A program made the position numbers and the translations under genes. Of a stretch of DNA of 64,000 bases, positions 1-64,000 are shown piece after piece (position 1 is the first letter of the stretch; the number at the start of each line of letters is the position of its first letter). The notes under the pieces were generated by a model. The model was not told the DNA's origin and searched no databases. It saw nothing but the letters and a program-made list of their open reading frames with translations. The DNA comes from Halioglobus japonicus (GTDB taxonomy: Bacteria > Pseudomonadota > Gammaproteobacteria > Pseudomonadales > Halieaceae), in NCBI RefSeq assembly GCF_001983995.1, contig NZ_CP019450.1:372001-436000 (forward strand). Direction: 5' to 3'.

Positions 1-69
1 CCATGGTCTATGGCGGAATGTTGGCCAACTCACTTCGGCTGGCTCAGAACATTGCCTACGCCGCCTCAC

Positions 70-330
70 CGCAAAAATTGCGACGTCCCGCTTCAGGGTA
101 GCTACTGCTATCGGTGTGGCCAGCGCAACGTCAATCTGTAGCGGTCAATTTACCTACTCCTGAGGGACACGGTGCGGGAGGCGCTCGACATCAATGACCG
201 CATTGCACGCACGCTTTGGAGCCTGATGGCACAACCAGGCCACGTCATGGCCAGCTACCTGGCCGGAAAACGGCAACAATACACGCCTCATCTGCCCACC
301 GAACTTCTGCTGGCGCTACGATTCCTGCCC
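70..330 (+). pseudogene. DUF3667-type zinc-ribbon membrane protein, 5' relic
   Basis: Reading frame 1 from about position 70 gives a zinc-ribbon-like segment (Cys near 79 and 106, then CYRCGQRN at 106-129). An in-frame TAG at 139-141 follows, and the frame then continues as RDTVREALDINDRIARTL and PGHVMASYLAGKRQQY. This order (CxxCGQRN, then a helix ending in PGxVxxxYLxGKRxxY) is what I know from the N-terminus of DUF3667 proteins. The membrane part that should follow is missing: similarity stops near 330. The stop codon and the truncation make it a relic. The first 70 bases hold another short open frame that I cannot assign. Confidence 0.6.
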
Positions 331-377
331 GTGGGACAATGGACGGGAGCACGACCAATAAAGGCATTTCAGAAGAC

Positions 378-873
378 ATGCAGATATCACAATCCAAAGC
401 CGTTGTCGGGCTCGTACTGGCCATCTGGACAGGTATCGCCAGCGCTGCCACGTATGAGACCGTGATCACATGGACGCCCGATACGGCCAACTTCCCGGAT
501 CATTCTGACGACGCTGCCTACGGCGATCGCGCCGTGATTAGCTGGAGCACCGATTTAAGCAGTGGCAGTGGCAGTGGCAGTGGCAGCTCAGCGGACATCA
601 TCGATCTGCGTGTCGACCTCTATGGAAACGGCGTGTTAATTCAAACGGACAGGGCAGTGATCAACACCATAGTGCAACCTCTTCCGGATATCGGTGTGGG
701 CCGGGAAGATCTCCCTCTGGACAGCGCAGTAGACCTCGACTTTGACCCGGATAACGCGCCCAGTTTCCTGACATATGTCGATACCGCCCGTTACCATCCC
801 TGCCCTGGGTGGCTGGAGCCTGTTCGGGGGCATTGGAGCAGTACTATGAGGTCGTGTACCGCGGCGACGCTGA
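378..873 (+). pseudogene. Secreted protein with decayed IPTL-CTERM sorting tail
   Basis: The ATG at 378 starts a clear signal peptide (MQISQSKAVVGLVLAIWTG, cleavage after ASA). A Thr/Asp-rich extracellular domain follows, with a Gly-Ser repeat at 556-590, up to FLTYV near 780. In the original frame the protein then becomes nonsensical. Shifting by one base at about 781 gives VTIPALGGWSLFGGIGAVL, a stop at 847-849, then GRVPRRR and a second stop at 871. That is the layout of an IPTL-CTERM tail: the IP(T/A)L...W signature, a hydrophobic helix and a basic end. I infer an exported protein that was once sorted by an exosortase-like system and is now broken by a frameshift and a nonsense codon. The function of the main domain is unknown. 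Confidence 0.55.
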
Positions 874-892
874 GCGCGCAGCCGTAACCCCC

Positions 893-2134
893 ATGCCCAG
901 AGCACCTTTATATTCAAAACGCGCCGATGAAATCCTTTCGAGGGCAGCGATCACCCATCCACACACGCTCTACGCGCAGCTACGTGAGCACACACCGATC
1001 GCCCGTATAGGTGACTCAGGGTTCCATACCGTGGCGACTTGGCCGCACATTGAGGAAGTGCTCGGCCGGGAAGATGACTTCTCGGCGAATCTGACCGGGG
1101 TGCTGTATCTGGGCGATAGTGGCGAGCCAGCGTGCTTTGAGCTTCCCCAGAGCGGCTCTGCCACTGTGATTGCCACCGCAGATGACCCGAGGCACGCGGT
1201 CCACCGGACCCTCCTACAGCCCGCATTTCTCGCTGCGCAAATAAAAGCCATGGAGCCACTCCTGCGCAGTTGGGCTAGCGCCACCCTGGCGCCGCTCACG
1301 AGTGAAGGCGGTGGCGACTTCACGGCCTTGGCAGAACAGGTACCCGCCAGAGCCGTCGCACACCTGCTCGGTCTACCCCAGGAAGATATGCCACTACACC
1401 GGCAGTGGGCCATGATGGGCGGTGATATCCTGGCGGGCAAAATCACCAGTGAGCGCCTGATATATCTGGCAGAGCAAACAACGCAAATGGCCACTTATTT
1501 GGCAGCGCAACTGGACGCCGTGCCAAATCACATCGATGCTGGTGCCCATTCCCCCATATTATACTCGCTGGCCAAGGCCATAGCGCAGGAAACCATCTCT
1601 CGGGAAGAGGCTGTTGGCATCGCGATTGTGTTGTTTGGTGCGGGCGGCGAATCGACCAGCGCACTGATTGGCTCGGCCCTCTACCGACTGGCGGGTAATA
1701 CAGAACTGGCGGAGCAACTTCGCCGCAAACCAGCGCTTATACCCCTGTTCATCGAGGAAGTGATTCGCCTGGAGCCGCCATTCAATTTCCACTATCGGAC
1801 CGTGCGCAGGGCCTGCACACTCGGAGGTTTTGACCTGGTACCCGGGGACAGGCTGATGTTGCTATGGGCGGCGGCGAATCGCGATGGAGCAAGGTTTGTT
1901 GATCCTGACACCCTACGGCTAGATCGAAGGCACAGCAGACAGCACCTCAGCTTTGGCCGTGGAATGCACTTCTGTATCGGCGCCGGCCTGGCACGACTGG
2001 AAGCGAAGATCATTGTGGAAACGGTGCTGACTGATCCGCGAAGGCTAGAGCTGATGACAACACCCAAGCCGGTGTACGCGGACAGTATTTTTGTGCGGCG
2101 CTTTGAACAACTCCCTCTGCGCTTTGCCGATTGA
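893..2134 (+). CDS. Cytochrome P450
   Basis: A soluble bacterial class P450 of 413 residues, a heme-thiolate monooxygenase that would need a ferredoxin partner, none of which is encoded nearby. Visible hallmarks are the I-helix oxygen-binding motif FGAGGESTS (about residue 245), the K-helix ExxR as EEVIR, and the heme loop FGRGMHFCIGAGLARLE with the cysteine ligand near residue 360. I chose the ATG at 893. The frame is open upstream to 809, but that part overlaps the tail of the preceding secreted-protein relic and does not resemble a P450. The substrate cannot be read from sequence. The gene stands alone, and the downstream esterase relic is on the other strand. Confidence 0.93.
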   Translation: MPRAPLYSKRADEILSRAAITHPHTLYAQLREHTPIARIGDSGFHTVATWPHIEEVLGREDDFSANLTGVLYLGDSGEPACFELPQSGSATVIATADDPRHAVHRTLLQPAFLAAQIKAMEPLLRSWASATLAPLTSEGGGDFTALAEQVPARAVAHLLGLPQEDMPLHRQWAMMGGDILAGKITSERLIYLAEQTTQMATYLAAQLDAVPNHIDAGAHSPILYSLAKAIAQETISREEAVGIAIVLFGAGGESTSALIGSALYRLAGNTELAEQLRRKPALIPLFIEEVIRLEPPFNFHYRTVRRACTLGGFDLVPGDRLMLLWAAANRDGARFVDPDTLRLDRRHSRQHLSFGRGMHFCIGAGLARLEAKIIVETVLTDPRRLELMTTPKPVYADSIFVRRFEQLPLRFAD

Positions 2135-2151
2135 GAACCAGCGCCCCAGGA

Positions 2152-3600
2152 TTAATAGGCATCGGCTATCATGGCGCACCATGCGCCATAGGCTTTTTCC
2201 TCGGGCATGGGCCGGAGCCAGCCCTGGCTGTGCATTTGTTCCCCGAGCCAGTACGCCATCCAACATTGCAGATACGTCGAGGGATGCACCAGGTCCCAGA
2301 ACACGGCGCGGGATGCGTCTTTGCACACGGTGGAGTTAGTGGCAAATACGCCGAGAGTCATGCCGTTATAGCAGCAATCCTGGAGCGCCCCCTCAGCACC
2401 TGCGGAACCCAGCAACACCTCATTCGCGGCGAGATTGAACCCCAGTTCTGCCGCGCCGATCTGCAGGTCAAAAATCCGTGTAAACCATTCGCTGACATCG
2501 GCGATTTCCACTTCTGCCCTCGGCGACTCGGCCCGAAATTCAGCCACCATTTCAGCCAGCGCCCGATTGTGCCAGACAGTCAGCTCATGCAGCCGACTGG
2601 AGAACTCCAGCAGCTGCTCTTCGCCCCTGGCGAAATCACGGGACACCAGAAAACGGTCGTTGTGCACCACCATGGGTGTCTTGCCAAGATGCGGTAGATT
2701 AATCACCAGAAAGCGCTGCAGTCCGAGACTGCGCAGGTGTTCAAGGTGCACTCGCAGCGAGCCAACCACACGGGCTACAAGCTCACGGTATCCATCCTCG
2801 GAGAAAGACTGACCTAACAGCGAACTGATCGAGCTGTCGTAGGCCTCCTTGGAAATATAGTCATTGGCCCCGGCCCACAGCACGGCAACGGTGTGAGCAT
2901 CATGCTGGACAGCCCCGCCTTTGAGATAACGCGTGGCGTAGTTATCGATCTGGTCTTCGATATGGCCACTGACGAAGAACTGTCCGTTGGTATAGATCCG
3001 CTGGATTAATTCCTCACTGCTCATGGGTTCGCTGGTCGCAGCCATGGCACCACCGCGGGCGAGGTTCTGCAGGGCAAGATTGGCAGACACTTCCAGGTAG
3101 TCGGTCCACACAGGACCATTGGCAAAACGCCCCACCCAGTAGGGCTTGCGCGGGACCAGCTTAAACCGCCGCGCAGATTACCCGTGTCACTGAGGCTGTC
3201 GCCAAACACCACCCATCGAGTGATCTCGGGCCGCTCCGACCAGTCATCAAAAACAATCGAGGTATACACGTCAGTATCCGGGTTCAGGGTGCGCACCAGG
3301 CCCGGCCGATACAATCCCCCCGGCGGCGGCGGTCGCCTGCACAAAGCCGTCGTCCAGCTTTCCGAGCACGAAAATCTTAGCGTCATTCGGTGTGCGTGCA
3401 TTAATCCAGCCCTTGGGAGCCGCCGATTCGGGGTCCTCGCCGGGCTCTACACGTGGCTTCAGAGAACTTTCGCACTGCACCAGCCAGCGAGTTTTCGCAG
3501 CGGGCGTCGCCTGCTCCGCAACGGGCTGTGACGTGCTGCAGCCGAGCAGCGCAGCGCTCCATGTGAACAGCAGAAAAGCCCTGAGCCAATGCGCTCCCGC
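2152..3600 (-). pseudogene. GDSL/SGNH esterase lipoprotein, frameshifted
   Basis: Three consecutive frames join into one recognisable lipolytic enzyme. The N-terminal part has a hydrophobic stretch ending in LLGCSTSQ, a lipobox. After a frameshift near 3320-3330 (runs of C/G) comes block I as VVFGDSLSDTGNL with the catalytic Ser. After a second shift near 3165-3175 follow WVGRFANGPVWTDYLE, block III WAGANDY, and the C-terminal DLVHPST with catalytic Asp and His. The length (about 480 codons) fits exported GDSL hydrolases of the hemolysin/acyltransferase type. No ATG, GTG or TTG lies in frame before the signal sequence, which also argues for decay. If the indels are sequencing errors, the enzyme would be intact. 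Confidence 0.75.
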
Positions 3601-3601
3601 G

Positions 3602-4495
3602 TTACTCGCCTTCCCAGCTCACGGTTCTTTTGCGCATTAGCGAGAGGCCATGGGCCTGATCGTAATAGGCCGCCTCATTCACAAATGCAACATGGACACT
3701 CTCGGGATAGTCAAAGGGAATGGTCTCCCCGTCCACGCTGATAAATATCGGATCCCCGGGCGACAATTCACGGTAGTCGCGATCCTGTAACTCGGGGTGA
3801 ATCATGCCGCAGATGGCGCCATGTTCATCACGGGGCAGATGCAGCTTCTCGATAAACTGATACATATCCGCCTGCCGCGGCGAGGGTAAGCTATCTTCGC
3901 CTCGGGCACGCAAGTCAATGAAATCCAGGGCGTGCGCGAGGGCACGGGCGGTTTGCTCGAACACGTCCCAGCGCAGCAGGCCCTGCGGTACAGGCCCCAC
4001 CTCGATGAGCATGCTGTGCTGGCCAATCGAACACAAGAAGGGGTCTTCATCGCGTGTGCAGTTCTCATCGAAAATCACCACATCGGGCATTTTTTGCTGC
4101 ACATAAAGCGCCATATCCACCGCCTGAGGGTCGTGCTGCTGCACCACCAGGGTGACTCCCATATTAGCGGTGGTGGTATGCAGGTCGATAATCCAGTCGG
4201 TCGGGCTATCCGCCCCTTTAGGCCCATACTTTTCGTTAATCTCGTGCGCCAGCACCTGCTCGCCGTTCTGGGGCTCGCTGTTCAGCAGCGCCGCAGTGAA
4301 GCAGCGATTCAGATCCTGCTCCAGATAGCGCCGATTGGCCGCCATAGCGGGCAAATTGGCGAGCAGGGTTTGTGCCGTAAAGCTATCGCGTGTGAGCTCC
4401 TGTGGATTGCGCTGCAGGCGCCGGACAAGGTGTACGCCAGTCACCTCATTGCCGTGTGTACCACCGACGACCAACACGCGCTGGGAATCAGCCAT
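3602..4495 (-). CDS. Aspartoacylase (N-acetylaspartate amidohydrolase family)
   Basis: A zinc-dependent deacylase of the AspA/AstE superfamily that would release acetate from N-acetyl-aspartate or a related N-acyl amino acid. The 297-residue length is typical. Zinc and substrate motifs are in order: GGTHGNEVTG near residue 12 (His and Glu ligands), DLNRCF near residue 62, and DLHTTTANMG near residue 107 with the third ligand His. A strong Shine-Dalgarno (AGGAGG) sits seven bases before the ATG. The gene is followed immediately by the decayed esterase, so co-transcription with it is likely. Confidence 0.88.
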   Translation of the reverse strand: MADSQRVLVVGGTHGNEVTGVHLVRRLQRNPQELTRDSFTAQTLLANLPAMAANRRYLEQDLNRCFTAALLNSEPQNGEQVLAHEINEKYGPKGADSPTDWIIDLHTTTANMGVTLVVQQHDPQAVDMALYVQQKMPDVVIFDENCTRDEDPFLCSIGQHSMLIEVGPVPQGLLRWDVFEQTARALAHALDFIDLRARGEDSLPSPRQADMYQFIEKLHLPRDEHGAICGMIHPELQDRDYRELSPGDPIFISVDGETIPFDYPESVHVAFVNEAAYYDQAHGLSLMRKRTVSWEGE

Positions 4496-4637
4496 TACAG
4501 ACCTCCTGAATGCAGAGCTGATTATCTTGCCACATTCAGGCCAGGATTACCGATAGCAGCCCTGGTATCTTATGCCAGCTTACAACCGCTCAGCGCGTTA
4601 GTATGGGATCAGAACAAGCCTCTGCCAGAAAAGACAT

Positions 4638-5843
4638 TCAGTCCCAGGCTGGGAATGGATCTTCCAGCGAATACCAGTAGTCTTTGCCACGCAGCATTTC
4701 CTCTTCAGTGAGCAAGCAGTCATCCAGCAACCGGGTGATTCTGGCTTCATCCAGGCCCTGACCAATGAAGACAAGCTCCTGACGCATATCGCCAAAAGGC
4801 TCAACCCAATTGTTGTGAATGGTCTTGATCAGCTCAGGGTCACGGGGCCATTTTTCCGGCGCAATCGCTTTCCAGAACATACCCGCAAAGCCGTAGTGGG
4901 CAATGCCTCCAGCCTGGCTCCACTGACCCGCGAATTCCGGTCGCGAGGCCAGCCAGAAATAGCCTTTGGATCTAATGGGTCTGCCGATGTCATCAAGGCT
5001 GTGAAGAAGCGCGTGAAACTTGGCTGGATGGAAGGGCCGGCGAGCTCCGTAGCTGAAGCTACCAATCCCGTATTCTTCTGTCTCCGGCACATGCTCACCG
5101 CGCATTTCCTTCAGCCACCCCGGCGCTTGCTGGGCCCGAGCAAAATCAAATCGGCCGGTATTGAGAATCGCATTAATGTCCACTTTGCCATTGGCGATCG
5201 GGATGATCCTGGCTTCGGTATTCAAGGTTCTGAGGATGGCCGTCAGGCGTTTGATGTCATCATCTTCGGCCAGGTCCGTCTTGCTCACCAGAATCACATC
5301 GGCAAACTCCACCTGGTCGACCAACAAATCGGTGACATTACGCTCGTCGTCTTCACCCAACGATTCGCCCGTGTCCTGCAGGGACTTGGCTGCGTCATAG
5401 TCGCGCAGAAAGTTGACTGCGTCGACTACCGTCACCATGGTGTCCAGAGTTGCCACCTCTGATAACGACACGCCGTTTTCGTCAGCAAAGGTGAAGGTTT
5501 CCGCTACAGGTAATGGCTCGGAAATACCCGTCGACTCGATCAGCAGATAGTCGAATCTGCCGTCCTGGGCCAACGCCGTCACTTCTTCCAATAAATCTTC
5601 ACGCAATGTACAGCAGATACAGCCATTGCTCATTTCGACCAATTTTTCTTCGCTGCGGTTTAACGAGACCTCGTTGCGAATGATTTCAGAGTCAATATTG
5701 ATTTCGCTCATGTCATTGACAATGACTGCCACCCGCTTGCCTTCACGGTTATTTAGAACATGGCTGAGCACGGTGGTTTTACCCGCCCCCAGGAAGCCCG
5801 ACAATACTGTCACGGGCAGCGTGTTTTCGACATGGGTTTGCAT
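4638..5843 (-). CDS. COG0523-family metallochaperone GTPase (CobW/ZigA-like)
   Basis: A G3E-family GTPase of 401 residues. Walker A is [11 protein letters not shown] near residue 17, the metal-binding CxCC is NGCICC near residue 74, and SKTDL serves as the guanine-specificity motif. A CobW C-terminal domain follows, ending in an aspartate-rich tail. Members under Zur control are known as zinc metallochaperones used in zinc starvation. The gene lies 15 bp after a TerB-like gene on the same strand, and a Zur-like palindrome stands before that gene. I therefore favour a zinc role over cobalamin or nitrile hydratase maturation, neither of which is encoded here. Confidence 0.88.
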
Positions 5844-5858
5844 CAGTTCTATCCCCGG

Positions 5859-6293
5859 CTAATCGGCGCTCAATCCTGCGACGTCAGCAAAACTTAATTC
5901 CATGGCCAAGGCGACCATATTGAAGTAGCGCACCTCGGAGGTGGCTACCCGCTCGTCAGCTTTCAATACTGTTATCAGTGCGTTCAGTATCGCGAGGCGC
6001 TCAGACTTTGGTAGTTGTGGCGCCATGCGAGCTATGTATTTCTCAAGTGGCGCGGCTTCGTACAGTTTTGAGCGCGCAGCAATCCGAATGTCGCTACTGG
6101 CAACGGGCTCTTCCAGCATTTCCTCGAGCGTTTTCTTAACCACCTCAACCTCGACCGGGTGGGTATAAGCGTCCGCATCTGTGGCACGCGCAAGCACCAT
6201 AAGCAGAAGTTCCCGGTAAATTTCCCGGGACGGCTGGGCATCTTCTCCACCTCCAAAGAAACGTCTTACGTGATCCAGATCGACTAGAGCCAT
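5859..6293 (-). CDS. TerB-like protein
   Basis: A 144-residue all-helical cytosolic protein resembling the TerB/DjlA tellurite-resistance fold. It has acidic helices (EVEVVKKTLEEML, LNALITVLKADERV, ATSEVRYFNMVA) and a conserved D/E pair in the DERV..SEV segment that in TerB binds metal. The ATG at 6293 is followed by MALVDLDHVRRFF. It is the first gene of a probable two-gene unit with the COG0523 GTPase (15 bp gap). No other ter gene is present, so a tellurite role is not supported. A link to metal handling is an inference from its partner. Confidence 0.7.
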   Translation of the reverse strand: MALVDLDHVRRFFGGGEDAQPSREIYRELLLMVLARATDADAYTHPVEVEVVKKTLEEMLEEPVASSDIRIAARSKLYEAAPLEKYIARMAPQLPKSERLAILNALITVLKADERVATSEVRYFNMVALAMELSFADVAGLSAD

Positions 6294-6463
6294 TACTCAT
6301 TCCTCTACAGATTCATAACAGGCAGACTCTCGCACAGGCACACCAAGCTCTCAAGGAGCAGCAATCGATCAGGACGACTGCCGCTAAGAGAACGGAGGAA
6401 CGACACACGCGCTATGCCACGATCAGGCTGAACGCGGCAGGTGAAGAGAATGTCTCAACTTAG

Positions 6464-6480
6464 ATGATATAACATATCAT
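6464..6480. promoter_or_regulatory. Zur-like palindromic operator
   Basis: ATGATATAACATATCAT is a perfect 7-bp inverted repeat around a 3-bp centre. It agrees at 13 of 16 fixed positions with the gammaproteobacterial Zur consensus as I remember it (ATGTTATA-N-TATAACAT). It lies about 170 bp before the TerB-like/COG0523 unit, a gene class often repressed by Zur. The rest of 6294-6605 shows no gene I can support. Confidence 0.45.
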
Positions 6481-6605
6481 TTATTATGGCAGCGATATTA
6501 ATCGCGTCAAGTGCGCCGGCGTCGCTGGAATTGGAGTGCAGTTGCAAGCAGCGCCTGAATGCTGATCAGGGTGATCTGCAAGGGCACGGGTACTGGGGGA
6601 GAGCC

Positions 6606-7611
6606 CTACTCCGGCGGGACCGTACCGCTTGGCGGCAGCTCGATGCCCTGTTCATCGCTCTCACCGCCTAATACCAGGCCATAGGGTGAGCGAGGATCTG
6701 CCTGGGCAGGAATGACTACCGTACCCGCACTGTGGCCGCCATGCTTGGGGGGTAAATGTCACGTCGATAGAACAAGCTTGATTGACGGCGAGGACCTGCC
6801 CGGAACAACCGTCGACTGCCAGCGCAAACCCGTCACCGACGGTGAGCGTTCCCAGCGTCTGGGGCGCGGCGCCGTCGTTGATGATCTCCGCTGTCATTGC
6901 GGCGCTGGTACCACCCTGAGCCACCAAGCCAAAATCGAGGCTCAGCGGGTTTGCAGTCAGGCTCAAAGGGGCCGGCGGTGCCATATCACTTGCCAGGATC
7001 TGAAATTCGGGAAAAAACAACGAAGATGTGGGGCCAGCGCACTGCCAGCTGGGCCCGATGCCGGAGCCCAGGCACTTGTTCACGAAATCGATGGAGCCAT
7101 TGCCGTCGAAGTCAGTGCCAATACAATAAATAGGGGCAGGCTGTTAATCCACCTGGTTACCGTCGGTAGTGTAAATCGCCGTACCGATGCTGCCGGCGCC
7201 ATTGCCCGCCGCGATCACGAGGAAATACGAGGTGTCTGCCTGTAAATCGATACTGCCGGTGTATTGGCTAAGCCCAGCAGGGTCGGTGGGACGACTTAGA
7301 GCACCCACCGGATTCCCAGGTTGAGCGAATGCGTCCATATCCCAGATTTCGACAACGAAATTTCCGGGCGCCAGCAGATTAACGGCATTGATCTCTACGC
7401 CATCCACCCTGAGAAACCGATCATCCGTGACAAAGGGAACAGCAATATAGTCAAGGGAAGATATGGGTTGATAGCCACCCGAACTGGGTTGGTTGAAGTT
7501 ACCCAGTACGGTATTGGGCAATGCATTCGCTCCCATGCTGACACAGAGGCACAACAATCCCAATGCCAAGTGTTTTACCAAAACGGAACCGCCGCATCGG
7601 TTGCCCGTCAT
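6606..7611 (-). pseudogene. Exported choice-of-anchor/ASH-like domain protein, broken
   Basis: The start is the ATG at 7611, with a signal peptide ending in SMGANA. The first domain (FNQPSSGGYQPISSLDYIAV to GTAIYTTDGNQVD) resembles the choice-of-anchor R type. A TAA at 7144-7146 interrupts the frame, which then continues unchanged as IGTDFDGNGSIDF and a HYDIN/ASH-like Ig repeat (LSLDFGLVAQGGTSA to CSIDVTFTP). At a run of six G (plus strand, near 6750) the frame shifts again. Restoring it gives PKHGGHSAGTVVIPAQAD and a stop at 6606, as expected for the end of such a repeat. Two independent lesions point to a pseudogene of a cell-surface or secreted protein. Confidence 0.65.
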
Positions 7612-7695
7612 GCACACCCCCTGATCGAATTCAAACCTAACTGAACTCACTGTAGCTCAAGAAATCGGCAGGCAAGAGCCCCTGCCTCACGACAG

Positions 7696-8133
7696 CTAAG
7701 TCTCGCTCAGGGCCCAGCTGCGCCGCATACCCAGACGCAGCAGCAGATAAGCCATGAGCCCGGCGGGCCCTGCCATCAGAGTCGCGAACAGCAACGGCGT
7801 TGTCAGCCAGTGGTTGATATTCTCGCGCCGCGCATCTCTGACTATCCACGCACCAATGAATAAGTCGAACACCAGATAGTGCACCCAGCCTGCCAAGGCG
7901 GCCGAGGGGCTTTGGAACAACAGAATCACCGCCTCGAGGCTGCCAAAGCCCGCCCCTTCTGCCGCCGGAGGGCCGAAAAACAAGGCATAAATATAAACCG
8001 GCCCCAGCAGCAAAGGTACCCAAATAGCATGCACTATACGCTGGGTTAGTGGGTGATGGGGCAACAGGAACAACAACAGCCAGGCCGGCAGGACTGCGTA
8101 ATTACAAATGAGAAACAGCGTATCTAGCGTCAT
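7696..8133 (-). CDS. ABA4-like (DUF4281) integral membrane protein
   Basis: A 145-residue protein with four hydrophobic helices. It has the family features FGSLEAV, AGWVHYLVFDLFIGAWIVRD and MAGPAGLMAYLLLR seen in the DUF4281 family, named after plant ABA4, which is needed for neoxanthin formation. The bacterial role is unproven, but many bacterial members sit near carotenoid genes. Here a carotenoid oxygenase lies on the other side of the next TonB receptor. The gene is 57 bp downstream of that receptor on the same strand, so it may be the second gene of its operon. Confidence 0.78.
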   Translation of the reverse strand: MTLDTLFLICNYAVLPAWLLLFLLPHHPLTQRIVHAIWVPLLLGPVYIYALFFGPPAAEGAGFGSLEAVILLFQSPSAALAGWVHYLVFDLFIGAWIVRDARRENINHWLTTPLLFATLMAGPAGLMAYLLLRLGMRRSWALSET

Positions 8134-8190
8134 CGAACCATCTCTTGTAATAACGGGCGCGATTCACTGCGTGAATCGCGCCCGCAGGGA

Positions 8191-10470
8191 CTAGAAGCTC
8201 AGCGAAAATTCCACGCCGTAGTTTGTTCCCTGGGTGTACTGGCCGAAGGTCACCAACGGCTCAATCCGCACCCGACGTGCGTACACCTCGTCGGTGAGAT
8301 TGCGACCGAAGGCGGTAATACGGTAGTTAGCCCAGGCGTAGCTCAGGGTCAGGTCGAGGTTCTCAATCGAATCGATGGTGCCCAGTGGGTCGTTATTGAG
8401 AATCGTCTCAATCTGGTCCTGATAGCGGTAGGACAGATAGGCGGAGAAATCACCGGGGCCAATTGTGCGCGTGTACGTAGTGGACAATCCAAAGGTATTC
8501 TCGGGCGCATTGCGCACGATCAGACCGGAGTTATCCGTGGCGATAGCGTCGCCGTTCAAATCGGCGACAAAGTCATCGTATTCCGCGTCCAGATAGCCGT
8601 AGGCTGCGCGCAACGACAGGCTCTCGGTGAGCTGCGCCTGCAGCTCCAGGTCGACACCGAAAATATCGACGGTCGCCGCATTGACCACGTTCGTGGCAAC
8701 AATACCCGGTGCCGTTTCAATCAATACTTCTTCCTGCTTATCAGAGTAGTCGCTGTAGAACACCGAGGCATTGAAGATCACGCGGCTCTCAAACAGCGTG
8801 CTTTTCATGCCTAACTCAAACGTATCCACGAACTCAGGATCATAGGATTCAGCTGTGGAGAAGTCAGTGTTACGACCGAAGTAGCCGCCGCTCTTGAAAC
8901 CCTCTGCATAGGATGCGAAGAACATGATGTCTTCGCTGTAGTCATAGGAGGCACTGATCTTGGGTGACAACTCGCTCCAGTCGTCACTCAGGTCGGTCCG
9001 GGTCAACGCCGGCTGCGACATGGTCAGTGGGTCGTAAAATACGGAGTTGCTGCCGGTAAAGTCTTTCTCTTCATACGTGTAGCGCAGGCCACCGGTAATG
9101 GTCCACTTGTCACTGATGAACCAGTCGGCCGAGAGGAAGCCCGCCCAGGCCATGGTGTCCTGGGACTGCTCCGCGTAGCCGATAGTCGTTGGTGTGAAAC
9201 CCGCACCCCCGGGTACACCGGGCACAATCGAGCCAATCTGGTCTAGCACATAGAACAACTGGTGGGTAGAGAAGTCCTGGGTGTATTCAGATTCCCAGTA
9301 GTACACACCTGCAATCACTTCCAGGCTATCGCCAATTTCAGTCGCGAGACGGAATTCCTGGCTGAACTGGTCGTAGGTTTGCTCAAAGCTCAGGAACAGG
9401 AAAGGGGCGGAACTGGCGTCATATTCCGAGACAGTGTTTTCTTCCTGATCACGATAGCCGGTAATAGAGGTCAGCACCGCGCCACCGAGATCCCAATCGA
9501 CCGTCAGAATGCTGGTGTCATACTCGGTATCGTTGGGATTGCGCCCATTCATGGAGTTGTGTTCTTCGTCGCTGCCTTCATCGAAGGCCTCACAACCCTG
9601 CTCAGGTCCCCAGGGCACGAACGGTATCGGCGACAGGGTGCAGACCAGGTCTTCCGGCTGGTTGAAGTTCGACCAGGCACCGACATCTGTCTCGTCCTTG
9701 TTCTTCTCGTAGTGGAACTTGACGCTCAAATCATCGGTAGGTTGCCCCAACAGCGCAAAGCCATAGGTTTGATAATCGTCGCCGCCCACATCCTTATCGA
9801 GTGTCGTGTTGTGGATCCAGCCATCACTGTTAATCGAGTTGGCAAACAGCTTTATGCCAAGGCGGTCTTCGATAATCGGCGCATTGACCACCGCTTTATA
9901 GTCTTCCCGCCCCTCACTGCCTACCGTGATGCTTGCGTCAACACCCCAGTCCAGTGTCGGATCGGTGCGGATAACATTGATGACCCCGCCGATGGTGTTG
10001 CGGCCGAACAGCGTGCCCTGCGGCCCTCGCAGCACCTCGATGCGTTCGATATCAAAGTTGTTGAGCAACTGACCGCTACTCACCCCCAGGTATACCCCGT
10101 CGAGCATGACCCCAATGGCAGGATCAAAGCTCTTGTCGATTTCCTGGTAACTGACCCCGCGAATACTGATGGAGGAGCCACCTGGCACGGTATTGATATT
10201 GCGGATAATCACATTCGGGGTAATACCCTGAATGTCTTCGAGCCGGCGGATACTGGGGTCTTTAAGCTCAGAGGTGATTGCGGTCACCGCGATTGGCACA
10301 TCCTGAACCGATTCGGCGCGCTTGCGGGCCGTCACTATGACCTCCTCTAGCGCGAGACTCTGCTGTTGGGAATGGGCAGTCGATGGCATCACTGCAGCCA
10401 TCAGGGCCAGGGAGACACTCGCGCCAAGCACGCGGCGAGGGCTAACGAAACGACAAGCTTGCATACACAC
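8191..10470 (-). CDS. TonB-dependent outer membrane receptor
   Basis: A 759-residue receptor with a signal peptide (cleavage after STAHS), a TonB box and plug start LEEVIVTARKRAESVQDVPI, the plug motif ERIEVLRGPQGTLFGRNTIGG near residue 145, a 22-strand barrel, and the C-terminal aromatic end SLSF. The QDVPIAVTA plug type belongs to the large marine/sphingomonad-like group whose substrates are mostly unknown. It is divergent from the carotenoid oxygenase gene and probably co-transcribed with the ABA4-like gene, so a lipophilic or terpenoid substrate is conceivable but unproven. Translation may begin at the ATG at 10470 or at the ATG at 10464. Confidence 0.92.
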   Translation of the reverse strand: MCMQACRFVSPRRVLGASVSLALMAAVMPSTAHSQQQSLALEEVIVTARKRAESVQDVPIAVTAITSELKDPSIRRLEDIQGITPNVIIRNINTVPGGSSISIRGVSYQEIDKSFDPAIGVMLDGVYLGVSSGQLLNNFDIERIEVLRGPQGTLFGRNTIGGVINVIRTDPTLDWGVDASITVGSEGREDYKAVVNAPIIEDRLGIKLFANSINSDGWIHNTTLDKDVGGDDYQTYGFALLGQPTDDLSVKFHYEKNKDETDVGAWSNFNQPEDLVCTLSPIPFVPWGPEQGCEAFDEGSDEEHNSMNGRNPNDTEYDTSILTVDWDLGGAVLTSITGYRDQEENTVSEYDASSAPFLFLSFEQTYDQFSQEFRLATEIGDSLEVIAGVYYWESEYTQDFSTHQLFYVLDQIGSIVPGVPGGAGFTPTTIGYAEQSQDTMAWAGFLSADWFISDKWTITGGLRYTYEEKDFTGSNSVFYDPLTMSQPALTRTDLSDDWSELSPKISASYDYSEDIMFFASYAEGFKSGGYFGRNTDFSTAESYDPEFVDTFELGMKSTLFESRVIFNASVFYSDYSDKQEEVLIETAPGIVATNVVNAATVDIFGVDLELQAQLTESLSLRAAYGYLDAEYDDFVADLNGDAIATDNSGLIVRNAPENTFGLSTTYTRTIGPGDFSAYLSYRYQDQIETILNNDPLGTIDSIENLDLTLSYAWANYRITAFGRNLTDEVYARRVRIEPLVTFGQYTQGTNYGVEFSLSF

Positions 10471-10653
10471 CTCAGAATCTTATTTGTATTATTTTTGAAC
10501 AGAATAGCCTCACAATGACAATTAAACAATCCGTTCATCCTGTTTTATTTTCAAAAAGATTGCTCTAGCATGCACAGGTCCGGCGGGATTCGCCCGGCCA
10601 AATGCGCCACGCAGCCGCGCGCCGCAAACCCGAGATTCGCGGAGACGATATCT

Positions 10654-12264
10654 ATGAGCCCCACCCTGACTACCCTTGTTGTTATTGTTTTCGGCCTGTT
10701 GATAGCGCGCAGATTTTTAGCCCCCGTGTTGGTCGGCCGCTGGATAGCGCGGTTGCGCGCTGACCCTGCCATTGACGAGTACAACGCAGCCAGCGCTTAC
10801 AGCCAAAGGGGATTTGACCCGGTCCATACCGAGCTCGCGCATGTCGCTCTGCCCATTCAGGGTGAGCTTCCGCCTGACTTGCAAGGCGCATACCTGCGCA
10901 ACGGCACCAACCGGCAGGTACAGGACAGTCGCTCGCGGCTGCACATGTTCAATGGTGCCGGCATGCTGCATCAAATCCAGTTCCGCGACGGTCAGGCGTG
11001 GTACTCAAACACCTTTGTTCGCACACCCAGGTTCGAACATGAGCGCGCCGCCGGACACGAACTCTATCCCGAATTCGGTGATATCGCAGGCAATGGCAAG
11101 AAGGGGTTTGCGCGCATCATCAGCAGCGCCATGGCCCAGCGCTTTGGTCTGGCGCCAAAGATGAGTAACGAGACCAGCGCTTCCTCCACCACGGCGATTC
11201 AGTACCATCACGGCAAACTTTACGCTCTGCAGGAAACCGCCCATCCCTTTGCGCTGGAGACGCGCATGGAGAACGGCCACCTGGTCATTAGCGGCAAGGG
11301 GGCATTTGACGAACTCGACGGCGTGCTCACCGGGCCCTTCACCGCCCACCCGAAGATAGATCCCGCCAGTGGCGATTGGCACTCCTTCAGCACCCACCTG
11401 CAAAGCGGCAAAATTTTCTATTCAGTGCTCGCCGCAGGGCAACTGAAGTTTTACCGCGAGATCACCGAGGCCAAGCCCGCCCTGGCTTTCGTCCACGATG
11501 GCTTTCTCACCCCTAATGCCGCCGTGTTCCCGGACTTGTCACTACGCTTTGATGGCGGCCAGATGTTCAAGGAGCACGCCAGTCCGTTTTACTATGACCC
11601 CGACTATGAGATGCGCTTTGGCGTCATTGATCGCAATGACCCTGAGCACGCGGAGGTGCGTTGGTGCGATACGGGCATGGACGGCCATATCTGGCACACG
11701 GTGAATGGCTGGGAGGAAGCCCGCGCTGATGGCGGCGCCGATCTGGTCCTGGTGGCGCCGGTATTTCGCGCCTATCCGAGCAATGTGCCCATTCACTCGC
11801 CCCAAGAGCCGCATGCGCACCTGTATAAATTCCGTTTTGACCTGGCCACCGGTGAACGCCGCGACAGCCGCTGCCTGCTGGAACACTTCTATGAGCGCCC
11901 CAGCTTCAATACCGCCTGGATAGGCAAGCAGACCCGCTACGCCTACCTGCTCGACGAAGAAGGCGCGGGCGGCGTCATGGCCAGCGGCGTGCTCAAGTAC
12001 GACATGATCGACGAGCAAGCCGTGGGTGAGTTCAGCTACGGCGACTACCGCGGTGGCGAAGCCTTGTTTGTACCGCGCGAAGGAGCGACGGAAGAAGACG
12101 ACGGCTATCTGATCGAGCTGCTAATGGCGGACGAGGACGCGGCTGTGCTGGTGCTTGACGCCCGCAACATGACAGAACTGGCCCGGCTACCACTGCCCCA
12201 GCGCGTCCCCTACGGTGTCCATGGCTGCTGGCTCGATGCCAGCCAGCTAGAAACCCTGGCCTGA
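10654..12264 (+). CDS. Carotenoid cleavage oxygenase (RPE65/CCD family)
   Basis: A 536-residue non-heme iron dioxygenase that would cleave carotenoids or apocarotenoids, or stilbene-like compounds as in lignostilbene dioxygenases. The four iron-binding histidine segments can be seen: TAHPKIDPASGDWHSF (about residue 230), AFVHDGFLTPN (about 280), SPQEPHAHLYKFRFD (about 390) and YGVHGCW near the C-terminus. PPDLQGAYLRNGTN and HMFNGAGMLHQ mark the N-terminal blade. A hydrophobic N-terminal helix (LTTLVVIVFGLLIARRF) suggests membrane attachment, which would suit a lipophilic substrate. I chose the ATG at 10654. It is divergent from the TonB receptor across 183 bp. Confidence 0.92.
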   Translation: MSPTLTTLVVIVFGLLIARRFLAPVLVGRWIARLRADPAIDEYNAASAYSQRGFDPVHTELAHVALPIQGELPPDLQGAYLRNGTNRQVQDSRSRLHMFNGAGMLHQIQFRDGQAWYSNTFVRTPRFEHERAAGHELYPEFGDIAGNGKKGFARIISSAMAQRFGLAPKMSNETSASSTTAIQYHHGKLYALQETAHPFALETRMENGHLVISGKGAFDELDGVLTGPFTAHPKIDPASGDWHSFSTHLQSGKIFYSVLAAGQLKFYREITEAKPALAFVHDGFLTPNAAVFPDLSLRFDGGQMFKEHASPFYYDPDYEMRFGVIDRNDPEHAEVRWCDTGMDGHIWHTVNGWEEARADGGADLVLVAPVFRAYPSNVPIHSPQEPHAHLYKFRFDLATGERRDSRCLLEHFYERPSFNTAWIGKQTRYAYLLDEEGAGGVMASGVLKYDMIDEQAVGEFSYGDYRGGEALFVPREGATEEDDGYLIELLMADEDAAVLVLDARNMTELARLPLPQRVPYGVHGCWLDASQLETLA

Positions 12265-12296
12265 TATCGCGATTCTGGAATCTCACGCGGCCCGCT

Positions 12297-12333
12297 GTGA
12301 TCAATGCGTGATCAACATAAGCAAGACTTATGT
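12297..12333. promoter_or_regulatory. Direct repeat plus inverted repeat after the carotenoid oxygenase gene
   Basis: GTGATCAA occurs twice with a 3-bp gap (12297-12315). It overlaps by one base a perfect inverted repeat, ACATAAG-N5-CTTATGT (12315-12333). There is no T-run, so a terminator is doubtful and an operator is possible. The rest of 12265-12671 has no gene I can support, apart from the palindrome at 12616-12631. Confidence 0.3.
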
Positions 12334-12615
12334 GACCACTTAGTAAATATGAGTTGTGCCGGGGCGGATGGACCTAGAATGACCTTTGCGCAATAGGACT
12401 GCCCACAAAGAACAATGGCAAATATCAAGGATCGCTGTGCATCTCCAGCCTGGCGACCACGCCAGAATTTGCCTTCGCTGCGCCACTAGCGACGCAGCCC
12501 CGCAGGATGCAGGGCCGACAACATTTAAGCCCAGATGAACGCTGCTTCCGGCCTGGTCATAGCTCGGACAAAACTGACCACTGCACAACCGCCACAACCA
12601 GAGCTCTTCCACTTG

Positions 12616-12631
12616 TTACACGAATGCGTGT
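12616..12631. promoter_or_regulatory. Perfect palindrome before the zinc-receptor-like unit
   Basis: TACACG-AATG-CGTGTA has 6-bp perfect arms and lies 41 bp before the GTG start of the small exported protein gene. The position suits an operator or promoter element. It does not match the AT-rich Zur consensus, so the regulator is unknown. Confidence 0.3.
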
Positions 12632-12671
12632 ACCCTTGATCAATTAATCAGCCGACCAATACCCCAACCCT

Positions 12672-12959
12672 GTGATTTCCGCCCTCAAACAAGCTCAATC
12701 CGCGCGCATTTTTGCGCTGCTGGCGCTGCTGCTTGTGGCGGGCATGCAATCGGTTGAAGTCGCACATGGCCATTTCGAACCTAGTGAAGAGGTCGAATGT
12801 TTGGTCTGCGACACCTGTTCCCTGCTGGCGGTCACAACACCGGCGGTCACACCCCTCTCTGTTTTCCAAGCGGCGACGACTGGCAGTGACACTACGCTCG
12901 CTGCTTATCAGGCACTGACTCGCCACTACGACGGCCGCGCACCCCCTCACTTTTCCTGA
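12672..12959 (+). CDS. Small exported Cys/His protein upstream of ZnuD-like receptor
   Basis: A 95-residue protein starting at GTG, with an N-terminal hydrophobic signal (IFALLALLLVAGMQSV), then HGHFEPSEEVECLVCDTC, a short segment with two His and a CLVCDTC motif that could bind a metal. It ends 37 bp before the receptor gene on the same strand, so the two are likely one operon. Small proteins with a signal helix followed by a His/Cys motif often precede zinc-type TonB receptors in Gammaproteobacteria. I infer a periplasmic metal-related role. It could also be a membrane protein if the signal is not cleaved. Confidence 0.6.
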   Translation: MISALKQAQSARIFALLALLLVAGMQSVEVAHGHFEPSEEVECLVCDTCSLLAVTTPAVTPLSVFQAATTGSDTTLAAYQALTRHYDGRAPPHFS

Positions 12960-12996
12960 AATAGCCCCTTTTTTACTATTTTTTCAGGAGAGAACC

Positions 12997-15228
12997 ATGA
13001 AGCGTTTGATATGCCTCGCAGTCGCTGCTGCGTCCGCGTCGGTCGCAGCCGAAGACCGTACCCTCGAGCACGTGCTCGTTTCCGTGCCCATTCACAAACA
13101 GGAGGCGGACACCGCCCTGCCCGTCACCATTCTCAGCGGTGACGAATTGCGCCGCCAGGCCGCCACGACCATTGGCGAAACTCTCGGCAACCGTGCCGGT
13201 ATCGCCAATTCCACCTACGGACCGGGCGTCGGCCGACCCGTGATTCGCGGCCAGCAGGGCCCGCGCGCCATTACCCTGCAGAACAATATTCTGTCTGCTG
13301 ATGTCTCCAGCCTGAGCCCGGATCATTCTGTGAATGTTGAAGCGCTGACCGCCGAGAGCATCGAGGTTTTGCGCGGCCCCTCCACCCTGTTGTATGGCGG
13401 TGGCGCTATTGGCGGCGTCGTCAACGTCATCGACAACCGTATTCCACGCCAGCCGGTCGATGGCATCGACGGAGCGGTTGAGTATCGCTATGACGACGCG
13501 TCCGACATGGACGCGGGCGTCTTCATGGTGGAAGCCGGTCTTGGGAATTTCGCCTTCCACCTCGATGGCACGACGCGCGAGACCAGTGATCTCGATATTC
13601 CCGGCATGGCCATTGATGAGGCGGCGCTGGAAGCTCAGGAAGAACTGCTTGGACATCATGACGAACATCACGATGACGAACACGGTGATGAACACAACGA
13701 ACATGATGAACACGGTGAAGACGAGGTCGAGAACACCGACGGCTATATCGCCAACACCGACAGTGATACCGACGTCCTCACGGGTGGCTTCAGCTTCCAC
13801 TTTGGCCAGGGCAGCTTTGTCGGCCTATCCGTCAGCCACCTGGAAAGTGAATATGGCATTCCACCGGGCACCCATGACCACGACCATGGCCACGACGAAG
13901 AGCACGAGGAACATGGCGAGGAACACGATGACCACGACGAGCACGGCGAAGAGCATGATGAGCACGACGAGCACGACGAGCACGGCGATGAACATGACGA
14001 GCACGAGCATGGCGAAGAAGAAGAGGAAGTCATCCGCCTCGATATGGAGCAGACCCGCTACGACGCCATGCTGCACCTGCAAAACCCATCGGACAGTATT
14101 GAGGCCGTGCGTGGTTTCCTGACCTATACCGACTACGAACATGCCGAACTCGAAGGCGTAGAGGTAGGCACCATGTACAACCGCGAGACCTGGGAAACCC
14201 GCCTGGAGATGGTTCACGACGCGTTCCTGGGCAACAACGGTGTGATCGGCCTGCAATATCGCGCCGACGAGTTTGAAGCCGCCGGCGAGGAGGCCTACGT
14301 ACCCAAGACCGACAGTTCAGAGCTGGGTCTGTTCCTGCTGGAGGACTTCCACAGTGGTGACTGGATCTACGAGGCAGGCCTGCGCGTTGACCTGGTGGAG
14401 CGCGACCCGGACGCGGCAAACGCCTCCGAAGAAGACTTCACCAGCTACTCGATCTCCGGTTCCGCACTCTGGCAGTTCAGTGACACCTGGCAGGCCGGTG
14501 TTTCACTGTCGCGTTCTGCGCGTGCTCCGGCCACTGAAGAGCTGTTTTCCAATGTTGACGCGATGGATCCAGAGGAATACGTGACGCACGCGGCCACAGG
14601 CATCATTGAGGTCGGTGACCCTGATCTGGATGAAGAAGTGTCAGTCAATGCTGACCTCGCCCTGCAGTGGCACGCGGGTGAATCCTGGGCAGAGCTGGCG
14701 TTCTTCTACAACACCTTCTCCGACTATATTTTCCTGCTCAACAGCACCGAGGAAGTCGACGAAACCGCCATCTACTTTTACGAGCAAGAGGATGCGGATT
14801 TCTACGGTGTCGAACTGGAAAGCGAATTCCATCTGACGGAAGTTGGCGGTGGCGCACTGGCCCTGGGTCTGCGCGGCGACATGATCAGCGGCGAGTTTGA
14901 CTCCAGCGGTGATGTTCCGCGACTCCCACCCCTGCGTCTGGGCGCCTCCCTCAGCTGGACCGGCGATGCCTTCAGCACCTGGGTGAGCGTGCTCGACGCC
15001 GCTGATCAGGACAACCCCGGTGACTTCGAAACCGAAACAGACGGCTACACCCGCTGGGATATGGGCGCGGACTATCGCTGGACGTTCTCAGACAACAGCG
15101 ACCTGTTGGTGTTCTTGAAATGGAAGAACATTGGCGACGATGAGATCCGCCTGAGCACCTCGTTCCTGCGCAACTACGCGCCGGAGGCCGGCGAGTCCGT
15201 TGAAGCCGGTATTCGCCTCAGGTTCTAA
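12997..15228 (+). CDS. ZnuD-like TonB-dependent receptor with His/Asp/Glu-rich loops
   Basis: A 743-residue outer membrane receptor with signal peptide (SASVAAED), plug (LPVTILSGDELRRQAATTI, VLRGPSTLLYGGGAIGGVVN) and a barrel ending in GIRLRF. Two very acidic, histidine-rich insertions stand out: residues about 218-245 (HHDEHHDDEHGDEHNEHDEH) and about 291-345, a run of HD/EH/HGEE units. Such loops are the hallmark of ZnuD-type zinc receptors, which import zinc under starvation. It probably forms an operon with the small Cys/His protein. Nickel or copper uptake cannot be excluded from sequence. The loops are coded by near-repetitive GAxCAC units, so repeat-length variation is possible. Confidence 0.88.
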   Translation: MKRLICLAVAAASASVAAEDRTLEHVLVSVPIHKQEADTALPVTILSGDELRRQAATTIGETLGNRAGIANSTYGPGVGRPVIRGQQGPRAITLQNNILSADVSSLSPDHSVNVEALTAESIEVLRGPSTLLYGGGAIGGVVNVIDNRIPRQPVDGIDGAVEYRYDDASDMDAGVFMVEAGLGNFAFHLDGTTRETSDLDIPGMAIDEAALEAQEELLGHHDEHHDDEHGDEHNEHDEHGEDEVENTDGYIANTDSDTDVLTGGFSFHFGQGSFVGLSVSHLESEYGIPPGTHDHDHGHDEEHEEHGEEHDDHDEHGEEHDEHDEHDEHGDEHDEHEHGEEEEEVIRLDMEQTRYDAMLHLQNPSDSIEAVRGFLTYTDYEHAELEGVEVGTMYNRETWETRLEMVHDAFLGNNGVIGLQYRADEFEAAGEEAYVPKTDSSELGLFLLEDFHSGDWIYEAGLRVDLVERDPDAANASEEDFTSYSISGSALWQFSDTWQAGVSLSRSARAPATEELFSNVDAMDPEEYVTHAATGIIEVGDPDLDEEVSVNADLALQWHAGESWAELAFFYNTFSDYIFLLNSTEEVDETAIYFYEQEDADFYGVELESEFHLTEVGGGALALGLRGDMISGEFDSSGDVPRLPPLRLGASLSWTGDAFSTWVSVLDAADQDNPGDFETETDGYTRWDMGADYRWTFSDNSDLLVFLKWKNIGDDEIRLSTSFLRNYAPEAGESVEAGIRLRF

Positions 15229-15243
15229 GAACTACCTCACACT

Positions 15244-15273
15244 CGCGCCGGCCGGCTCTGGTTGGTCGGCGCG
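15244..15273 (+). terminator. GC-rich hairpin after the ZnuD-like gene
   Basis: CGCGCCG and CGGCGCG pair across a 16-base interval that can extend the stem further, starting 16 bp after the receptor stop codon. No U-run follows, so termination would be weak or factor-assisted. Confidence 0.4.
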
Positions 15274-15318
15274 ATCCCTCCTCCACGACCCACCCTCAAG
15301 CCCTAACCGGCGAGCGCT

Positions 15319-15337
15319 GCCAGTTCGGTGAACTGGC
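15319..15337. promoter_or_regulatory. 8-bp perfect inverted repeat before the APH-like gene
   Basis: GCCAGTTC-GGT-GAACTGGC lies about 100 bp before the APH-like start. No T-run follows it. Its size and symmetry suit a dimeric repressor such as the TetR protein encoded just beyond that gene, but no second copy was found to support this. Confidence 0.35.
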
Positions 15338-15438
15338 TTCTATCACGACAGCCATTGACCAGAAGGTAATTATATAGTCAACGATCCTACCCTATGCTCT
15401 TGTTATCAGCAGCACAGCCATCGGCCAAGGACGATTCC

Positions 15439-16866
15439 ATGACAGCAGAAACATCGAGCAAAACCTTTGACCAGGACCAGTTTAAAGCCGAGTGTATTGC
15501 GGGCATCACGGACTGGGTCGCAGAGAATCTGGGTGGCACGGTCGTCTCTACCAAGCGTCTGGAGCGTTGGCGGCCACAGTGGAAAGTGAGCTATACGGTC
15601 GACGGGCAAGAGCACGCTGTGCTGGTGCGAGGCAATCGCCCGAATGCCGGCGAGCACGACTTGCGCTTTGAAATGGATGTAATGGCGGCACTGGAGGCCA
15701 ACGACATTCGGGTGCCGCATATCTATGGCTGGATGGACACCCCCAAGGCATTCGTCATGACCTGGATCGATACCGAAGACCGCGCCCCGGGCATGCTGCA
15801 CACCGCGATTGAAAATCCCACAACCATGAGCGACGAGCGCTGGCAGGCCATGCTCAGCTACATGGATCACCTCGCCCAGGTGCACGCTGTACCGGTCTCC
15901 GAATTCACCCACATCAAGTCGCTGTCCGAGCCGCCCGAGACCGCTGCCGATATCGCCCTGCGGGCCACCGAGCGCATGTATATGGCCGGTGTTTACACCA
16001 ACAACAACGATTCCGTATTCGAGTTCCTGCAGCACTGGCTGCGCCGCAATGTGCCCGAGCACCGCACCAAAGCGAGCTTCATAGCCGGCGATGCCGGCCA
16101 GTTCATGTCCGCCGGTACCGAAGTTCTGGCCCTGCTGGACTTCGAAATTGCCAATATCGGTGACACTCACTGGGACCTGGCCTGCTTCCGGGGAAGACAC
16201 CCCTATGAAAACATGGGTGATATTCCTGCACTGTACCGACGCTACGAAGAAGTCACGGGCGAACCCGTCGATCTACCGGTGGTGGCCTATCACACCGTGG
16301 CCTTTTTACAGTTGGCCGGTATTGCCACTAAGTTTTTCGGCGACCCCAAAGCTATTGGCGGCAACTGGATCGAGGGCATGCTTGAATACGCGAGCATTAC
16401 CCGCCGGGCCTGCGAAGCCATTGCCGAGCTACAAGGCTTTGAGCTGGACTACGACCTCACGCTGCCGGAACCTGCCTTCAAAAGCCTGGAGGAATCGGCA
16501 CTGCAAAAAATGCTCGCTGATATTGCGCGGCTCCCCACCTCGAGCGCCTTTCAGGATTGGGAACGCGACCTGTTACACGCCATTCCGGAATTCCTGCTCA
16601 ACCACAGCCGCTATCGCGACTGGTTCGAAGGCGAAAGCATTCGCGACATTAACGAACTCACGGGGGGACGTCACACCGATCTGACGGCGGCGGACAAGGC
16701 TATCGTCGCCCTCATCGCCCACAATGATTCCGATGACGACGAAGCGCTGGTGCGGATCATGCACCACCGCTCGCTGCGTTTGTCGATGATTATTGCAGGC
16801 ACCAATCCTGACCCGGACAACCCACTGTTCCACATTCTCGACCCGATTCTCGCCGCGGCGGACTAA
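15439..16866 (+). CDS. Aminoglycoside phosphotransferase-like (APH) family protein
   Basis: A 475-residue protein with an APH/choline-kinase-like fold: nucleotide-loop region (RLERWRPQWKVSYTV), hinge AFVMTWIDTED, and the catalytic/Mg segments IAGDAGQFMSAG and VLALLDFEIANIGDTHWDLACFRGR. Members next to acyl-CoA dehydrogenases phosphorylate hydroxyacyl substrates, but none is adjacent here. The usual HGDxxxxN loop reads AGDAGQFM: the Asp is kept, while the preceding His and the metal-binding Asn are not. A C-terminal helical extension of about 150 residues is longer than in simple APHs. I chose the ATG at 15439 over 15394. The TetR gene behind it is convergent (5 bp gap). The substrate is unknown. 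Confidence 0.72.
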   Translation: MTAETSSKTFDQDQFKAECIAGITDWVAENLGGTVVSTKRLERWRPQWKVSYTVDGQEHAVLVRGNRPNAGEHDLRFEMDVMAALEANDIRVPHIYGWMDTPKAFVMTWIDTEDRAPGMLHTAIENPTTMSDERWQAMLSYMDHLAQVHAVPVSEFTHIKSLSEPPETAADIALRATERMYMAGVYTNNNDSVFEFLQHWLRRNVPEHRTKASFIAGDAGQFMSAGTEVLALLDFEIANIGDTHWDLACFRGRHPYENMGDIPALYRRYEEVTGEPVDLPVVAYHTVAFLQLAGIATKFFGDPKAIGGNWIEGMLEYASITRRACEAIAELQGFELDYDLTLPEPAFKSLEESALQKMLADIARLPTSSAFQDWERDLLHAIPEFLLNHSRYRDWFEGESIRDINELTGGRHTDLTAADKAIVALIAHNDSDDDEALVRIMHHRSLRLSMIIAGTNPDPDNPLFHILDPILAAAD

Positions 16867-16871
16867 CTCGT

Positions 16872-17507
16872 TCAGCCGCGCTGGATACCGCGTATAAATA
16901 TATCCAGCGTGGTTTCAATGGTGGCCCGGTCGTAGCGCGGGATCGCCCCATGGCGGCTCTCGGCAATCAGCAGGGCGACCTGGGTGCGATGAAAGATGGT
17001 CGCAACCTGTCTTGCGTCGACATCCCGGATAACGCCGTCGCGTATTCCACGCTTGAAGATACGCTGGGCCCGGTCGCGCCAGCGCCTATTGCACAACACG
17101 ACCTGCTTGCGATACTGCTGGCCCAAGCCTTCGTCGTCGCGGGCGAACAGAATCAACACCGGATGCTGCTCGACAAAATCAAATGAAGCCAGGAACAGGG
17201 CGCGCAATTCACCGAGCGGATCATCCTCGACCGATGAGGCACGGTATTCGGAGAGTGTCGACCACTGGCGCAAGCCATCTTCGATGACCGCTGAGAAAAT
17301 GGCCTGTTTGTTACCGAAGAAGTGAAATACCAACCCCTTGGACACACCGGCACGCCTTGCGACCGCATCCATGGTGGTTTTCTTGAAACCACGCTCGGCG
17401 AAACACGCGCCCGCTGCCTGCAATACTCGCAGGCGCTTGCGCTCAGACTCCTGTTTGCGCCGGGCCTCGTAGCCGGGCTCCGTGGGCATAATACCTACTG
17501 GCCTCAC
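16872..17507 (-). CDS. TetR/AcrR-family transcriptional regulator
   Basis: A 211-residue repressor with the N-terminal HTH segment FKKTTMDAVARRAGVSKGLVFHFF (about residues 41-64) and a variable helical ligand domain. It starts 23 bp after the stop of the TonB receptor on the same strand and ends 5 bp from the convergent APH-like gene. Control of the neighbouring receptor or the APH-like gene is the natural guess. The first ATG is at 17507; an internal ATG at 17489 is also possible. Confidence 0.88.
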   Translation of the reverse strand: MRPVGIMPTEPGYEARRKQESERKRLRVLQAAGACFAERGFKKTTMDAVARRAGVSKGLVFHFFGNKQAIFSAVIEDGLRQWSTLSEYRASSVEDDPLGELRALFLASFDFVEQHPVLILFARDDEGLGQQYRKQVVLCNRRWRDRAQRIFKRGIRDGVIRDVDARQVATIFHRTQVALLIAESRHGAIPRYDRATIETTLDIFIRGIQRG

Positions 17508-17530
17508 TCAGCCCGGCCACAGCCGGATTC

Positions 17531-20011
17531 CTAGAAACGGTACGCCAGCGTAACGCCGTAAGTGCGCGGCTCCAGCAGGAACTGGTTTGTCGCCAGGCCT
17601 ACATTCTGGTCGCCCAGGTACTGACCGGTGACATGGTCGTCATCATTGAGATTGCGACCCCACAGCTCGGCAAACCAGGTGCGGTCGGCACTATACAGGG
17701 TCAGAGTGGCGTTCCATACATCCCACTCTTCCACGGTGTCGTTACCGGTGTTGAAGATACGGGTGTAGAACTCATCCTGCCAGTAGTAATTGGTTGCCGC
17801 GACCAGTTCCATGCCATTGCTGAAGTCAAACCCATAGGACACGCCCAGGTTGACGGAGAAATTGGGCGCATTGGGCAGCTCGTTGCCGTCCAGGGGTTTC
17901 TCCAGGCCCGAACAGGGGAAGATCCCCTCAGGGCACCCAGGACCGATATAAAGATTGCTATTGGGGCTTGAGATAATATTCTCGGTGGTGCCGAGAGTAT
18001 TGATGTCCGCGGTATCCAGGCTGGAGCCGCCATCCATCTTGGTGTCCAGCCAGGCGATGTCGGCACTGAAGCGCAAACTGTCGGTGGGAACCCAGACAAA
18101 TTCACCTTCAAAGCCCTGCACCACGGCGTCATAGTTCAGGTTCAGCGATGTCTGGTTGTTAATGGTGGAGATCTGCAGCCCTTCGTAGTCGTAGTAGAAA
18201 TAAGTCAGATTGGCCTGCAGCGTCTGGTCAAACAGGCGCGACTTCAGGCCGACTTCAAAGGCGTTAATGTATTCGGGATCAAACTCGGCCAGCGAAGGGT
18301 CTTCCGCAAGCACCGGCGAGTCCGCGGAGATCGGGTTGAAGCCACCCGACTTATAGCTACGCGACAGTGTGACATAGGACATCATGTCGTCGCTCATATC
18401 CCAGGTAACATTGAACCTACCCGTGGGTTCTTCCCAGGAGCCGCCGAAATCCTCATAGCCGCCGCCGGGAACGGTGGGGTCAGTCAGGAAACCCAGATAA
18501 ATCGTGCGCTGCTGCGAGCTCTTTTCCTCTTCGCTGTAGCGCAAACCGGCGGTCATCAGTATGGAGTCCGTCGCCTGCCAGTACAACTCACCGAATGCCG
18601 CCCATGTCTCCAGCTGGTAATCGGTTGTGTCATTGTCAAACAGACGCTGCTCAGGGGGTACCCCGGTGGTCTGGCCGAACAATTCAAGAGCAGCCGAGTA
18701 CACGTAGTAGTGAACGTCCGATTCATAATCCAGGTAGAATCCGCCCAGCATAAAGTTCCAGTCGCCGTCGTAGTCTGAAGCGAGTCGCAGTTCAGCGCTG
18801 TACTGTTCAGGCTCGGTGGTGGAGCGGTCGGTTGAATAGGCGCGGTCCACGGTAATCACACCGTCGGGGCCGCGATTCACATCAACCGGCACTGGCCAGG
18901 GCTCTGACGCCACCGTGAAGTCGTAATCGTTGCGTGCGTTGAAATCCGAGGTGTGGTAACCCAGGACGGTGGTCAGGGTGTAGTCCGAGAAGTCCATGTT
19001 GGCTTCGAACGAAACCATCAGATCTTCCACTTCGTACTTCGGCGTAAAGTCCAGGTACTGTTTGCGCGGATCAGCGTCTTTGGGGGAATTGGCAAAGTCA
19101 TCCGCAGGGAACGGCTGGCCAATAATGCCCGCGGCGATCTGGGTCAGAAAGCCGGTCACGGTGGCGCCACTGTTGGTGGGCTGGTCCGCAAGACCCGTGG
19201 GCAAACAACCCAGAATAGCCTCCTGGTCTTTCAGGCATCGCTGGTTGCTGCCGCGCATGCGGCTGGAATCTTCTTCGAAGTAATTAATCACCAACGTGGC
19301 ATCAGCGTTGTCGCCTGCCCATCTAGTCGATGAGCGCAGCGACCACATATCGCGATCATCCACATCCCCGCCATCAAACTCGTTGTCTACAAAGCCATCG
19401 CGCTTGCTGTAGAACATGGCGAAGCGCTGGCCCCAGCTATCGCCCAGGGGAATATTCAGCGCGCCCTTCACTTTGGCGTGGTTGTAGTTGCCCACCTCCA
19501 GATTGATATTGCCGCCAAATTCGTCCGTGGGTTTGTTGGTAATCATGTTGACCACGCCCGCGGTGGTGTTGCGGCCGTAGAGCGTACCCTGGGGGCCACG
19601 CAGTACTTCCACCCGCTCCGCATCATAAAACTCGGTTTCGAATATTCGCCCGCCGTTCAGGTAGACACCGTTGAAGTGAACACCGGTACCACTGTCGGAG
19701 GCTGCGCCAATCGCAAGGTTACCAATACCCCGGATGGAAATGGCAGCGGTAGTGAAATTATCTTTACTCATCAACATGTTAGGCACACTGAACTGAAGAT
19801 CCAGCGGCTTGCTGATCAGCGCGCGGTCAAGCTCTTCACCACTAAACGCTGTCACTGCCAGCGGCGTATCCTGCACCGTGGTGGCGCGCTTTTCAGCGGT
19901 AACAATAATTTCTTCCAGAGTGCCCACGGACTGGGCGAGTGCTTGAGTGGTTGCGACAGTGCCAAGAAGTGCGGCTACCACCAACTTGCGATCAAACGGC
20001 GTACGTTGCAT
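17531..20011 (-). CDS. TonB-dependent outer membrane receptor
   Basis: An 826-residue receptor with signal peptide (VATTQALAQS), TonB box region LEEIIVTAEKRATTVQDTPLA, plug motif ERVEVLRGPQGTLYGRNTTAG, and a barrel ending in VTLAYRF. It belongs to the same QDxPxxVTAF plug group as the other two ordinary receptors in the window; the substrate is unknown. The gene ends 23 bp before the TetR gene, which may be co-transcribed and regulate it. The 192 bp upstream of it (20012-20203) contain no feature I recognise. Confidence 0.92.
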   Translation of the reverse strand: MQRTPFDRKLVVAALLGTVATTQALAQSVGTLEEIIVTAEKRATTVQDTPLAVTAFSGEELDRALISKPLDLQFSVPNMLMSKDNFTTAAISIRGIGNLAIGAASDSGTGVHFNGVYLNGGRIFETEFYDAERVEVLRGPQGTLYGRNTTAGVVNMITNKPTDEFGGNINLEVGNYNHAKVKGALNIPLGDSWGQRFAMFYSKRDGFVDNEFDGGDVDDRDMWSLRSSTRWAGDNADATLVINYFEEDSSRMRGSNQRCLKDQEAILGCLPTGLADQPTNSGATVTGFLTQIAAGIIGQPFPADDFANSPKDADPRKQYLDFTPKYEVEDLMVSFEANMDFSDYTLTTVLGYHTSDFNARNDYDFTVASEPWPVPVDVNRGPDGVITVDRAYSTDRSTTEPEQYSAELRLASDYDGDWNFMLGGFYLDYESDVHYYVYSAALELFGQTTGVPPEQRLFDNDTTDYQLETWAAFGELYWQATDSILMTAGLRYSEEEKSSQQRTIYLGFLTDPTVPGGGYEDFGGSWEEPTGRFNVTWDMSDDMMSYVTLSRSYKSGGFNPISADSPVLAEDPSLAEFDPEYINAFEVGLKSRLFDQTLQANLTYFYYDYEGLQISTINNQTSLNLNYDAVVQGFEGEFVWVPTDSLRFSADIAWLDTKMDGGSSLDTADINTLGTTENIISSPNSNLYIGPGCPEGIFPCSGLEKPLDGNELPNAPNFSVNLGVSYGFDFSNGMELVAATNYYWQDEFYTRIFNTGNDTVEEWDVWNATLTLYSADRTWFAELWGRNLNDDDHVTGQYLGDQNVGLATNQFLLEPRTYGVTLAYRF

Positions 20012-20203
20012 ATGGTTTACCCTTGATTATTTAGTTATGGGAAAACTGAACACTTGCACGGTAGCAGAAAAATAATTGGCGGGTCTAGCATCAAAAACCA
20101 ATGACACGGTATTGTCGCAGACCGTCATGTCCTCCCGGCCGTTGACCGGCCTCTGGATTGACGGGGTAAACATCAGGTTGACAGTGCTATAAGCGCACTT
20201 TGA

Positions 20204-20410
20204 TCAAGACTCCCAGGGCCGCAACCAGGAATACAGTACAAATGACAAGGCGAGTGCTGCCCCTAGCACCGCGATAGTCAGCACATCCCGATAGGGCATT
20301 TCGGGTGGCCAGGTGCCATTCTGCTCCATCGTGAACAGCGCCCACATCGCGACCACTGTTGGCGCCATGGCAATTACCCGCTTTAGAATTCGCGTCACAA
20401 GGCCCGACAT
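20204..20410 (-). CDS. Small two-helix membrane protein
   Basis: A 68-residue protein from the ATG at 20410: MSGLVTRILKRVIAMAPTVV leads into one hydrophobic helix, followed by a short loop (NGTWPPEMPYRD) and a second helix (VLTIAVLGAALALSFVLYSWL). The longer open frame upstream overlaps the divergent promoter region and has no membrane or family character, so I prefer the short form. No family recognised. It is divergent from the ferric-reductase-like gene. Confidence 0.5.
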   Translation of the reverse strand: MSGLVTRILKRVIAMAPTVVAMWALFTMEQNGTWPPEMPYRDVLTIAVLGAALALSFVLYSWLRPWES

Positions 20411-20574
20411 AGCCTCACACTTCTCCGTTTTTGCTCGTCTTGTGAAAGAACCGTAGCACGTTTCCTGTGGCGTCTTTTCGTCCCCTATCGGCACGGAAGC
20501 CCAGTACCGAGGGCAATGCCAGAATCGAGGTTCATGGAACTGGGCTACCGCAGCCGTCATTTCTGGAGCACCGC

Positions 20575-21462
20575 ATGACAGGAATACTAGAGAGCAAGTG
20601 GATAAACGGCTGGCGCCTGTTTGCATTGATCGCCTTTCCATTGTCTGCCGTGGTGATCCTGGAGCTGACCCAGACGGACGTATCCGGCGGCGCTGGTGTC
20701 TCAGAGATGATCGGCTTCTCGGTGCGGCTCGCAGTACCCTTTATCTTTCTGGCAATGGCTGCCTCGGCGTTCCAGGTATTATTTCCAGGGCCCTTTGGCC
20801 GCTGGTGGTTGCGTAATCGTCGCTATATCGGCCTGTGCTTTGCTGTCGGTATGGCTTGGCAAGGGCTGTTTATCTTCATTCTGTCGACGGTATTTCGCGA
20901 CTACTATGTCAGCGAAGTCTATTACTTCCGCGATGAACTGGAGGGCACCTTCGGTTACTTGTTCCTCGCAGGCATGATCGCCACTTCGTTCCAGATCACC
21001 CGTAAACGACTCAGCCGCGGTCAGTGGAAGTTCATTCATACCGGTGGCACCTACGTGCTCTGGGGTTATGCCTTCAGTGTGTACTGGTGGAACATGTACT
21101 ACTACCCGGACCCACAAACACTGGATGCCGTTTACTACTGGGCGGGCTTTAGCGCATTCGCTCTGCGCATTGCCGCGTGGGGCAAGAAACGCCTCAAGAC
21201 AAGTGACGCGGCCAGCTCAGCCCTCGCCAGAACCGCGGGCTGGTTGCTCATACTGGGTGGCCTCGTGATGGCAGCTACCGGGCGGGCGTGGCAGGACGCT
21301 GTCACCACCGCGTTCACAACACCCGCGTGGTCAGCACAGCTCGAATTGTGGCTGCCGTTCTGGCCCCTGGAACCTTACCTGTCGCTGCTGCTTATGGGCC
21401 TTGGCACAGCCATCCTCACTCACAAAGCAGCACAGCCGAGAACTGCAGCGGCAGCAACCTGA
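20575..21462 (+). CDS. Ferric-reductase-like transmembrane protein
   Basis: A 295-residue integral membrane protein with seven or eight hydrophobic helices and spaced histidines (WKFIHTGGTYVLWGYAF) resembling the heme-binding core of the ferric-reductase-like/YedZ group. No FAD or NAD domain is attached, so it could be only the membrane cytochrome part. The upstream open frame (from 20467) lacks family character; the ATG at 20575 follows TGGAGCACCGC. Its stop codon lies inside the first unit of the AACCTG microsatellite. Confidence 0.7.
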   Translation: MTGILESKWINGWRLFALIAFPLSAVVILELTQTDVSGGAGVSEMIGFSVRLAVPFIFLAMAASAFQVLFPGPFGRWWLRNRRYIGLCFAVGMAWQGLFIFILSTVFRDYYVSEVYYFRDELEGTFGYLFLAGMIATSFQITRKRLSRGQWKFIHTGGTYVLWGYAFSVYWWNMYYYPDPQTLDAVYYWAGFSAFALRIAAWGKKRLKTSDAASSALARTAGWLLILGGLVMAATGRAWQDAVTTAFTTPAWSAQLELWLPFWPLEPYLSLLLMGLGTAILTHKAAQPRTAAAAT

Positions 21463-21530
21463 ACCTGAACCTGAACCTGAACCTGAACCTGAACCTGAAC
21501 CTGAACCTGAACCTGAACCTGAACCTGAAC
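21456..21530 (+). repeat. AACCTG hexanucleotide microsatellite, 12.5 copies
   Basis: 75 bases of uninterrupted AACCTG units begin in the last codons of the ferric-reductase-like gene (its TGA lies in the first unit) and end 15 bp before the GFA start codon. Because the unit is six bases long, copy changes would not shift a frame, but would change the spacing between the two genes and any leader or ribosome-loading region. Confidence 0.97.
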
Positions 21531-21545
21531 AGAGAGCCACTAGCC

Positions 21546-21950
21546 ATGATTAAAGGTAGGTGTGAATGCAAGCGGGTGCAATACCGAATCGATGGCGATA
21601 TCCGCGATTTCAGTCACTGTCATTGCAGCCAGTGTCGCCGTCTGCACGGCGCCGCGTTCGCCAGTTTTGCTGGTGTCCGCCGTGCTGACTTCTCTTACGA
21701 CAGCGGCGAGTCGGACCTGAAATGTTATGCCTCTTCACCCACCCACGGCAGAGTGTTTTGCGGCCATTGTGGCTCAAACATTCTGGTGGAATTACAGGCA
21801 GAGCCAGACGAACTGTATCTCGCCATGGGCACAATTGAGGGAGATCCCGCGCTTCCGGAGGGCTACCATATCTTCGTTGATTCGAAGGCGCCCTGGCACT
21901 CGATCAACGACTCGCTCTTTCAGTACCCTGCCGAGCCAGACGAAGACTAG
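21546..21950 (+). CDS. GFA/CENP-V family zinc-binding protein
   Basis: A 134-residue protein of the glutathione-dependent formaldehyde-activating (GFA) fold. Zinc-binding cysteines are visible in CECKRVQY near residue 6, HCHCSQCRRLHG near 25, and FCGHCGSNI near 72. The family name comes from one formaldehyde-related enzyme; most members have no known reaction. I chose the ATG at 21546. The frame is open further upstream only because it reads the hexanucleotide repeat as (NL)n. The repeat directly upstream could influence its expression. Confidence 0.85.
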   Translation: MIKGRCECKRVQYRIDGDIRDFSHCHCSQCRRLHGAAFASFAGVRRADFSYDSGESDLKCYASSPTHGRVFCGHCGSNILVELQAEPDELYLAMGTIEGDPALPEGYHIFVDSKAPWHSINDSLFQYPAEPDED

Positions 21951-22042
21951 GCTCTCTCGGGCGTCGCAGGTGGCGCCTCGCGCAGCCGCGCAGGCTGCCA
22001 GTCCGGCGGACCAAAACAATAGCCCAGCGCCTCACCGAGACT

Positions 22043-22294
22043 TTGCACTCCTCGCATCGAGCGCCACTGCACATGCCAATCGATGGCGTCTATGTGTATC
22101 GCGGCGATCGATCACCCCGATTTCAATCACTCAAAGCGCCGGATAAAAGCGAACTCGAGGACCTGGTTCAGCTTATCAGCCAACGGATAAGTCGCTGTCT
22201 GGAGCGTCAGGGCTTGCTGGAACAGGACACCGAGAGCGCCTGGCTGGGACTGGAGCCTGCAGACGTCACGGATGCCATGCCTCATCGCGGGTAG
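22043..22294 (+). mobile_element. IS91-family transposase, internal relic
   Basis: The frame reads HMPIDGVYVYRGD, RFQSLKAPDKSELEDLV, QRISRCLERQGLLEQDTESAW. This is the segment of Y2-transposases of the IS91/ISCR type that follows the HUH motif (HFHMLxxDGVY...LERxGLLxxD). It lacks the N-terminal zinc domain and everything after about codon 300 of a normal protein. The tract 21951-22042 reads on the minus strand as a short peptide (LGEALGYCFGPPDWQPARL) ending at 21949, which I cannot assign. 22295-22460 is empty. Confidence 0.7.
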
Positions 22295-22460
22295 TTCGGT
22301 GCTTGCTGCCGGTCCTTTACTGGGTAAGATGATAGGCCTTGGGCTCATGGCCACTGCACCGTGGGTGTGGCTTGGCGCCTGAGTGTGGGCTGAACGGACG
22401 AACCCTGCGTAAAGGCATCATGTCTGACTGGCTTACAGCAATAACCATAGGGAGAACAGC

Positions 22461-23102
22461 ATGCTAACCATTCATCACCTAGGGGTATCCCAATCGGACC
22501 GTGTGGTCTGGCTCATGGAAGAACTGGGCCTGCACTACGAGCTGAAGTGGTATAACCGTGGCGAGGATTTTCTGGCACCGGCAGAATTTCGCGCCCTGCA
22601 TCCCCTGGGAACCGCCCCGATTATTACTGACGGCGACCTGGTGATGGCAGAGTCCACGGCGATTGTTGAGTACATTTCACAGCGTTACGGTGAGGGCAAG
22701 CTATCGGTTGCTATAGAAGATCAGGACTATCCCAATTACCTGTACTGGATGAACTTCAACAACAATTTCCAGTCTGTCTTGTTCATGAAGATGGCCTACC
22801 AGGCCGGCGGTGGCGACCTGGTGGCCGGAGGGCAGATGGTGGATGTGATGCTGCGTCGCGAACAGGGCCTGTACGACTACCTGGAGCAGCGTCTTGGCGA
22901 GTCCGAGTACTTGGGGGCTGCGCGTTTCAGCTGTGCGGATATCATGGCCATGTTCAATCTCACCTCGCTGGAGATGCTGGGGGCCAGGCCAGTCGACGAG
23001 TCACTGCCCAATACCAAAGCCTACGTAGAGCGAATCTGCGCGCGGCCGGCCTACAAGAAGGCCATGTCCATCGCCGGTCCCGCCGCAACGCCCCCGGCCT
23101 GA
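22461..23102 (+). CDS. Glutathione S-transferase family protein
   Basis: A 213-residue GST with an N-terminal thioredoxin-like domain. It opens MLTIHHLGVSQSDRVVWLMEELG, where the Ser of VSQSDR is in the catalytic position, followed by cis-Pro in LGTAPIITDG and ESTAIVEYI. The alpha-helical C-terminal domain contains CADIMAMFNL. The likely role is conjugation or glutathione-dependent peroxidase activity in the cytosol. A ribosome site (AGGGAGAA) is well placed. The gene lies between two pieces of an IS91-type transposase, together with a glutathione peroxidase-like gene, so this pair may have travelled together. Confidence 0.9.
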   Translation: MLTIHHLGVSQSDRVVWLMEELGLHYELKWYNRGEDFLAPAEFRALHPLGTAPIITDGDLVMAESTAIVEYISQRYGEGKLSVAIEDQDYPNYLYWMNFNNNFQSVLFMKMAYQAGGGDLVAGGQMVDVMLRREQGLYDYLEQRLGESEYLGAARFSCADIMAMFNLTSLEMLGARPVDESLPNTKAYVERICARPAYKKAMSIAGPAATPPA

Positions 23103-23813
23103 TCAGCCCGGTAGTTCCACCGGCTGGGTGTCCAGCCAATCGCGTAACTTAAGCGCTTCGTCGCGGTAGGTCTTGCGTTCGGCGCCATCGAGCCCGGTGC
23201 GGCGCATAGCATTAATCAACCAGCGATCCAGACGACCCGGCAGCATTCCCGCGCCGGGCGCACAGCAAATGTGGTGCCAGTGCAGCCTGCCGTTTTCAAA
23301 GTGCAGTACTTCGCCATTCGGATCTGGCGTGTAGGCCAGCTTTGCAGCCTGTGGCAGTTCAGGGCCCGTCGTAACCGAGCGGGCCACAATGACCCAGGTA
23401 TTGTCCTGCGGTTGGGCCAGTGACAGAAGTTGCCGGTAGTAGCGCGGCGTCGGCAGCCCGAGATCAAAGCGTCCCCAGGCCAGTTGATGCTGCTCGATAC
23501 CGGTTGCCGGTGGCGCCGCAAGCGCTTGTACCTTGCCGCCGAGAAACTGGGGATACCAGGCGTGTGCCGGCAGTGACGCATGGTTGTAGAAAACCCCGGC
23601 GAGCCAATCCAGGCGTGTGTGCGGCTGCCCTTCGATGGCTATGTGAGTCTGGTAGCAGTACGTGCCGGCCGAGGCCTGCCAGTGCCGCCGGGTATCGTGG
23701 CAATTCACCTCACGGTGGTTCTGGCGGTGCTGCGCCGCCAGCGAGCACAGCCGCTTGCTGGCGTCCGGGGCATCATCGATAGCCTGTTCAACGGAAACTT
23801 CCCGAGCTTGCAT
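23103..23813 (-). CDS. Hypothetical protein
   Basis: A 236-residue soluble protein without signal peptide or membrane helix. Notable segments are LDWLAGVFYNHASLPAHAWY, GIEQHQLAWGRFDLGLPTPRYYRQLLSL, and a His/Cys stretch RLHWHHICCAPGAGMLPGRL followed by a helical tail (RRTGLDGAERKTYRDEALKLRDWL). I do not recognise the family. It is convergent with the GST gene with no gap between the stops, and divergent from the glutathione peroxidase-like gene. Its coding frame is supported by length and composition only. Confidence 0.55.
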   Translation of the reverse strand: MQAREVSVEQAIDDAPDASKRLCSLAAQHRQNHREVNCHDTRRHWQASAGTYCYQTHIAIEGQPHTRLDWLAGVFYNHASLPAHAWYPQFLGGKVQALAAPPATGIEQHQLAWGRFDLGLPTPRYYRQLLSLAQPQDNTWVIVARSVTTGPELPQAAKLAYTPDPNGEVLHFENGRLHWHHICCAPGAGMLPGRLDRWLINAMRRTGLDGAERKTYRDEALKLRDWLDTQPVELPG

Positions 23814-23924
23814 CTTTATCCATGTCTACATGCTGAGTCGGCAAACAGGGTAAACCAAAACTCCGGCCGGGGCGTACTTCTGTATCATGCGCTAACGACC
23901 TCAAACCCAGCTGATGGAGTGCTT

Positions 23925-24464
23925 ATGAAACCTGTTCTCGCCGCCATGGCTTTCAGTATGTTGCCTTCCGTGACTTTCGCCACCTGCCCTGACTACCTGG
24001 ACCAGGATTTGCGCAAGCTCCATTCCCAGGACACCGTGAACCTCTGTGAGGTGCAGGCCGGTGGTCCCATGTTGGTGATCAATACCGCCAGCCACTGTGG
24101 CTATACGAAGCAGTTCAAGGGGCTGGAGGCACTGAACCAGAAATACAGGGACCGCGGCCTTGCGGTGGTGGGTTTTGCCAGCAACGATTTCCGGCAGGAA
24201 GCCAAGGATGAAGAAAAGGCGGCGGAAGTCTGCTACGTCAACTACGGCGTCACCTTCACGATGATTGCGCCCAGCCATGTTAAGGGCGATGAGGCCAACC
24301 CGGTATTCAAGGCCCTGGCCAGCCAATCGGACGAGCCGAGCTGGAATTTTAACAAGTACCTGGTCGATGCCGATGGCAATGTGGTGCAGAAGTTTGGCAG
24401 CAACACCTCACCCGACGGGGACGAACTCCTCAGTGCGATTGAGGCCCTGCTGCCAGCGCAGTAG
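23925..24464 (+). CDS. Exported glutathione peroxidase-like thiol peroxidase
   Basis: A 179-residue protein with a signal peptide (MKPVLAAMAFSMLPSVTFA) and the GPx fold. The catalytic Cys is in NTASHCGYTKQFKGLEAL, the second conserved block is GFASNDF with its Asn/Phe, and the WNFNKYLVD segment holds the catalytic Trp. Cys replaces selenocysteine, so it probably reduces hydroperoxides using thioredoxin-like or glutathione donors in the periplasm. It lies next to the second IS91-type relic. Confidence 0.88.
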   Translation: MKPVLAAMAFSMLPSVTFATCPDYLDQDLRKLHSQDTVNLCEVQAGGPMLVINTASHCGYTKQFKGLEALNQKYRDRGLAVVGFASNDFRQEAKDEEKAAEVCYVNYGVTFTMIAPSHVKGDEANPVFKALASQSDEPSWNFNKYLVDADGNVVQKFGSNTSPDGDELLSAIEALLPAQ

Positions 24465-24588
24465 TTGAGTCGCCAGTCAGGCCGTCAAGTAGAGGATCAG
24501 GTCGTATAGGCTGCGAGGATTGGCGCGATAACGCGGCAGCTCCCGGGCAGGGCGATGGTCAATGCAGACGTTCTAACGAGATGGCGCC

Positions 24589-24969
24589 ACGCAGGTAGCA
24601 TTCATCACGCGTTTGGCTGCTCTTGCGCCTAAACCAAGAATCAATCTCACCCGCTATCACGGCGTCCTCGCACCGAACCACCGATGGCGCGGAGAAGTCA
24701 CTCCGGCCGGACGTGGCAAGGCACTTAAGACGGGCGCAAATGCGGAAGTAAGGACACCGGTCGAGCATCATGCGGCTATGACCTGGGCCCAGCGATTCAA
24801 GCGCGTATTCAATATCGACATCGAAGCCTGCAGTCGCTGCGGTGGATCCGTCAAAGTCATCGTCGAGGCGTCGAACCGTTGTGTCGAGGATCAGGACTTC
24901 ATCAACCGGATCCTGGCTCATCTTGAGAGCAAGGGGCAGAACACCCCCGCTTTGCCACACAAGCGATGA
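24589..24969 (+). mobile_element. IS91-family transposase, C-terminal relic
   Basis: The frame reads VAFITRLAALAPKPRINLTR, YHGVLAPNHRWRGEVTP, MTWAQRFKRVFNIDIEACSR and CGGSVKVI, ending at TGA 24967-24969. This is the well-known end of IS91/ISCR-like transposases. The N-terminal three quarters are absent. The missing part between this and the relic at 22043-22294 would be about 100 codons. This fits one element split by the intervening 2.3 kb with some loss, or two separately decayed copies. From the stop to about 25260 there is only unassigned sequence. Confidence 0.85.
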
Positions 24970-25380
24970 CACATGCGACCAGGCGAAGCATGCAAAACTC
25001 ACCGCTCGCCTGAGGTGGTGGGTCGGGCGGGAGGCCAGCCCGAACCGTTATTGCTGAAAGAGAGGCTCAGAAGCCGTACGCCCGGCAAGTCGGGTCCCGG
25101 TCCACATTCGATGAAAAACACGGTTCAGAAAGTGAACAGCCTCTCGAATTCAGCCATTGGATCGCTAACAGAAGATCCTCATTGGTTAACGCAAGGTCGC
25201 TTAGGCGACGCGCACCGTCCGGGCTAAGGTTAGGAGCGTCGCTGCGTGTGAAGCAACTCAATGGCTTGGCTGACTCGGTGCTGTGGAAGAGCGAGGCTTT
25301 GCAACTGCGCGGAAGCCATCTCCTGACACATCTGATCCGCGCCGTTTAGCGAGGCCACATGCACCGCTGCGCCGGAACTT

Positions 25381-25465
25381 TTGCTGCTTCAAAACCAAGG
25401 CCCGTATTGGCACCGGTAACCACCGCGGTTTACCCGCCAGCGACGGTACCTGCTACGCCGTGAAT
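25381..25465 (-). pseudogene. Short-chain dehydrogenase, N-terminal relic
   Basis: On the minus strand VPSLAGK is followed, after a one-base shift, by TAVVTGANTGLGFEAAK, the TGxxxGxG nucleotide-binding start of an SDR. The frame is lost again within a few codons, and the catalytic YxxxK region is absent. Together with the nearby IS91 relic this marks a zone of decay between 24.5 and 25.5 kb. The rest of 25100-25480 shows no intact gene. Confidence 0.6.
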
Positions 25466-25484
25466 GCTGAACTGGTGCCCTGAC

Positions 25485-25739
25485 TCACTGGCGAGTTGTC
25501 TTCCAGATGGGCAGCCAATGCACGTAGCCAAAAATCAGTGTCTGCAGAAAGTGCCCACCCATAGACCCGCCCGCTGATTTCAGGACCTTGAGTACTAACA
25601 GAAACTCCAGAACATGAATAATCGGTAGGGCAATGAAAATATACATGACGATTTTCGCCGCCTCAGGCGAGGCGAAGCCAATGCCATAAATAGCCAGGCC
25701 AGCGTACACCGCCAGCGCAATCCACTTATTGGTACTCAT
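25485..25739 (-). CDS. DUF1145-like small membrane protein
   Basis: An 84-residue protein from the ATG at 25739 (MSTNKWIALAVYAGLAIYGI) with three hydrophobic helices and the conserved end GGHFLQTLIFGYVHWLPI. This resembles the DUF1145/YhhL group, whose function is unknown. The 20 extra upstream codons of the open frame are unlikely to be translated. It is downstream of the TetR gene on the same strand. Confidence 0.65.
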   Translation of the reverse strand: MSTNKWIALAVYAGLAIYGIGFASPEAAKIVMYIFIALPIIHVLEFLLVLKVLKSAGGSMGGHFLQTLIFGYVHWLPIWKTTRQ

Positions 25740-25838
25740 AACAGCGTCCTGTTTGCGAGATGGAAACTGCACTATAAGCAAACGGGGCCCGTGATTCACT
25801 GTCCCCTGAAGCCAGAATTGTTGGCTGCAAACGCTAGG

Positions 25839-26504
25839 TTAACCGGTCAGGTGCTGCAAGCGCGCGCAGATCTGCCCGTGCAGCTGCGGTGAAGCGTCTG
25901 CTGCAAAGGCCAGCAACATGCCCACCAGCGCCTGGCGGCGATACTGGACCAGGTTAATGTAGCCGTTAACCCAGTCCTGACGGGCCAGACGCTGGGCACC
26001 GAACACCTGCTGCGCCAGCCAGTGACTATCGATACTCCCCAGCAAGTGGCCACGATCGCGCGCACGCTCACACAGGCGCTCTGCGACCCGCAATGACTTG
26101 TTGAAGATGCCATCGGTCATCTCGTGCTCAAACAAGCCCAACCTTTCGCCACCCAGAAAGGCGGCGCGATAAAACGTTTCGTCCTCGCGATAAAGGGCCA
26201 GCAGTTTATCGATAAACGCTTCCAGAGATTCAATCGGATCCACCAGGTCCGGCTGGGCCAGGGCCTCGTCAATCCGATTGACGAGCTCCCGAAACAACTC
26301 CAGAACAATGTCATTCTTTTTGCCAAACAGGTTGTGCACAGTGGGGATCGAAACGCCGGAGATACTGGCCAGCTCGTTAATCGTAAACGCATCAAACCCC
26401 TTGCCTGCGATCAACTCCCGGGCGTTAGCTAGAATGCGCTCGCGTCGAAGCGCCTTATTGGCCTGACGCGTGGCGTGACCGGGGGCGGTTTGGCTGTTTT
26501 CCAT
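25839..26504 (-). CDS. TetR-family transcriptional regulator
   Basis: A 221-residue regulator with HTH segment FDAFTINELASISGVSIPTVHNLFGKK (about residues 39-65) and a helical ligand-binding part. It is divergent from the cytochrome P460-like gene across 123 bp of AT-rich sequence that may hold both promoters, and precedes the DUF1145-like gene. The target is unknown. Confidence 0.87.
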   Translation of the reverse strand: MENSQTAPGHATRQANKALRRERILANARELIAGKGFDAFTINELASISGVSIPTVHNLFGKKNDIVLELFRELVNRIDEALAQPDLVDPIESLEAFIDKLLALYREDETFYRAAFLGGERLGLFEHEMTDGIFNKSLRVAERLCERARDRGHLLGSIDSHWLAQQVFGAQRLARQDWVNGYINLVQYRRQALVGMLLAFAADASPQLHGQICARLQHLTG

Positions 26505-26627
26505 AGTGCTTCCAATGCTCAGCTTGACATCGCAATTTTAGCACGCGTAAAATTTTATTTTTAATAAAAACTGCACAATCACGGCCAGACCCATCAGCGG
26601 CAAACCGTGACATCCCTGGAGATCGCT

Positions 26628-27233
26628 ATGAACATCACCACACGCCTGCTCTCACTGCTACTGTTTCTGCCATTATTCGGGGCCATTCATAGCCACGCCG
26701 ACGACGCAGCCGCACTGGATGTCAGCGAGGCCAGCTTCGACTGCATTCGCGAGATGACACCGGTGCGGGGCTTTTACGTGGCTAATCTGGGCGGCGACCT
26801 CGATGCCACCCTCGCCGCGGCCAATGCCCCCGAAGGCGCCGCATACCCTCCGGGCTCAGTGGTGCAGCTGGTGCCTGGCGAAGCCATGGTCAAGCACAGC
26901 CCAGGGACCAGCCCCGCCACCAAGGACTGGGAATTCTTTGAACTGGATACCTCCAGTGAAGGCACATCGATTCGCAAGCGAGGCTACGCCGACGTGGTCA
27001 ATCGTTTTGGTGGCAACTGCCTGGCCTGCCACGCCCAGGCCAAGCCCGAGTGGGACATGATCTGCGAGCAGGGCCACGGCTGTGATCCCATACCCCTGAC
27101 CCGTGACATGATTGTACTGCTGCAGAAGACAGACCCTCGCTGTGAAGATAACCCGGCGCTCAGCGAAGCAGAGATCGCCACATTGCAGGCATTGCGCCAG
27201 GCGGCAGAAGCCGGCGCGGCAACTGCCGAGTAA
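26628..27233 (+). CDS. Exported cytochrome P460-like c-type heme protein
   Basis: A 201-residue protein with signal peptide (LLFLPLFGAIHSHA). The central region (YPPGSVVQLVPGEAMVKHSP, KDWEFFELD) resembles the cytochrome P460 fold and leads into GGNCLACHAQAKPEWDMICE, a CxxCH heme-c site near residue 134. Classical P460 has a Lys-heme crosslink; here only the CxxCH-bearing lineage can be claimed. It would act in the periplasm in an electron-transfer or small-molecule oxidation step. The start is the ATG at 26628, which gives a normal signal peptide. Confidence 0.72.
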   Translation: MNITTRLLSLLLFLPLFGAIHSHADDAAALDVSEASFDCIREMTPVRGFYVANLGGDLDATLAAANAPEGAAYPPGSVVQLVPGEAMVKHSPGTSPATKDWEFFELDTSSEGTSIRKRGYADVVNRFGGNCLACHAQAKPEWDMICEQGHGCDPIPLTRDMIVLLQKTDPRCEDNPALSEAEIATLQALRQAAEAGAATAE

Positions 27234-27334
27234 GCCAGCGGGCGACCGCGCTCTGATACACTAGGGTGACGTTGATATGCTGCGCCTCGCGTGGCATACC
27301 TTCACACAAGCCCAGCAGAATATGTGAGAGCCCC

Positions 27335-27814
27335 ATGGCCGCGCTTTTTCCACCCGACATCGTCGATGCCACCTACCTGTCGCGCGTCGATGTGACCAAC
27401 GATTTCGGCACGTTTTCCCACCACAGCTTTACGCTGGAAGAATGCGAGTGGCCTTCGGTAGAGCACTACTACCAGGCCATGAAGTTTGCCGACCCGGACT
27501 ATCAGGACAAAATTCGCCAGGCTGCCCATCCGAAACGAGCGCGGAAATTAGGCCGTAGCCGCTGGCAGAAAAGACGCAGCGACTGGCGCAACCTCAAAGT
27601 GACGTATATGACCCGGGCCGTTTACACCAAGTGTCGCACTTACCCCCATATCGCCGAGGCACTGTTGGCCACCGGGGACAAAACCCTGATCGAAAGCAGC
27701 AACTACGACTATTTCTGGGGCTGCGGCCGCGACCGGCGCGGTGAGAATATGTACGGGAAAGTGTTGATGAATGTGCGTGAAAAGCTCAGCGAGGAACAGG
27801 CGACTACCACATAA
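27335..27814 (+). CDS. NADAR-family N-glycosidase-like protein
   Basis: A 159-residue protein of the NADAR/YbiA family. It shows FSHHSFTLEECEWPSVEHYYQAMKF near the N-terminus, PKRARKLGRS in the middle, and the end ESSNYDYFWGCGRDRRGENMYGKVLM with the conserved Trp-Gly-Gly-like patch and N/G residues. Members cleave the N-glycosidic bond of riboflavin pathway intermediates or remove ADP-ribose from guanine. The last 11 bp overlap the end of the convergent DUF2058 gene. Confidence 0.88.
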   Translation: MAALFPPDIVDATYLSRVDVTNDFGTFSHHSFTLEECEWPSVEHYYQAMKFADPDYQDKIRQAAHPKRARKLGRSRWQKRRSDWRNLKVTYMTRAVYTKCRTYPHIAEALLATGDKTLIESSNYDYFWGCGRDRRGENMYGKVLMNVREKLSEEQATTT

Positions 27815-28352
27815 GATCGTCGGGGACTTCGTAGTCCTTGTACCAGTCCTTCTCTTCCTCGGTGAGATCTGCCGCTGCCTCTTCGGTACTGAAAATCACC
27901 CGGCCGGCATCGCGTTCGGCGATTTTGTCGGCCACCGGGCGCGGTACGATTTCGTACTGGTCGCCCTGCTTGGCAATGGCGAGCACACCGCCTGACAGCT
28001 GCTTCTGCTCCAGGGCGGAGACGTAGAGCTTTTTAACCTTCTTACCATCGGTGAAGTTATAGCCGATGTCGCCCTTGCCCTTTTCCAGCTTGCTGGTTTC
28101 GATCAGCTGCTTGATCTGGGCGTTGATGGCCTTGCGCTGGGCCTTTTCATTCAGCGCCGCATTGAGCTCCCGATCACGCTGGGCCTTCTCCGCCAGCGCC
28201 TGACGCGCGGCCTCTTTGTTTTCGTCGACAATGTCGATACCACTGCTCTTGGCAACCCGGGTCTGCTTGCGCTTTTCCTTGGCCATTTGTTTGGCTTTCT
28301 TGGCGTCTGTGAGTCCTGCCTTGAGCAGTTGATCCTGTAGTGAACCGGCCAT
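27804..28352 (-). CDS. DUF2058 protein (YaiL-like)
   Basis: A 182-residue, highly charged protein. The N-terminal half is a Lys/Arg/Glu-rich helical region (AKKAKQMAKEKRKQTRVAK), followed by a small folded domain (DIGYNFTDGKKVKKLYVSAL, YEIVPRPVADKIAERD) and an acidic end (DWYKDYEVPDDLMW). These are features of DUF2058, a nucleoprotein-like family probably associated with polysomes or the nucleoid. The tail overlaps the NADAR gene on the opposite strand. Confidence 0.9.
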   Translation of the reverse strand: MAGSLQDQLLKAGLTDAKKAKQMAKEKRKQTRVAKSSGIDIVDENKEAARQALAEKAQRDRELNAALNEKAQRKAINAQIKQLIETSKLEKGKGDIGYNFTDGKKVKKLYVSALEQKQLSGGVLAIAKQGDQYEIVPRPVADKIAERDAGRVIFSTEEAAADLTEEEKDWYKDYEVPDDLMW

Positions 28353-28383
28353 GCTTTACCTCCTGGTCGCTACCTGACTACGC

Positions 28384-29112
28384 TCAATCGAGCGCGAGAA
28401 TCTTGAGATTGCGGAACGCTACCGGATCACTGTGATCCTGCAGGCCGATATGGCCCTCCCGCCCCTCACCAAAACCTTCGAAATCGCTGACAAAGCTCAT
28501 CAGGCTACTGCTAAACTTGCTCGCCGCCAACAGCGTGTTCCAGGCGCTGTCACCGAGGGTGATGGTGACTGTCTGCACGTCGTTCTGCCAGACCTGAAGG
28601 AACCCATCGACGAACAGGATGCGCACCTGGTTCCACTCACCGGCCGGCTTATGCGAGGACGGGTGAGAGGGAATCATGTCGTACAGCGAACCTGAGCGAT
28701 GGGAATCGATTTTGTTGTCGGAGTGACGCTCGTTGTCGAGAATCTGAATTTCCGGCGCGCGGGAATAAATATTCCGGCCCGCTTCATCCACCAGAATGAA
28801 AATGCCGCTATTGCCGCCCTCGGATATCTTCCACTCAAGGCGCAAATCAAAATTGCGGTAGGACTTGCGGGTCATGATGTCGCCGCCGCCCTTCTCGGTC
28901 AGCTTCATCACACCATCTTCTGCCACCCACTTAGGGTTGAGGTCATCGCGCTTGAAGTTGCGCCACTGGCTCATATCACTGCCGTTAAACAGCAGCTCCC
29001 AACCTTGCTGCTGCTCTTCATCCGTCAGCTGGTTGAGCTCCGCCACAGCGGGCATGGCAGCCGCAGCGGCCAACAGGCAGACGGCGATAGATGATTTCCA
29101 GGATACTTTCAC
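28384..29112 (-). CDS. DUF1080 (3-keto-disaccharide hydrolase-like) exported protein
   Basis: A 242-residue protein with signal peptide (CLLAAAAAMPAVAE) and a DUF1080 concanavalin-like fold. The typical opening is EEQQQGWELLFNGSDMSQWRNF, then GDIMTRKSYRNFDLRLEWKIS, GNSGIFILVDEAGRNIYSRAPEIQILDNE, and GHIGLQDHSDPVAFRNLKI. The family includes 3-keto-glucoside hydrolases and glucan-binding proteins. It is likely periplasmic and handles sugars, though no partner dehydrogenase is nearby. Confidence 0.88.
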   Translation of the reverse strand: MKVSWKSSIAVCLLAAAAAMPAVAELNQLTDEEQQQGWELLFNGSDMSQWRNFKRDDLNPKWVAEDGVMKLTEKGGGDIMTRKSYRNFDLRLEWKISEGGNSGIFILVDEAGRNIYSRAPEIQILDNERHSDNKIDSHRSGSLYDMIPSHPSSHKPAGEWNQVRILFVDGFLQVWQNDVQTVTITLGDSAWNTLLAASKFSSSLMSFVSDFEGFGEGREGHIGLQDHSDPVAFRNLKILALD

Positions 29113-29171
29113 GTTGCACTCTCCGATTCAGGGCGCTATTGGACCGCCCCAGGGTGCGTATCGTGTAGGAT

Positions 29172-29688
29172 ATGCACAGAAAAATAAACAGGAAGTCATT
29201 CGTGATCAGAGTACTGCTTGGCCTCGCCCTCTCACTGAGTCTGCTGGCCACACCAGCCCGGGGCGACTACTTCAGCCCCGAACCGCCCAAGGCGCAGGAC
29301 ACCTCTGTGGTCTACATCTATCGAGCGGCCGCTTCCAACCTCGGAAAAAAGCCGCTGCGCACCAATTATCCAGAAATTCTGGTCGATGGCGAAGGGGCGG
29401 GATTGCTCCGCTACAATCGCCATATCAGATTGGAGCTACCAGCGGGGCAGCACGAATTTGTTGCGACCGGGCTGACTGAAGCCGCCAATTGGGAGCCCAG
29501 GGGCCGGGGTTATACCTTGAATCTGGAGCCTGGAGAAGTCGCCTAACTGCGCCTGCGGGTAGCGTTTGATACCGACAAAATGAGTATCGGCACCTTCCGG
29601 GGTGAATACTTGATTTTCCTTCATGCCATGGACTCTGAGAAGGCCATCTACCAGATCAGGGAAACCAAGGCCGACCCGCAGCACTAGT
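29172..29688 (+). pseudogene. DUF2846-like exported protein, broken
   Basis: A signal peptide (LGLALSLSLLATPARG) is followed by a DUF2846-like domain (SVVYIYRAAASNLGKKPLRT, PEILVDGEGAGLLRYNRHIR). A TAA at 29544-29546 stops the frame, which continues in phase as LRLRVAFDT...FRGEYLIFLHAMDSEK. After a one-base shift at the A-run near 29640 it ends with AIYQIRETKADPQH and a TAG at 29686-29688. The normal family end (a short IRETK-like tail) supports this reconstruction. Two lesions make it a likely pseudogene. Confidence 0.65.
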
Positions 29689-29890
29689 CAGCCACCCCAG
29701 CGCTAGGCCGGACAAATACGCGCCGGCACAAATTTGTGAAAGGCTGTCCCCGCGAACCGATCGCGGTTGCGCGGATTCGTCAGTTCGTTGGCAAAAACGC
29801 CGCCGGTGCTAATGGCCCCCTATACGCCACACTGCACTGCTCAGAGTGCAACGAGCCTGTCAGTCCCTTCAAGACCGAGGTACGCCTGGC

Positions 29891-30436
29891 ATGACCCAAC
29901 ACGAATATGTGTTCGTCGCCATATCCATTATTCTCGGCCTGGTCATTACCCGTCTGCTGCATACCATGGGCATGCTGTTTCGCGCGCACAGAGAGGTGAC
30001 GCTCCATTGGGCCACCGCGGTGTAGGCGGGATGTGTACTAAGCTACCCCCTGCAACTCTGGTGGGTTGGCTGGGGGTTGCGCGGCATTGCCGACTGGAGT
30101 TTCGCAGACTTTGCGGTGGTGACCGCAGGCGCAATCTGTGTCTATTGAGCTGCGGACATGTCGCTGCCCGTGCCTGAGAGTGGACGAAAGCTGAGTTCTC
30201 TGGAGCACAGCCAGGGGCTGGGCAGACTCTCCGCGCTGTCACTGCTGCTTTACTTTGGCATCCGTCCCTATGTCAACATCACCATGTTTGGCAACGAAGA
30301 CCTGCCATCATTGGTCGTACCCTTGGCGGGGGTCGTACTCATACTGGCCATTATTGCCATCCCCAAACGCTTCGTCGTTACCACCGTGATTTCACCGCGC
30401 ATACGGCGGCCATTCGCGCGCTCACGGCCTAGGCCA
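29891..30436 (+). pseudogene. Integral membrane protein with two in-frame stops
   Basis: One frame from the ATG at 29891 reads MTQHEYVFVAISIILGLVIT, then stops at TAG 30023-30025. It resumes as LQLWWVGWGLRGIADWSFAD, stops at TGA 30146-30148, and resumes as AADMSLPVPE...LGRLSALSLLLYFGIRPYVN and VVPLAGVVLILAIIAI. The continuous membrane pattern of about five or six helices shows it was one polytopic protein. The family is not named with certainty. Its last bases overlap the convergent HExxH gene. The preceding 200 bp (29689-29890) contain nothing I can support. Confidence 0.6.
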
Positions 30437-31022
30437 CCTGCCAGGCCACCGCTCCAACTGCAACGCTGCCCACTAGTGACGACACCAACACCACTGGCGA
30501 CAACCGGCTCAGCTCGGCAAAGGGGTTGCCGCTGCGCAGAGTGCGCATGATCACTGGCCACTCGATAAACGCCCCGAGCGCAAATGATGCGGCAGCGCCT
30601 GCGATGTAGGACGCCCTGGCGATATCCAGTGCCGGCGCGGTTAACACCACCACCATGAGAGCAAGTGCACCACCGACATTGCCTGCAATACTCATGACCA
30701 GGAAATGTCGCGTGCTGTTAGCGTCAAAATCCCAGTCGAATAGAAACATACCCAGCTTGTCGCGAACGCTGTAGTGCGATGAAGTTGCACGTGCGCCGAT
30801 GTAATGACACCACTCATGGGCGAGGTTAACCACCAAGAAGCCCGCGACCAGGCCAGTCACGATGATCACCAGAGGGGCAAGGCTGAAATCCTCGCGCACG
30901 ACGGCGAGATCAAACAGAAACAGACTCAAGATCAACATAATCAGGTGCATGGCAGCCAGGCGCAATATTGAGCGCAAGGTACCCGCATTACCTTCCCCGG
31001 AGTGTATTGGCTGATTGCTCAT
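30429..31022 (-). CDS. Putative membrane metallopeptidase (HExxH)
   Basis: A 197-residue polytopic protein with five or six hydrophobic helices. The third helix ends in VVNLAHEWCHYIGARA, an HExxH zinc-site motif placed as in site-2 proteases. A second metal-ligand motif (NPDG or LDG) is not obvious; DWDFDANSTRHF in the next loop is the only candidate. It is probably an S2P-like or DUF3267-like protein; whether it is proteolytic is uncertain. The gene stands alone, 56 bp after the HerA gene. Confidence 0.6.
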   Translation of the reverse strand: MSNQPIHSGEGNAGTLRSILRLAAMHLIMLILSLFLFDLAVVREDFSLAPLVIIVTGLVAGFLVVNLAHEWCHYIGARATSSHYSVRDKLGMFLFDWDFDANSTRHFLVMSIAGNVGGALALMVVVLTAPALDIARASYIAGAAASFALGAFIEWPVIMRTLRSGNPFAELSRLSPVVLVSSLVGSVAVGAVAWQVA

Positions 31023-31078
31023 GACGTGATCCCTCTATTCCAAGCTATACGCCGCCAAACCGGCCAGCAGATCAGTGG

Positions 31079-32749
31079 CTAACGCTCCTGCGCGTGCCAG
31101 TTGGCGACCATCTGATCGACGTCGATAGGCAGGCCACCATCGCGCCATTTGCCGGCGTAATCCAAGTCGACAGAATTGGGGGGCGGATCCGGCATGCGCA
31201 CCTTGAGCCGCACCGGCATCGCGGCCGCCTCGCCCAGGATCACCGCCTCACCCTTGGACAATGACGTCAGGGCTGAGAACGTACCGCGAGCCGCATCAGG
31301 GACCATGGCGCGCACATACGCCTGGTCATCCGGGTTGGAGATGCGCAGGCACAGGAAGGAACTGCACTGGGCCAGGACCGTCTCGGATACGTCCGCCGGA
31401 CGCTGACTGACCACACACAGGCCAACCCCATACTTCCGGCCATTCTTGGAAATACGCTCCATAGCCCGGCGCGCCTCGTTAAACTTGGCCATACCTTCGC
31501 GAGGAATGTACTCGTGGGCTTCCTCGCAAACGAGGAAAATCGGGAACTCCGTGCAGCGCGGATTCCAGTAGTTGAACTCATAGGCCAGGCGGCCAATCTG
31601 AGCACAGACCAGCGGTGCCACATCAAATGGAACGGAGCTGAGATCGAGGATGGTAATCGAAGCACTGGGGCTACCGAGCCCCACCAAATCGCGCATCAGA
31701 TCCGGCAACTTTTCTGTGGCGTTACGCTTGGACGGCTTCATCATGAAGTCGTAGCGCGTGTCGTTCATCAGACCTTCGAGGCGCACCATCACCTGGTCAA
31801 ATTTACCGTTGAGCGGCGATTTCTTCTTGCCGAAGTCCGTGGCGGCGCGATTTGCCGACTTAATATTGTCCATTAATTCTTTAATGGAGTAGTACAGTGG
31901 CGAGTCTACGGTGATGTGTCCGAGACCCAGGTGAGCGTTACTTTCCTCCTTGAGACGGGTGAGCGTCGAGCGCAAGTAGGACATCTGTACCGAGGCGTGC
32001 TCATCCTCGGAGTTGATAACCAGTTCGCAAAATTCCGAGAAAGATAGCAGCCAGTAGGGAAACTCCAATTCATCAGCGCGGAAGCTGCGGGTGAGATCTG
32101 CCGGAAACGGCGCCTTGCTGACGATACCGTTCACTTCCTTGTCGCAATATTCACCGTGCATATCCAGCAAGATGATATGGGCCTGGGGCATGCTACGCAG
32201 GGCCGACTGGATGACGCTGGTCACTGTCCAGGATTTGCCCGAGCCGGATTGACCGAGAATGGCCGAGTGACGTCCAAAAAACGCCGAGGCGTCCATGTGC
32301 ACATCGATGGAATCAAACGAGGTCAATTGACCTACATGAAATTCTGCACCTTCACTGGTGTTGAAGATGCTCTCCAGGTTCGCTTCTTGAATCGTGTAGA
32401 GATCGGCATCACTGGCCGGATACTGGGAGACTCCGCGCTCGAACCCACCGCTGTGCGGCAACTCACCCAGCGGGCTGAGCTGAACCATTTGCACCGCTTG
32501 TCCCTGCTTATCGGTTACCCGGTAGCTGCGATCCACCATGACCAGCGTATCGCGCGTGGCACTGCGTATCTTCAGGTAGGAACCCACCTGCCCCGCAGTG
32601 ATGCCTTTCGCTGCCGCGGCTTCCGTGCCCGCCGTATCCAGCCTGGCGCTGAATGATTCGCCGGTCACCTCGACCAGCACTCCCACCCGAATGTCCTCAG
32701 ATGAAGGACCGTTCGGTTCCCTGGAAACGGATTCGACTGTCTCAAGCAT
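31079..32749 (-). CDS. HerA-like ATPase (DUF87)
   Basis: A 556-residue FtsK/HerA superfamily ATPase. A beta-barrel HAS domain lies at the N-terminus (VGVLVEVTGESFSARLDT), Walker A is GQSGSGKSWTV near residue 168, and Walker B is PIFLVCEEAHEYIP near residue 400, followed by VSQRPADVSETVLAQC and an Arg finger region. Archaeal-type HerA works with NurA in DNA end resection; bacterial relatives pair with nucleases or act in phage defence. No NurA, SIR2 or nuclease gene is adjacent, so the role remains open. It is divergent from the CAP lipoprotein gene. Confidence 0.85.
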   Translation of the reverse strand: MLETVESVSREPNGPSSEDIRVGVLVEVTGESFSARLDTAGTEAAAAKGITAGQVGSYLKIRSATRDTLVMVDRSYRVTDKQGQAVQMVQLSPLGELPHSGGFERGVSQYPASDADLYTIQEANLESIFNTSEGAEFHVGQLTSFDSIDVHMDASAFFGRHSAILGQSGSGKSWTVTSVIQSALRSMPQAHIILLDMHGEYCDKEVNGIVSKAPFPADLTRSFRADELEFPYWLLSFSEFCELVINSEDEHASVQMSYLRSTLTRLKEESNAHLGLGHITVDSPLYYSIKELMDNIKSANRAATDFGKKKSPLNGKFDQVMVRLEGLMNDTRYDFMMKPSKRNATEKLPDLMRDLVGLGSPSASITILDLSSVPFDVAPLVCAQIGRLAYEFNYWNPRCTEFPIFLVCEEAHEYIPREGMAKFNEARRAMERISKNGRKYGVGLCVVSQRPADVSETVLAQCSSFLCLRISNPDDQAYVRAMVPDAARGTFSALTSLSKGEAVILGEAAAMPVRLKVRMPDPPPNSVDLDYAGKWRDGGLPIDVDQMVANWHAQER

Positions 32750-32982
32750 ACTGCCCCTGCCTCTCGTCGTACTTTGCTATTGCTGCAAGTGTTGTAATTT
32801 TTTACGCCATCGTACAGCAAAAGTTTGTTTTTTAAACGGTTTTCCAGCTTCGCTAAAACCCTTCCGACTCGCACTCATTGCGAACCAGTTCTCACTTCTC
32901 GGCCCATCTGGACTTTTCTCAAGTTTTTCGTGGAAGGTGCCGATCATATGACCTTAAATCGGCAGGAGCCGTCGCTCGTAAA

Positions 32983-34542
32983 ATGACCAATACTATGCAA
33001 TTGCACAACATGAGAAAATCTCTCCCACGCCTGGTCGCCTACACATCACTCGCGCTGGCCCTGGGCGGATGTCGCCTGGTCATTATTACCGACGGTAAAG
33101 GCCATATCGAATCTGCGTCGCATCTGCATAGTTGTGATCAGCCAAGCTGTAGTTTTGAAATCACCGAAGAAATGACCGACACCTTCACAGCAGTGGCGGC
33201 AGAAGACTACCGCTTTGTGCGCTGGCAGGGCATTTGCAGCCGCTCAGTAACGCCGGTATGTGAAGCAACCGTTTCGCCACTTGAGGAAGAAATTGAGGGC
33301 GTTGAACCCGAAATCAAATTGTGGGCCAACTTTGAGCGCAAGTCTAAAGTCCGCACCTGGTTTAGGGACGCCGATGGCGACCAGTTCGGTTCCGCCGCTG
33401 ACACAATGACCAGTACCGAACGGCCGCTGGGGTATGTGGTGAATGATCGCGATTGCGACGACACCAATCCAACCGTATACCCCTGGCGCGACGAGCTGGA
33501 CGATGGTATCGACAATAACTGTAACGACCTCATTGACGAGGGCCTGGAAACAGTAGATCCGGCCGATCTACTGTATCGCGATGTCGACGGCGACGGTTAT
33601 GGCGTCAATACCGACACCGTCAGTGTCGACGAGCCCCAGGACGGCTATGTCAGCGAACCCGGTGACTGCGACGACAACAACGACGACATATACCCCGGCG
33701 CTCAGGAACAGTACGACAGCGCAGACAACAACTGTGACGGCGAGATCGATGAAGGCTTCCAGGAACGCGAGTTCTACCGCGATGTCGATAACGACGGCTT
33801 TGGCGATGCCGACGTGACCACCTTTGCTGTGCTCCGGCCGGTGGGCTATGCCACGATTGCCGGCGACAACTGCCCGAGTGTTTACAATCCCGCCCAGGCG
33901 GATGCGGATGGCGACGGCATTGGTAACTCCTGTGACGACTTCACCGACAGCGATAACGATGGTGTAGAGGATCGCTACGACAACTGCATGAATGCCTCCA
34001 ACCCCGGACAGGAAGACAGCGACAGCGATGGCGCCGGCGACGCCTGTGACGATACCGACAACAACCAGCAGCCGGACCCGGCACCGGAGCCCGATCCTGC
34101 GCCGGTTGATTGCGAGCGCACAGCACTCGATCAGGAAATGCTGGATGCGGTTAACGCCTTCCGCGCCCAAACCCAGGACTGCGGCTCCGAAGGTGTCTTC
34201 CCGCCCGCAGGCTCCCTGAGCTGGAACTGTCAGTTGAAGACTGCGGCCGTGGGCCATTCCACCGACATGGCACAGAACGATTTCTTCTCGCACACAGGTT
34301 CAAATGGATCATCTGCGCGCAACCGGATTGACGCAACGGGTTACAACTGGCGCGCTTATGGCGAGAACCTCGCCGCAGGTCGGAGCGATGTGAATGACGC
34401 CATGCAACAGTGGGCGGAAAGCGATGGTCACTGCGCCAACATGATGACCTCTCGCTTCACTGAGTTCGGCAGCGCGCGGGCCACCAACGCCAATAGCCGC
34501 TATCGCCACTACTGGACGCAGGTCTTCGGGCAGCCTTTTTAA
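32983..34542 (+). CDS. Lipoprotein with MopE/TSP3 calcium repeats and C-terminal CAP domain
   Basis: A 519-residue surface protein. The lipobox is LALALGGC; next comes a beta domain with FVRWQGICS (Big-like/InlB repeat style). Three MopE-type putative metal-binding units follow (YRDVDGDGYGV...PGDCDDNNDDIYPGAQE...DNNCDGEIDEG), then thrombospondin type-3 repeats (DNCPSVYNPAQADADGDGIG). The C-terminal SCP/CAP domain (LDQEMLDAVNAFRAQT, HSTDMAQNDFFSHTGSNGSS, YGENLAAG, HYWTQVFGQPF) shows the conserved His/Glu pairs. Calcium probably stiffens a stalk presenting the CAP domain outside the cell. The start is at 32983 or 33010. Confidence 0.85.
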   Translation: MTNTMQLHNMRKSLPRLVAYTSLALALGGCRLVIITDGKGHIESASHLHSCDQPSCSFEITEEMTDTFTAVAAEDYRFVRWQGICSRSVTPVCEATVSPLEEEIEGVEPEIKLWANFERKSKVRTWFRDADGDQFGSAADTMTSTERPLGYVVNDRDCDDTNPTVYPWRDELDDGIDNNCNDLIDEGLETVDPADLLYRDVDGDGYGVNTDTVSVDEPQDGYVSEPGDCDDNNDDIYPGAQEQYDSADNNCDGEIDEGFQEREFYRDVDNDGFGDADVTTFAVLRPVGYATIAGDNCPSVYNPAQADADGDGIGNSCDDFTDSDNDGVEDRYDNCMNASNPGQEDSDSDGAGDACDDTDNNQQPDPAPEPDPAPVDCERTALDQEMLDAVNAFRAQTQDCGSEGVFPPAGSLSWNCQLKTAAVGHSTDMAQNDFFSHTGSNGSSARNRIDATGYNWRAYGENLAAGRSDVNDAMQQWAESDGHCANMMTSRFTEFGSARATNANSRYRHYWTQVFGQPF

Positions 34543-34626
34543 CAGACAGGCAATTCGGGGCAGTGGTGCGGCCAAACCATGAGGCCAGCCAGGGGAAAAG
34601 AAACAGCCGGCATGACTGGCTGAAAA

Positions 34627-34653
34627 AAGGCCCGCAAGGCAATAGCGGGCCTT
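34627..34653 (-). terminator. Intrinsic terminator of a vanished metE-like gene
   Basis: AAGGCCCGC and GCGGGCCTT pair across nine bases. On the minus strand the stem is followed directly by a run of six T. It sits right after the stop codon of the metE-like relic (34660), so it is the original terminator of that gene. It may now also serve the end of the CAP gene region. Confidence 0.8.
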
Positions 34654-34659
34654 GTCACA

Positions 34660-34890
34660 TCAGGCGTACTTGCTCCGCAGTCGATTAGCGGCCTCACACA
34701 TGGCCTTTAATTTGGCCAGTGCAAACTCCCGCGGCAGGAACCACATTCCACAATCCGGAGCGAGACTGATCTGCTCCTTGGAAACCACCTGGATGCCACC
34801 TTCAATCAAATCAACGAGTGCTGTTGCTTGCGCCGGTCAACTGACAGCACAGCACAGGGCCAAGGCCGCCAGCATACGGAGAATACACAT
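34660..34890 (-). pseudogene. Fusion of a signal-peptide start and a MetE-like 3' end (deletion relic)
   Basis: Minus strand, 34836 to 34660, reads AQATALVDLIEGGIQVVSKE and QISLAPDCGMWFLPREFALAKL, then a stop. This is the C-terminal end of a cobalamin-independent methionine synthase-like (UROD/MetE fold) protein; LAPDCGMW carries a zinc-ligand Cys. Directly upstream, in another frame, MCILRMLAALALCCAVS (34890-34840) is a typical signal peptide that ends in TGA 34839-34837. The two pieces come from different genes, so a deletion joined them near 34837. Confidence 0.65.
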
Positions 34891-34972
34891 TTCGATACTC
34901 CTGCTGCTTCGCTCCAAGTGTAGACCAGCTGTGCTAGAGTGCGGCTCACAGGCCTGCATCAGAGAGAACATA

Positions 34973-36490
34973 ATGACAACCGGCAACGGCAGAATCCTTG
35001 GCGCTATTGAACGCATCGGCAATCGACTACCTGACCCCACCATGCTCTTCGTGGGATTGCTCTTCATTACCTGGCTGCTGTCCTGGGGGCTGAGCTATAT
35101 CGATTTCGGCCTCACTGACCCTCGAAGTGGCGAACCATTGCGCATTGTTAATCAGCTGGCACCCACCAGCCTCACCGCATTTTTCTCAAGCATGGTCGCT
35201 ACCTTCGCGCATTTCCATCCCATAGGCGTTGTGCTTGTGGCCATGCTGGGTATTGGTGTTGCGGAGCACACCGGATTCATTAACAGCGCGCTGCGCGCCA
35301 TGATGAGCGTGACCGGTAAAGCCCTGCTCACACCTATGATTATTCTTGTCGGCATTGTCAGCCACACCGCGGCTGACGCCGGCTACGTGCTGGTTATACC
35401 CCTGGGAGGCGTTATTTTTTATGCGGCTGGCCGGCACCCGCTAGCAGGTATTGCCGCCGCCTTTGCCGGCGTATCAGGCGGGTTTTCAGCCAACTTTGTG
35501 CCATCGGCCATCGACCCTATGCTGCAGGGCATTAGTCAATCGGCGGCGCAGATTCTCGACCCGGAAGTCTCCCTGAATCCGCTGAACAACTTCTTCTTCA
35601 CCGCGACCTCCTCGCTGGTGATTATCGGTCTGGGCTGGTTTATCACGGACAGAATTGTGGAGCCTCGACTGGCGGGACAGGCCCTGGATGGTGACCTGGA
35701 GGGGTTGCCCTCCATGGATCCACTCACCGACTCAGAGCGCAGCGGACTGCGGTCGGCATTATGGTCGATGGGGCTGTGTATTGCGGTGCTGATTGCCACC
35801 GCATGGCCGGAAGGCTCTGCCTGGCGCGGCGCCGGAGGATCATTGACCGAGCGCGGTGCCCCGCTCATGGGCTCCATCGTGCCACTGATCTTTATCTTTT
35901 TCCTGATACCGGCGCTTGTCTACGGTGTGCGCGCGGGCACGGTGTCCTCTTCGCGGGATGTCATCGAGGGCATGACCAAGGCCATGAACAGCATGGCTTA
36001 TTACCTGGTCATCATGTTCTTTATCGCCCAGTTCCTCTACTCGTTCGCCCAATCCAATATAGGTATTCTGCTGGCGCTGGAGGGCGCGGCCCTGCTCAAG
36101 GCGCTGGCGCTACCCGCCGGCCTTACGATTACCGGTGTGGTACTGCTCACAGGTCTGCTCAATCTGTTCATCGGATCGGCGTCTGCCAAGTGGGCGCTGC
36201 TGGCGCCGATTCTGGTACCGATGCTGATGGAACTGGGCATTTCTCCCGACCTGGCACAAGCCGCGTACCGCGTGGGAGACTCCACCACCAACATTATTAC
36301 ACCGCTAATGCCCTACTTCCCGCTGGTCGTGGTCTACTGCCAGCGCTATCTAAAGGGCGCCGGCATTGGCACCGTCACGGCACTCATGTTGCCCTACTCG
36401 ATCACATTCATCATTCTATGGACAGCCTTCCTGCTGGCATACTGGGCGCTGGGGCTGCCACTGGGGCTGCAGTCGAGCTACACCTACTAG
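34973..36490 (+). CDS. AbgT-family transporter
   Basis: A 505-residue inner-membrane protein with about 11-13 helices and AbgT/MtrF hallmarks: RIGNRLPDPTMLF at the start, SHTAADAGYVLVIPL, GGFSANFVPSAIDPML, GSASAKWALLAPILVPM, and VGDSTTNIITPLMPYF. Members import p-aminobenzoyl-glutamate or export sulfonamide-like compounds. I chose the ATG at 34973; the frame is open back to 34652 but that part overlaps the relic above. A lipoprotein gene follows after 10 bp and is probably in the same operon. No peptidase partner (AbgA/B) is present. Confidence 0.92.
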   Translation: MTTGNGRILGAIERIGNRLPDPTMLFVGLLFITWLLSWGLSYIDFGLTDPRSGEPLRIVNQLAPTSLTAFFSSMVATFAHFHPIGVVLVAMLGIGVAEHTGFINSALRAMMSVTGKALLTPMIILVGIVSHTAADAGYVLVIPLGGVIFYAAGRHPLAGIAAAFAGVSGGFSANFVPSAIDPMLQGISQSAAQILDPEVSLNPLNNFFFTATSSLVIIGLGWFITDRIVEPRLAGQALDGDLEGLPSMDPLTDSERSGLRSALWSMGLCIAVLIATAWPEGSAWRGAGGSLTERGAPLMGSIVPLIFIFFLIPALVYGVRAGTVSSSRDVIEGMTKAMNSMAYYLVIMFFIAQFLYSFAQSNIGILLALEGAALLKALALPAGLTITGVVLLTGLLNLFIGSASAKWALLAPILVPMLMELGISPDLAQAAYRVGDSTTNIITPLMPYFPLVVVYCQRYLKGAGIGTVTALMLPYSITFIILWTAFLLAYWALGLPLGLQSSYTY

Positions 36491-36500
36491 GGATACTTTC

Positions 36501-37109
36501 ATGATCTTGCGATCTATCTACGTGGCAGTCGCCGCGCTTATGCTGGCCGGATGCGGAACGGGGTCAGATACCGCGTCGAGCTGCGAATACCTAAGCGGCA
36601 ACTTGCTGGAAGATCCAGGGTTCAATCAACTGACGGGCGCCCGTCGCGATCGCAAGTGGTTTGCTTCAGCGCACGCCAATAGCAAGGCCTTTACCTATGC
36701 TGCAGACAACGGCACGCTAACCATTACGCAGGTGGGCTCAGAGCCCTGGTTCCTGCTCAGTCAGTTACCCGATACTGACAAACTGGGCGGCAAAAAAATC
36801 GAGTTTACGGCAGAACTTAAACTCGACCTGACCGAATCCAACCATAAGCACAACTTCAAAACGGGGGGAGGTCTGGCCGTGTTGGCCAAAAAGAACAACA
36901 AGATCGTATTGCGCAGCCAACTGCCCCACGATCCTCACATGGGCACACACGATTGGTTCACCGCCAGGATCGTCGCCAAGCTGCCACCGCGCACCAATAT
37001 GTTACGCCTCAGCTTCCTGCATCAGGCAGGCGGATCCATGCAGGCGCGCAATCCCAGCCTGAGAATTGTCGACAAGAACTGTCCAACGAACGCCGAACCG
37101 GAGATGTAA
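36501..37109 (+). CDS. Lipoprotein of unknown function
   Basis: A 202-residue protein with a lipobox (VAVAALMLAGC). The mature part looks like a single beta-sandwich: LLEDPGFNQLTGARRDRKWF, FTYAADNGTLTITQVGSEPWFLLSQ, KKIEFTAELKLDLTE, WFTARIVAKLPPRTNMLRLS. This resembles carbohydrate-binding-module-like jelly rolls in which an opening residue pattern (LxxxPGF...W) is common. No catalytic motif. Probably co-transcribed with the AbgT-family transporter (10 bp gap). Confidence 0.6.
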   Translation: MILRSIYVAVAALMLAGCGTGSDTASSCEYLSGNLLEDPGFNQLTGARRDRKWFASAHANSKAFTYAADNGTLTITQVGSEPWFLLSQLPDTDKLGGKKIEFTAELKLDLTESNHKHNFKTGGGLAVLAKKNNKIVLRSQLPHDPHMGTHDWFTARIVAKLPPRTNMLRLSFLHQAGGSMQARNPSLRIVDKNCPTNAEPEM

Positions 37110-37119
37110 GCTACGGCGC

Positions 37120-37572
37120 TTACTTGTTTTTGCCCAGCGCTGAAAGCAGGAAGCGCACTGCGCCCGTAGCGCGGTGGACATTTTCGCCCATCCGCGTCAC
37201 CTCACTGGCGACATGCTCCAGTTTTTCCTTCACTTCCTCAACATCGTGATTCACCTGCTGATACGCCATCTCGCGTATCTCACGGGCTAAGGCTTCCTCG
37301 CGCTCCGAGGGCCCGGCCCGTTTGCTTAAATGCATGAGCAGTGCCACACCGACCGCATTGATTGCGGCCATTGCCAGGGCAGCTCCCGCCGGGCTTAGCA
37401 CCTCTTCAAAGGCGAGAAAGCCCGCAAGGTTGAGCATGCCCAGGGCGAGCAGGAATAGCACCAACGCAAAGCCAAGATAGGAGGAGCGCGCCAGCAGGCG
37501 TCGCGCCTGTACATCTTTGACAGCGAGCTCAGCCCGGGCCAGTAGTTGCAGTTTAAACATGTTATCTGCCAT
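37120..37572 (-). CDS. Phage-holin-superfamily membrane protein (DUF1469-like)
   Basis: A 150-residue protein with an N-terminal amphipathic helix (LQLLARAELAVKDVQARRLL), two membrane helices (YLGFALVLFLLALGMLNLAGF; PAGAALAMAAINAVGVALLM) and a long C-terminal helical region (EREEALAREIREMAYQQVNH). Such proteins are commonly found beside DUF883- or AI-2E-type genes in Proteobacteria; the holin name reflects fold only. It is the third gene of a probable operon after the AI-2E transporter and a small anchored protein. Confidence 0.65.
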   Translation of the reverse strand: MADNMFKLQLLARAELAVKDVQARRLLARSSYLGFALVLFLLALGMLNLAGFLAFEEVLSPAGAALAMAAINAVGVALLMHLSKRAGPSEREEALAREIREMAYQQVNHDVEEVKEKLEHVASEVTRMGENVHRATGAVRFLLSALGKNK

Positions 37573-37584
37573 CTTTATTGTCGC

Positions 37585-37863
37585 TCATTTACTTAAACGC
37601 CCCACCAGAACCCCAAGGCCCAGTAGCAGCAAAATAGTGGAAGGTTTTGTGTCTCGAAGGTCGTGGTCAAGGCCTTCCAGCCAGCCGCCAAACTGTTCGC
37701 GCGCACGCTGCATCAGCGTCTCCGGATCCATGTCTTCAAGCCAGGCCTGCAAATCTTCTTCAACTTCCTGGGCGGGGTCTGGCCTCGGCGGCGGTGACGG
37801 CTGGTTTTCCATCTCAATCAACTCGCGCTGCAATGCCAGTAGTTCATCAATGCGCTCGGTCAT
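37585..37863 (-). CDS. Small tail-anchored coiled protein
   Basis: A 92-residue protein. An acidic helical part (MTERIDELLALQRELIEMEN), a Pro-rich linker, a second acidic helix (EVEEDLQAWLEDMDPETLMQ) and a C-terminal membrane anchor (STILLLLGLGVLVGRL) are visible. The ATG overlaps the stop of the AI-2E transporter gene as ATGA (37860-37863), so translation is probably coupled. No named family. Confidence 0.65.
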   Translation of the reverse strand: MTERIDELLALQRELIEMENQPSPPPRPDPAQEVEEDLQAWLEDMDPETLMQRAREQFGGWLEGLDHDLRDTKPSTILLLLGLGVLVGRLSK

Positions 37864-38939
37864 GGCGACTCCACTTCTTGTAGATCGGATACCGGGCTGG
37901 CCGGCCAATTGGATAAAAGTATGCCAAACCAGGCACTCCCGGGGTGTTGCAAGGCGAGAAACTTAATCACCATGGTCAAAGGCACAGACAGCAACATGCC
38001 CACTGCACCGAACATATACCCCCAGAACACCAACGATACAAAGACGGCCAGTGTCGACAGCCCGACCGCCTGGCCCATCCAGCGCGGCTCGATGACGTTA
38101 CCGACCAACATATTCACCGCCACATAAAGCGCAATCATGGAACCGGAGATCAACAGACTACCCTCCAGCAGCGACAACAGCACCGGAGGCACGGCGGCGA
38201 TAATCGACCCGACATTGGGAATAAAGTTGAGTAAGAACGCCAGAAACCCCCAGAGGGCCGCAAAGGGCGCCTCCAACAACACCAGGCCAGCCCAGACGAC
38301 TGTGCCGGTGACCGCACTGACCAGAGCCTTAGTACGCATATAGTTGTTCATCGACAACAGCAACTCGGTGGCGGGCTGAATATAGTCCTTGTCACCGCCG
38401 CGAGACATGGCCTGCATCTTCGCGGGCAGATTGACAGCGTCGGCGAGAATAAAAATGACCGTGAACAGAATCAACACAAAGTTGCCCAGCACGTCGCCGA
38501 GGCCGCCGAGAAAACTGCCGAAATAGGTCATTGCGGCGGCCGGGTCGAGCGCCCGCTGCACACCTTCACGACTCACATTGAGTCCCCATCCTTCGAGCCT
38601 GGCACCCCAGAGATTGACCAGTTCCGTGAATTGCTTTTCATAACCCGGCATTGCCTTGGAAAAATCCTCGGCAGTAGAACCAATCAGGGAGAAAACGGCC
38701 AGCAGTATGGCAAATGCACCAATGCCCACCAGAATGGCCGCCAGGCCACGGGGAATGCCACGCTTTTGTAGTGCTCTCAGTGGCGCTGCACAAATCACCG
38801 CCAGAAAGATCGCCAGCAGAAAGGGCTCCAGCAAATGGGCTGCGTGACGAGCCCCGGCGAGGATGATGACAATAGAGGCGAACACCAGCAGCGAATCGCG
38901 GATACTGCTGCCACCAAACTCGGTTTCTGTTTCTAACAT
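37860..38939 (-). CDS. AI-2E-family transporter (UPF0118/PerM-like)
   Basis: A 359-residue membrane protein from the ATG at 38939, with about eight helices, the central conserved region GTVVWAGLVLLEAPFAALWGFLAFLLNFIPNVGS, and VGNVIEPRWMGQAVGLS. The family includes the AI-2 exporter TqsA and sodium/proton antiporters; most members have unknown cargo. It heads a three-gene unit with the tail-anchored and holin-like proteins. The extra 13 codons upstream of 38939 are unlikely to be used. Confidence 0.85.
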   Translation of the reverse strand: MLETETEFGGSSIRDSLLVFASIVIILAGARHAAHLLEPFLLAIFLAVICAAPLRALQKRGIPRGLAAILVGIGAFAILLAVFSLIGSTAEDFSKAMPGYEKQFTELVNLWGARLEGWGLNVSREGVQRALDPAAAMTYFGSFLGGLGDVLGNFVLILFTVIFILADAVNLPAKMQAMSRGGDKDYIQPATELLLSMNNYMRTKALVSAVTGTVVWAGLVLLEAPFAALWGFLAFLLNFIPNVGSIIAAVPPVLLSLLEGSLLISGSMIALYVAVNMLVGNVIEPRWMGQAVGLSTLAVFVSLVFWGYMFGAVGMLLSVPLTMVIKFLALQHPGSAWFGILLSNWPASPVSDLQEVESP

Positions 38940-39042
38940 CCCTGCGCCCAATTGATCTATGCCATGAAAATAGCACAAGCCGAGCGACTGTGTTGCCTAA
39001 CTATGAGCCAGCCCCATCATCGCGACAGGGCTGCGCGCGTCA

Positions 39043-41001
39043 CTAGTGGGCGTGGGGTGCAACGCCCACCTGCGGCATATCAGCCAGGCCGATGTCCCGG
39101 GCATGATCCTCAAACGCCTTGTTCTTCCAGAAGAAAGCGCCAGGCATGGTGGTCGGTATCACAAGAATGTAAAACAGCGCACGACCCACCAGGGCAACCA
39201 GAATGGCCATCAGCGCCATCGCGACCAGCACCGGCAGCGCTGCTGCCATGTCCAGCCACAGCGGTGCGCTCACAAGGCCAACCGCGGCGAGCCCGAGCAG
39301 CGCGTTGCGCGCCATCCAGGTGTAACCGAACGTGGTGCGCTGTACATAGTGCGAGACGCCCCCCTCGTGGTCAGCGGCAAACATCTGCCGGGCATGCACC
39401 CACAGCCCGAGACCTTCGATGATAAGGCCGACGCCCATGGCTACCGCACAGAATTCCAACGCTGCGCTAGCGGGGCCAGCAAAGACCACAGCAACAGCGC
39501 CCAGTACCAGCGCGCCCAGATAGGCGCTGGCACCAACAAACGCCGTGGCAGTCTGGCCGTGATTCCAGAACGGCCGCGCCTTGATGAGATAACAGCGCAT
39601 CATGTAATAAAGCCCCACAGCCGCTCCCGCCATGGCGAACCAGCCACTTACCGCGGTAGCCGTACCCAGCACGGGCTGCATGTTGGCAAGTGCCGGCAGT
39701 GTTTCGATCAGCCATGACGACTGCCCCATCAGGGCCAGCCAGTGCAGTCCGGCAAAGGCCAGAAACGCCGCTATTCCCGCGCCCTCTCGCGCCATGGGTG
39801 AATGACGCAAGTTGTTAAAGCCACGGTAAAAACGCAACGGCTTGCCAAGGTGAGTGGTCGACATGAGCAAGCCAAATGCAGCCAACGCTGCCGCCAAAAA
39901 CGCAGCTGTTGCCGTGATGGCACTACCCGCAGCGCCCTGCAAAAATGACACACCGGCTAAAGCACCGACAAAGCTCAACACGAACAAGCCAATCCCAGCC
40001 TGGGACGCCAGGGTAAACAGCACCAGGGGGTTTTCCCGGCTATAGAGGCGGCCGAGGTTCCAGTGCCTGGCCGTACCGGCTTTCTGATCGACCGCCGGCC
40101 GGTAATGACCCGCCTTGTCGTCCCGGCGGTACTTAACGGGCATCGAATCCGTGCGCGTCACCTCCCGCGGCATGGACTTGGTCTGCTGGAAACGAATATT
40201 GGGGTGGGTAATTTCCGGATCCGGGAAGCCGGGTATACGTGTATCGATCTGCTGGCGATTTTCCGGGGTATTCTCGACTACACCAAAATTAAGTGCATTG
40301 CCGAGGCACGCAGAGACGCAGGCAGGCTTGAGACCCACCTCAAGCCGGTCGACGCACATGTTGCACTTCTCCACCTGTCCCGCCACCGGGTCGAGCTGCG
40401 GCGCATTGTAGGGACAGACCCAGGTGCAATAGCCACAGCCAAAGCAGATATCCGGATCCTGAATGACCGCACCGTATTCCTCGTGCTTGGTATAAGCCCG
40501 GGTAGGACAGCCCTTCAGACAGACCGGGTCGTCGCAATGGTTACAGGCCATGGAAATATTCATTCGCGTGTAATTGGGGAAGGTTCCCCCTTCCACATAA
40601 CCCACACTGCGGAAGCTCAGATGGGGCGGCAGATCATTTTTTTCCGAGCAGGCCGACTCACAGGCGTGACAACCAATACAGTTATCGGCGGTGAAATGAA
40701 ACGCATGCTGCTTGTTGCGATTCGGGTTAATCCCCACCTCGCTAACACCATTGATATTAAGCGATACCGCCTCATCAACCAGGTCGATCAGGGCGATTCT
40801 GTCACCGTAGCGATTGTGCTCCTGAGTCTCAGGGTCCTTTAGCAAGGCGTACTCAGGCTCGTTCTCGCGCAACGGAAACAGTGACTTGGACGGGCGGGCA
40901 GCGTCGATAGGATCGAATTGCTGTACAAGCCCCGCTGCGCCAAGCAGGCTCGGCGATGTCTTAGGTTTCCCGCTGGGAATTGAAGTCTCTTCTTTGGTCA
41001 T
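39043..41001 (-). CDS. Fused DmsB/DmsC-type iron-sulfur and membrane-anchor subunit of nitrate reductase
   Basis: A 652-residue fusion. Residues about 95-240 are a DmsB/NrfC-like ferredoxin with four [4Fe-4S] clusters: CIGCHACESAC, CNHCDDPVCLKGC, CFGCGYCTWVC and CNMC...CVSAC. After a linker, residues about 315-630 form a DmsC/NrfD-like anchor with eight or nine helices (THLGKPLRFYRGFNNLRHSPMARE is the conserved loop). The ATG at 41001 lies two bases after the nasA stop, so it is translationally linked to nasA. I infer that it passes electrons from quinol to NasA in place of the NADH flavoprotein or ferredoxin used by other assimilatory enzymes. A DMSO reductase role is unlikely given nirBD and narK. 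Confidence 0.88.
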   Translation of the reverse strand: MTKEETSIPSGKPKTSPSLLGAAGLVQQFDPIDAARPSKSLFPLRENEPEYALLKDPETQEHNRYGDRIALIDLVDEAVSLNINGVSEVGINPNRNKQHAFHFTADNCIGCHACESACSEKNDLPPHLSFRSVGYVEGGTFPNYTRMNISMACNHCDDPVCLKGCPTRAYTKHEEYGAVIQDPDICFGCGYCTWVCPYNAPQLDPVAGQVEKCNMCVDRLEVGLKPACVSACLGNALNFGVVENTPENRQQIDTRIPGFPDPEITHPNIRFQQTKSMPREVTRTDSMPVKYRRDDKAGHYRPAVDQKAGTARHWNLGRLYSRENPLVLFTLASQAGIGLFVLSFVGALAGVSFLQGAAGSAITATAAFLAAALAAFGLLMSTTHLGKPLRFYRGFNNLRHSPMAREGAGIAAFLAFAGLHWLALMGQSSWLIETLPALANMQPVLGTATAVSGWFAMAGAAVGLYYMMRCYLIKARPFWNHGQTATAFVGASAYLGALVLGAVAVVFAGPASAALEFCAVAMGVGLIIEGLGLWVHARQMFAADHEGGVSHYVQRTTFGYTWMARNALLGLAAVGLVSAPLWLDMAAALPVLVAMALMAILVALVGRALFYILVIPTTMPGAFFWKNKAFEDHARDIGLADMPQVGVAPHAH

Positions 41002-41003
41002 TA

Positions 41004-43202
41004 TCAAAACGCCCGCAGTTCGCGATTGAGTCGAGCTGCTTCCAGTTGATCCACTTTTTCAATACGCACCGCCGCCTGTTTGAACGCAGGCTGACGGGAA
41101 TGTGGGTCGAGCAATCCCAGTGACACGCGATTGACGCAGTCGTGAAAGTGAAACGGCACGAATACCATGTTGTACGGCACCCGCTGGGTCAGTTGCACCA
41201 TGACCACCGCATCACCGCGACGAGACACCAGGCGCACATAGTCCATATGCTCTACGCCGAGTTCGGCCGCAGCATCAGGATTCATCTCCATGTAAGCGGT
41301 AGGGCTGTATTTGTTGCAGTTGCCCACCTTGCCGGTACGGGTACGGGTGTGAAAATGCTCAACCACCCGCCCGGAGTTCAGCCAGAATGGAAAGTCCTGG
41401 TCGGGCTTCTCATTGTTATCCTTCCACTCCATGGCGAGCAGCTTGGCCTTGCCGTCAGGGAATTGGAACACGCCATCGGTATACAGCCGTGGGCTACCAG
41501 TTTCTTCTCCTTCGCGCATCGGCCACTGGATGCCCCGTTGGGCGAGGATCTTGTCGTGGTCCATGCCCGAAATATCCAGCATCCGCTCACGACCATTCGG
41601 ACCCTTGCCCACCGAAAGCGCCTTCATTTCTTCGAACACATCGCTGGCCTTGTCCGGGAAGTTCATGGCATCAGCCTGATCCCAACGCTTGGCCAATGCA
41701 TTGAATATCCACAGGTCTGGCTTGGAATTGGCCAGTGGCGGCGTTACCGGTGTGACTCGATTGACGCGCCGCTCAGTGTTGGTAAAGCACCCATCCTTCT
41801 CTGCCCAGACACTGGCCGGGAAGAAGGCATGGGCGTACTGGGTGGCCTCAACGTCCACGTAGGAATCCTGCACGACCAGATACTCGAGCTTTTCCAGGGT
41901 TTTACGGATCCGGCCGGTGTTGGGCATCGAGGTCATGGGATTCGTGGCAATCAACCAGAGTGCCTTGATTTGTCCAGACTCAATGGCGGGGAAGATATCG
42001 GTCATAAACAGACCGCGCTGCTTGGGGAAGAACTCTGGATCCACGTTCCAGAACTTGCCAATCTCATCGCGGTGCTGCTCGTTTTCCAGCACCCGATAAC
42101 CCGGCAGCCCGGAGCAGGAAGACCACTCACGCGTGCCCATGGCGTTACACTGACCGGTAATCGACAGCGAAGTGCCACCCGGTTTGCCGATGTTGCCCGT
42201 AATCAGATTGAGATTGTTAATAGCGCAGACACCGTCAGAGCCGTGGGTGCTCTGGTTAATACCCATGGTCCAGATACTCATCGCCGCGCCGGCTTTTGCA
42301 TACAGGCGCGCTACATTGCGAATAGTGTCTTCATCGATGCCGGTAATGCGCGCGGCGGTCGTAGGATCGTAGCGCTGCACCAATTCGAAAAATTCTTCCC
42401 GGCCATTGGTGTGAGCGGCGATGTAGTCTTCGTCCGCCAACCCCTCGTTGAGGATGACATGCGCCAGGCTGTTGAGTAAGACCAGATCAGTACCCGGGGT
42501 GATGGGCAGGTGAATGTCGGCAAACTGGGCAAACATGGTGACACGCGGGTCAACCACAATGATCGGAAACTTGCGTTTTTCCAGCGCCTCTTTCAATCGC
42601 CAGTATATAACCGGATGCTGTTCAGGCAGATTCGAACCGAAAGCCAGCAGACAATCGGTATGCGAGAAATCATCGTAACACCCGGGCGGACCGTCACTGC
42701 CAAAGGAGCGCTTGTAGCCTGACACCGCAGACGCCATGCACAGCGTGGTATTGCCGTCATAGTTGTTGGTGCCGATCACACCGCGAGCGAGCTTGCCCAG
42801 GGTATAGAATTCCTCAGTGAGAATCTGGCCGGTAGACACGATAGCCACGGCATCGCGTCCGTACTTGGCCTGGATGCGCTTGAATTCAGCTGCGGTCGTA
42901 TCCAGCGCATCGCCCCAAGAAGAGGTCTCCCAGGGCTGCTGAATACTCGAGCGCAGTAATGGCTCGGTGCCACGCCCCTCGGCGTTCAGAATACCCGCCT
43001 CGGTAATGCCCTTAATACAGAGCTTGCCCTGATTTACGGGCGCATCGGCGACCCCGCGGGTGGTGACCGCTGTGCCCTGAGCATCGAGTCCGACCTCGAT
43101 GGCGCAACCTGTGGAGCAATACCCGCAAGTTGCGTACTTCCACTCCACAACTCCTTTGTCGCGGAGAATAATCGGGTTCTTTTTCTTACGTCCAAACAGC
43201 AT
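41004..43202 (-). CDS. nasA: Assimilatory nitrate reductase catalytic subunit
   Basis: A 732-residue molybdopterin (bis-MGD) oxidoreductase reducing nitrate to nitrite in the cytosol. The N-terminal [4Fe-4S] site is CGYCSTGC (from residue 26) plus GKLCIKG. The MGD-binding segments include YDGNTTLCMASAVSGYKRSFGSDGPPGCYDD, LLAFGSNLPEQHP, and WTMGINQSTHG, and the C-terminal domain has NSGRVVEHFHTRTRTGKV. No twin-arginine signal and no C-terminal [2Fe-2S] extension are present, unlike Klebsiella-type NasA; the electron-transfer module is the separate fused protein downstream. The gene follows nirD by 18 bp. Confidence 0.93.
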   Translation of the reverse strand: MLFGRKKKNPIILRDKGVVEWKYATCGYCSTGCAIEVGLDAQGTAVTTRGVADAPVNQGKLCIKGITEAGILNAEGRGTEPLLRSSIQQPWETSSWGDALDTTAAEFKRIQAKYGRDAVAIVSTGQILTEEFYTLGKLARGVIGTNNYDGNTTLCMASAVSGYKRSFGSDGPPGCYDDFSHTDCLLAFGSNLPEQHPVIYWRLKEALEKRKFPIIVVDPRVTMFAQFADIHLPITPGTDLVLLNSLAHVILNEGLADEDYIAAHTNGREEFFELVQRYDPTTAARITGIDEDTIRNVARLYAKAGAAMSIWTMGINQSTHGSDGVCAINNLNLITGNIGKPGGTSLSITGQCNAMGTREWSSCSGLPGYRVLENEQHRDEIGKFWNVDPEFFPKQRGLFMTDIFPAIESGQIKALWLIATNPMTSMPNTGRIRKTLEKLEYLVVQDSYVDVEATQYAHAFFPASVWAEKDGCFTNTERRVNRVTPVTPPLANSKPDLWIFNALAKRWDQADAMNFPDKASDVFEEMKALSVGKGPNGRERMLDISGMDHDKILAQRGIQWPMREGEETGSPRLYTDGVFQFPDGKAKLLAMEWKDNNEKPDQDFPFWLNSGRVVEHFHTRTRTGKVGNCNKYSPTAYMEMNPDAAAELGVEHMDYVRLVSRRGDAVVMVQLTQRVPYNMVFVPFHFHDCVNRVSLGLLDPHSRQPAFKQAAVRIEKVDQLEAARLNRELRAF

Positions 43203-43220
43203 TTTGTATTACCTCTGTGC

Positions 43221-43550
43221 TCAGCTGGCGAGCATGACCCGATCACCATCGACACGCACAGGCCAGGTCTTTAGGCTGGCGTCTTCTTCCAGACACTGTC
43301 CGGAGTCCAGGCAAAAATGTTGTTTGTAGACAGGCGAGGCGACCACCGTCTTGTCGCCAAGATTGCCGACAATGCCGCGCGACATTACGTTGGCACCGCT
43401 GCAGGGGTCATAGTTGGCGACGGCGAAGAACGCGTCGTTGCCCGAGCGGGTAATTCTGAAAATAGCCACCTGCTCGCCCTCATGCAGGGCCGCACGGCCA
43501 CTGTTTGGGAGAATGTCATTCACGTTGCAGATATCAGTCCAGTTAGTCAT
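43221..43550 (-). CDS. nirD: Nitrite reductase small subunit
   Basis: A 109-residue Rieske-like domain protein, the small subunit of NADH-dependent assimilatory nitrite reductase (NO2- to NH4+). It has WTDICNVNDILPNSGRAAL at the start and VASPVYKQHFCLDSGQC in the second half. As in other NirD proteins, the Rieske cluster ligands are incomplete, so it is structural rather than redox-active. It lies 12 bp after nirB and 18 bp before nasA. Confidence 0.93.
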   Translation of the reverse strand: MTNWTDICNVNDILPNSGRAALHEGEQVAIFRITRSGNDAFFAVANYDPCSGANVMSRGIVGNLGDKTVVASPVYKQHFCLDSGQCLEEDASLKTWPVRVDGDRVMLAS

Positions 43551-43562
43551 GTTACTTCTCCT

Positions 43563-46094
43563 TCAGGATGCCGTTGCCAGCACATCAGCCGGATCGCATT
43601 TTTCTTCGGTGGTGGCCGGGCGAATCTGCTCGCGCTCGCGCACGAATACCACGTTGTCGTCAGTCGCATCTGAATTCACAAAGTGATTGAAGCGCCCCAC
43701 CTTCTCGGGGTCTTCAATGGTGGTCTTCCACTCACACTGGTAGGTGCCCACTACCGCAGCCATCTGCTGCTCCAGCTCTTCGGCAATGCCGAGGCTGTCT
43801 TCAATAATGACTTTCTGCAGGTATTCGAGGCCCCCCTCCATGTTTTCCATCCACACGGATGTGCGCTGCAGCCGATCCGCCGTGCGCACATAAAACATAA
43901 AGAATCGATCGATGTAGCGAATCAGGGTTGCGTCGTCGAGGTCTGTCGCAAACAGGTCGGCGTGACGTGGCTTCATCCCGCCGTTGCCGCAAACGTACAG
44001 GTTCCAGCCTTTTTCAGTCGCAATGACACCGACATCCTTACACTGTGCTTCCGCGCACTCACGCGTACAGCCAGACACCGCCATTTTCAGTTTGTGGGGT
44101 GAGCGCAGGCCCTTGTAACGATTTTCCAGATCAATCGCCATACCCACGGAATCCTGCACACCGTAGCGACACCAGGTTGAGCCGACGCAGGACTTCACCG
44201 TACGCAGTGATTTGCCATAGGCGTGGCCAGTTTCAAAGCCGGCGTCGATCAACTCACCCCAGATCGCCGGCAGCTGTTCCATACGGGCGCCAAACAGGTC
44301 TACGCGTTGGCCGCCCGTGATCTTGGTGTAAAGGTCGTATTTCTTGGCAACCTCGCCCAGCACAATCAGTTTGTCCGGGGTAATTTCGCCACCCGGCACA
44401 CGCGGCACGACGGAGTAAGTGCCGTCCTTTTGCATGTTGGCGAGGAACCGGTCGTTAGTGTCCTGCAGGCCCTGGTGTTCCTTCTCCAGCACGTAGTCGT
44501 TCCAGCAGGTTGCGAGAATCGACGCGACCGCCGGCTTACAAATGTCACAGCCCTGGCCTTTACCGTGCTTGGTCAGCAGCTCATCGAAGCTACGGATGTT
44601 CTCGACCCGAATAAGGCTGTAGAGATCCTGGCGTGTGTAGGCAAAGTGCTCACAAATATCCGTGTTCACTTCGTAGCCAAGGTTCTCCAGCTCCGCGTTC
44701 ATGACCTGGGTGACAAGCGCCGTACAACCGCCGCAGCCAGTCGCAGCGGTGGTGTCTGCTTTCAAATCCCCCATGGTGCAACAACCGCCTGCAACCGCCG
44801 CTACCAGATCGCCTTTACTCACGTTATTACACGAACAGATCGTTGCAGTGTCAGGCAGAGCGTCGACGCCAAGCGTCGAGGCAGCGCCGTCGACGCTGGG
44901 GAGTATCATCGCATCGGGTTGGTCAGGCAGCTCAATCTTGTTGAGCGCGAACTGCAGCAGGTTACCGTATTCTTCGGCATCGCCCACGAGCACCGCACCC
45001 AGCAGATGCTTCTGGTCCGCTGACACCACAATTTTTTTATACACCTGCTCTACTTCGTTGATGTAGGTGTAGTTGAGCGCCCCTTCGGTGTTGCCGTGAG
45101 CATCACCGACCGAGGCGACATCCACGCCCATCAGCTTGAGCTTGGTCGACATATCCGCGCCATTGAATTCGGTATCGCCGGTGCCGCACAAGTGCTCAGC
45201 CGCCACCTGCGCCATGGTATTACCCGGAGCGATCAGACCATAGATACGGCCATTCCAGAGGGCGTTCTCGCCCACGGCGTAAACGTCCTCATCGGAGGTC
45301 TGGCAGAAGTTGTTGATCACAATACCCCCGCGCTCGCCAATCGCGAGTCCACTGGAACGGGCCAACTCGTCCTGGGGTCGAATGCCGGCTGAAAACACGA
45401 TCAGATCCGTATTGAGCTCTGAGTCATCCGCGAAGCACATCTTGTGCACGGCACCGTCTCCGTCGGTAATCTGCTGGGTATTCTTGCTGGTGTGTACCGA
45501 AACACCCAGTTCTTCAATCTTGCGCTTCAGCAACGCACCGCCGCCGTCGTCGACCTGCACCGCCATTAATCGGGGCGCGAACTCCACCACGTGGGTTTGC
45601 AGGCCAAGATCGTGGAGCGCCTTGGCGGCCTCCAGACCCAGCAAACCGCCGCCAACCACGGTCCCTACCCTGGCGCTCTTGGAAGCCTCGGTAATGGCCT
45701 CGAGATCCTCAATCGTGCGATAGACAAAGCAGTTATCGCGGTCGTGGCCCGGCACTGGCGGCACAAAGGGGAACGAGCCCGTCGCCAGCACCAGTTTGTC
45801 GTAGGCCACTGTCAGCCCTTTCTCTGAAGTGACGGTCTTGGCGGCGAGATCAACCGCGATGACCTTATCACCCACGTGGCAGGTAATACCGTGTTGCTCG
45901 TAGAAACCGGGCACAACCATGTTGAGCGGCTCGGCGCTACGCTCTTCGAACCAGCCGGTCAGGTGGACCCGGTCATAGGCCACCCGGGGTTCCTCGCCAA
46001 ATACGGTGATGTCCCACGCGCCCGCGTCGACCACCTGTTCTACCAGCCGATGCCCCACGGGCCCGTTACCTACTACTACCAGTCGTTGTGTCAT
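43563..46094 (-). CDS. nirB: NADH-dependent nitrite reductase large subunit
   Basis: An 843-residue siroheme enzyme reducing nitrite to ammonium with NADH. The N-terminal FAD/NAD domain has GNGPVGHRLVEQ and the NAD site VGGGLLGLEAAKAL. A BFD-like [2Fe-2S] domain follows (TICSCNNVSKGDLVAAV...ATGCGGC). The C-terminal siroheme/[4Fe-4S] domain carries SGCTRECAEAQCKD and YVCGNGGMKPR. It is the first gene of the operon nirB-nirD-nasA-dmsBC-type fusion. A leader of about 236 bases lies between the proposed sigma-54 start and the ATG; it contains an ANTAR-type hairpin. Confidence 0.96.
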   Translation of the reverse strand: MTQRLVVVGNGPVGHRLVEQVVDAGAWDITVFGEEPRVAYDRVHLTGWFEERSAEPLNMVVPGFYEQHGITCHVGDKVIAVDLAAKTVTSEKGLTVAYDKLVLATGSFPFVPPVPGHDRDNCFVYRTIEDLEAITEASKSARVGTVVGGGLLGLEAAKALHDLGLQTHVVEFAPRLMAVQVDDGGGALLKRKIEELGVSVHTSKNTQQITDGDGAVHKMCFADDSELNTDLIVFSAGIRPQDELARSSGLAIGERGGIVINNFCQTSDEDVYAVGENALWNGRIYGLIAPGNTMAQVAAEHLCGTGDTEFNGADMSTKLKLMGVDVASVGDAHGNTEGALNYTYINEVEQVYKKIVVSADQKHLLGAVLVGDAEEYGNLLQFALNKIELPDQPDAMILPSVDGAASTLGVDALPDTATICSCNNVSKGDLVAAVAGGCCTMGDLKADTTAATGCGGCTALVTQVMNAELENLGYEVNTDICEHFAYTRQDLYSLIRVENIRSFDELLTKHGKGQGCDICKPAVASILATCWNDYVLEKEHQGLQDTNDRFLANMQKDGTYSVVPRVPGGEITPDKLIVLGEVAKKYDLYTKITGGQRVDLFGARMEQLPAIWGELIDAGFETGHAYGKSLRTVKSCVGSTWCRYGVQDSVGMAIDLENRYKGLRSPHKLKMAVSGCTRECAEAQCKDVGVIATEKGWNLYVCGNGGMKPRHADLFATDLDDATLIRYIDRFFMFYVRTADRLQRTSVWMENMEGGLEYLQKVIIEDSLGIAEELEQQMAAVVGTYQCEWKTTIEDPEKVGRFNHFVNSDATDDNVVFVREREQIRPATTEEKCDPADVLATAS

Positions 46095-46179
46095 GTTGAC
46101 CTACCTGTTATTACAGCGTGTGTATGTGTCTACAGGACGGCCGGGAGAGGCCACGCTTCTTGCGAGGGAGAGCGGAGGG

Positions 46180-46196
46180 CGCACCAAAAACGTGCA
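46180..46196. promoter_or_regulatory. NtrC-like enhancer site
   Basis: CGCACCAAAAACGTGCA agrees with the NtrC consensus TGCACC-N4-TGGTGCA at 10 of 13 fixed positions. It lies about 130-150 bp behind the rightward sigma-54 promoter, a normal enhancer distance, and within the nirB leader. Confidence 0.45.
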
Positions 46197-46203
46197 AATA
46201 GGC

Positions 46204-46242
46204 GGTGCATGCGCACCTTTTCCGCGCATCCACCGTTGGAGC
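46204..46242 (-). promoter_or_regulatory. nirB leader: ANTAR-type hairpin overlapping a strong second hairpin
   Basis: On the minus strand, from 46242 to 46226, GCUCC and GGA-U-GC close a six-base loop AACGGU (A at 1, G at 4), as in ANTAR-protein targets. Its loop end and 3' arm are also part of GGUGgAUGCGC pairing with GCGCAUgCACC (46234-46204), ten pairs with one mismatch. The two structures exclude each other. A T-run comes only 14-18 bases after the second hairpin, so its terminator role is less clear than in the other leaders. Confidence 0.5.
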
Positions 46243-46327
46243 AAATTCCTGATTTTGGTGCGTGAATTTCCCGGAATGCCCAGAAACCGTGCGGTTTGAG
46301 GGTCTGGTGTTGGAAAATCCACACGTT

Positions 46328-46343
46328 TGGCATAGTCATTGCA
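46328..46343 (+). promoter_or_regulatory. Sigma-54 promoter of the nitrate transporter gene
   Basis: TGGCATAGTCATTGCA fits TGGCAYR-N4-TTGCW at every fixed position. The expected start is near 46354, just before the leader hairpin and 88 bases ahead of the ATG. Confidence 0.75.
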
Positions 46344-46356
46344 AAACCCATGCCTA
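46341..46356 (-). promoter_or_regulatory. Sigma-54 promoter of the nirB operon
   Basis: On the minus strand AGGCATGGGTTTTGCA matches the -24/-12 consensus except for its first base. It overlaps the rightward sigma-54 promoter by three bases at their -12 elements, so the two cannot easily be occupied together. The expected start is near 46330. Confidence 0.6.
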
Positions 46357-46406
46357 CTCGGCCTAACGGCGGGTCGAGCCGCAACAAACTTTCCTCGATG
46401 TTTTTT
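46357..46406 (+). promoter_or_regulatory. Transporter gene leader: ANTAR hairpin with overlapping terminator
   Basis: CTCGGCCT (46357-46364) and GGGTCGAG (46371-46378) form eight pairs (two G-U) around the loop AACGGC, with A at 1 and G at 4. The same GTCGAG (46373-46378) can instead pair with CTCGAT (46394-46399), followed by G and six T, an intrinsic terminator. Binding of NasT to the first hairpin would prevent the terminator. The ribosome site AAGGAGG follows at about 46428. Confidence 0.75.
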
Positions 46407-46441
46407 CGACTATCCTTTTGCGCTATCAAGGAGGCTATGCC

Positions 46442-47908
46442 ATGAGCAGCCCCGTCAAAGTCCTGGACTTTGCCAACCCCTCGATCCGAACCCTGCACCT
46501 GACCTGGGTCGCATTCTTTATCACTTTTGTTGTGTGGTTCAGCCACGCACCGCTGATGGCTCATATCAAAGAAGCCTTCGACCTGACCAATGCTCAGGTC
46601 AAAGCGCTGCTCATGCTCAATGTGGCCCTGACCATTCCCGCGCGGATTGTGGTCGGCATGTTGGTGGACAGGTACGGCCCACGCACCGTGTTCAGCGTGC
46701 TGCTCATTGCGTCTTCATTCTTCTGCTGGGGCTTTGCATTTGCCGACAGCTACGAAACCCTGGCGCTGTTTCGCTTCCTCGGCGGCTTCGTGGGCGCAGG
46801 TTTTGTGATTGGTATCCGCATGGTGAGCGAGTGGTTCCCCGCACGGCAGGTAGGAATGGCCCAGGGCATTTACGGCGGATGGGGTAACTTTGGCTCCGCC
46901 GCCGCAGCCATGTCACTCCCCACGGTGGCCCTCCTGATAGGCGGAGACGATGGCTGGCGTTATGCCATCGCCATGGCTGGCCTGCTGGCGTTCTGTTACG
47001 GGATCTTCTATTTCATCAAGGCCCGCAATACGCCCAAGGGTTCCACCTACTTCAAGCCCAAGCGCACCGGCGGCCTGGAAGTAAGCTCGTATCGCGACCT
47101 GTACTTTTACATCGGCATGACCATACCCCTGTACCTGGCACTGGCACTGCTGACCTGGCGTCTGTCGCCCACCAACCTGGCCCTGCTGACCGAAACCGCG
47201 GTGGTCTCCATCTACGTTATCCTGATTGCCCTGTTCATATTTCAGGTCAGCCAGATCTGGAAGGTGAACAAGGACCACTTGCGTACCGGCGTACCGGAAA
47301 TTGAACAGTACAAGTTCAAACAGGTCGCGGCGCTGGACTGGGCGTACTTCGTCACCTTCGGCTCAGAGCTGGCGGTGGTGTCGATGTTGCCGCTGTTCTT
47401 TATGGAGACCTTTGAACTGGACGCAGTCAAAGCGGGTTTGCTAGCCTCAGGCTTTGCGTTCATGAACCTGGTAGCGCGACCTTCAGGCGGTTATTTCTCT
47501 GATCGATTCGGGCGTAAACGCTCCCTCTCTTTTCTGATTGCCGGCCTGGCGGTGGGCTACCTCATCATGGCCCAGGTGGATGCAACCTGGCTCATTCCAC
47601 TGGCAGTGATCGCCACTATGTGCTGCTCCTTTTTTGTTCAGGCGGGCGAGGGGGCAGTGTTCGCCATGGTGCCTCTGATTAAACGCCGCATGACAGGACA
47701 GATTGCCGGCATGGCAGGTGCGTTTGGCAATGTCGGCGCGGTAACCTATCTGACCATACTATCGTTCGTCGACGCATCGACCTTCTTCACGATCATCGCC
47801 GCCAGTGCAGCGGTGTGCTTTGTCATCGTACAATTCATCGACGAACCGGCGGGACAAATGCAGGAAGTCCTGCCAGACGGTACCGTGCAATTGATCGACG
47901 TGGCCTAA
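46442..47908 (+). CDS. NarK/NasA-type nitrate/nitrite MFS transporter
   Basis: A 488-residue MFS protein with 12 helices. Nitrate-porter signatures are visible: [39 protein letters not shown], the first nitrate signature [17 protein letters not shown], and the second, [13 protein letters not shown], near residue 430. It imports nitrate for the cytosolic reductase. A strong AGGAGG lies eight bases before the ATG at 46442. It is the first gene of the rightward unit, with the PP2C/kinase gene nine bases behind it, and is controlled by the sigma-54 promoter and antitermination leader described above. Confidence 0.93.
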
Positions 47909-47917
47909 AGGGATGGA

Positions 47918-49675
47918 ATGACAGCGCCCGATACGAACCAGGTAGAGCACCTGAATGGTAATCTGACCCTCTCGGTGGGCCAGTATTCCGTGGCCGGGCG
48001 CAAGCCGGAAAATGAGGATGCCATCGGCATTCGCATTCCGGAGGGCAACCTGCTCACCACCAAGGGCGCTGTCGCTATTATCGCTGATGGTGTCAGCGCC
48101 GCAGAGGCGGGCAAGGAAGCCAGCCAGACGTCGGTGACGAATTTCCTGACCGATTATTTTTCCACCCCCGAGTCCTGGAGTGTCAAAAAGTCAGCCCAGC
48201 AGGTTCTGACCGCCCTCAACCGCTGGTTATACAGCCGCGGCAGGGGCTTTGCTGACAGTACCCGCGGCTACGTCACCACTTTCAGCGCACTCGTATTGAA
48301 GTCGCAGCAAGCGCACTTGTTTCACGCCGGCGACAGTCGAATTTATCGGCTGCGCGATGGCACCCTGGAGCAGATAACCGATGACCACAGTACCAGGGTG
48401 TCGGAAAAACAGAGCTACCTGAGCCGCGCCCTGGGCCTGGATGTCCACCTGGAAATGGATTATCGCAGCCTCAGCATTGTGCCGGGGGACCTGTTCCTGC
48501 TTAGCACAGATGGCATTCACGATATTCTTGGCCGCGATCGCATGCAGTACATGCTGCAGTCGCTGCCGAGTGACCTCAGCCACGCATGCCAGGCCCTGGC
48601 CGAAGCGGCGTTTGAAGCTGGCAGCACCGACAACCTGAGCTGTCAGCTAATGCGCGTCGACCAACTGCCGGCGGCAGATATCAACGACGTGGTCAAGCGA
48701 CTGACCGAACTGCGGTTTCCACCGTTTCTTGAAGAGGGGATGATACTCGACGGGCTGCGCATCATCCGCGAGATGCACGCCAGCAATCGCAGCCAGGTGT
48801 ATCACGTCGAAGATGTCGATTCCGGCGAGCAGTTCTGCATGAAGACACCCTCGGTCAATTTCGAGGACGATGCTGCCTACATTGAACGCTTCGTGATGGA
48901 AAGCTGGATTGGCAGCCGCATCAACAGCCCGTATGTCGTGAGAGTGGCGGAGCCGCCCCGGCCCAAATCCTGTCTCTATTACCTGACCGAGTACGTACCA
49001 AGTATTACGCTAGCGAGGTGGATGCTCGAGCACCCGCGCCCCGCTGTCGAAGAAGCGGTTTACCTGATCGACCAGATTGCCAAGGGTATTCGTGCCTTCC
49101 ATCGTCGAGAAACCCTTCACCAGGATATAAAACCAGACAACATCCTCATCGATCGGCATGGCCAGATAAAAATTATCGACTTTGGCTCCTGCCACGCCGC
49201 AGGCATTAGCGAGATCAACACGCCCATTCAGCGCGATATAGCCCTGGGCACACAGAGCTACGCTGCACCGGAATACACTGTGGCCCGAAAGCCAAATTAC
49301 CAGGCGGACCTGTTCTCCCTCGCCGTCATCAGCTACGAAATGCTCACCTCCGAGTTGCCCTTCAACGGCAAGCTCGAGCACTGCAAAAGCCAGCGCGACT
49401 TTCTGAACACCCGCTATAGCGAAAGCTACCGGATCAACCCCCTGGTTCCCCACTGGATCGACGGCGCCCTGCGCAAAGGCCTGCGCTTCCAGCCAGAGCG
49501 CCGCCATGGCGATGTCATGGAATTCGCCTACGAGCTAAAACATCCCAATCCCCAATACCTGGAATACCGCCAGCGACCGCTGCTGGAACGCGATCCTGTC
49601 AAAGCCTGGAAGGTCATTGCAGCTATACTTGCCCTGACGCAACTCGCTACACTGTTGGCGTGGTTGAACGGATAA
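47918..49675 (+). CDS. Membrane-tethered PP2C phosphatase / Ser-Thr kinase fusion
   Basis: A 585-residue bifunctional signalling protein. Residues about 10-245 are a PP2C-type phosphatase ([52 protein letters not shown]). Residues about 260-545 are a Hanks-type kinase: the catalytic loop is [12 protein letters not shown] (HQD instead of HRD), the metal site is IIDFGSCH, and the APE motif is YAAPEY. A C-terminal helix ([18 protein letters not shown]) anchors it in the membrane. It starts nine bases after the nitrate transporter gene, so the transporter or another part of nitrate uptake is the likely target. Confidence 0.88.
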
Positions 49676-49700
49676 CCTTAATAACAACAACGGGATCAGC

Positions 49701-50144
49701 ATGACCTACAACTGTCAGTGCCCTTGTGGTGCTACCCGCCTGACGGTGCAAGGCAAACCCATTTCAAGATTCATCTGCCACTGCACAATATGTCAGCAAA
49801 AGTACGAGGCGCCTTTCGCCGACGTCACGCTGTTCAAGTTAAGTGCCGTTGAGCCCCCGGCGGACGATGCAATAGTGTTCGGCAAATACAAGCGCTTTGG
49901 TGCAGTGGAGCGCGGCTTTTGCGCCAGCTGTGACAAGCCCATACTCGCCAGGACCGGGAGTAGCCAAAAGGATTTTGCGTTTATCGGGACGCGCAACTAC
50001 CTGCAGCCAGAACAATTGCCGCCCGCCGAGATGCACGTGTTTTACGGTACGCGCGTGGCTGACGTCGATGATGACCTGCCCAAATACAGCAACGGCATCA
50101 GCAGTCGCTATGCCTTCATCAAGCGGCTGTTGAAAGCTGGCTGA
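49701..50144 (+). CDS. GFA/CENP-V family zinc-binding protein
   Basis: A 147-residue GFA-fold protein with cysteine sites CQCPCGATRL near residue 5, FICHCTICQQKY near 24, and GFCASCDKPI near 72. It starts 25 bp after the kinase/phosphatase gene and may be the third gene of the nitrate transporter unit. Its substrate is unknown. It is not a close copy of the other GFA protein at 21.5 kb, since the spacing between motifs differs. Confidence 0.82.
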   Translation: MTYNCQCPCGATRLTVQGKPISRFICHCTICQQKYEAPFADVTLFKLSAVEPPADDAIVFGKYKRFGAVERGFCASCDKPILARTGSSQKDFAFIGTRNYLQPEQLPPAEMHVFYGTRVADVDDDLPKYSNGISSRYAFIKRLLKAG

Positions 50145-50201
50145 CACGCCACAGGCTGGAGTGGATTTTTTAGTTTAAGCTCACAAGACCGCGGCCAAAT
50201 C

Positions 50202-50218
50202 GGTGCAGGAGATGCACC
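50202..50218. promoter_or_regulatory. NtrC-type half-site pair before the porin promoter
   Basis: GGTGCA-N5-TGCACC is a perfect dyad made of the two NtrC half-sites, but in everted order relative to the usual TGCACC-N5-GGTGCA. It lies about 65-80 bp behind the sigma-54 element, in a position suited to an enhancer-binding protein. Confidence 0.4.
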
Positions 50219-50283
50219 AAGAGCGCACACTTGACGTAGTGAGATTGCCGAGAACCCAGCATTTACAAGGGTTTGAGTCAGGT

Positions 50284-50299
50284 TGGCCCGATGCTTGCT
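50284..50299 (+). promoter_or_regulatory. Sigma-54 promoter of the porin gene
   Basis: TGGCCCGATGCTTGCT matches TGGCACG-N4-TTGCW with one mismatch (C for A at position 5). The start would be near 50310, about 100 bases ahead of the ATG. Confidence 0.65.
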
Positions 50300-50333
50300 T
50301 TGTCACAGCCGTTCCAACAATTTGACTTTATCT

Positions 50334-50398
50334 GGCAATGAAGCCTGTGCGCACAACGGGAGTAATCCCGCTGCGGCGCACAGGCTTTCGTCGTTTTT
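50334..50398 (+). promoter_or_regulatory. Porin leader: ANTAR hairpin with overlapping terminator
   Basis: GGC-AATGAA-GCC (50334-50345) has a six-base loop with A at 1 and G at 4; the stem is short, with one further C-G pair beyond a mismatch. Its 3' arm lies inside AGCCTGTGCGC (50342-50352), which pairs perfectly over 11 bp with GCGCACAGGCT (50376-50386), followed by TTCGTCGTTTTT. The terminator is very strong and sits 14 bp before the start codon, so transcription of the porin must depend on antitermination. A nested hairpin (CGGGA-GTAA-TCCCG) lies in its loop. Confidence 0.72.
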
Positions 50399-50411
50399 AA
50401 GGAGTAGAAAC

Positions 50412-51647
50412 ATGGCAGTATCTTTTCACAGGCGTAGTATCCTGGCGGCCGCCGTTGTCGGTGCAATGACCACCCCGGCATATGCACAAGAGGCAGGATC
50501 CGCGTCACTTACCGATATGTTTACTGAAGGCAAGGCGTCGTTTAACTTCCGCTACCGCTACGAATTCGTCGACCAGGACGGCTTCAGCAAAGACGCCAAG
50601 GCCTCAACCCTGCGCTCGCGGCTGACCTTTGCCTCTGCACAATATAAAGGCTTGTCCTTCCTGACCGAGTTTGACGATGTTACCGCTATTGGCAGCGACA
50701 ATTACAACTCAACGGCCAACGGCAATACCGAATACCCAGTGGTGGCAGACCCTGAAGGCACCGAGGTAAACCAGGTATGGGCTAAATACGCCAGCGGCGG
50801 GGCGTCAGGCACCTACGGTCGGCAACGCATTCTCCACGGCAGCCAGCGCTTTATCGGCGGCGTAGCCTGGCGCCAGAACGAGCAGACCTACGACGGCTTC
50901 CGCGCCATGTACAAGAACGATGCGCTGACCCTCGACTATGCCTATGTGTATAACATCAACCGGCTCTTCGGCCCCGACGACGGACCGGTCCAGCCAGCCA
51001 ATCATCACGGCGAAAACCACTTTGCACGCGGCGATTGGAAAATCGGCGACGGCCACACGCTGACAGGTTTCTACTACGGCATTGATATCGATTTTGACGA
51101 GGACTACGCAGCCGGCAAAACTGTCGGTAATTCCTCGGACACCTACGGGGTGGAGTATGCGGGCAGCTTTGGCCCGGTTGGGCTGAAAGCGGCCTGGGCA
51201 ACCCAGTCTGACGCCGGTGACAGCCCGCTGGACTATGACGCCGACTACTACATGGTGGAAGGCGCCTTTGGATTCAGCGGCCTCAAGGCCACCGCAGGCT
51301 ATGAGGTATTGGGCGGCGACAACGGCGTCGGCTTCAAAACGCCTTACGCGACCCTGCACAAATTCCAGGGCTGGGCCGACTTGTTCCTGATCACTCCCGG
51401 CGACGGGATCGAAGATATCTACGTCAGCCTTGCGGGCAAAATTGGCCCGGTGAAGGTGGCCGGCACCTACCACGACTTCAGCGCCGAGGATTCCTCTGCA
51501 GACTACGGCTCCGAAATCGACCTGGTGGGCACCTATGTATTGAACAAGAATTGGAACTTCCAGCTCAAGTACGCGAGCTTCTCGTCTGATTCAGATGCAT
51601 ATGCCGATACCGATAAGGTCTGGATGACGGTAAACTTCAAGATTTGA
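50412..51647 (+). CDS. Outer membrane porin of the nitrate locus
   Basis: A 411-residue beta-barrel protein with a signal peptide (ILAAAVVGAMTTPAYAQE), the N-terminal FNFRYRYEFVDQDGFSKDAKA, alternating amphipathic strands (GTYGRQRILHGSQRFIGGVAWRQNEQTYDGF), and a C-terminal strand ending KVWMTVNFKI. It resembles alginate-export-like/OprD-like porins. Its placement between the nitrate transporter unit and nasT-nasS, and its sigma-54 promoter with terminator leader, suggest that it lets nitrate cross the outer membrane. The ATG at 50412 is preceded by AAGGAG. Confidence 0.85.
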   Translation: MAVSFHRRSILAAAVVGAMTTPAYAQEAGSASLTDMFTEGKASFNFRYRYEFVDQDGFSKDAKASTLRSRLTFASAQYKGLSFLTEFDDVTAIGSDNYNSTANGNTEYPVVADPEGTEVNQVWAKYASGGASGTYGRQRILHGSQRFIGGVAWRQNEQTYDGFRAMYKNDALTLDYAYVYNINRLFGPDDGPVQPANHHGENHFARGDWKIGDGHTLTGFYYGIDIDFDEDYAAGKTVGNSSDTYGVEYAGSFGPVGLKAAWATQSDAGDSPLDYDADYYMVEGAFGFSGLKATAGYEVLGGDNGVGFKTPYATLHKFQGWADLFLITPGDGIEDIYVSLAGKIGPVKVAGTYHDFSAEDSSADYGSEIDLVGTYVLNKNWNFQLKYASFSSDSDAYADTDKVWMTVNFKI

Positions 51648-51660
51648 TCCTGGAGATACC

Positions 51661-51690
51661 GGCGCCGGCGAGCAATGTCTCGCCGGCGCC
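51661..51690 (+). terminator. 12-bp perfect hairpin between porin and nasT
   Basis: GGCGCCGGCGAG and CTCGCCGGCGCC are perfect complements around CAATGT, starting 13 bp after the porin stop. No T-run follows, so it may protect the porin mRNA 3' end or reduce read-through into nasT rather than fully terminate. Confidence 0.6.
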
Positions 51691-51699
51691 TGCCTGCCC

Positions 51700-52320
51700 T
51701 TGTCCACACACCATCCATCAGGTGCCGTACTCAGAGTGATCCTCGTCGACGACGACCGCTCCCGCGCCACCAGCGTAGAAAGCAAACTGAGAGACGTCGG
51801 CTTCGATGTGCTCTCCGTCATTCCTACAGCATCGGGCCTGTTGTACCAGATGGCACAACAGGAACCCGATGTGGTTATTATTGCCCTCGATTCACCCGAC
51901 CGGGATGTCCTCGAGTCACTCAGCATTGCCTCCAGTCACAACCCAAGACCCGTAGTCATGTTCTCCGAGTCCGGCGACCAGGGTTTTATTACTGACGCCA
52001 TCCGTGCCGGCGTCACCGCATACCAGGCACAGGATATCAGTGCCGAGCGAGTGCGCGCGGCCATCGATATCGCCGTGGCCCAGTTTTCGGCGTTCAACAA
52101 CCTGCGCGAGGAACTCGACGAGACACGGCGCCAGTTAGAAGAACGCAAACTGGTGGAAAAGGCCAAAGGTTTGTTGATGTCGGTACACAAGGTGGATGAG
52201 GAAGAGGCTTTCTCTACATTACGCAAGCTCGCCATGGACAAAAATCGCACCCTGGGCGAAGTCGCCAAGGAAGTGATTGATATCCTCGAGCGCAACCCGA
52301 TAAAAGGACAAAGCCGATGA
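51700..52320 (+). CDS. nasT: ANTAR-domain antitermination regulator of nitrate assimilation
   Basis: A 206-residue response-regulator-like protein. The receiver-like domain starts LRVILVDDDRSRATSVESKL, with VVIIALDSPDRDV (a phosphoacceptor-like Asp). The C-terminal ANTAR RNA-binding domain is RQLEERKLVEKAKGLLMSVH to EEAFSTLRKLAMDKNRTLGE. NasT proteins bind paired-hairpin leader RNAs and block terminators; NasS holds them inactive without nitrate. The start at 51700 is TTG; no ATG precedes the domain. The stop overlaps the nasS ATG as ATGA. The leaders at 46204-46242, 46357-46406, 50334-50398 and 53683-53753 are its likely targets. Confidence 0.92.
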   Translation: MSTHHPSGAVLRVILVDDDRSRATSVESKLRDVGFDVLSVIPTASGLLYQMAQQEPDVVIIALDSPDRDVLESLSIASSHNPRPVVMFSESGDQGFITDAIRAGVTAYQAQDISAERVRAAIDIAVAQFSAFNNLREELDETRRQLEERKLVEKAKGLLMSVHKVDEEEAFSTLRKLAMDKNRTLGEVAKEVIDILERNPIKGQSR

Positions 52321-53498
52321 GCGATGTACAACGCCTGTCACCGGCGGAGAAACAACACCTCAGTCTGGGCTTCCTCAAGCTGACCGACAGCGCGCCGCTC
52401 ATCATGGCGCAGGAACTGGGCTATTACGAAAAGTACGGACTGAGCGTCGACCTGCAGCGCGAAGTCTCATGGGCCAACGTGCGCGATAAGCTGGTAGCCG
52501 GCGTACTGGACGCTGCGCAGATGCTGTCACCGCTGCCACTGGCCACGTCACTGGGCGTGGGCGGAATGCGCGCAGAGGTGATCACCGGCCTCGCCCTGAG
52601 CCTGAATGGCAATGCCATTACCGTCGGCCAACGCCTGGCTAATGAGATCGTCGAGCACGGCGGCGACCCAGCGGCAGGTGCCTGCAGCACCGCCACCGCA
52701 TTCAAGCACTACCTCGATGCGGGCGACCGGCAGATTACCCTGGCATCGGCGCACACTTTCTCCTGTCATACCCTGCTGCTCCGCAACTGGCTGCGCGCCG
52801 GCGGGATCGACCCGGAACGCGATGTGCACATTATTGTCCTGCCACCGGAGCAAATGGTCGACAGCCTCGCCCGGGGCATTATTGATGGCTTTTGTGTGGG
52901 CGAGCCCTGGAACAGCATGGCCGTGCAGTATGGTATCGGCGCTGTCCAGGCGACTGGCTACCAGATCTGGAATAACGGCGTGGAGAAGGTGCTCGGCGTC
53001 ACCGAGAGCTGGCATCAGAACCATCCCGGGACCCATTTACGGCTGCGCCTGGCCCTGATGGAAACCTGTGCATGGTTGGCTCACCCGTTTAACCGTGAGC
53101 AGACGGTATCGCTACTGTCTGAACCGCAATACCTGGACCTGGCGCCGGAGGTGCTGCGACCGGCCCTGACCGGCCAGTTCGCCTTCAGCAAAGGTGAGGC
53201 CGAGGTAGACCTGCCGCACTTCCATGTGTTCGGGCGATTTCAGGCGGGCTTTCCCTGGCGCTCGGATGGCGAGTGGTTGCTCAACCAGGTGGGCGAACTC
53301 ATGGGCAAGACGCTGCCACCGGAAGATGTGAAAGCCCTGGTCCAGCGCACGTTCCGCACGGATCTTTACCGCGAAGCCGCACGCCACCTGTCACTGCCCT
53401 GCCCCAGCCAGGACTACAAACCCATAGGCGAGCACAGCGAAGCCTGGGAAATAGAACCAGGCATCGAGCTCGGGCCCGACCTGATGCTCGCCTGTTGA
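52317..53498 (+). CDS. nasS: Cytosolic nitrate sensor partner of NasT
   Basis: A 393-residue protein of the NrtA/CmpA fold (LSLGFLKLTDSAPLIMAQELGYYEKYGL, DAAQMLSPLPLATSLGVGG, FCVGEPWNSMAVQYGIG, FGRFQAGFPWRSDGEWLL) but without a signal peptide, as expected for NasS, which binds nitrate in the cytosol and then releases NasT. It overlaps nasT by four bases, so translation is coupled. It is paralogous to the downstream periplasmic binding protein. Confidence 0.92.
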   Translation: MSDVQRLSPAEKQHLSLGFLKLTDSAPLIMAQELGYYEKYGLSVDLQREVSWANVRDKLVAGVLDAAQMLSPLPLATSLGVGGMRAEVITGLALSLNGNAITVGQRLANEIVEHGGDPAAGACSTATAFKHYLDAGDRQITLASAHTFSCHTLLLRNWLRAGGIDPERDVHIIVLPPEQMVDSLARGIIDGFCVGEPWNSMAVQYGIGAVQATGYQIWNNGVEKVLGVTESWHQNHPGTHLRLRLALMETCAWLAHPFNREQTVSLLSEPQYLDLAPEVLRPALTGQFAFSKGEAEVDLPHFHVFGRFQAGFPWRSDGEWLLNQVGELMGKTLPPEDVKALVQRTFRTDLYREAARHLSLPCPSQDYKPIGEHSEAWEIEPGIELGPDLMLAC

Positions 53499-53520
53499 GC
53501 GCCCGAAAATAGCGCCCTGG

Positions 53521-53537
53521 CGTGCCACATTGGTGCG
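53521..53537. promoter_or_regulatory. Weak NtrC-like site before nrtA
   Basis: CGTGCCACATTGGTGCG keeps one good NtrC half-site (TGGTGC) and a poor partner. It is about 100 bp behind the sigma-54-like element at 53625 and may be one of several half-sites. Confidence 0.3.
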
Positions 53538-53624
53538 CCAGCGACTTTCCAGCCCACCCCCCCACGCCTGCATTCACCCGCCTAATCTCCCTAAACCTCT
53601 GAATCTATTGAGGTTATATAAAGT

Positions 53625-53640
53625 TGGCGCGGCTTTTGTA
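53625..53640 (+). promoter_or_regulatory. Sigma-54-like promoter of the nitrate ABC transporter
   Basis: TGGCGCGGCTTTTGTA agrees with TGGCACG-N4-TTGCA except at position 5 and at the -12 C. The start would be near 53652, ahead of the leader hairpins. The -12 mismatch makes this the weakest of the four sigma-54 calls. Confidence 0.45.
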
Positions 53641-53682
53641 ATCCCTACCCAAGCAACACCATGACATCGCGAACCTCTCCTT

Positions 53683-53753
53683 GAGCATCGACGCTCTCCC
53701 TCCCTGGCTTGACCGCCGGTGCGTGAGGGGAGCGTTTGCATGTTTTCGTTTTT
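53683..53753 (+). promoter_or_regulatory. nrtA leader: ANTAR hairpin with overlapping terminator
   Basis: GAGC-ATCGAC-GCTC (53683-53696) is a four-pair hairpin whose hexaloop has A at 1 and G at 4. Its 3' arm lies within CGCTCTCC (53692-53699), which pairs with GGGGAGCG (53727-53734) over eight bases, one of them G-U. TTTGCATGTTTTCGTTTTT follows directly. Thus NasT-bound RNA would read through, and free RNA would terminate before nrtA. Confidence 0.7.
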
Positions 53754-53771
53754 ACACACAAGGGGTACCCG

Positions 53772-55163
53772 ATGATTCGCAAAGCAATCTTCTCCATGAC
53801 GCGCCGCCGCTTTGGCGCGCTCGCCCTGGGCTCTATGCTCAGCGCTGCATTACCCTTTTCCGCATCCGCCGAACTGGGCGAGCCGGAGAAGGATGAGCTG
53901 AAGTTCGGCTTTATCAAACTCACTGACATGGCACCGCTGGCGGTCGCCTACGAAAATGGTTACTTCGAAGACGAAGGCCTGTATGTCACCCTCGAGGCGC
54001 AGGCCAACTGGAAAGTGCTGCTGGACGGCGTCATCGACGGCCAGCTCGACGGCGCCCACATGCTGGCCGGCCAGCCCCTGGCGGCGACCATTGGCTTCGG
54101 CACCAAGGCACACATCGTGACGCCTTTTTCCATGGACCTGAACGGCAATGGCATTACCGTCTCCAACGCGGTGTGGAAGGAGATGAAAAAGAATATTCCG
54201 CACGAAAACGGTAAACCCGTACACCCGATCAAAGCCGACTACCTGAAACCGGTTGTCGAAAGCTATATCGACGAGGGCAAGCCCTTTAATATGGGCATGG
54301 TATTCCCGGTCTCCACGCATAACTACGAGCTACGCTACTGGCTGGCCGCTGGCGGCATCCACCCCGGCTATTATGCACCCCACAAGGGCGACATCTCCGG
54401 CCAGATCGACGCCGAGGCGCTGCTGTCAGTCACACCCCCACCGCAAATGCCCGCCACTCTGGAAGCAGGCACAATCTACGGCTATTGCGTGGGTGAGCCC
54501 TGGAACCAGCAGGCGGTGTTCAAAGGTATTGGCGTACCGGTCATCACCGACTACGAGATCTGGAAGAACAACCCCGAGAAAGTATTCGGCCTGAACAAGG
54601 AATTCACCGAGAAGTATCCCAACACCTCCGTGCGTATCGTCAAAGCACTGTTGCGCGCCGCCAAGTGGCTGGACGAAAACGACAACGCCAATCGGCCTGA
54701 AGCAGTGGAGATTCTGTCCCGCTCCGAGTACGTGGGCGCAGACTACGACGTGATCGCCAACTCCATGACCGGCACCTTTGAGTACGAGAAGGGCGACAAG
54801 CGCGAAATCCCCGATTTCAACGTGTTTTTCCGCTACAACGCGACCTACCCCTATTACTCCGACGCCATCTGGTACCTCACCCAGATGCGCCGCTGGGGTC
54901 AGATATCCGAGCCCAAGTCTGACGACTGGTACTTTGATGTCGCCAAAAGCGTCTACCGTCCGGACATCTACCAGGCCGCCGCCGAGGCGCTTATCGAGGA
55001 AGGCGAAATGGACGCTGCAGAGTTTCCTGCCTTCGCCACCGAGACTGGCTTCAAACCGGCCCAGACTGATTTTATCGACGGCAAAGTCTACGACGGCTCC
55101 AAGCCCAATGCTTATCTGGAGCAGTTCCCGATCGGCCTGAAAGGCACCGACGTCATCCAGTAA
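53772..55163 (+). CDS. nrtA: Nitrate ABC transporter substrate-binding protein
   Basis: A 463-residue periplasmic binding protein of the NrtA/CmpA/NasF group. The N-terminus [20 protein letters not shown] with an AxA-type end (SASAE) is a twin-arginine signal (TRRRFG). The binding fold shows [63 protein letters not shown] and [20 protein letters not shown]. The ligand is nitrate, by context and close resemblance to the NasS next door. The ATG at 53772 is preceded by AAGGGGT. It begins a three-gene ABC transporter unit. Confidence 0.92.
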
Positions 55164-55221
55164 ATAACGACCGCCCCCGGACACGGGGGCGGCATCACTC
55201 GCAAGTTACAGGACACACAGC

Positions 55222-56211
55222 ATGTCAGAAGCAGCAGCCCTACAACCCGACAACAGGTTCCAACAGATGTTGTCGCGGCTCAGTTCCCGGTCTTTTATCG
55301 AAGGCCTGGTACTACCCGCGGTCGGTATCGTGATTTTCCTGCTGGTCTGGCAATTCTCGGCCAATCGTATCGACACCTCCCTGGGCCAATTTCCCGGTCC
55401 GGTGCAGGTATGGGAACAAATTCAGAACCTTGGTACGGAGCACGCTCGCGAGCGCGACAAGGAAGCCGCTTTCTACCAGCGCCAGGATGAGCGCAACGCC
55501 AAGAAACTGGCCAAGGATCCGGACGCTACCATCAAGATTCGCCAGTACACTGGCAAGCCAACTTTCATCGACCAGATTGTTACCAGCCTGGTGACCGTAG
55601 CCGCCGGTTTTATTATCGCCAATATGATCGCGATTCCCCTGGGCATCGTGTGCGGGCTATCCGCCAGCATGTACAAGGCCATGAATCCCATCATCCAGAT
55701 TTTCAAACCCGTATCGCCACTGGCGTGGCTGCCACTGGTCACCATGGTGGTGTCGGCCACCTACGTCGCCGAAGACCCTATGCTGGAAAAATCGTTTCTC
55801 AACTCCGCAATCACCGTCGCCTTGTGTTGTCTGTGGCCAACGCTGATCAACACCACTGTGGGCGTTGCCAGTATCGATAAGGACCTGGTCAACGTGAGCC
55901 GCGTCATGGCTTTGTCGCCCATGGTGCATGTGCGCAAGATCGTTGTACCTGCCGCTATTCCGATGATTTTCACCGGCCTGCGCCTGTCACTGGCCACCGG
56001 CTGGATGGTGCTGATCGCCGCCGAGATGCTGGCCCAGAACCCCGGCCTTGGAAAGTTCGTTTGGGACGAATTCCAGAACGGCAGCTCCAATTCACTCGGC
56101 CGCATTATGGTCGCCGTGCTGGCGATCGGCCTGATCGGATTTCTCCTCGACCGTCTGATGCTGACCCTGCAGAAAAAGGTGAGCTGGGACAAAAACGCAG
56201 TATTGCGCTAA
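55222..56211 (+). CDS. nrtB: Nitrate ABC transporter permease
   Basis: A 329-residue binding-protein-dependent permease. A cytosolic N-terminus and one helix (GLVLPAVGIVIFLLVWQFSAN) precede a hydrophilic insertion (about residues 70-115, rich in Arg/Lys/Asp), then five further helices with the EAA-like loop GVASIDKDLVNVSRVMALSPMVHVRKIVVPAAIP contacting the ATPase. It lies 58 bp after nrtA and 12 bp before the ATPase gene. Confidence 0.9.
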   Translation: MSEAAALQPDNRFQQMLSRLSSRSFIEGLVLPAVGIVIFLLVWQFSANRIDTSLGQFPGPVQVWEQIQNLGTEHARERDKEAAFYQRQDERNAKKLAKDPDATIKIRQYTGKPTFIDQIVTSLVTVAAGFIIANMIAIPLGIVCGLSASMYKAMNPIIQIFKPVSPLAWLPLVTMVVSATYVAEDPMLEKSFLNSAITVALCCLWPTLINTTVGVASIDKDLVNVSRVMALSPMVHVRKIVVPAAIPMIFTGLRLSLATGWMVLIAAEMLAQNPGLGKFVWDEFQNGSSNSLGRIMVAVLAIGLIGFLLDRLMLTLQKKVSWDKNAVLR

Positions 56212-56223
56212 GGAACAAAGACC

Positions 56224-57117
56224 ATGGCTATGAAGTATCTCGACATTACCGGCGTTGGCATCGAGTTCGATACCAACGGCACCAAGTTCCGCGCGCTGCA
56301 GAACGTTGATTTAAAAATGGACAAGGGTGAGTTTGTCTCTCTCATCGGACACTCAGGCTGCGGCAAATCTACCGTGCTCAATATTGTCGCCGGACTGTAC
56401 AACGCCACCGAGGGCGGCGTTGTCCTCGAAGGCAAGGAAGTCGTCGAGCCCGGCCCCGACCGCGCCGTCGTTTTCCAGAACCACTCGCTTATGCCGTGGC
56501 TGACGGTATATGAGAACGTCGAACTGGCAGTCAACCAGGTCTTTCGTAAAACGAAATCCAAGGCCGAGCGCAAGGAATGGATCGAGCACAACCTGAAACT
56601 GGTGAACATGGATCACGCCCTGCACAAACTCCCGGGCGAAATTTCCGGCGGCATGAAGCAGCGCGTCGGCATTGCCCGCTGCCTGGCAATGCAACCCAAA
56701 GTACTGCTGATGGACGAGCCTTTCGGCGCCCTGGATGCACTGACCCGGGCCCACTTACAGGATTCGCTAATGGCCATCCAGGCTGAGCTGGGCAATACCG
56801 TTATCATGATTACCCACGATGTCGATGAAGCGGTGCTGCTGTCTGATCGAATCGTCATGATGACCAATGGCCCGGCGGCCACCATCGGTGAAATTCTCGA
56901 CGTTAACCTGCCCCGGCCACGGGATCGACTGGCACTTGCAGAGGATCCGGAGTTCGTCCACTTACGCCAGCAGGTGCTTGAGTTCCTCTACGCCAAGCAC
57001 ACCAATCCTGCCGCGCAAGCCGAGGAAAAAGCGGCAACTACCGTCGCCAGCGACCCCATAGTGCTCGAGCGCAGCACCGACCAGCCGCCCAGCGAGGCCA
57101 AGACCGCCGCGGCCTGA
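56224..57117 (+). CDS. Nitrate ABC transporter ATP-binding protein
   Basis: A 297-residue ABC ATPase. Walker A is GHSGCGKSTVLN near residue 42, the Q-loop is VFQNHSLMPWLT, the signature motif is ISGGMKQRVGIARCLA, Walker B is KVLLMDEPFGALD, and the H-loop is MITHDVDEA. It is NrtD-like: no C-terminal NrtA-like regulatory domain, as found in cyanobacterial NrtC, is present. The C-terminal 40 residues are Ala/Glu/Thr-rich and look unstructured. A TonB-receptor relic starts immediately after its stop. Confidence 0.92.
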   Translation: MAMKYLDITGVGIEFDTNGTKFRALQNVDLKMDKGEFVSLIGHSGCGKSTVLNIVAGLYNATEGGVVLEGKEVVEPGPDRAVVFQNHSLMPWLTVYENVELAVNQVFRKTKSKAERKEWIEHNLKLVNMDHALHKLPGEISGGMKQRVGIARCLAMQPKVLLMDEPFGALDALTRAHLQDSLMAIQAELGNTVIMITHDVDEAVLLSDRIVMMTNGPAATIGEILDVNLPRPRDRLALAEDPEFVHLRQQVLEFLYAKHTNPAAQAEEKAATTVASDPIVLERSTDQPPSEAKTAAA

Positions 57118-57420
57118 GCCCACGCATGCCAACGTCGACTACACCTACACCGACGACGTGTCCGTCAAGGAAGACAACGTCACCGAGCACTTCCTGTTCG
57201 ACGGCAGCACCGTGTCCTTAGGCGCTCTGCCTGCCTACGGTCTGATTAACGCACGCCTGGGCCTGGAATCGCAAAGCGGTGACTGGCAGGCCGCCGTCTG
57301 GGGCATAAACCTGACGGACGATGAATTCCTGTACTCTTCCGCCAGCGAATTCTCGGTACTATCTCCCAGATCGCCAATATGCCGCGCACTTAGGGCGTAG
57401 ACCTGCGCTACAACTTTTAA
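57118..57420 (+). pseudogene. TonB-dependent receptor, C-terminal relic
   Basis: The sequence reads ANVDYTYTDDVSVKEDN, VSLGALPAYGLINARLGLES, WQAAVWGINLTDDEFLYSS, the last strands of a TonB receptor. It then shifts frame near 57358 into ISQIANMPRT-stop-GVDLRYNF, the normal C-terminus with a TAG in place of Tyr. The rest of the receptor is gone. The relic joins the ABC ATPase gene with no spacer, so a deletion brought them together. Confidence 0.75.
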
Positions 57421-57443
57421 GCGCAATCGCGAGCGACACTACC

Positions 57444-57472
57444 AAAAAGGGCGGCCCATGGCCGCCCTTTTT
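57444..57472. terminator. Bidirectional intrinsic terminator
   Basis: AAAAAGGGCGGCC-CAT-GGCCGCCCTTTTT is a perfect 13-bp inverted repeat with A/T runs on both sides. It serves both the rightward receptor relic or transporter unit and the leftward nucleoside-permease relic. Confidence 0.92.
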
Positions 57473-57488
57473 TGTGCTGACTACCAGC

Positions 57489-58560
57489 TCAGGGACTGGG
57501 GATAGTGTCCTCATACCTGTCCCAGTTCTTGACCAGCTCCTGAACCACGGCATTGCCCACCAGGTAGGCATTTTCAAGCGCTGCGTCCAGGCCCGCATAG
57601 CTGTCGTGCTGCTCTTCCAGCAGGTTCTGGGCGGCCGTTTTTCCGGGGGCTGCATGGTGTAGTTAGACGCTGTGCGCAATACCATAACCCGATTCTTATC
57701 GACCTTGCCCGCATTGTGCAGATAAGTCAGCGACTGATAAGTGCCGGTATCCTCCATCGCGGAGCTGACAAAATTACCCTCACCTTCAGTCCAGTAATCC
57801 ACCCACTCATTGGCCCAGTCATTAAGTACCTCACCGTGCCAGAAGGTCATGGCGGCCAGCTGATCGCCCTTCAATACAAACGGTTTGCGCTGGCCCACAG
57901 GGTGATTGACATACAGTTTGCGCGTGGCTTCCAGCGTTGGGTGGTCGGGCAAATCCATGTCCACGGTGAACTCATACGCCCACTGCACCAGACTGTTATT
58001 CAGCTCAAACATCTCACCCAGACTATAGCTGAGGCGCTCCGGATCGCCGGGCCCTGACTGAACAGCGGGAAGTAACCATGCTCCCACTCATCGGGTTTTT
58101 CACGGGCATCGATCTCATGCGCGAGGTCACCATCAACGAGGAACCTCGCCCAGGCCACAGACCCCAGCGAGGCATCCGCCGGATCAAATCCGGAAATGCC
58201 TGCGACCAGCCAGTAGGCCTTACTGAGATCAAAGCGCTCGTCCATACCCAGCGCCATAACACTGGCCGCGGCATTCGCTGTACCCATGCCTGTGACAATG
58301 CCCATGACGCCAGAGTCTTCGTTGAAGTGAATATCGTGGTGCATGTGCGGAGCGGGATACACCTTGTCCAGCGGGACCCGCTCGTTCCAGCGCTGAAATT
58401 CACCGGCCTTGTCGCCGCTGTCCTCACCGCTTTCAAACATGGTGACCACCACCACCTTTACGGGCACCGGCTGCTGAGTATCCACATCGACACTCACGGT
58501 ACAGCCGGCGAAGAGCCCGGCTGCGGATAGCAGCAGGGCTTTGGGAAGTATCATATTCAT
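57489..58560 (-). pseudogene. Purine nucleoside permease (NUP family) lipoprotein, frameshifted
   Basis: The N-terminal part has a lipobox (LLLSAAGLFAGC) and NUP features (VKVVVVTMFESGEDSGDKAGEFQRW, GIVTGMGTANAAASVMALGM, WLVAGISGFDPADASLGSVAWA). At HGYFPLFSQGP near 58040 the frame shifts into GDPERLSYSLGEMFELNNSL and VLRTASNYTMQPP. A second shift near 57650 restores the proper end (GKTAAQNLLEEQHDSYAGLD, LVKNWDRYEDTIPSP, stop at 57489). Proteins of this family act in nucleoside uptake or binding. Two frameshifts suggest loss of function unless they are base-calling errors. Confidence 0.78.
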
Positions 58561-58563
58561 AAC

Positions 58564-60723
58564 TTAGAACTCAGAGGAGACCGATACACCGAATACCTGG
58601 GGTTCGTTGGTGAAACCGGTCAGGTTGTTGAAGTCGATGGCACCCATGACATTCTCTTCATCGGTGATATTGCGACCGAATACGGCCACTTCCAGGCCGC
58701 GATCGACACGGCGCCAACCCGCCCGGAAGCCGCCTTCATACTGGCCATTGGTCTGGAATTCCTTGGCGTCGTACAGGAAGATATTGGTGTCGCCCTGGTA
58801 GGACCAGTCGGTAAACACAAACAGCTCGGAAGCGTCGCTGATGGGGTAGCTGTAGCTCGCGGTCACGTTAAACGTGGTTTCCGGTGCATTGGGGAACGGG
58901 TTGCCATCAATGAACACAAAGCCGTTCTCATCCACAGGGTTGGTCACGGTGCAGCGGCCGCTGCCACAGGCGCCGACACGCAGCCCGCTGTCCTCGATTT
59001 CAGTGTCTGCATAGCCCACACCGAAGGTCATCACGAAGTTGTCGGTCAGCAACCACTCCACATCCATTTCCAGGCCCATACCGGTACCTGTGTCGGCATT
59101 AATCAGCTGGATGTTGTTGCTGGTACCGCCCACAGCGGTGAACTGAATATCTTCTACTTCGTAGTAGAACAACGCCGCGTTGAAGCGCATGGTGTCGTCG
59201 AAGAACTGAGACTTGTAACCGAACTCAAAGGAGGTGATGGTCTCGGAATCGGCGACCGAAGGAGCGCCACCAAAGGCCACATCGCGGCCCTGAATCGTGG
59301 GGGCACGGAAACCGGTGCCGACCTTGGCCCAGAACAGCGAGCGCTCGTCTGCCGCGTATGACAGCGCGAGATCTCCGCTGATCTGGTCGTCAGATACATT
59401 CTCGGAATAACCCGGCGCGGTGAAATCTTTCTCGTCGTCCGTCCAGCGCAGGCCCGCGGTCAGGGTCCAGGCATCGGTAAAGGCATAGTCACCCTGGCCG
59501 AATACCGCCCAGGTCGTGTTCTCGTGCTTAACAGTGGTCGCGGGGATAAAGAACGGGTTGGTTTCCACTTCGAGTTCCGAGTCGAAGTAGAAGGCACCCA
59601 CCTGCCAGTTGAAGCGATCGCCATACTCACTGGCAAGACGGAATTCCTGGGTCAGCTGATCCGTATCCGCAGAGTCCGCGGTCTGGGAGGGGAACGGAAT
59701 AAAGCCCGGCCCCATCTCCGGCAGGAATACTGCACCAAAGCCACCGTCGATATCGCCCAGTGAATAGCCATCAGCCTCGTCATAGGCAGTGATAGAGGTC
59801 AGCGTCATGCCGCCGATATCCCAGTCGATCTTCAGGTTGTAACCGGTGCTCTCATATTCCTGGGGGTTGTTGTCACCCTCATCGAAGTAGACGGTTTCGC
59901 GATCGTAGTTCTCGTTGAGACTATTGCTGCCCGGGTCAAACACGTTGGCCCGGAAAATGGCCGAGGTGCCATCGAGGTCGCGGTAGTGCGCGCCCAACAG
60001 GAAAGTGAGTGAATCAGTGGCATCCCACTGCAGGAAAGCCTTGGCGGCGTTTTCTTCGAAGCCACCCAGGGCATCGCTTTCACCCGTGTAGTCGTTGTCG
60101 ATGTAGTCATCGCGGTTCTGTACCAGCACCGCCACCCGGCCAGCCAGGTTGTCCGTCAGGCCGCCGCCGACGGCACCTTCCACATTAATGGTACCCAGCG
60201 AACCCGCGTCGACCTTCACCCGGCCTTCAAACTCCTGAGTGGGCTTATAGGAATCAAATTTGACGATACCGGCGGTCGTGTTGCGACCGAACAGCGAGCC
60301 CTGGGGACCGCGCAGCACTTCAACGCGCTCGATATCAAACAGCGGAAAGCTTTTCAGAACCACGTTCTCTTTAACCACTTCATCCATGATGATGGACACT
60401 GGCTGGGAGGCCGCGAGATCGAAATCGATGTTGCCCAGTCCGCGAATGTAGAAGCGCGGGGCAACACGGCCGTTGGACGATTCGGCGTACAGGCCCGGCA
60501 CTCGAGCGGACAGGGCACGAATGTCTGCACCACCTTCAAACATGGAGGTAAAGCGCTCCCCGGATAAAGTGGCAATCGAGAGCGGTACATCGAGAATACC
60601 CTGCTCGCGCTTCTGCGCGGTAACCACCACTTCTTCAAGTTGCGCCATGGCGGGCGCGCTGGTGCCGATCACAGCGGCAACGGCAGCCGCAATAGCCATT
60701 CTGGGGGCATTGGTGCGAGTCAT
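58564..60723 (-). CDS. TonB-dependent outer membrane receptor
   Basis: A 719-residue receptor with signal peptide (GTSAPAMAQ), TonB box region LEEVVVTAQKREQGILDVPLS, plug motif ERVEVLRGPQGSLFGRNTTAG, and a barrel ending in VSVSSEF. The gene ends three bases before the start of the nucleoside permease relic on the same strand, so receptor and permease were one operon. A nucleoside or purine substrate is therefore a reasonable guess. It is divergent from the amidohydrolase gene, which also has a purine-related family. Confidence 0.92.
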   Translation of the reverse strand: MTRTNAPRMAIAAAVAAVIGTSAPAMAQLEEVVVTAQKREQGILDVPLSIATLSGERFTSMFEGGADIRALSARVPGLYAESSNGRVAPRFYIRGLGNIDFDLAASQPVSIIMDEVVKENVVLKSFPLFDIERVEVLRGPQGSLFGRNTTAGIVKFDSYKPTQEFEGRVKVDAGSLGTINVEGAVGGGLTDNLAGRVAVLVQNRDDYIDNDYTGESDALGGFEENAAKAFLQWDATDSLTFLLGAHYRDLDGTSAIFRANVFDPGSNSLNENYDRETVYFDEGDNNPQEYESTGYNLKIDWDIGGMTLTSITAYDEADGYSLGDIDGGFGAVFLPEMGPGFIPFPSQTADSADTDQLTQEFRLASEYGDRFNWQVGAFYFDSELEVETNPFFIPATTVKHENTTWAVFGQGDYAFTDAWTLTAGLRWTDDEKDFTAPGYSENVSDDQISGDLALSYAADERSLFWAKVGTGFRAPTIQGRDVAFGGAPSVADSETITSFEFGYKSQFFDDTMRFNAALFYYEVEDIQFTAVGGTSNNIQLINADTGTGMGLEMDVEWLLTDNFVMTFGVGYADTEIEDSGLRVGACGSGRCTVTNPVDENGFVFIDGNPFPNAPETTFNVTASYSYPISDASELFVFTDWSYQGDTNIFLYDAKEFQTNGQYEGGFRAGWRRVDRGLEVAVFGRNITDEENVMGAIDFNNLTGFTNEPQVFGVSVSSEF

Positions 60724-60929
60724 GGAATTCTCCCTACTGTGCTTGGATAGCTTCTTTTGTCAGCGACACCGCTCCAGCGGCTGTCGTCGTGTGCTCAATG
60801 CAAACTTTACGCCTATTCTTTGCACAGACCACAGCTCATTCCCAATCTGCGGCAAAAGTACCGGAATTACCGCGCCCGTCATCGCGGTGCTATGCTCACT
60901 CCTCGCTGACTCGTTCCGGAGAACGCCCT

Positions 60930-62339
60930 GTGCGCGCATTTTTGTCCAGATTAATTGTCCTTGCGCTCTGTCTTGGCGCACCTGCTGCCCTCAGCGCCCG
61001 GCAGCCCGACCTCATTGTCTACGGCGACTATGTGCTGACTATGACGCCGGAGCAAGACCTGATAGAGGACGGTGCCGTGGTCATTAATGGTGACCGGATC
61101 ATCGCCGTCGGGAAGCGCGGTGATATCGACAGCCAGTTTGTCGCGTCCCGGACTTTAAGCGGCGCAGGCAAGGTCCTGATGCCAGGTCTGATCAATGGCC
61201 ACACCCATACCGCCATGACCCTGTTTCGGGGCATGGTCGACGACCTCGATCTCATGACCTGGCTGAACCACTATGTGTTTCCCATGGAAGGTCGATTTGT
61301 CACCCCGGCGTTTGTACGCACTGGCACCCAGCTGGCCTGCTGGGAAATGATTCGTGGCGGCACTACTACCTTCGTCGATATGTACTTTTACCCGGACGAA
61401 ATCGCCCGGGTAGTCGATGAGTGCGGGGTGCGAGCGATTGTGGCAGCGCCGCATATTGACTATCCCAGCCCGGGCTTCAGTGGCTGGGATGACTCCTTTG
61501 CCGCAGCCAAGGACTTTGTCGCGCGCTGGTCCGGCAAACACCCCCGGGTAACACCGGCGTTTGCACCACACGCCCCCTACACCGTCTCAGCGGCGCACCT
61601 CAAGGCCACTGTTGAGGCGGCAGCAGACAGCGATGCGCTGATTTCCATGCACCTGGCTGAGGCGCCGGCGGAAACGGCCTATATTGCAGAACATTTCAAG
61701 ACTACGCCGGTACAACATGTCGCGGGACTTGGCATGTTCCACCGCAAATTGATCGCCGCACACATGGTGCAGCTGAATAAGCAGGACATCGCCATCACCG
61801 CCAAGGCAGGGGTGGGCGCGATTCACAACCCCACCAGCAATATGAAACTGGGCGCGGGCATATCGCCGGTACCCGCGATGCTCAGCGCAGGTGTCAATGT
61901 GGGCCTGGGCACGGACGGTGCAGCCTCTAATAACGATCTCGACATGTGGGAAGAAGTGCGCATGGCTGCCCTGTTACACAAGGCCAGCAGCGGCGACCCC
62001 ACCGCCCTGCCAGCCACCACGGCGCTCGCCATGGCGACACGCACCGGGGCCGCGGCAATCCGCATGGGCGACCACATTGGCCAGCTCAAGTCAGGCTATC
62101 AGGCAGACATGATTCAGGTCGACTACACCGGACTGGAGCGCCAGCCACTGTACGACATTCGCTCCCATCTGGTGTACACCCTGGACGCCAGCGACGTGGT
62201 CACCACCCTTGTTGCCGGCAAGGTGCTGATGCAGGATCGCCAGGTGCTCACGCTGGACGAAGCGATTCTACGCAAGGACGTCAACCGGGCTGCGAATGAT
62301 ATTCGCGCAGCATTATCGGCACAGGGCGCCCCGCAATGA
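60930..62339 (+). CDS. Exported MtaD/SAH-deaminase-like amidohydrolase
   Basis: A 469-residue amidohydrolase of the 5-methylthioadenosine/S-adenosylhomocysteine deaminase group. Metal sites are GLINGHTHTAMTLFRG near residue 95, ISMHLAEAP near residue 240, and LGTDGAASNNDLDMWEEV near residue 330. A GTG start at 60930 after GGAGAA gives a signal peptide (LIVLALCLGAPAALSARQ), unusual for this family and implying action in the periplasm. The divergent receptor/permease unit suggests a path in which extracellular nucleosides are taken up and deaminated. The frame is open upstream to 60789 but lacks family character. Confidence 0.87.
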   Translation: MRAFLSRLIVLALCLGAPAALSARQPDLIVYGDYVLTMTPEQDLIEDGAVVINGDRIIAVGKRGDIDSQFVASRTLSGAGKVLMPGLINGHTHTAMTLFRGMVDDLDLMTWLNHYVFPMEGRFVTPAFVRTGTQLACWEMIRGGTTTFVDMYFYPDEIARVVDECGVRAIVAAPHIDYPSPGFSGWDDSFAAAKDFVARWSGKHPRVTPAFAPHAPYTVSAAHLKATVEAAADSDALISMHLAEAPAETAYIAEHFKTTPVQHVAGLGMFHRKLIAAHMVQLNKQDIAITAKAGVGAIHNPTSNMKLGAGISPVPAMLSAGVNVGLGTDGAASNNDLDMWEEVRMAALLHKASSGDPTALPATTALAMATRTGAAAIRMGDHIGQLKSGYQADMIQVDYTGLERQPLYDIRSHLVYTLDASDVVTTLVAGKVLMQDRQVLTLDEAILRKDVNRAANDIRAALSAQGAPQ

Positions 62340-62896
62340 GGCTGATTGCGCTATGCTGCGCCGCCTTCACCACCAGTGCATTGGCCCAGGAGATGCCCAA
62401 CGTGAATTACCCCGATCGCGATACTGTTATTGCCCAGCTTGGCCTGCAGGGCCACGTCGAGGGTGGTTACTTCAAGCGGACGTTTCAGGCCGATCACCGC
62501 CCCAGGATAGATGCCGGCATCGGCCCGCGCTTCACGATGACCTCGATTTATTATTTGCTCACGGCCGAATCCCCGGTAGGGCATTGGCATCTCAATCGCT
62601 CCGACATTGTGCACTACTACCATCTCGGGGCGCCGTTGCACTACTACATGATTCATCCCGACGGTCGCCTCGAAACCGCAGTACTCGGACCGGATCTCGC
62701 AGCAGGCCAGCAACTACAGCTCACTGTCCGCGGTGGCGTGTGGAAGGCATCGCACTTGCCCGGGGGCGATTACGGCCTGATCAGCGAAGCGGTGGCACCC
62801 GGCTTCGAGTACGAAGACATGACGCTGGGTGAGCGCGCAGCGCTGCTCGAGGTGTTCCCGCAGCACGCCGAACTTATCCAGGCCTACACTCGCTAG
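62336..62896 (+). CDS. DUF985 cupin, exported
   Basis: A 186-residue protein with a signal peptide (LIALCCAAFTTSALAQ) and a DUF985 (YML079-like) cupin domain: LGLQGHVEGGYFKRTFQA, FTMTSIYYLLTAESPVGHWHLNRSDIVHYY, YMIHPDGRLETAVLGPDLAAG and HLPGGDYGLISEAVAPGFEYEDM. The ATG overlaps the amidohydrolase stop as ATGA. Cupins of this family are usually cytosolic; both proteins of this pair are exported here. The ligand is unknown. Confidence 0.87.
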   Translation: MRLIALCCAAFTTSALAQEMPNVNYPDRDTVIAQLGLQGHVEGGYFKRTFQADHRPRIDAGIGPRFTMTSIYYLLTAESPVGHWHLNRSDIVHYYHLGAPLHYYMIHPDGRLETAVLGPDLAAGQQLQLTVRGGVWKASHLPGGDYGLISEAVAPGFEYEDMTLGERAALLEVFPQHAELIQAYTR

Positions 62897-62898
62897 CC

Positions 62899-63762
62899 AT
62901 GGATCGCTCCAGGCTGATTATTCTTGGCGTTATTGCCGTGCTGACCATGTCGGCCGTGCCGGTGCTGGTAAAGTCCACCGACGCGAATGCCGTGACCATT
63001 GGAATTGTGCGCCTGGGCATCGCAGTACTCGCGTTCGTCCCACTGGTACTGATCCGCGGCGAGGTGTTCCGATTTACCCGTCGCCAGTGGCTGCAGCTGA
63101 CCATCATCGGTTGTACGTTCGGGCTGCACTGGCTGACCTATTTTCTCAGCATCAAGCTCGCCACTGCCGCCATCGCCACACTGACCGTGCTCACCTATAG
63201 CGTGCAGTATTTAATTCTGGCGTACGTATTCAACCGGGAGTCGGTCAGTCCCGTCGAATGGCTGGCCATCGCGATCTGCTTCAGCGGTTGCATTCTCGTG
63301 TCTCCCGAACTGTCATTCCAGAATCAGGTTACCCTGGGCATTGCCGTGGGACTGTTATCGGCGCTGCTGTATGCTGCCATGCCGCTGCTGCACCAACGCG
63401 CTGAGGGGATCGGCACCCTGGAGCGTACTTTCGGCCAGTTTTTCTTCGCGCTGATTATCTTCCTGCCACTGCTGGGCCAAGCCAACTGGGATTTGCAGCC
63501 CACCGATATCCACCAGTTACTCGCGTTGGGACTGCTCTGCACGGTGCTCTCTCACGGCCTGTGGGTGAAGAGCAGCACCGAGCTGCCCGCCATTTACTCC
63601 AGCATGATTTACTTTCTCTATCTGCCCGGCGCGGTTATCGGCAGTGCGGTGTTTCTGGATGAGGAACTCACGCCGCGCAAGTTGCTGGGCTGCGCTATTG
63701 TATTGGGCGCCAGTGCGGCCCTGTCGCTGTATCGCTACCGACGCAGCAAAACGGCGTCTTGA
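62899..63762 (+). CDS. EamA/DMT-family transporter
   Basis: A 287-residue inner-membrane protein with ten helices in two EamA repeats (IILGVIAVLTMSAVPVLVKS ... LLSALLYAAMPLLHQRAEG). The C-terminal helix pair ends with the usual LGxxLIxxG-like region (PRKLLGCAIVLGASAAL). The gene starts two bases after the cupin stop, so amidohydrolase, cupin and transporter form one operon. It could export or import a metabolite of that pathway; the substrate is unknown. Confidence 0.9.
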   Translation: MDRSRLIILGVIAVLTMSAVPVLVKSTDANAVTIGIVRLGIAVLAFVPLVLIRGEVFRFTRRQWLQLTIIGCTFGLHWLTYFLSIKLATAAIATLTVLTYSVQYLILAYVFNRESVSPVEWLAIAICFSGCILVSPELSFQNQVTLGIAVGLLSALLYAAMPLLHQRAEGIGTLERTFGQFFFALIIFLPLLGQANWDLQPTDIHQLLALGLLCTVLSHGLWVKSSTELPAIYSSMIYFLYLPGAVIGSAVFLDEELTPRKLLGCAIVLGASAALSLYRYRRSKTAS

Positions 63763-63818
63763 CGCTGGAAAGCATTAGTTTCAAAATAGAACTATAGATG
63801 GTATCAAGAGGTTTGCCC

Positions 63819-64000
63819 ATGAGTTTTGCCCAGGCCACAGCAGTGACGCCCGACAACGGCGCGTTTAATGCAGAAATCCATCCCGGCTGGGATATCGGCG
63901 GCAATGCCAACGGCGGCTACCTGATAGCGCTCGCCGCCCGGGCCATGTCGGCCGCCAGCAGACCCCACCCGGTTTCCGTCACCGCCCACTACCTGTCTCC
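63819..64000 (+). CDS. Acyl-CoA thioesterase (TesB-like/4HBT_3), partial
   Basis: The ATG at 63819 starts MSFAQATAVTPDNGAFNAEI and HPGWDIGGNANGGYLIALAA, the opening of a hotdog-fold thioesterase-like family that hydrolyses acyl-CoA. GWDIGGNANGGYL and VTAHYLS are typical. The gene runs off the window edge after 60 codons. It is 56 bp after the transporter and may be a separate unit. Confidence 0.82.
   Translation, partial: MSFAQATAVTPDNGAFNAEIHPGWDIGGNANGGYLIALAARAMSAASRPHPVSVTAHYLS

Follow-up and report, generated by a model that had tools for sequence, protein, structure and literature searches.

In Klebsiella, the nasF operon is transcribed from a sigma-54 promoter. Nitrogen and nitrate locks are combined on this one operon, through the Ntr system and NasR respectively, the latter sensing nitrate itself and using two leader hairpins (PMC5424462). 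The nasA system of Paracoccus denitrificans (PMC3795266, PMC5424462) and NasT of Bradyrhizobium (PMC6759348) are reported to have, like the locus described below, a nasT–nasS gene pair, an ANTAR protein, hairpins in the leaders of nitrate genes and a proposed antitermination; the Paracoccus nasA leader carries two hairpins, HI and HII (PMC3795266, PMC5424462). Two hairpins are likewise used in the targets of EutV, NasR and AmiR, which have six-base loops with A at position 1 and G at position 4 and an overlap of hairpin and terminator (PMC3369931). EutV is reported to need both hairpins (PMC3369931, PMC8934654), NasR needed about 12 uM to bind one hairpin alone (PMC7496416), and the question of why ANTAR systems need two is left open by the EutV structure paper (PMC8934654).

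Here we describe a related locus of the marine bacterium Halioglobus japonicus (Halieaceae), within a 64-kb window (the whole stretch of DNA analysed). Its genes are nirB, for the nitrite reductase large subunit (43563..46094, minus strand; TIGR02374 and NF011565 over cut-off), and, all on the plus strand, a narK-type nitrate/nitrite transporter gene (46442..47908; TIGR00886 over cut-off), an Opr-like outer-membrane porin gene (50412..51647; NF033923 at 29.9 bits, below its cut-off of 150), nasT, encoding a receiver-like domain and ANTAR (51700..52320; PF03861 over cut-off), nasS, for an NrtA-like binding protein and presumed nitrate sensor (52317..53498), and nrtA, for the binding protein of a nitrate-type ABC transporter (53772..55163; SsuA/Nrt-type family match below cut-off). 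Genes that we named nrtB and nrtD follow nrtA, a grouping kept in relatives. The ANTAR gene nasT adjoins and overlaps nasS (51700–53498), whose product is about 35% identical to NrtA over most of its length, and the pair sits mid-cluster, as the original prediction had it. NasT is the sole ANTAR protein found in the genome, with the only PF03861 match genome-wide.

The locus differs from that of Paracoccus in having sigma-54-like elements before the leaders, one hairpin per leader, and narK, the porin gene and nrtA as putative targets. On sequence grounds, we think it probable that the leaders belong to a nitrate-assimilation regulon under two locks, one for nitrogen and one for nitrate through NasT. 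Under nitrogen limitation, sigma-54 RNA polymerase would start at the −24/−12 elements, presumably with NtrC as activator. When nitrate is absent, NasT would be held by NasS, an assumption carried over from Paracoccus, where this is known; the leader terminator would fold and transcription would stop. When nitrate is present, freed NasT would grip the hexaloop hairpin, with its A1 and G4, and, as this hairpin's 3′ arm doubles as the terminator's 5′ arm, the gene would be read. NasT binding, the nitrate response and the role of NtrC are what we infer for these leaders.

Scanning the window for matches to TTGGCACGNNNNTTGC with two or fewer mismatches gave eight sites, and four of the eight were −24/−12 elements in the right place before narK, nirB, the porin gene and nrtA, bearing out the proposal that a sigma-54-like element precedes each of the four transcripts. 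At three or fewer mismatches, the window held 74 sigma-54-like sites against 82.7 expected, no more than chance. The narK element (TTGGCATAGTCATTGC, 46327..46342, plus strand, two mismatches; predicted start near 46354) has a counterpart in front of the gene in nine related genomes. Back to back with it lies the nirB element (TAGGCATGGGTTTTGC, 46341..46356, minus strand, two mismatches), and two relatives (G002 and G014) have sigma-54-like sites 237–271 nt upstream of nirB. The porin element (TTGGCCCGATGCTTGC, 50283..50298, plus strand), the best and only one-mismatch site of the window, is kept in relatives. The nrtA element (TTGGCGCGGCTTTTGT, 53624..53639, plus strand, two mismatches) has GT, not GC, at −12, and GT or GA stands there in 15/15 listed nrtA leaders of family genomes with a Glu160 NasT (see below).

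The window held no excess of NtrC sites (40 matches to TGCACC-N5-GGTGCA with three or fewer mismatches against 46 expected), and the grounds for NtrC control are the sigma-54 sites and precedent. Joint control by NtrC and NasT had been predicted for all four units; the NasT part is supported by the lack of any other ANTAR protein found in this genome and by hairpins that track NasT in the family, while the NtrC part gained nothing from this count. A scan of the window for sigma-70 promoters (3 against 7.0 expected) and terminators (18 against 14.7 expected) was uninformative; its terminator search, limited to loops of 3–8, listed none in the four leaders.

All four predicted hexaloops, each with A1 and G4, were found in place: AACGGC before narK, AATGAA before the porin gene, ATCGAC before nrtA and AACGGT before nirB. 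The narK hairpin (46357..46378, plus strand; 8 bp, loop at 46365–46370) was above chance from the leader alone, only 2 of 2,000 dinucleotide shuffles being as good, and among six genomes showed double changes at 4/6 consensus pairs, its loop being invariant and its stem varying. It was found in 6/7 NasT genomes versus 0/3 genomes that have a sigma-54 narK promoter and no ANTAR match, these three being incomplete assemblies (87–89%); G027, which has NasT, lacks a hairpin of this kind in front of both narK and nirB. Fisher tests of NasT against the narK hairpin, in which shared descent is ignored, gave 0.033 for sigma-54 narK genes only and 0.0004 for all narK genes. No terminator follows the narK hairpin (fold z 0.26), and the terminator-switch model therefore leaves narK unexplained; judged by its predicted fold, this leader cannot work by such a switch. 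The hairpin may act by bringing in NasT to control translation, stability or a terminator further downstream.

The narK leader recalls narK RNA (RF03032), a family reportedly described by Weinberg and others in 2017. As we read the consensus of the model, both have a sigma-54-like element followed at similar spacing by a hairpin with an AACGGC loop, and the narK hairpin occupies the place of the first hairpin in most RF03032-locus sites. Those sites differ from the narK leader of the window in having a second hairpin, mostly with an AAAGGC loop, inside a terminator; the window's leader has neither. At curated cut-offs, Rfam gave no match in the window, and the sub-threshold RF03032 match (46329..46388, plus strand) scored 19.6 bits against a gathering cut-off of 43.2, which taken alone is noise level, since higher scores (24.4 and 20.2 bits) occur at two other places in the genome. 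An ANTAR gene was present in 11/12 genomes with an RF03032 match, only 2 of these 12 being above the Rfam cut-off, compared with 87/274 genomes overall (Fisher 2e-5, ignoring shared descent and not used as proof). Every RF03032 match in the 11 genomes was within 10.5 kb of the ANTAR gene, and six were within 0.3 kb. RF03032 appears to be a two-hairpin ANTAR target preceded by a sigma-54 element; this link would supply a family listed only as cis-regulatory with both a regulator and a signal. A literature search on narK RNA and RF03032, with the original description outside its reach, found nothing relevant.

In the porin leader, the mini-hairpin GGC AATGAA GCC (50334..50345, plus strand; loop at 50337–50342) was not above chance from the leader only (154 of 2,000 dinucleotide shuffles were as good), nor was that of nrtA (100 of 2,000 shuffles, leader only), so the case for both rests on relatives. 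The motif GGY-A-N5-GCC occurred in 19/19 porin loci fetched from NasT genomes and in 0/11 from genomes without NasT, whose porins may not be orthologues. A stricter script requiring hairpin and terminator accepted 11/19 of the former and, among the 11 others, one false A1 loop in G007 (Fisher p 0.018 for NasT against the strict porin hairpin, shared descent ignored). The porin terminator (50340..50398, plus strand, with a U-rich tail to 50398) has a fold z of −4.86 and double changes at 7/13 predicted pairs, and its 5′ arm consists of the mini-hairpin 3′ arm and loop bases 4–6. On sequence evidence, the porin leader is clearly a terminator/anti-terminator switch.

This overlap has a second possible reading, that the conserved hairpins are mere parts of ordinary terminators or of sigma-54 leader sequence and that NasT acts elsewhere. 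Because loop bases 4–6 and the 3′ arm of the porin hairpin are terminator arm, their conservation could stem from the terminator. We nevertheless hold this explanation to be very improbable, as the narK hairpin keeps an invariant loop on a varying stem with no terminator, the motif is missing from the 11 porin loci of NasT-less genomes, and base 4 differs with NasTs lacking Glu160 even though both G and A are compatible with terminator pairing.

The nrtA mini-hairpin GAGC ATCGAC GCTC (53683..53696, plus strand; loop at 53687–53692) was paired in 17/17 nrtA-type leaders (13 nrtA, 4 nirB; 68/68 cells). Paired cells exceeded those of shuffles (2 of 500 had as many), and double changes, at 1/4 pairs, were no more than shuffles give (477 of 500). 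Its 3′ arm can join GAGGGGAGCGT in a competing helix (53691..53735, plus strand; fold z −2.41), with a loose U-tract to 53752, and the minimum-energy fold pairs the same arm with upstream sequence at about 53662–53680. Upstream of the hairpin, several nrtA leaders have a short segment around CACATCGC in common. In the nirB leader, the mini-hairpin TCC AACGGT GGA (46229..46240, minus strand; loop 46237–46232) lies in a block conserved in three genomes (G000, G002 and G014), with all but one loop base invariant. This 3-bp hairpin was not above chance, the best-scoring nirB hairpin being another one (530 of 2,000 shuffles), and its case, a weak one, rests only on that block. A competing helix (46203..46235, minus strand) uses part of the mini-hairpin and has no adjacent U-run; a separate script chose another, longer-range partner for the arm. 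A P1-like nirB candidate, CCA AACGTG TGG, was rejected by eye, as the corresponding G002 sequence seems not to form a hairpin.

Mutual exclusion of hairpin and competing helix is plausible in the nrtA and nirB leaders, with poor U-tracts. The original prediction had a hairpin 3′ arm serving as terminator 5′ arm in three leaders; this overlap was recovered in full for porin, in part for nrtA and nirB, and not for narK. Comparison with relatives favoured three of the leaders, those of the porin gene, narK and nrtA, and for nirB gave the three-genome block only.

A second hairpin (P1), already noted as missing from these leaders, was found in 0/37 family leaders, the window's narK, porin and nrtA leaders included, whereas a related NasT branch and the RF03032 loci mostly have two. 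An unusual second recognition hairpin, with a loop not of six bases or a two-pair stem, might have been missed by the scans, and the two-hairpin model would then hold. The stretch around CACATCGC shared by several nrtA leaders could be read this way, as could a weak 3-bp second candidate at one (L206) of the 12 single-hairpin sites from other families. Such a hairpin seems improbable to us, given that a slightly looser test recovered the first hairpin in 15/17 sites of the two-hairpin group and that in 5/6 narK leaders the room from base +10 after the −12 element to the upper stem is at most 6–8 nt. In other families, a scan near nasT with no loop-base rule gave A1/G4 in 21/22 loops. Natural one-hairpin leaders in four families would offer a ready test of the two-hairpin requirement. 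Within the family, G023 presents a NasR-type case.

Alignment to EutV (6wsh) places Glu at position 160 and Phe at position 164 of the window NasT. The EutV E160 hydrogen-bonds loop base G4, and E160A costs 60-fold in binding (PMC8934654); a G-to-A change at loop position 4 cut induction (PMC3369931). Glu160 is present in 42 other aligned NasTs, and in 11/11 ANTAR proteins of RF03032 genomes as read by eye, and is missing from five Halieaceae NasTs (Arg, Arg, Ser, Ser and Gln instead). Base 4 of the terminator-hairpin loop is G in 32 Glu160 genomes and A or C (C once) in the four non-Glu160 genomes with readable leaders. Among the leaders read, bases other than G occur at this position only with NasTs that lack Glu160, which ties the loops to NasT itself. 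Fisher's test, ignoring shared descent, gave 1.5e-5 on provisional counts of 4 and 33, which a recount made 4 and 32.

Our tentative reading is that RNA and protein were re-coded together in this one Halieaceae clade, yielding an ANTAR–RNA pair that would probably be orthogonal to the ordinary pair, and that a single hairpin may be enough for ANTAR control in Halieaceae and three further families, for narK even with no terminator. The joint difference would provide a rule for specificity and perhaps also an orthogonal switch for antitermination. A clade accident, in which one lineage drifted at both places with no functional connection, is a less likely account, though a serious one: the five NasTs group in a single branch (support 100/99), for which one event is enough, and some upstream hairpin candidates in the clade keep G4, namely TGGT AAAGCC GCCA before nrtA of G059, its GU-rich counterpart in G015, which has no G-C pairs, and GGCGAC AGGGAC GTCGCC before the porin gene of G013. 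Weighing against drift are the retention of Glu160 in all those other NasTs and RF03032-genome proteins, the E160–G4 contact of EutV with the effects of both substitutions, and the terminator hairpins of the clade itself: all seven found with no loop rule have a base other than G at position 4.

The nirB, nirD and nitrate-reductase-like genes lie on the minus strand of the window, and narK, a phosphatase–kinase gene, a small gene, the porin, nasT, nasS, nrtA, nrtB and nrtD lie on the plus strand. NasT is the sole ANTAR match in the 4.1-Mb host genome; judged by this protein, the nearest named relatives are Seongchinamella, Mangrovimicrobium, Parahaliea and Halioglobus, the first two being placed in Halieaceae by NCBI taxonomy. 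All four hexaloops of the original prediction were found, at the narK (AACGGC), porin (AATGAA), nrtA (ATCGAC) and nirB (AACGGT) leaders. With up to two mismatches to TTGGCACGNNNNTTGC, the 64 kb hold eight sigma-54-like sites, four of which stand, as had been claimed, before these genes; the nirB and narK sites lie back to back, the former at 46341–46356 on the minus strand. The best-scoring upstream site was taken for each leader, and leader start sites were placed by sigma-54 spacing.

When each leader was shuffled, the narK hairpin proved unusual (2/2,000 shuffles equally good) and the porin (154/2,000) and nrtA (100/2,000) hairpins marginal; the best-scoring hairpin of the nirB leader was not the reported one, and 530/2,000 shuffles were equally good. 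Fold z-scores were −4.86 for porin, −2.41 for nrtA, −1.01 for nirB (from the hairpin onward) and +0.26 for narK, and no terminator-like element was seen 3′ of the narK hairpin. Judged from sequence, antitermination is well grounded at the porin leader, likely at the nrtA leader and possible at the nirB leader; at narK the recognition hairpin only is supported, and translational control, reported for actinobacterial ANTAR RNAs (PMC8164766), would be one option. We infer the reading of the whole as one regulon, with sigma-54 promoters and NasT antitermination at leader hairpins. In the minimum-energy structure predicted for the nrtA leader (53662–53752), an upstream stretch is paired with a 3′ arm that is in competition with the hairpin as well, possibly a third state.

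We searched 120 of 140 family genomes, their assemblies partly incomplete, with nrtA, narK, nirB, ANTAR and porin. An ANTAR match was present in 25: 22 NasT, one NasR-type (G023; NIT domain recognised by eye) and two other ANTAR regulators (G008, G093). The porin matched in 54/120 genomes, and among 30 fetched porin loci the motif GGY-A-N5-GCC occurred in 19/19 from NasT genomes but in 0/11 of the remainder; the 22 NasT genomes further include G077, in which the porin search gave nothing, and G094 and G106, whose weak or partial porins are outside the fetched set. The nrtA leader hairpin carried A1 and G4 in 15/15 listed genomes whose NasT has Glu160 (EutV numbering), and a leader of nrtA type was found upstream of nirB in four genomes. 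The narK hairpin with loop AACGGC was present in G000, G002, G009, G021, G064 and G076; it was absent from G027, although NasT is present there, from G109, G113 and G119, which have a sigma-54 narK and no ANTAR match, and from eight narK loci (L053–L060). Seven of these loci, all from NasT-less genomes (L053–L059), share upstream of narK a CATGATCTACATCAA-like block, which we take to be an FNR motif and which suggests FNR-type control. In G023 (L041/L101), the NasR-type NIT-ANTAR protein replaces NasT, and a two-hairpin leader lies upstream of nrtA.

Covariation was not seen for the porin mini-hairpin, the stem of which is nearly invariant across relatives. For the nrtA-type hairpin, pairing held up (68/68 cells pair; 2/500 shuffles as high), but double changes occurred at one pair only, a number matched by shuffles (477/500). 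The nirB leaders of G000, G002 and G014 conserve the block CTCCAAYGGTGGATGCGC while the remainder has diverged.

The missing second hairpin of the original prediction was missing in relatives too: none of 37 leaders (nrtA 13, porin 14, narK 6, nirB 4) had a second A1/G4 hexaloop of at least three pairs, the set excluding NasTs without Glu160, G023, G027, G094, NasT-less genomes and nirB of G000, G002 and G014. Because shuffles of these leaders predict 0.18 second hairpins, absence by itself is not below chance, and it is the contrast with two-hairpin sites that counts. At such sites, under a slightly looser test (A1, base 4 free), a first-hairpin candidate stood at 6/8 sites of genomes with NasTs on one branch of an unrooted tree (12 NasTs, support 100/100) and at 9/9 sites of loci matching RF03032, the Rfam narK RNA, together 15/17; L216, where the hairpin is itself first-type, and L225, a chance-like match (position 1014), are not among the 17. 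The same test gave one weak candidate among 12 sites of three further families. In five of the six narK leaders the loop begins 20–22 nt past the −12 element, and in the sixth, G009, 35 nt past it; the first-hairpin loop starts at 20–24 in seven of nine RF03032-locus sites. NasTs of the two-hairpin branch commonly have Arg or Lys at EutV position 177, and the other Glu160 NasTs commonly Thr or Ser.

In our reading, the RF03032 consensus places a hairpin with loop AACGGC after a sigma-54 element; a second A1/G4 hexaloop hairpin (CGAC AAAGAC GUCG) lies in the unpaired 3′ part of the consensus, ACGACAAAGACGUCGC. Matches (E ≤ 0.001) occurred in 12/274 gammaproteobacterial genomes, two of them above the Rfam cut-off, and an ANTAR match accompanied 11 of the 12 (exception G241) compared with 87/274 overall. 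In those 11 genomes the distance to ANTAR was ≤10.5 kb for every match, and ≤0.3 kb in six genomes. The second hairpin overlapped a U-tailed terminator at nine sites, in 6/11 fetched regions (L232–L242), and was not found by the same scan in L237–L239, L241 and L242. On this evidence of hairpin, terminator and ANTAR proximity, RF03032 would be a two-hairpin ANTAR target together with its promoter. The RF03032 stretch of L148 (G308) displays both hairpins and a U-run.

In EutV, Arg142, Lys149 and Glu160 contact G4, and Tyr164 stacks on it (PMC8934654). Numbering was transferred via the 6wsh alignment to 47 NasTs, 22 from the family and the best-scoring 25 of 90 other matching genomes of the order. 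Glu160 was present in 42; the other five (Arg in G015 and G059, Ser in G024 and G106, Gln in G013) form one branch (support 100/99). A scan free of any loop rule, requiring a six-base loop together with a U-tailed terminator that overlaps the hairpin and a sigma-54-like site upstream, returned A1 and G4 in 21/22 loops near nasT in other families and in 9/9 at RF03032 loci; in the non-Glu160 clade 7/7 loops had A1, with A (six) or C (one) at base 4. It gave no match in 8/23 order-level regions, nor in L231, L237–L239, L241 and L242. The 22nd loop near nasT, CGGTTG, looks like chance. Counted by genome, G4 was read in 32/32 Glu160 genomes with a leader hairpin read (17 family, 15 order), and the terminator hairpin was not G4 in 4/4 non-Glu160 genomes with readable leaders, the fifth, G106, having leaders at contig ends and standing outside the count. 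The clade and its altered base 4 would represent a changed code; because this is one evolutionary event, support comes from the number of differing leaders and the published contact, not from a p-value.

Upstream hairpin candidates keeping G4 occur in the same clade (loci L228, L227 and L230): TGGT AAAGCC GCCA at nrtA of G059, a GU-rich counterpart with no G–C pairs in G015, and GGCGAC AGGGAC GTCGCC at the porin of G013. These may be chance; should they prove genuine first hairpins, G4 might be recognised at one hairpin and A4 at the other in this clade. The G024 nrtA leader (L036) has two hexaloop hairpins, both A4 (AACAAC, ATCAGC).

The gene after narK (47918–49675) encodes a PP2C phosphatase fused to a Ser/Thr kinase, a possible regulator of the narK transporter, and this fusion gene adjoins narK in Parahaliea too (L017–L019).
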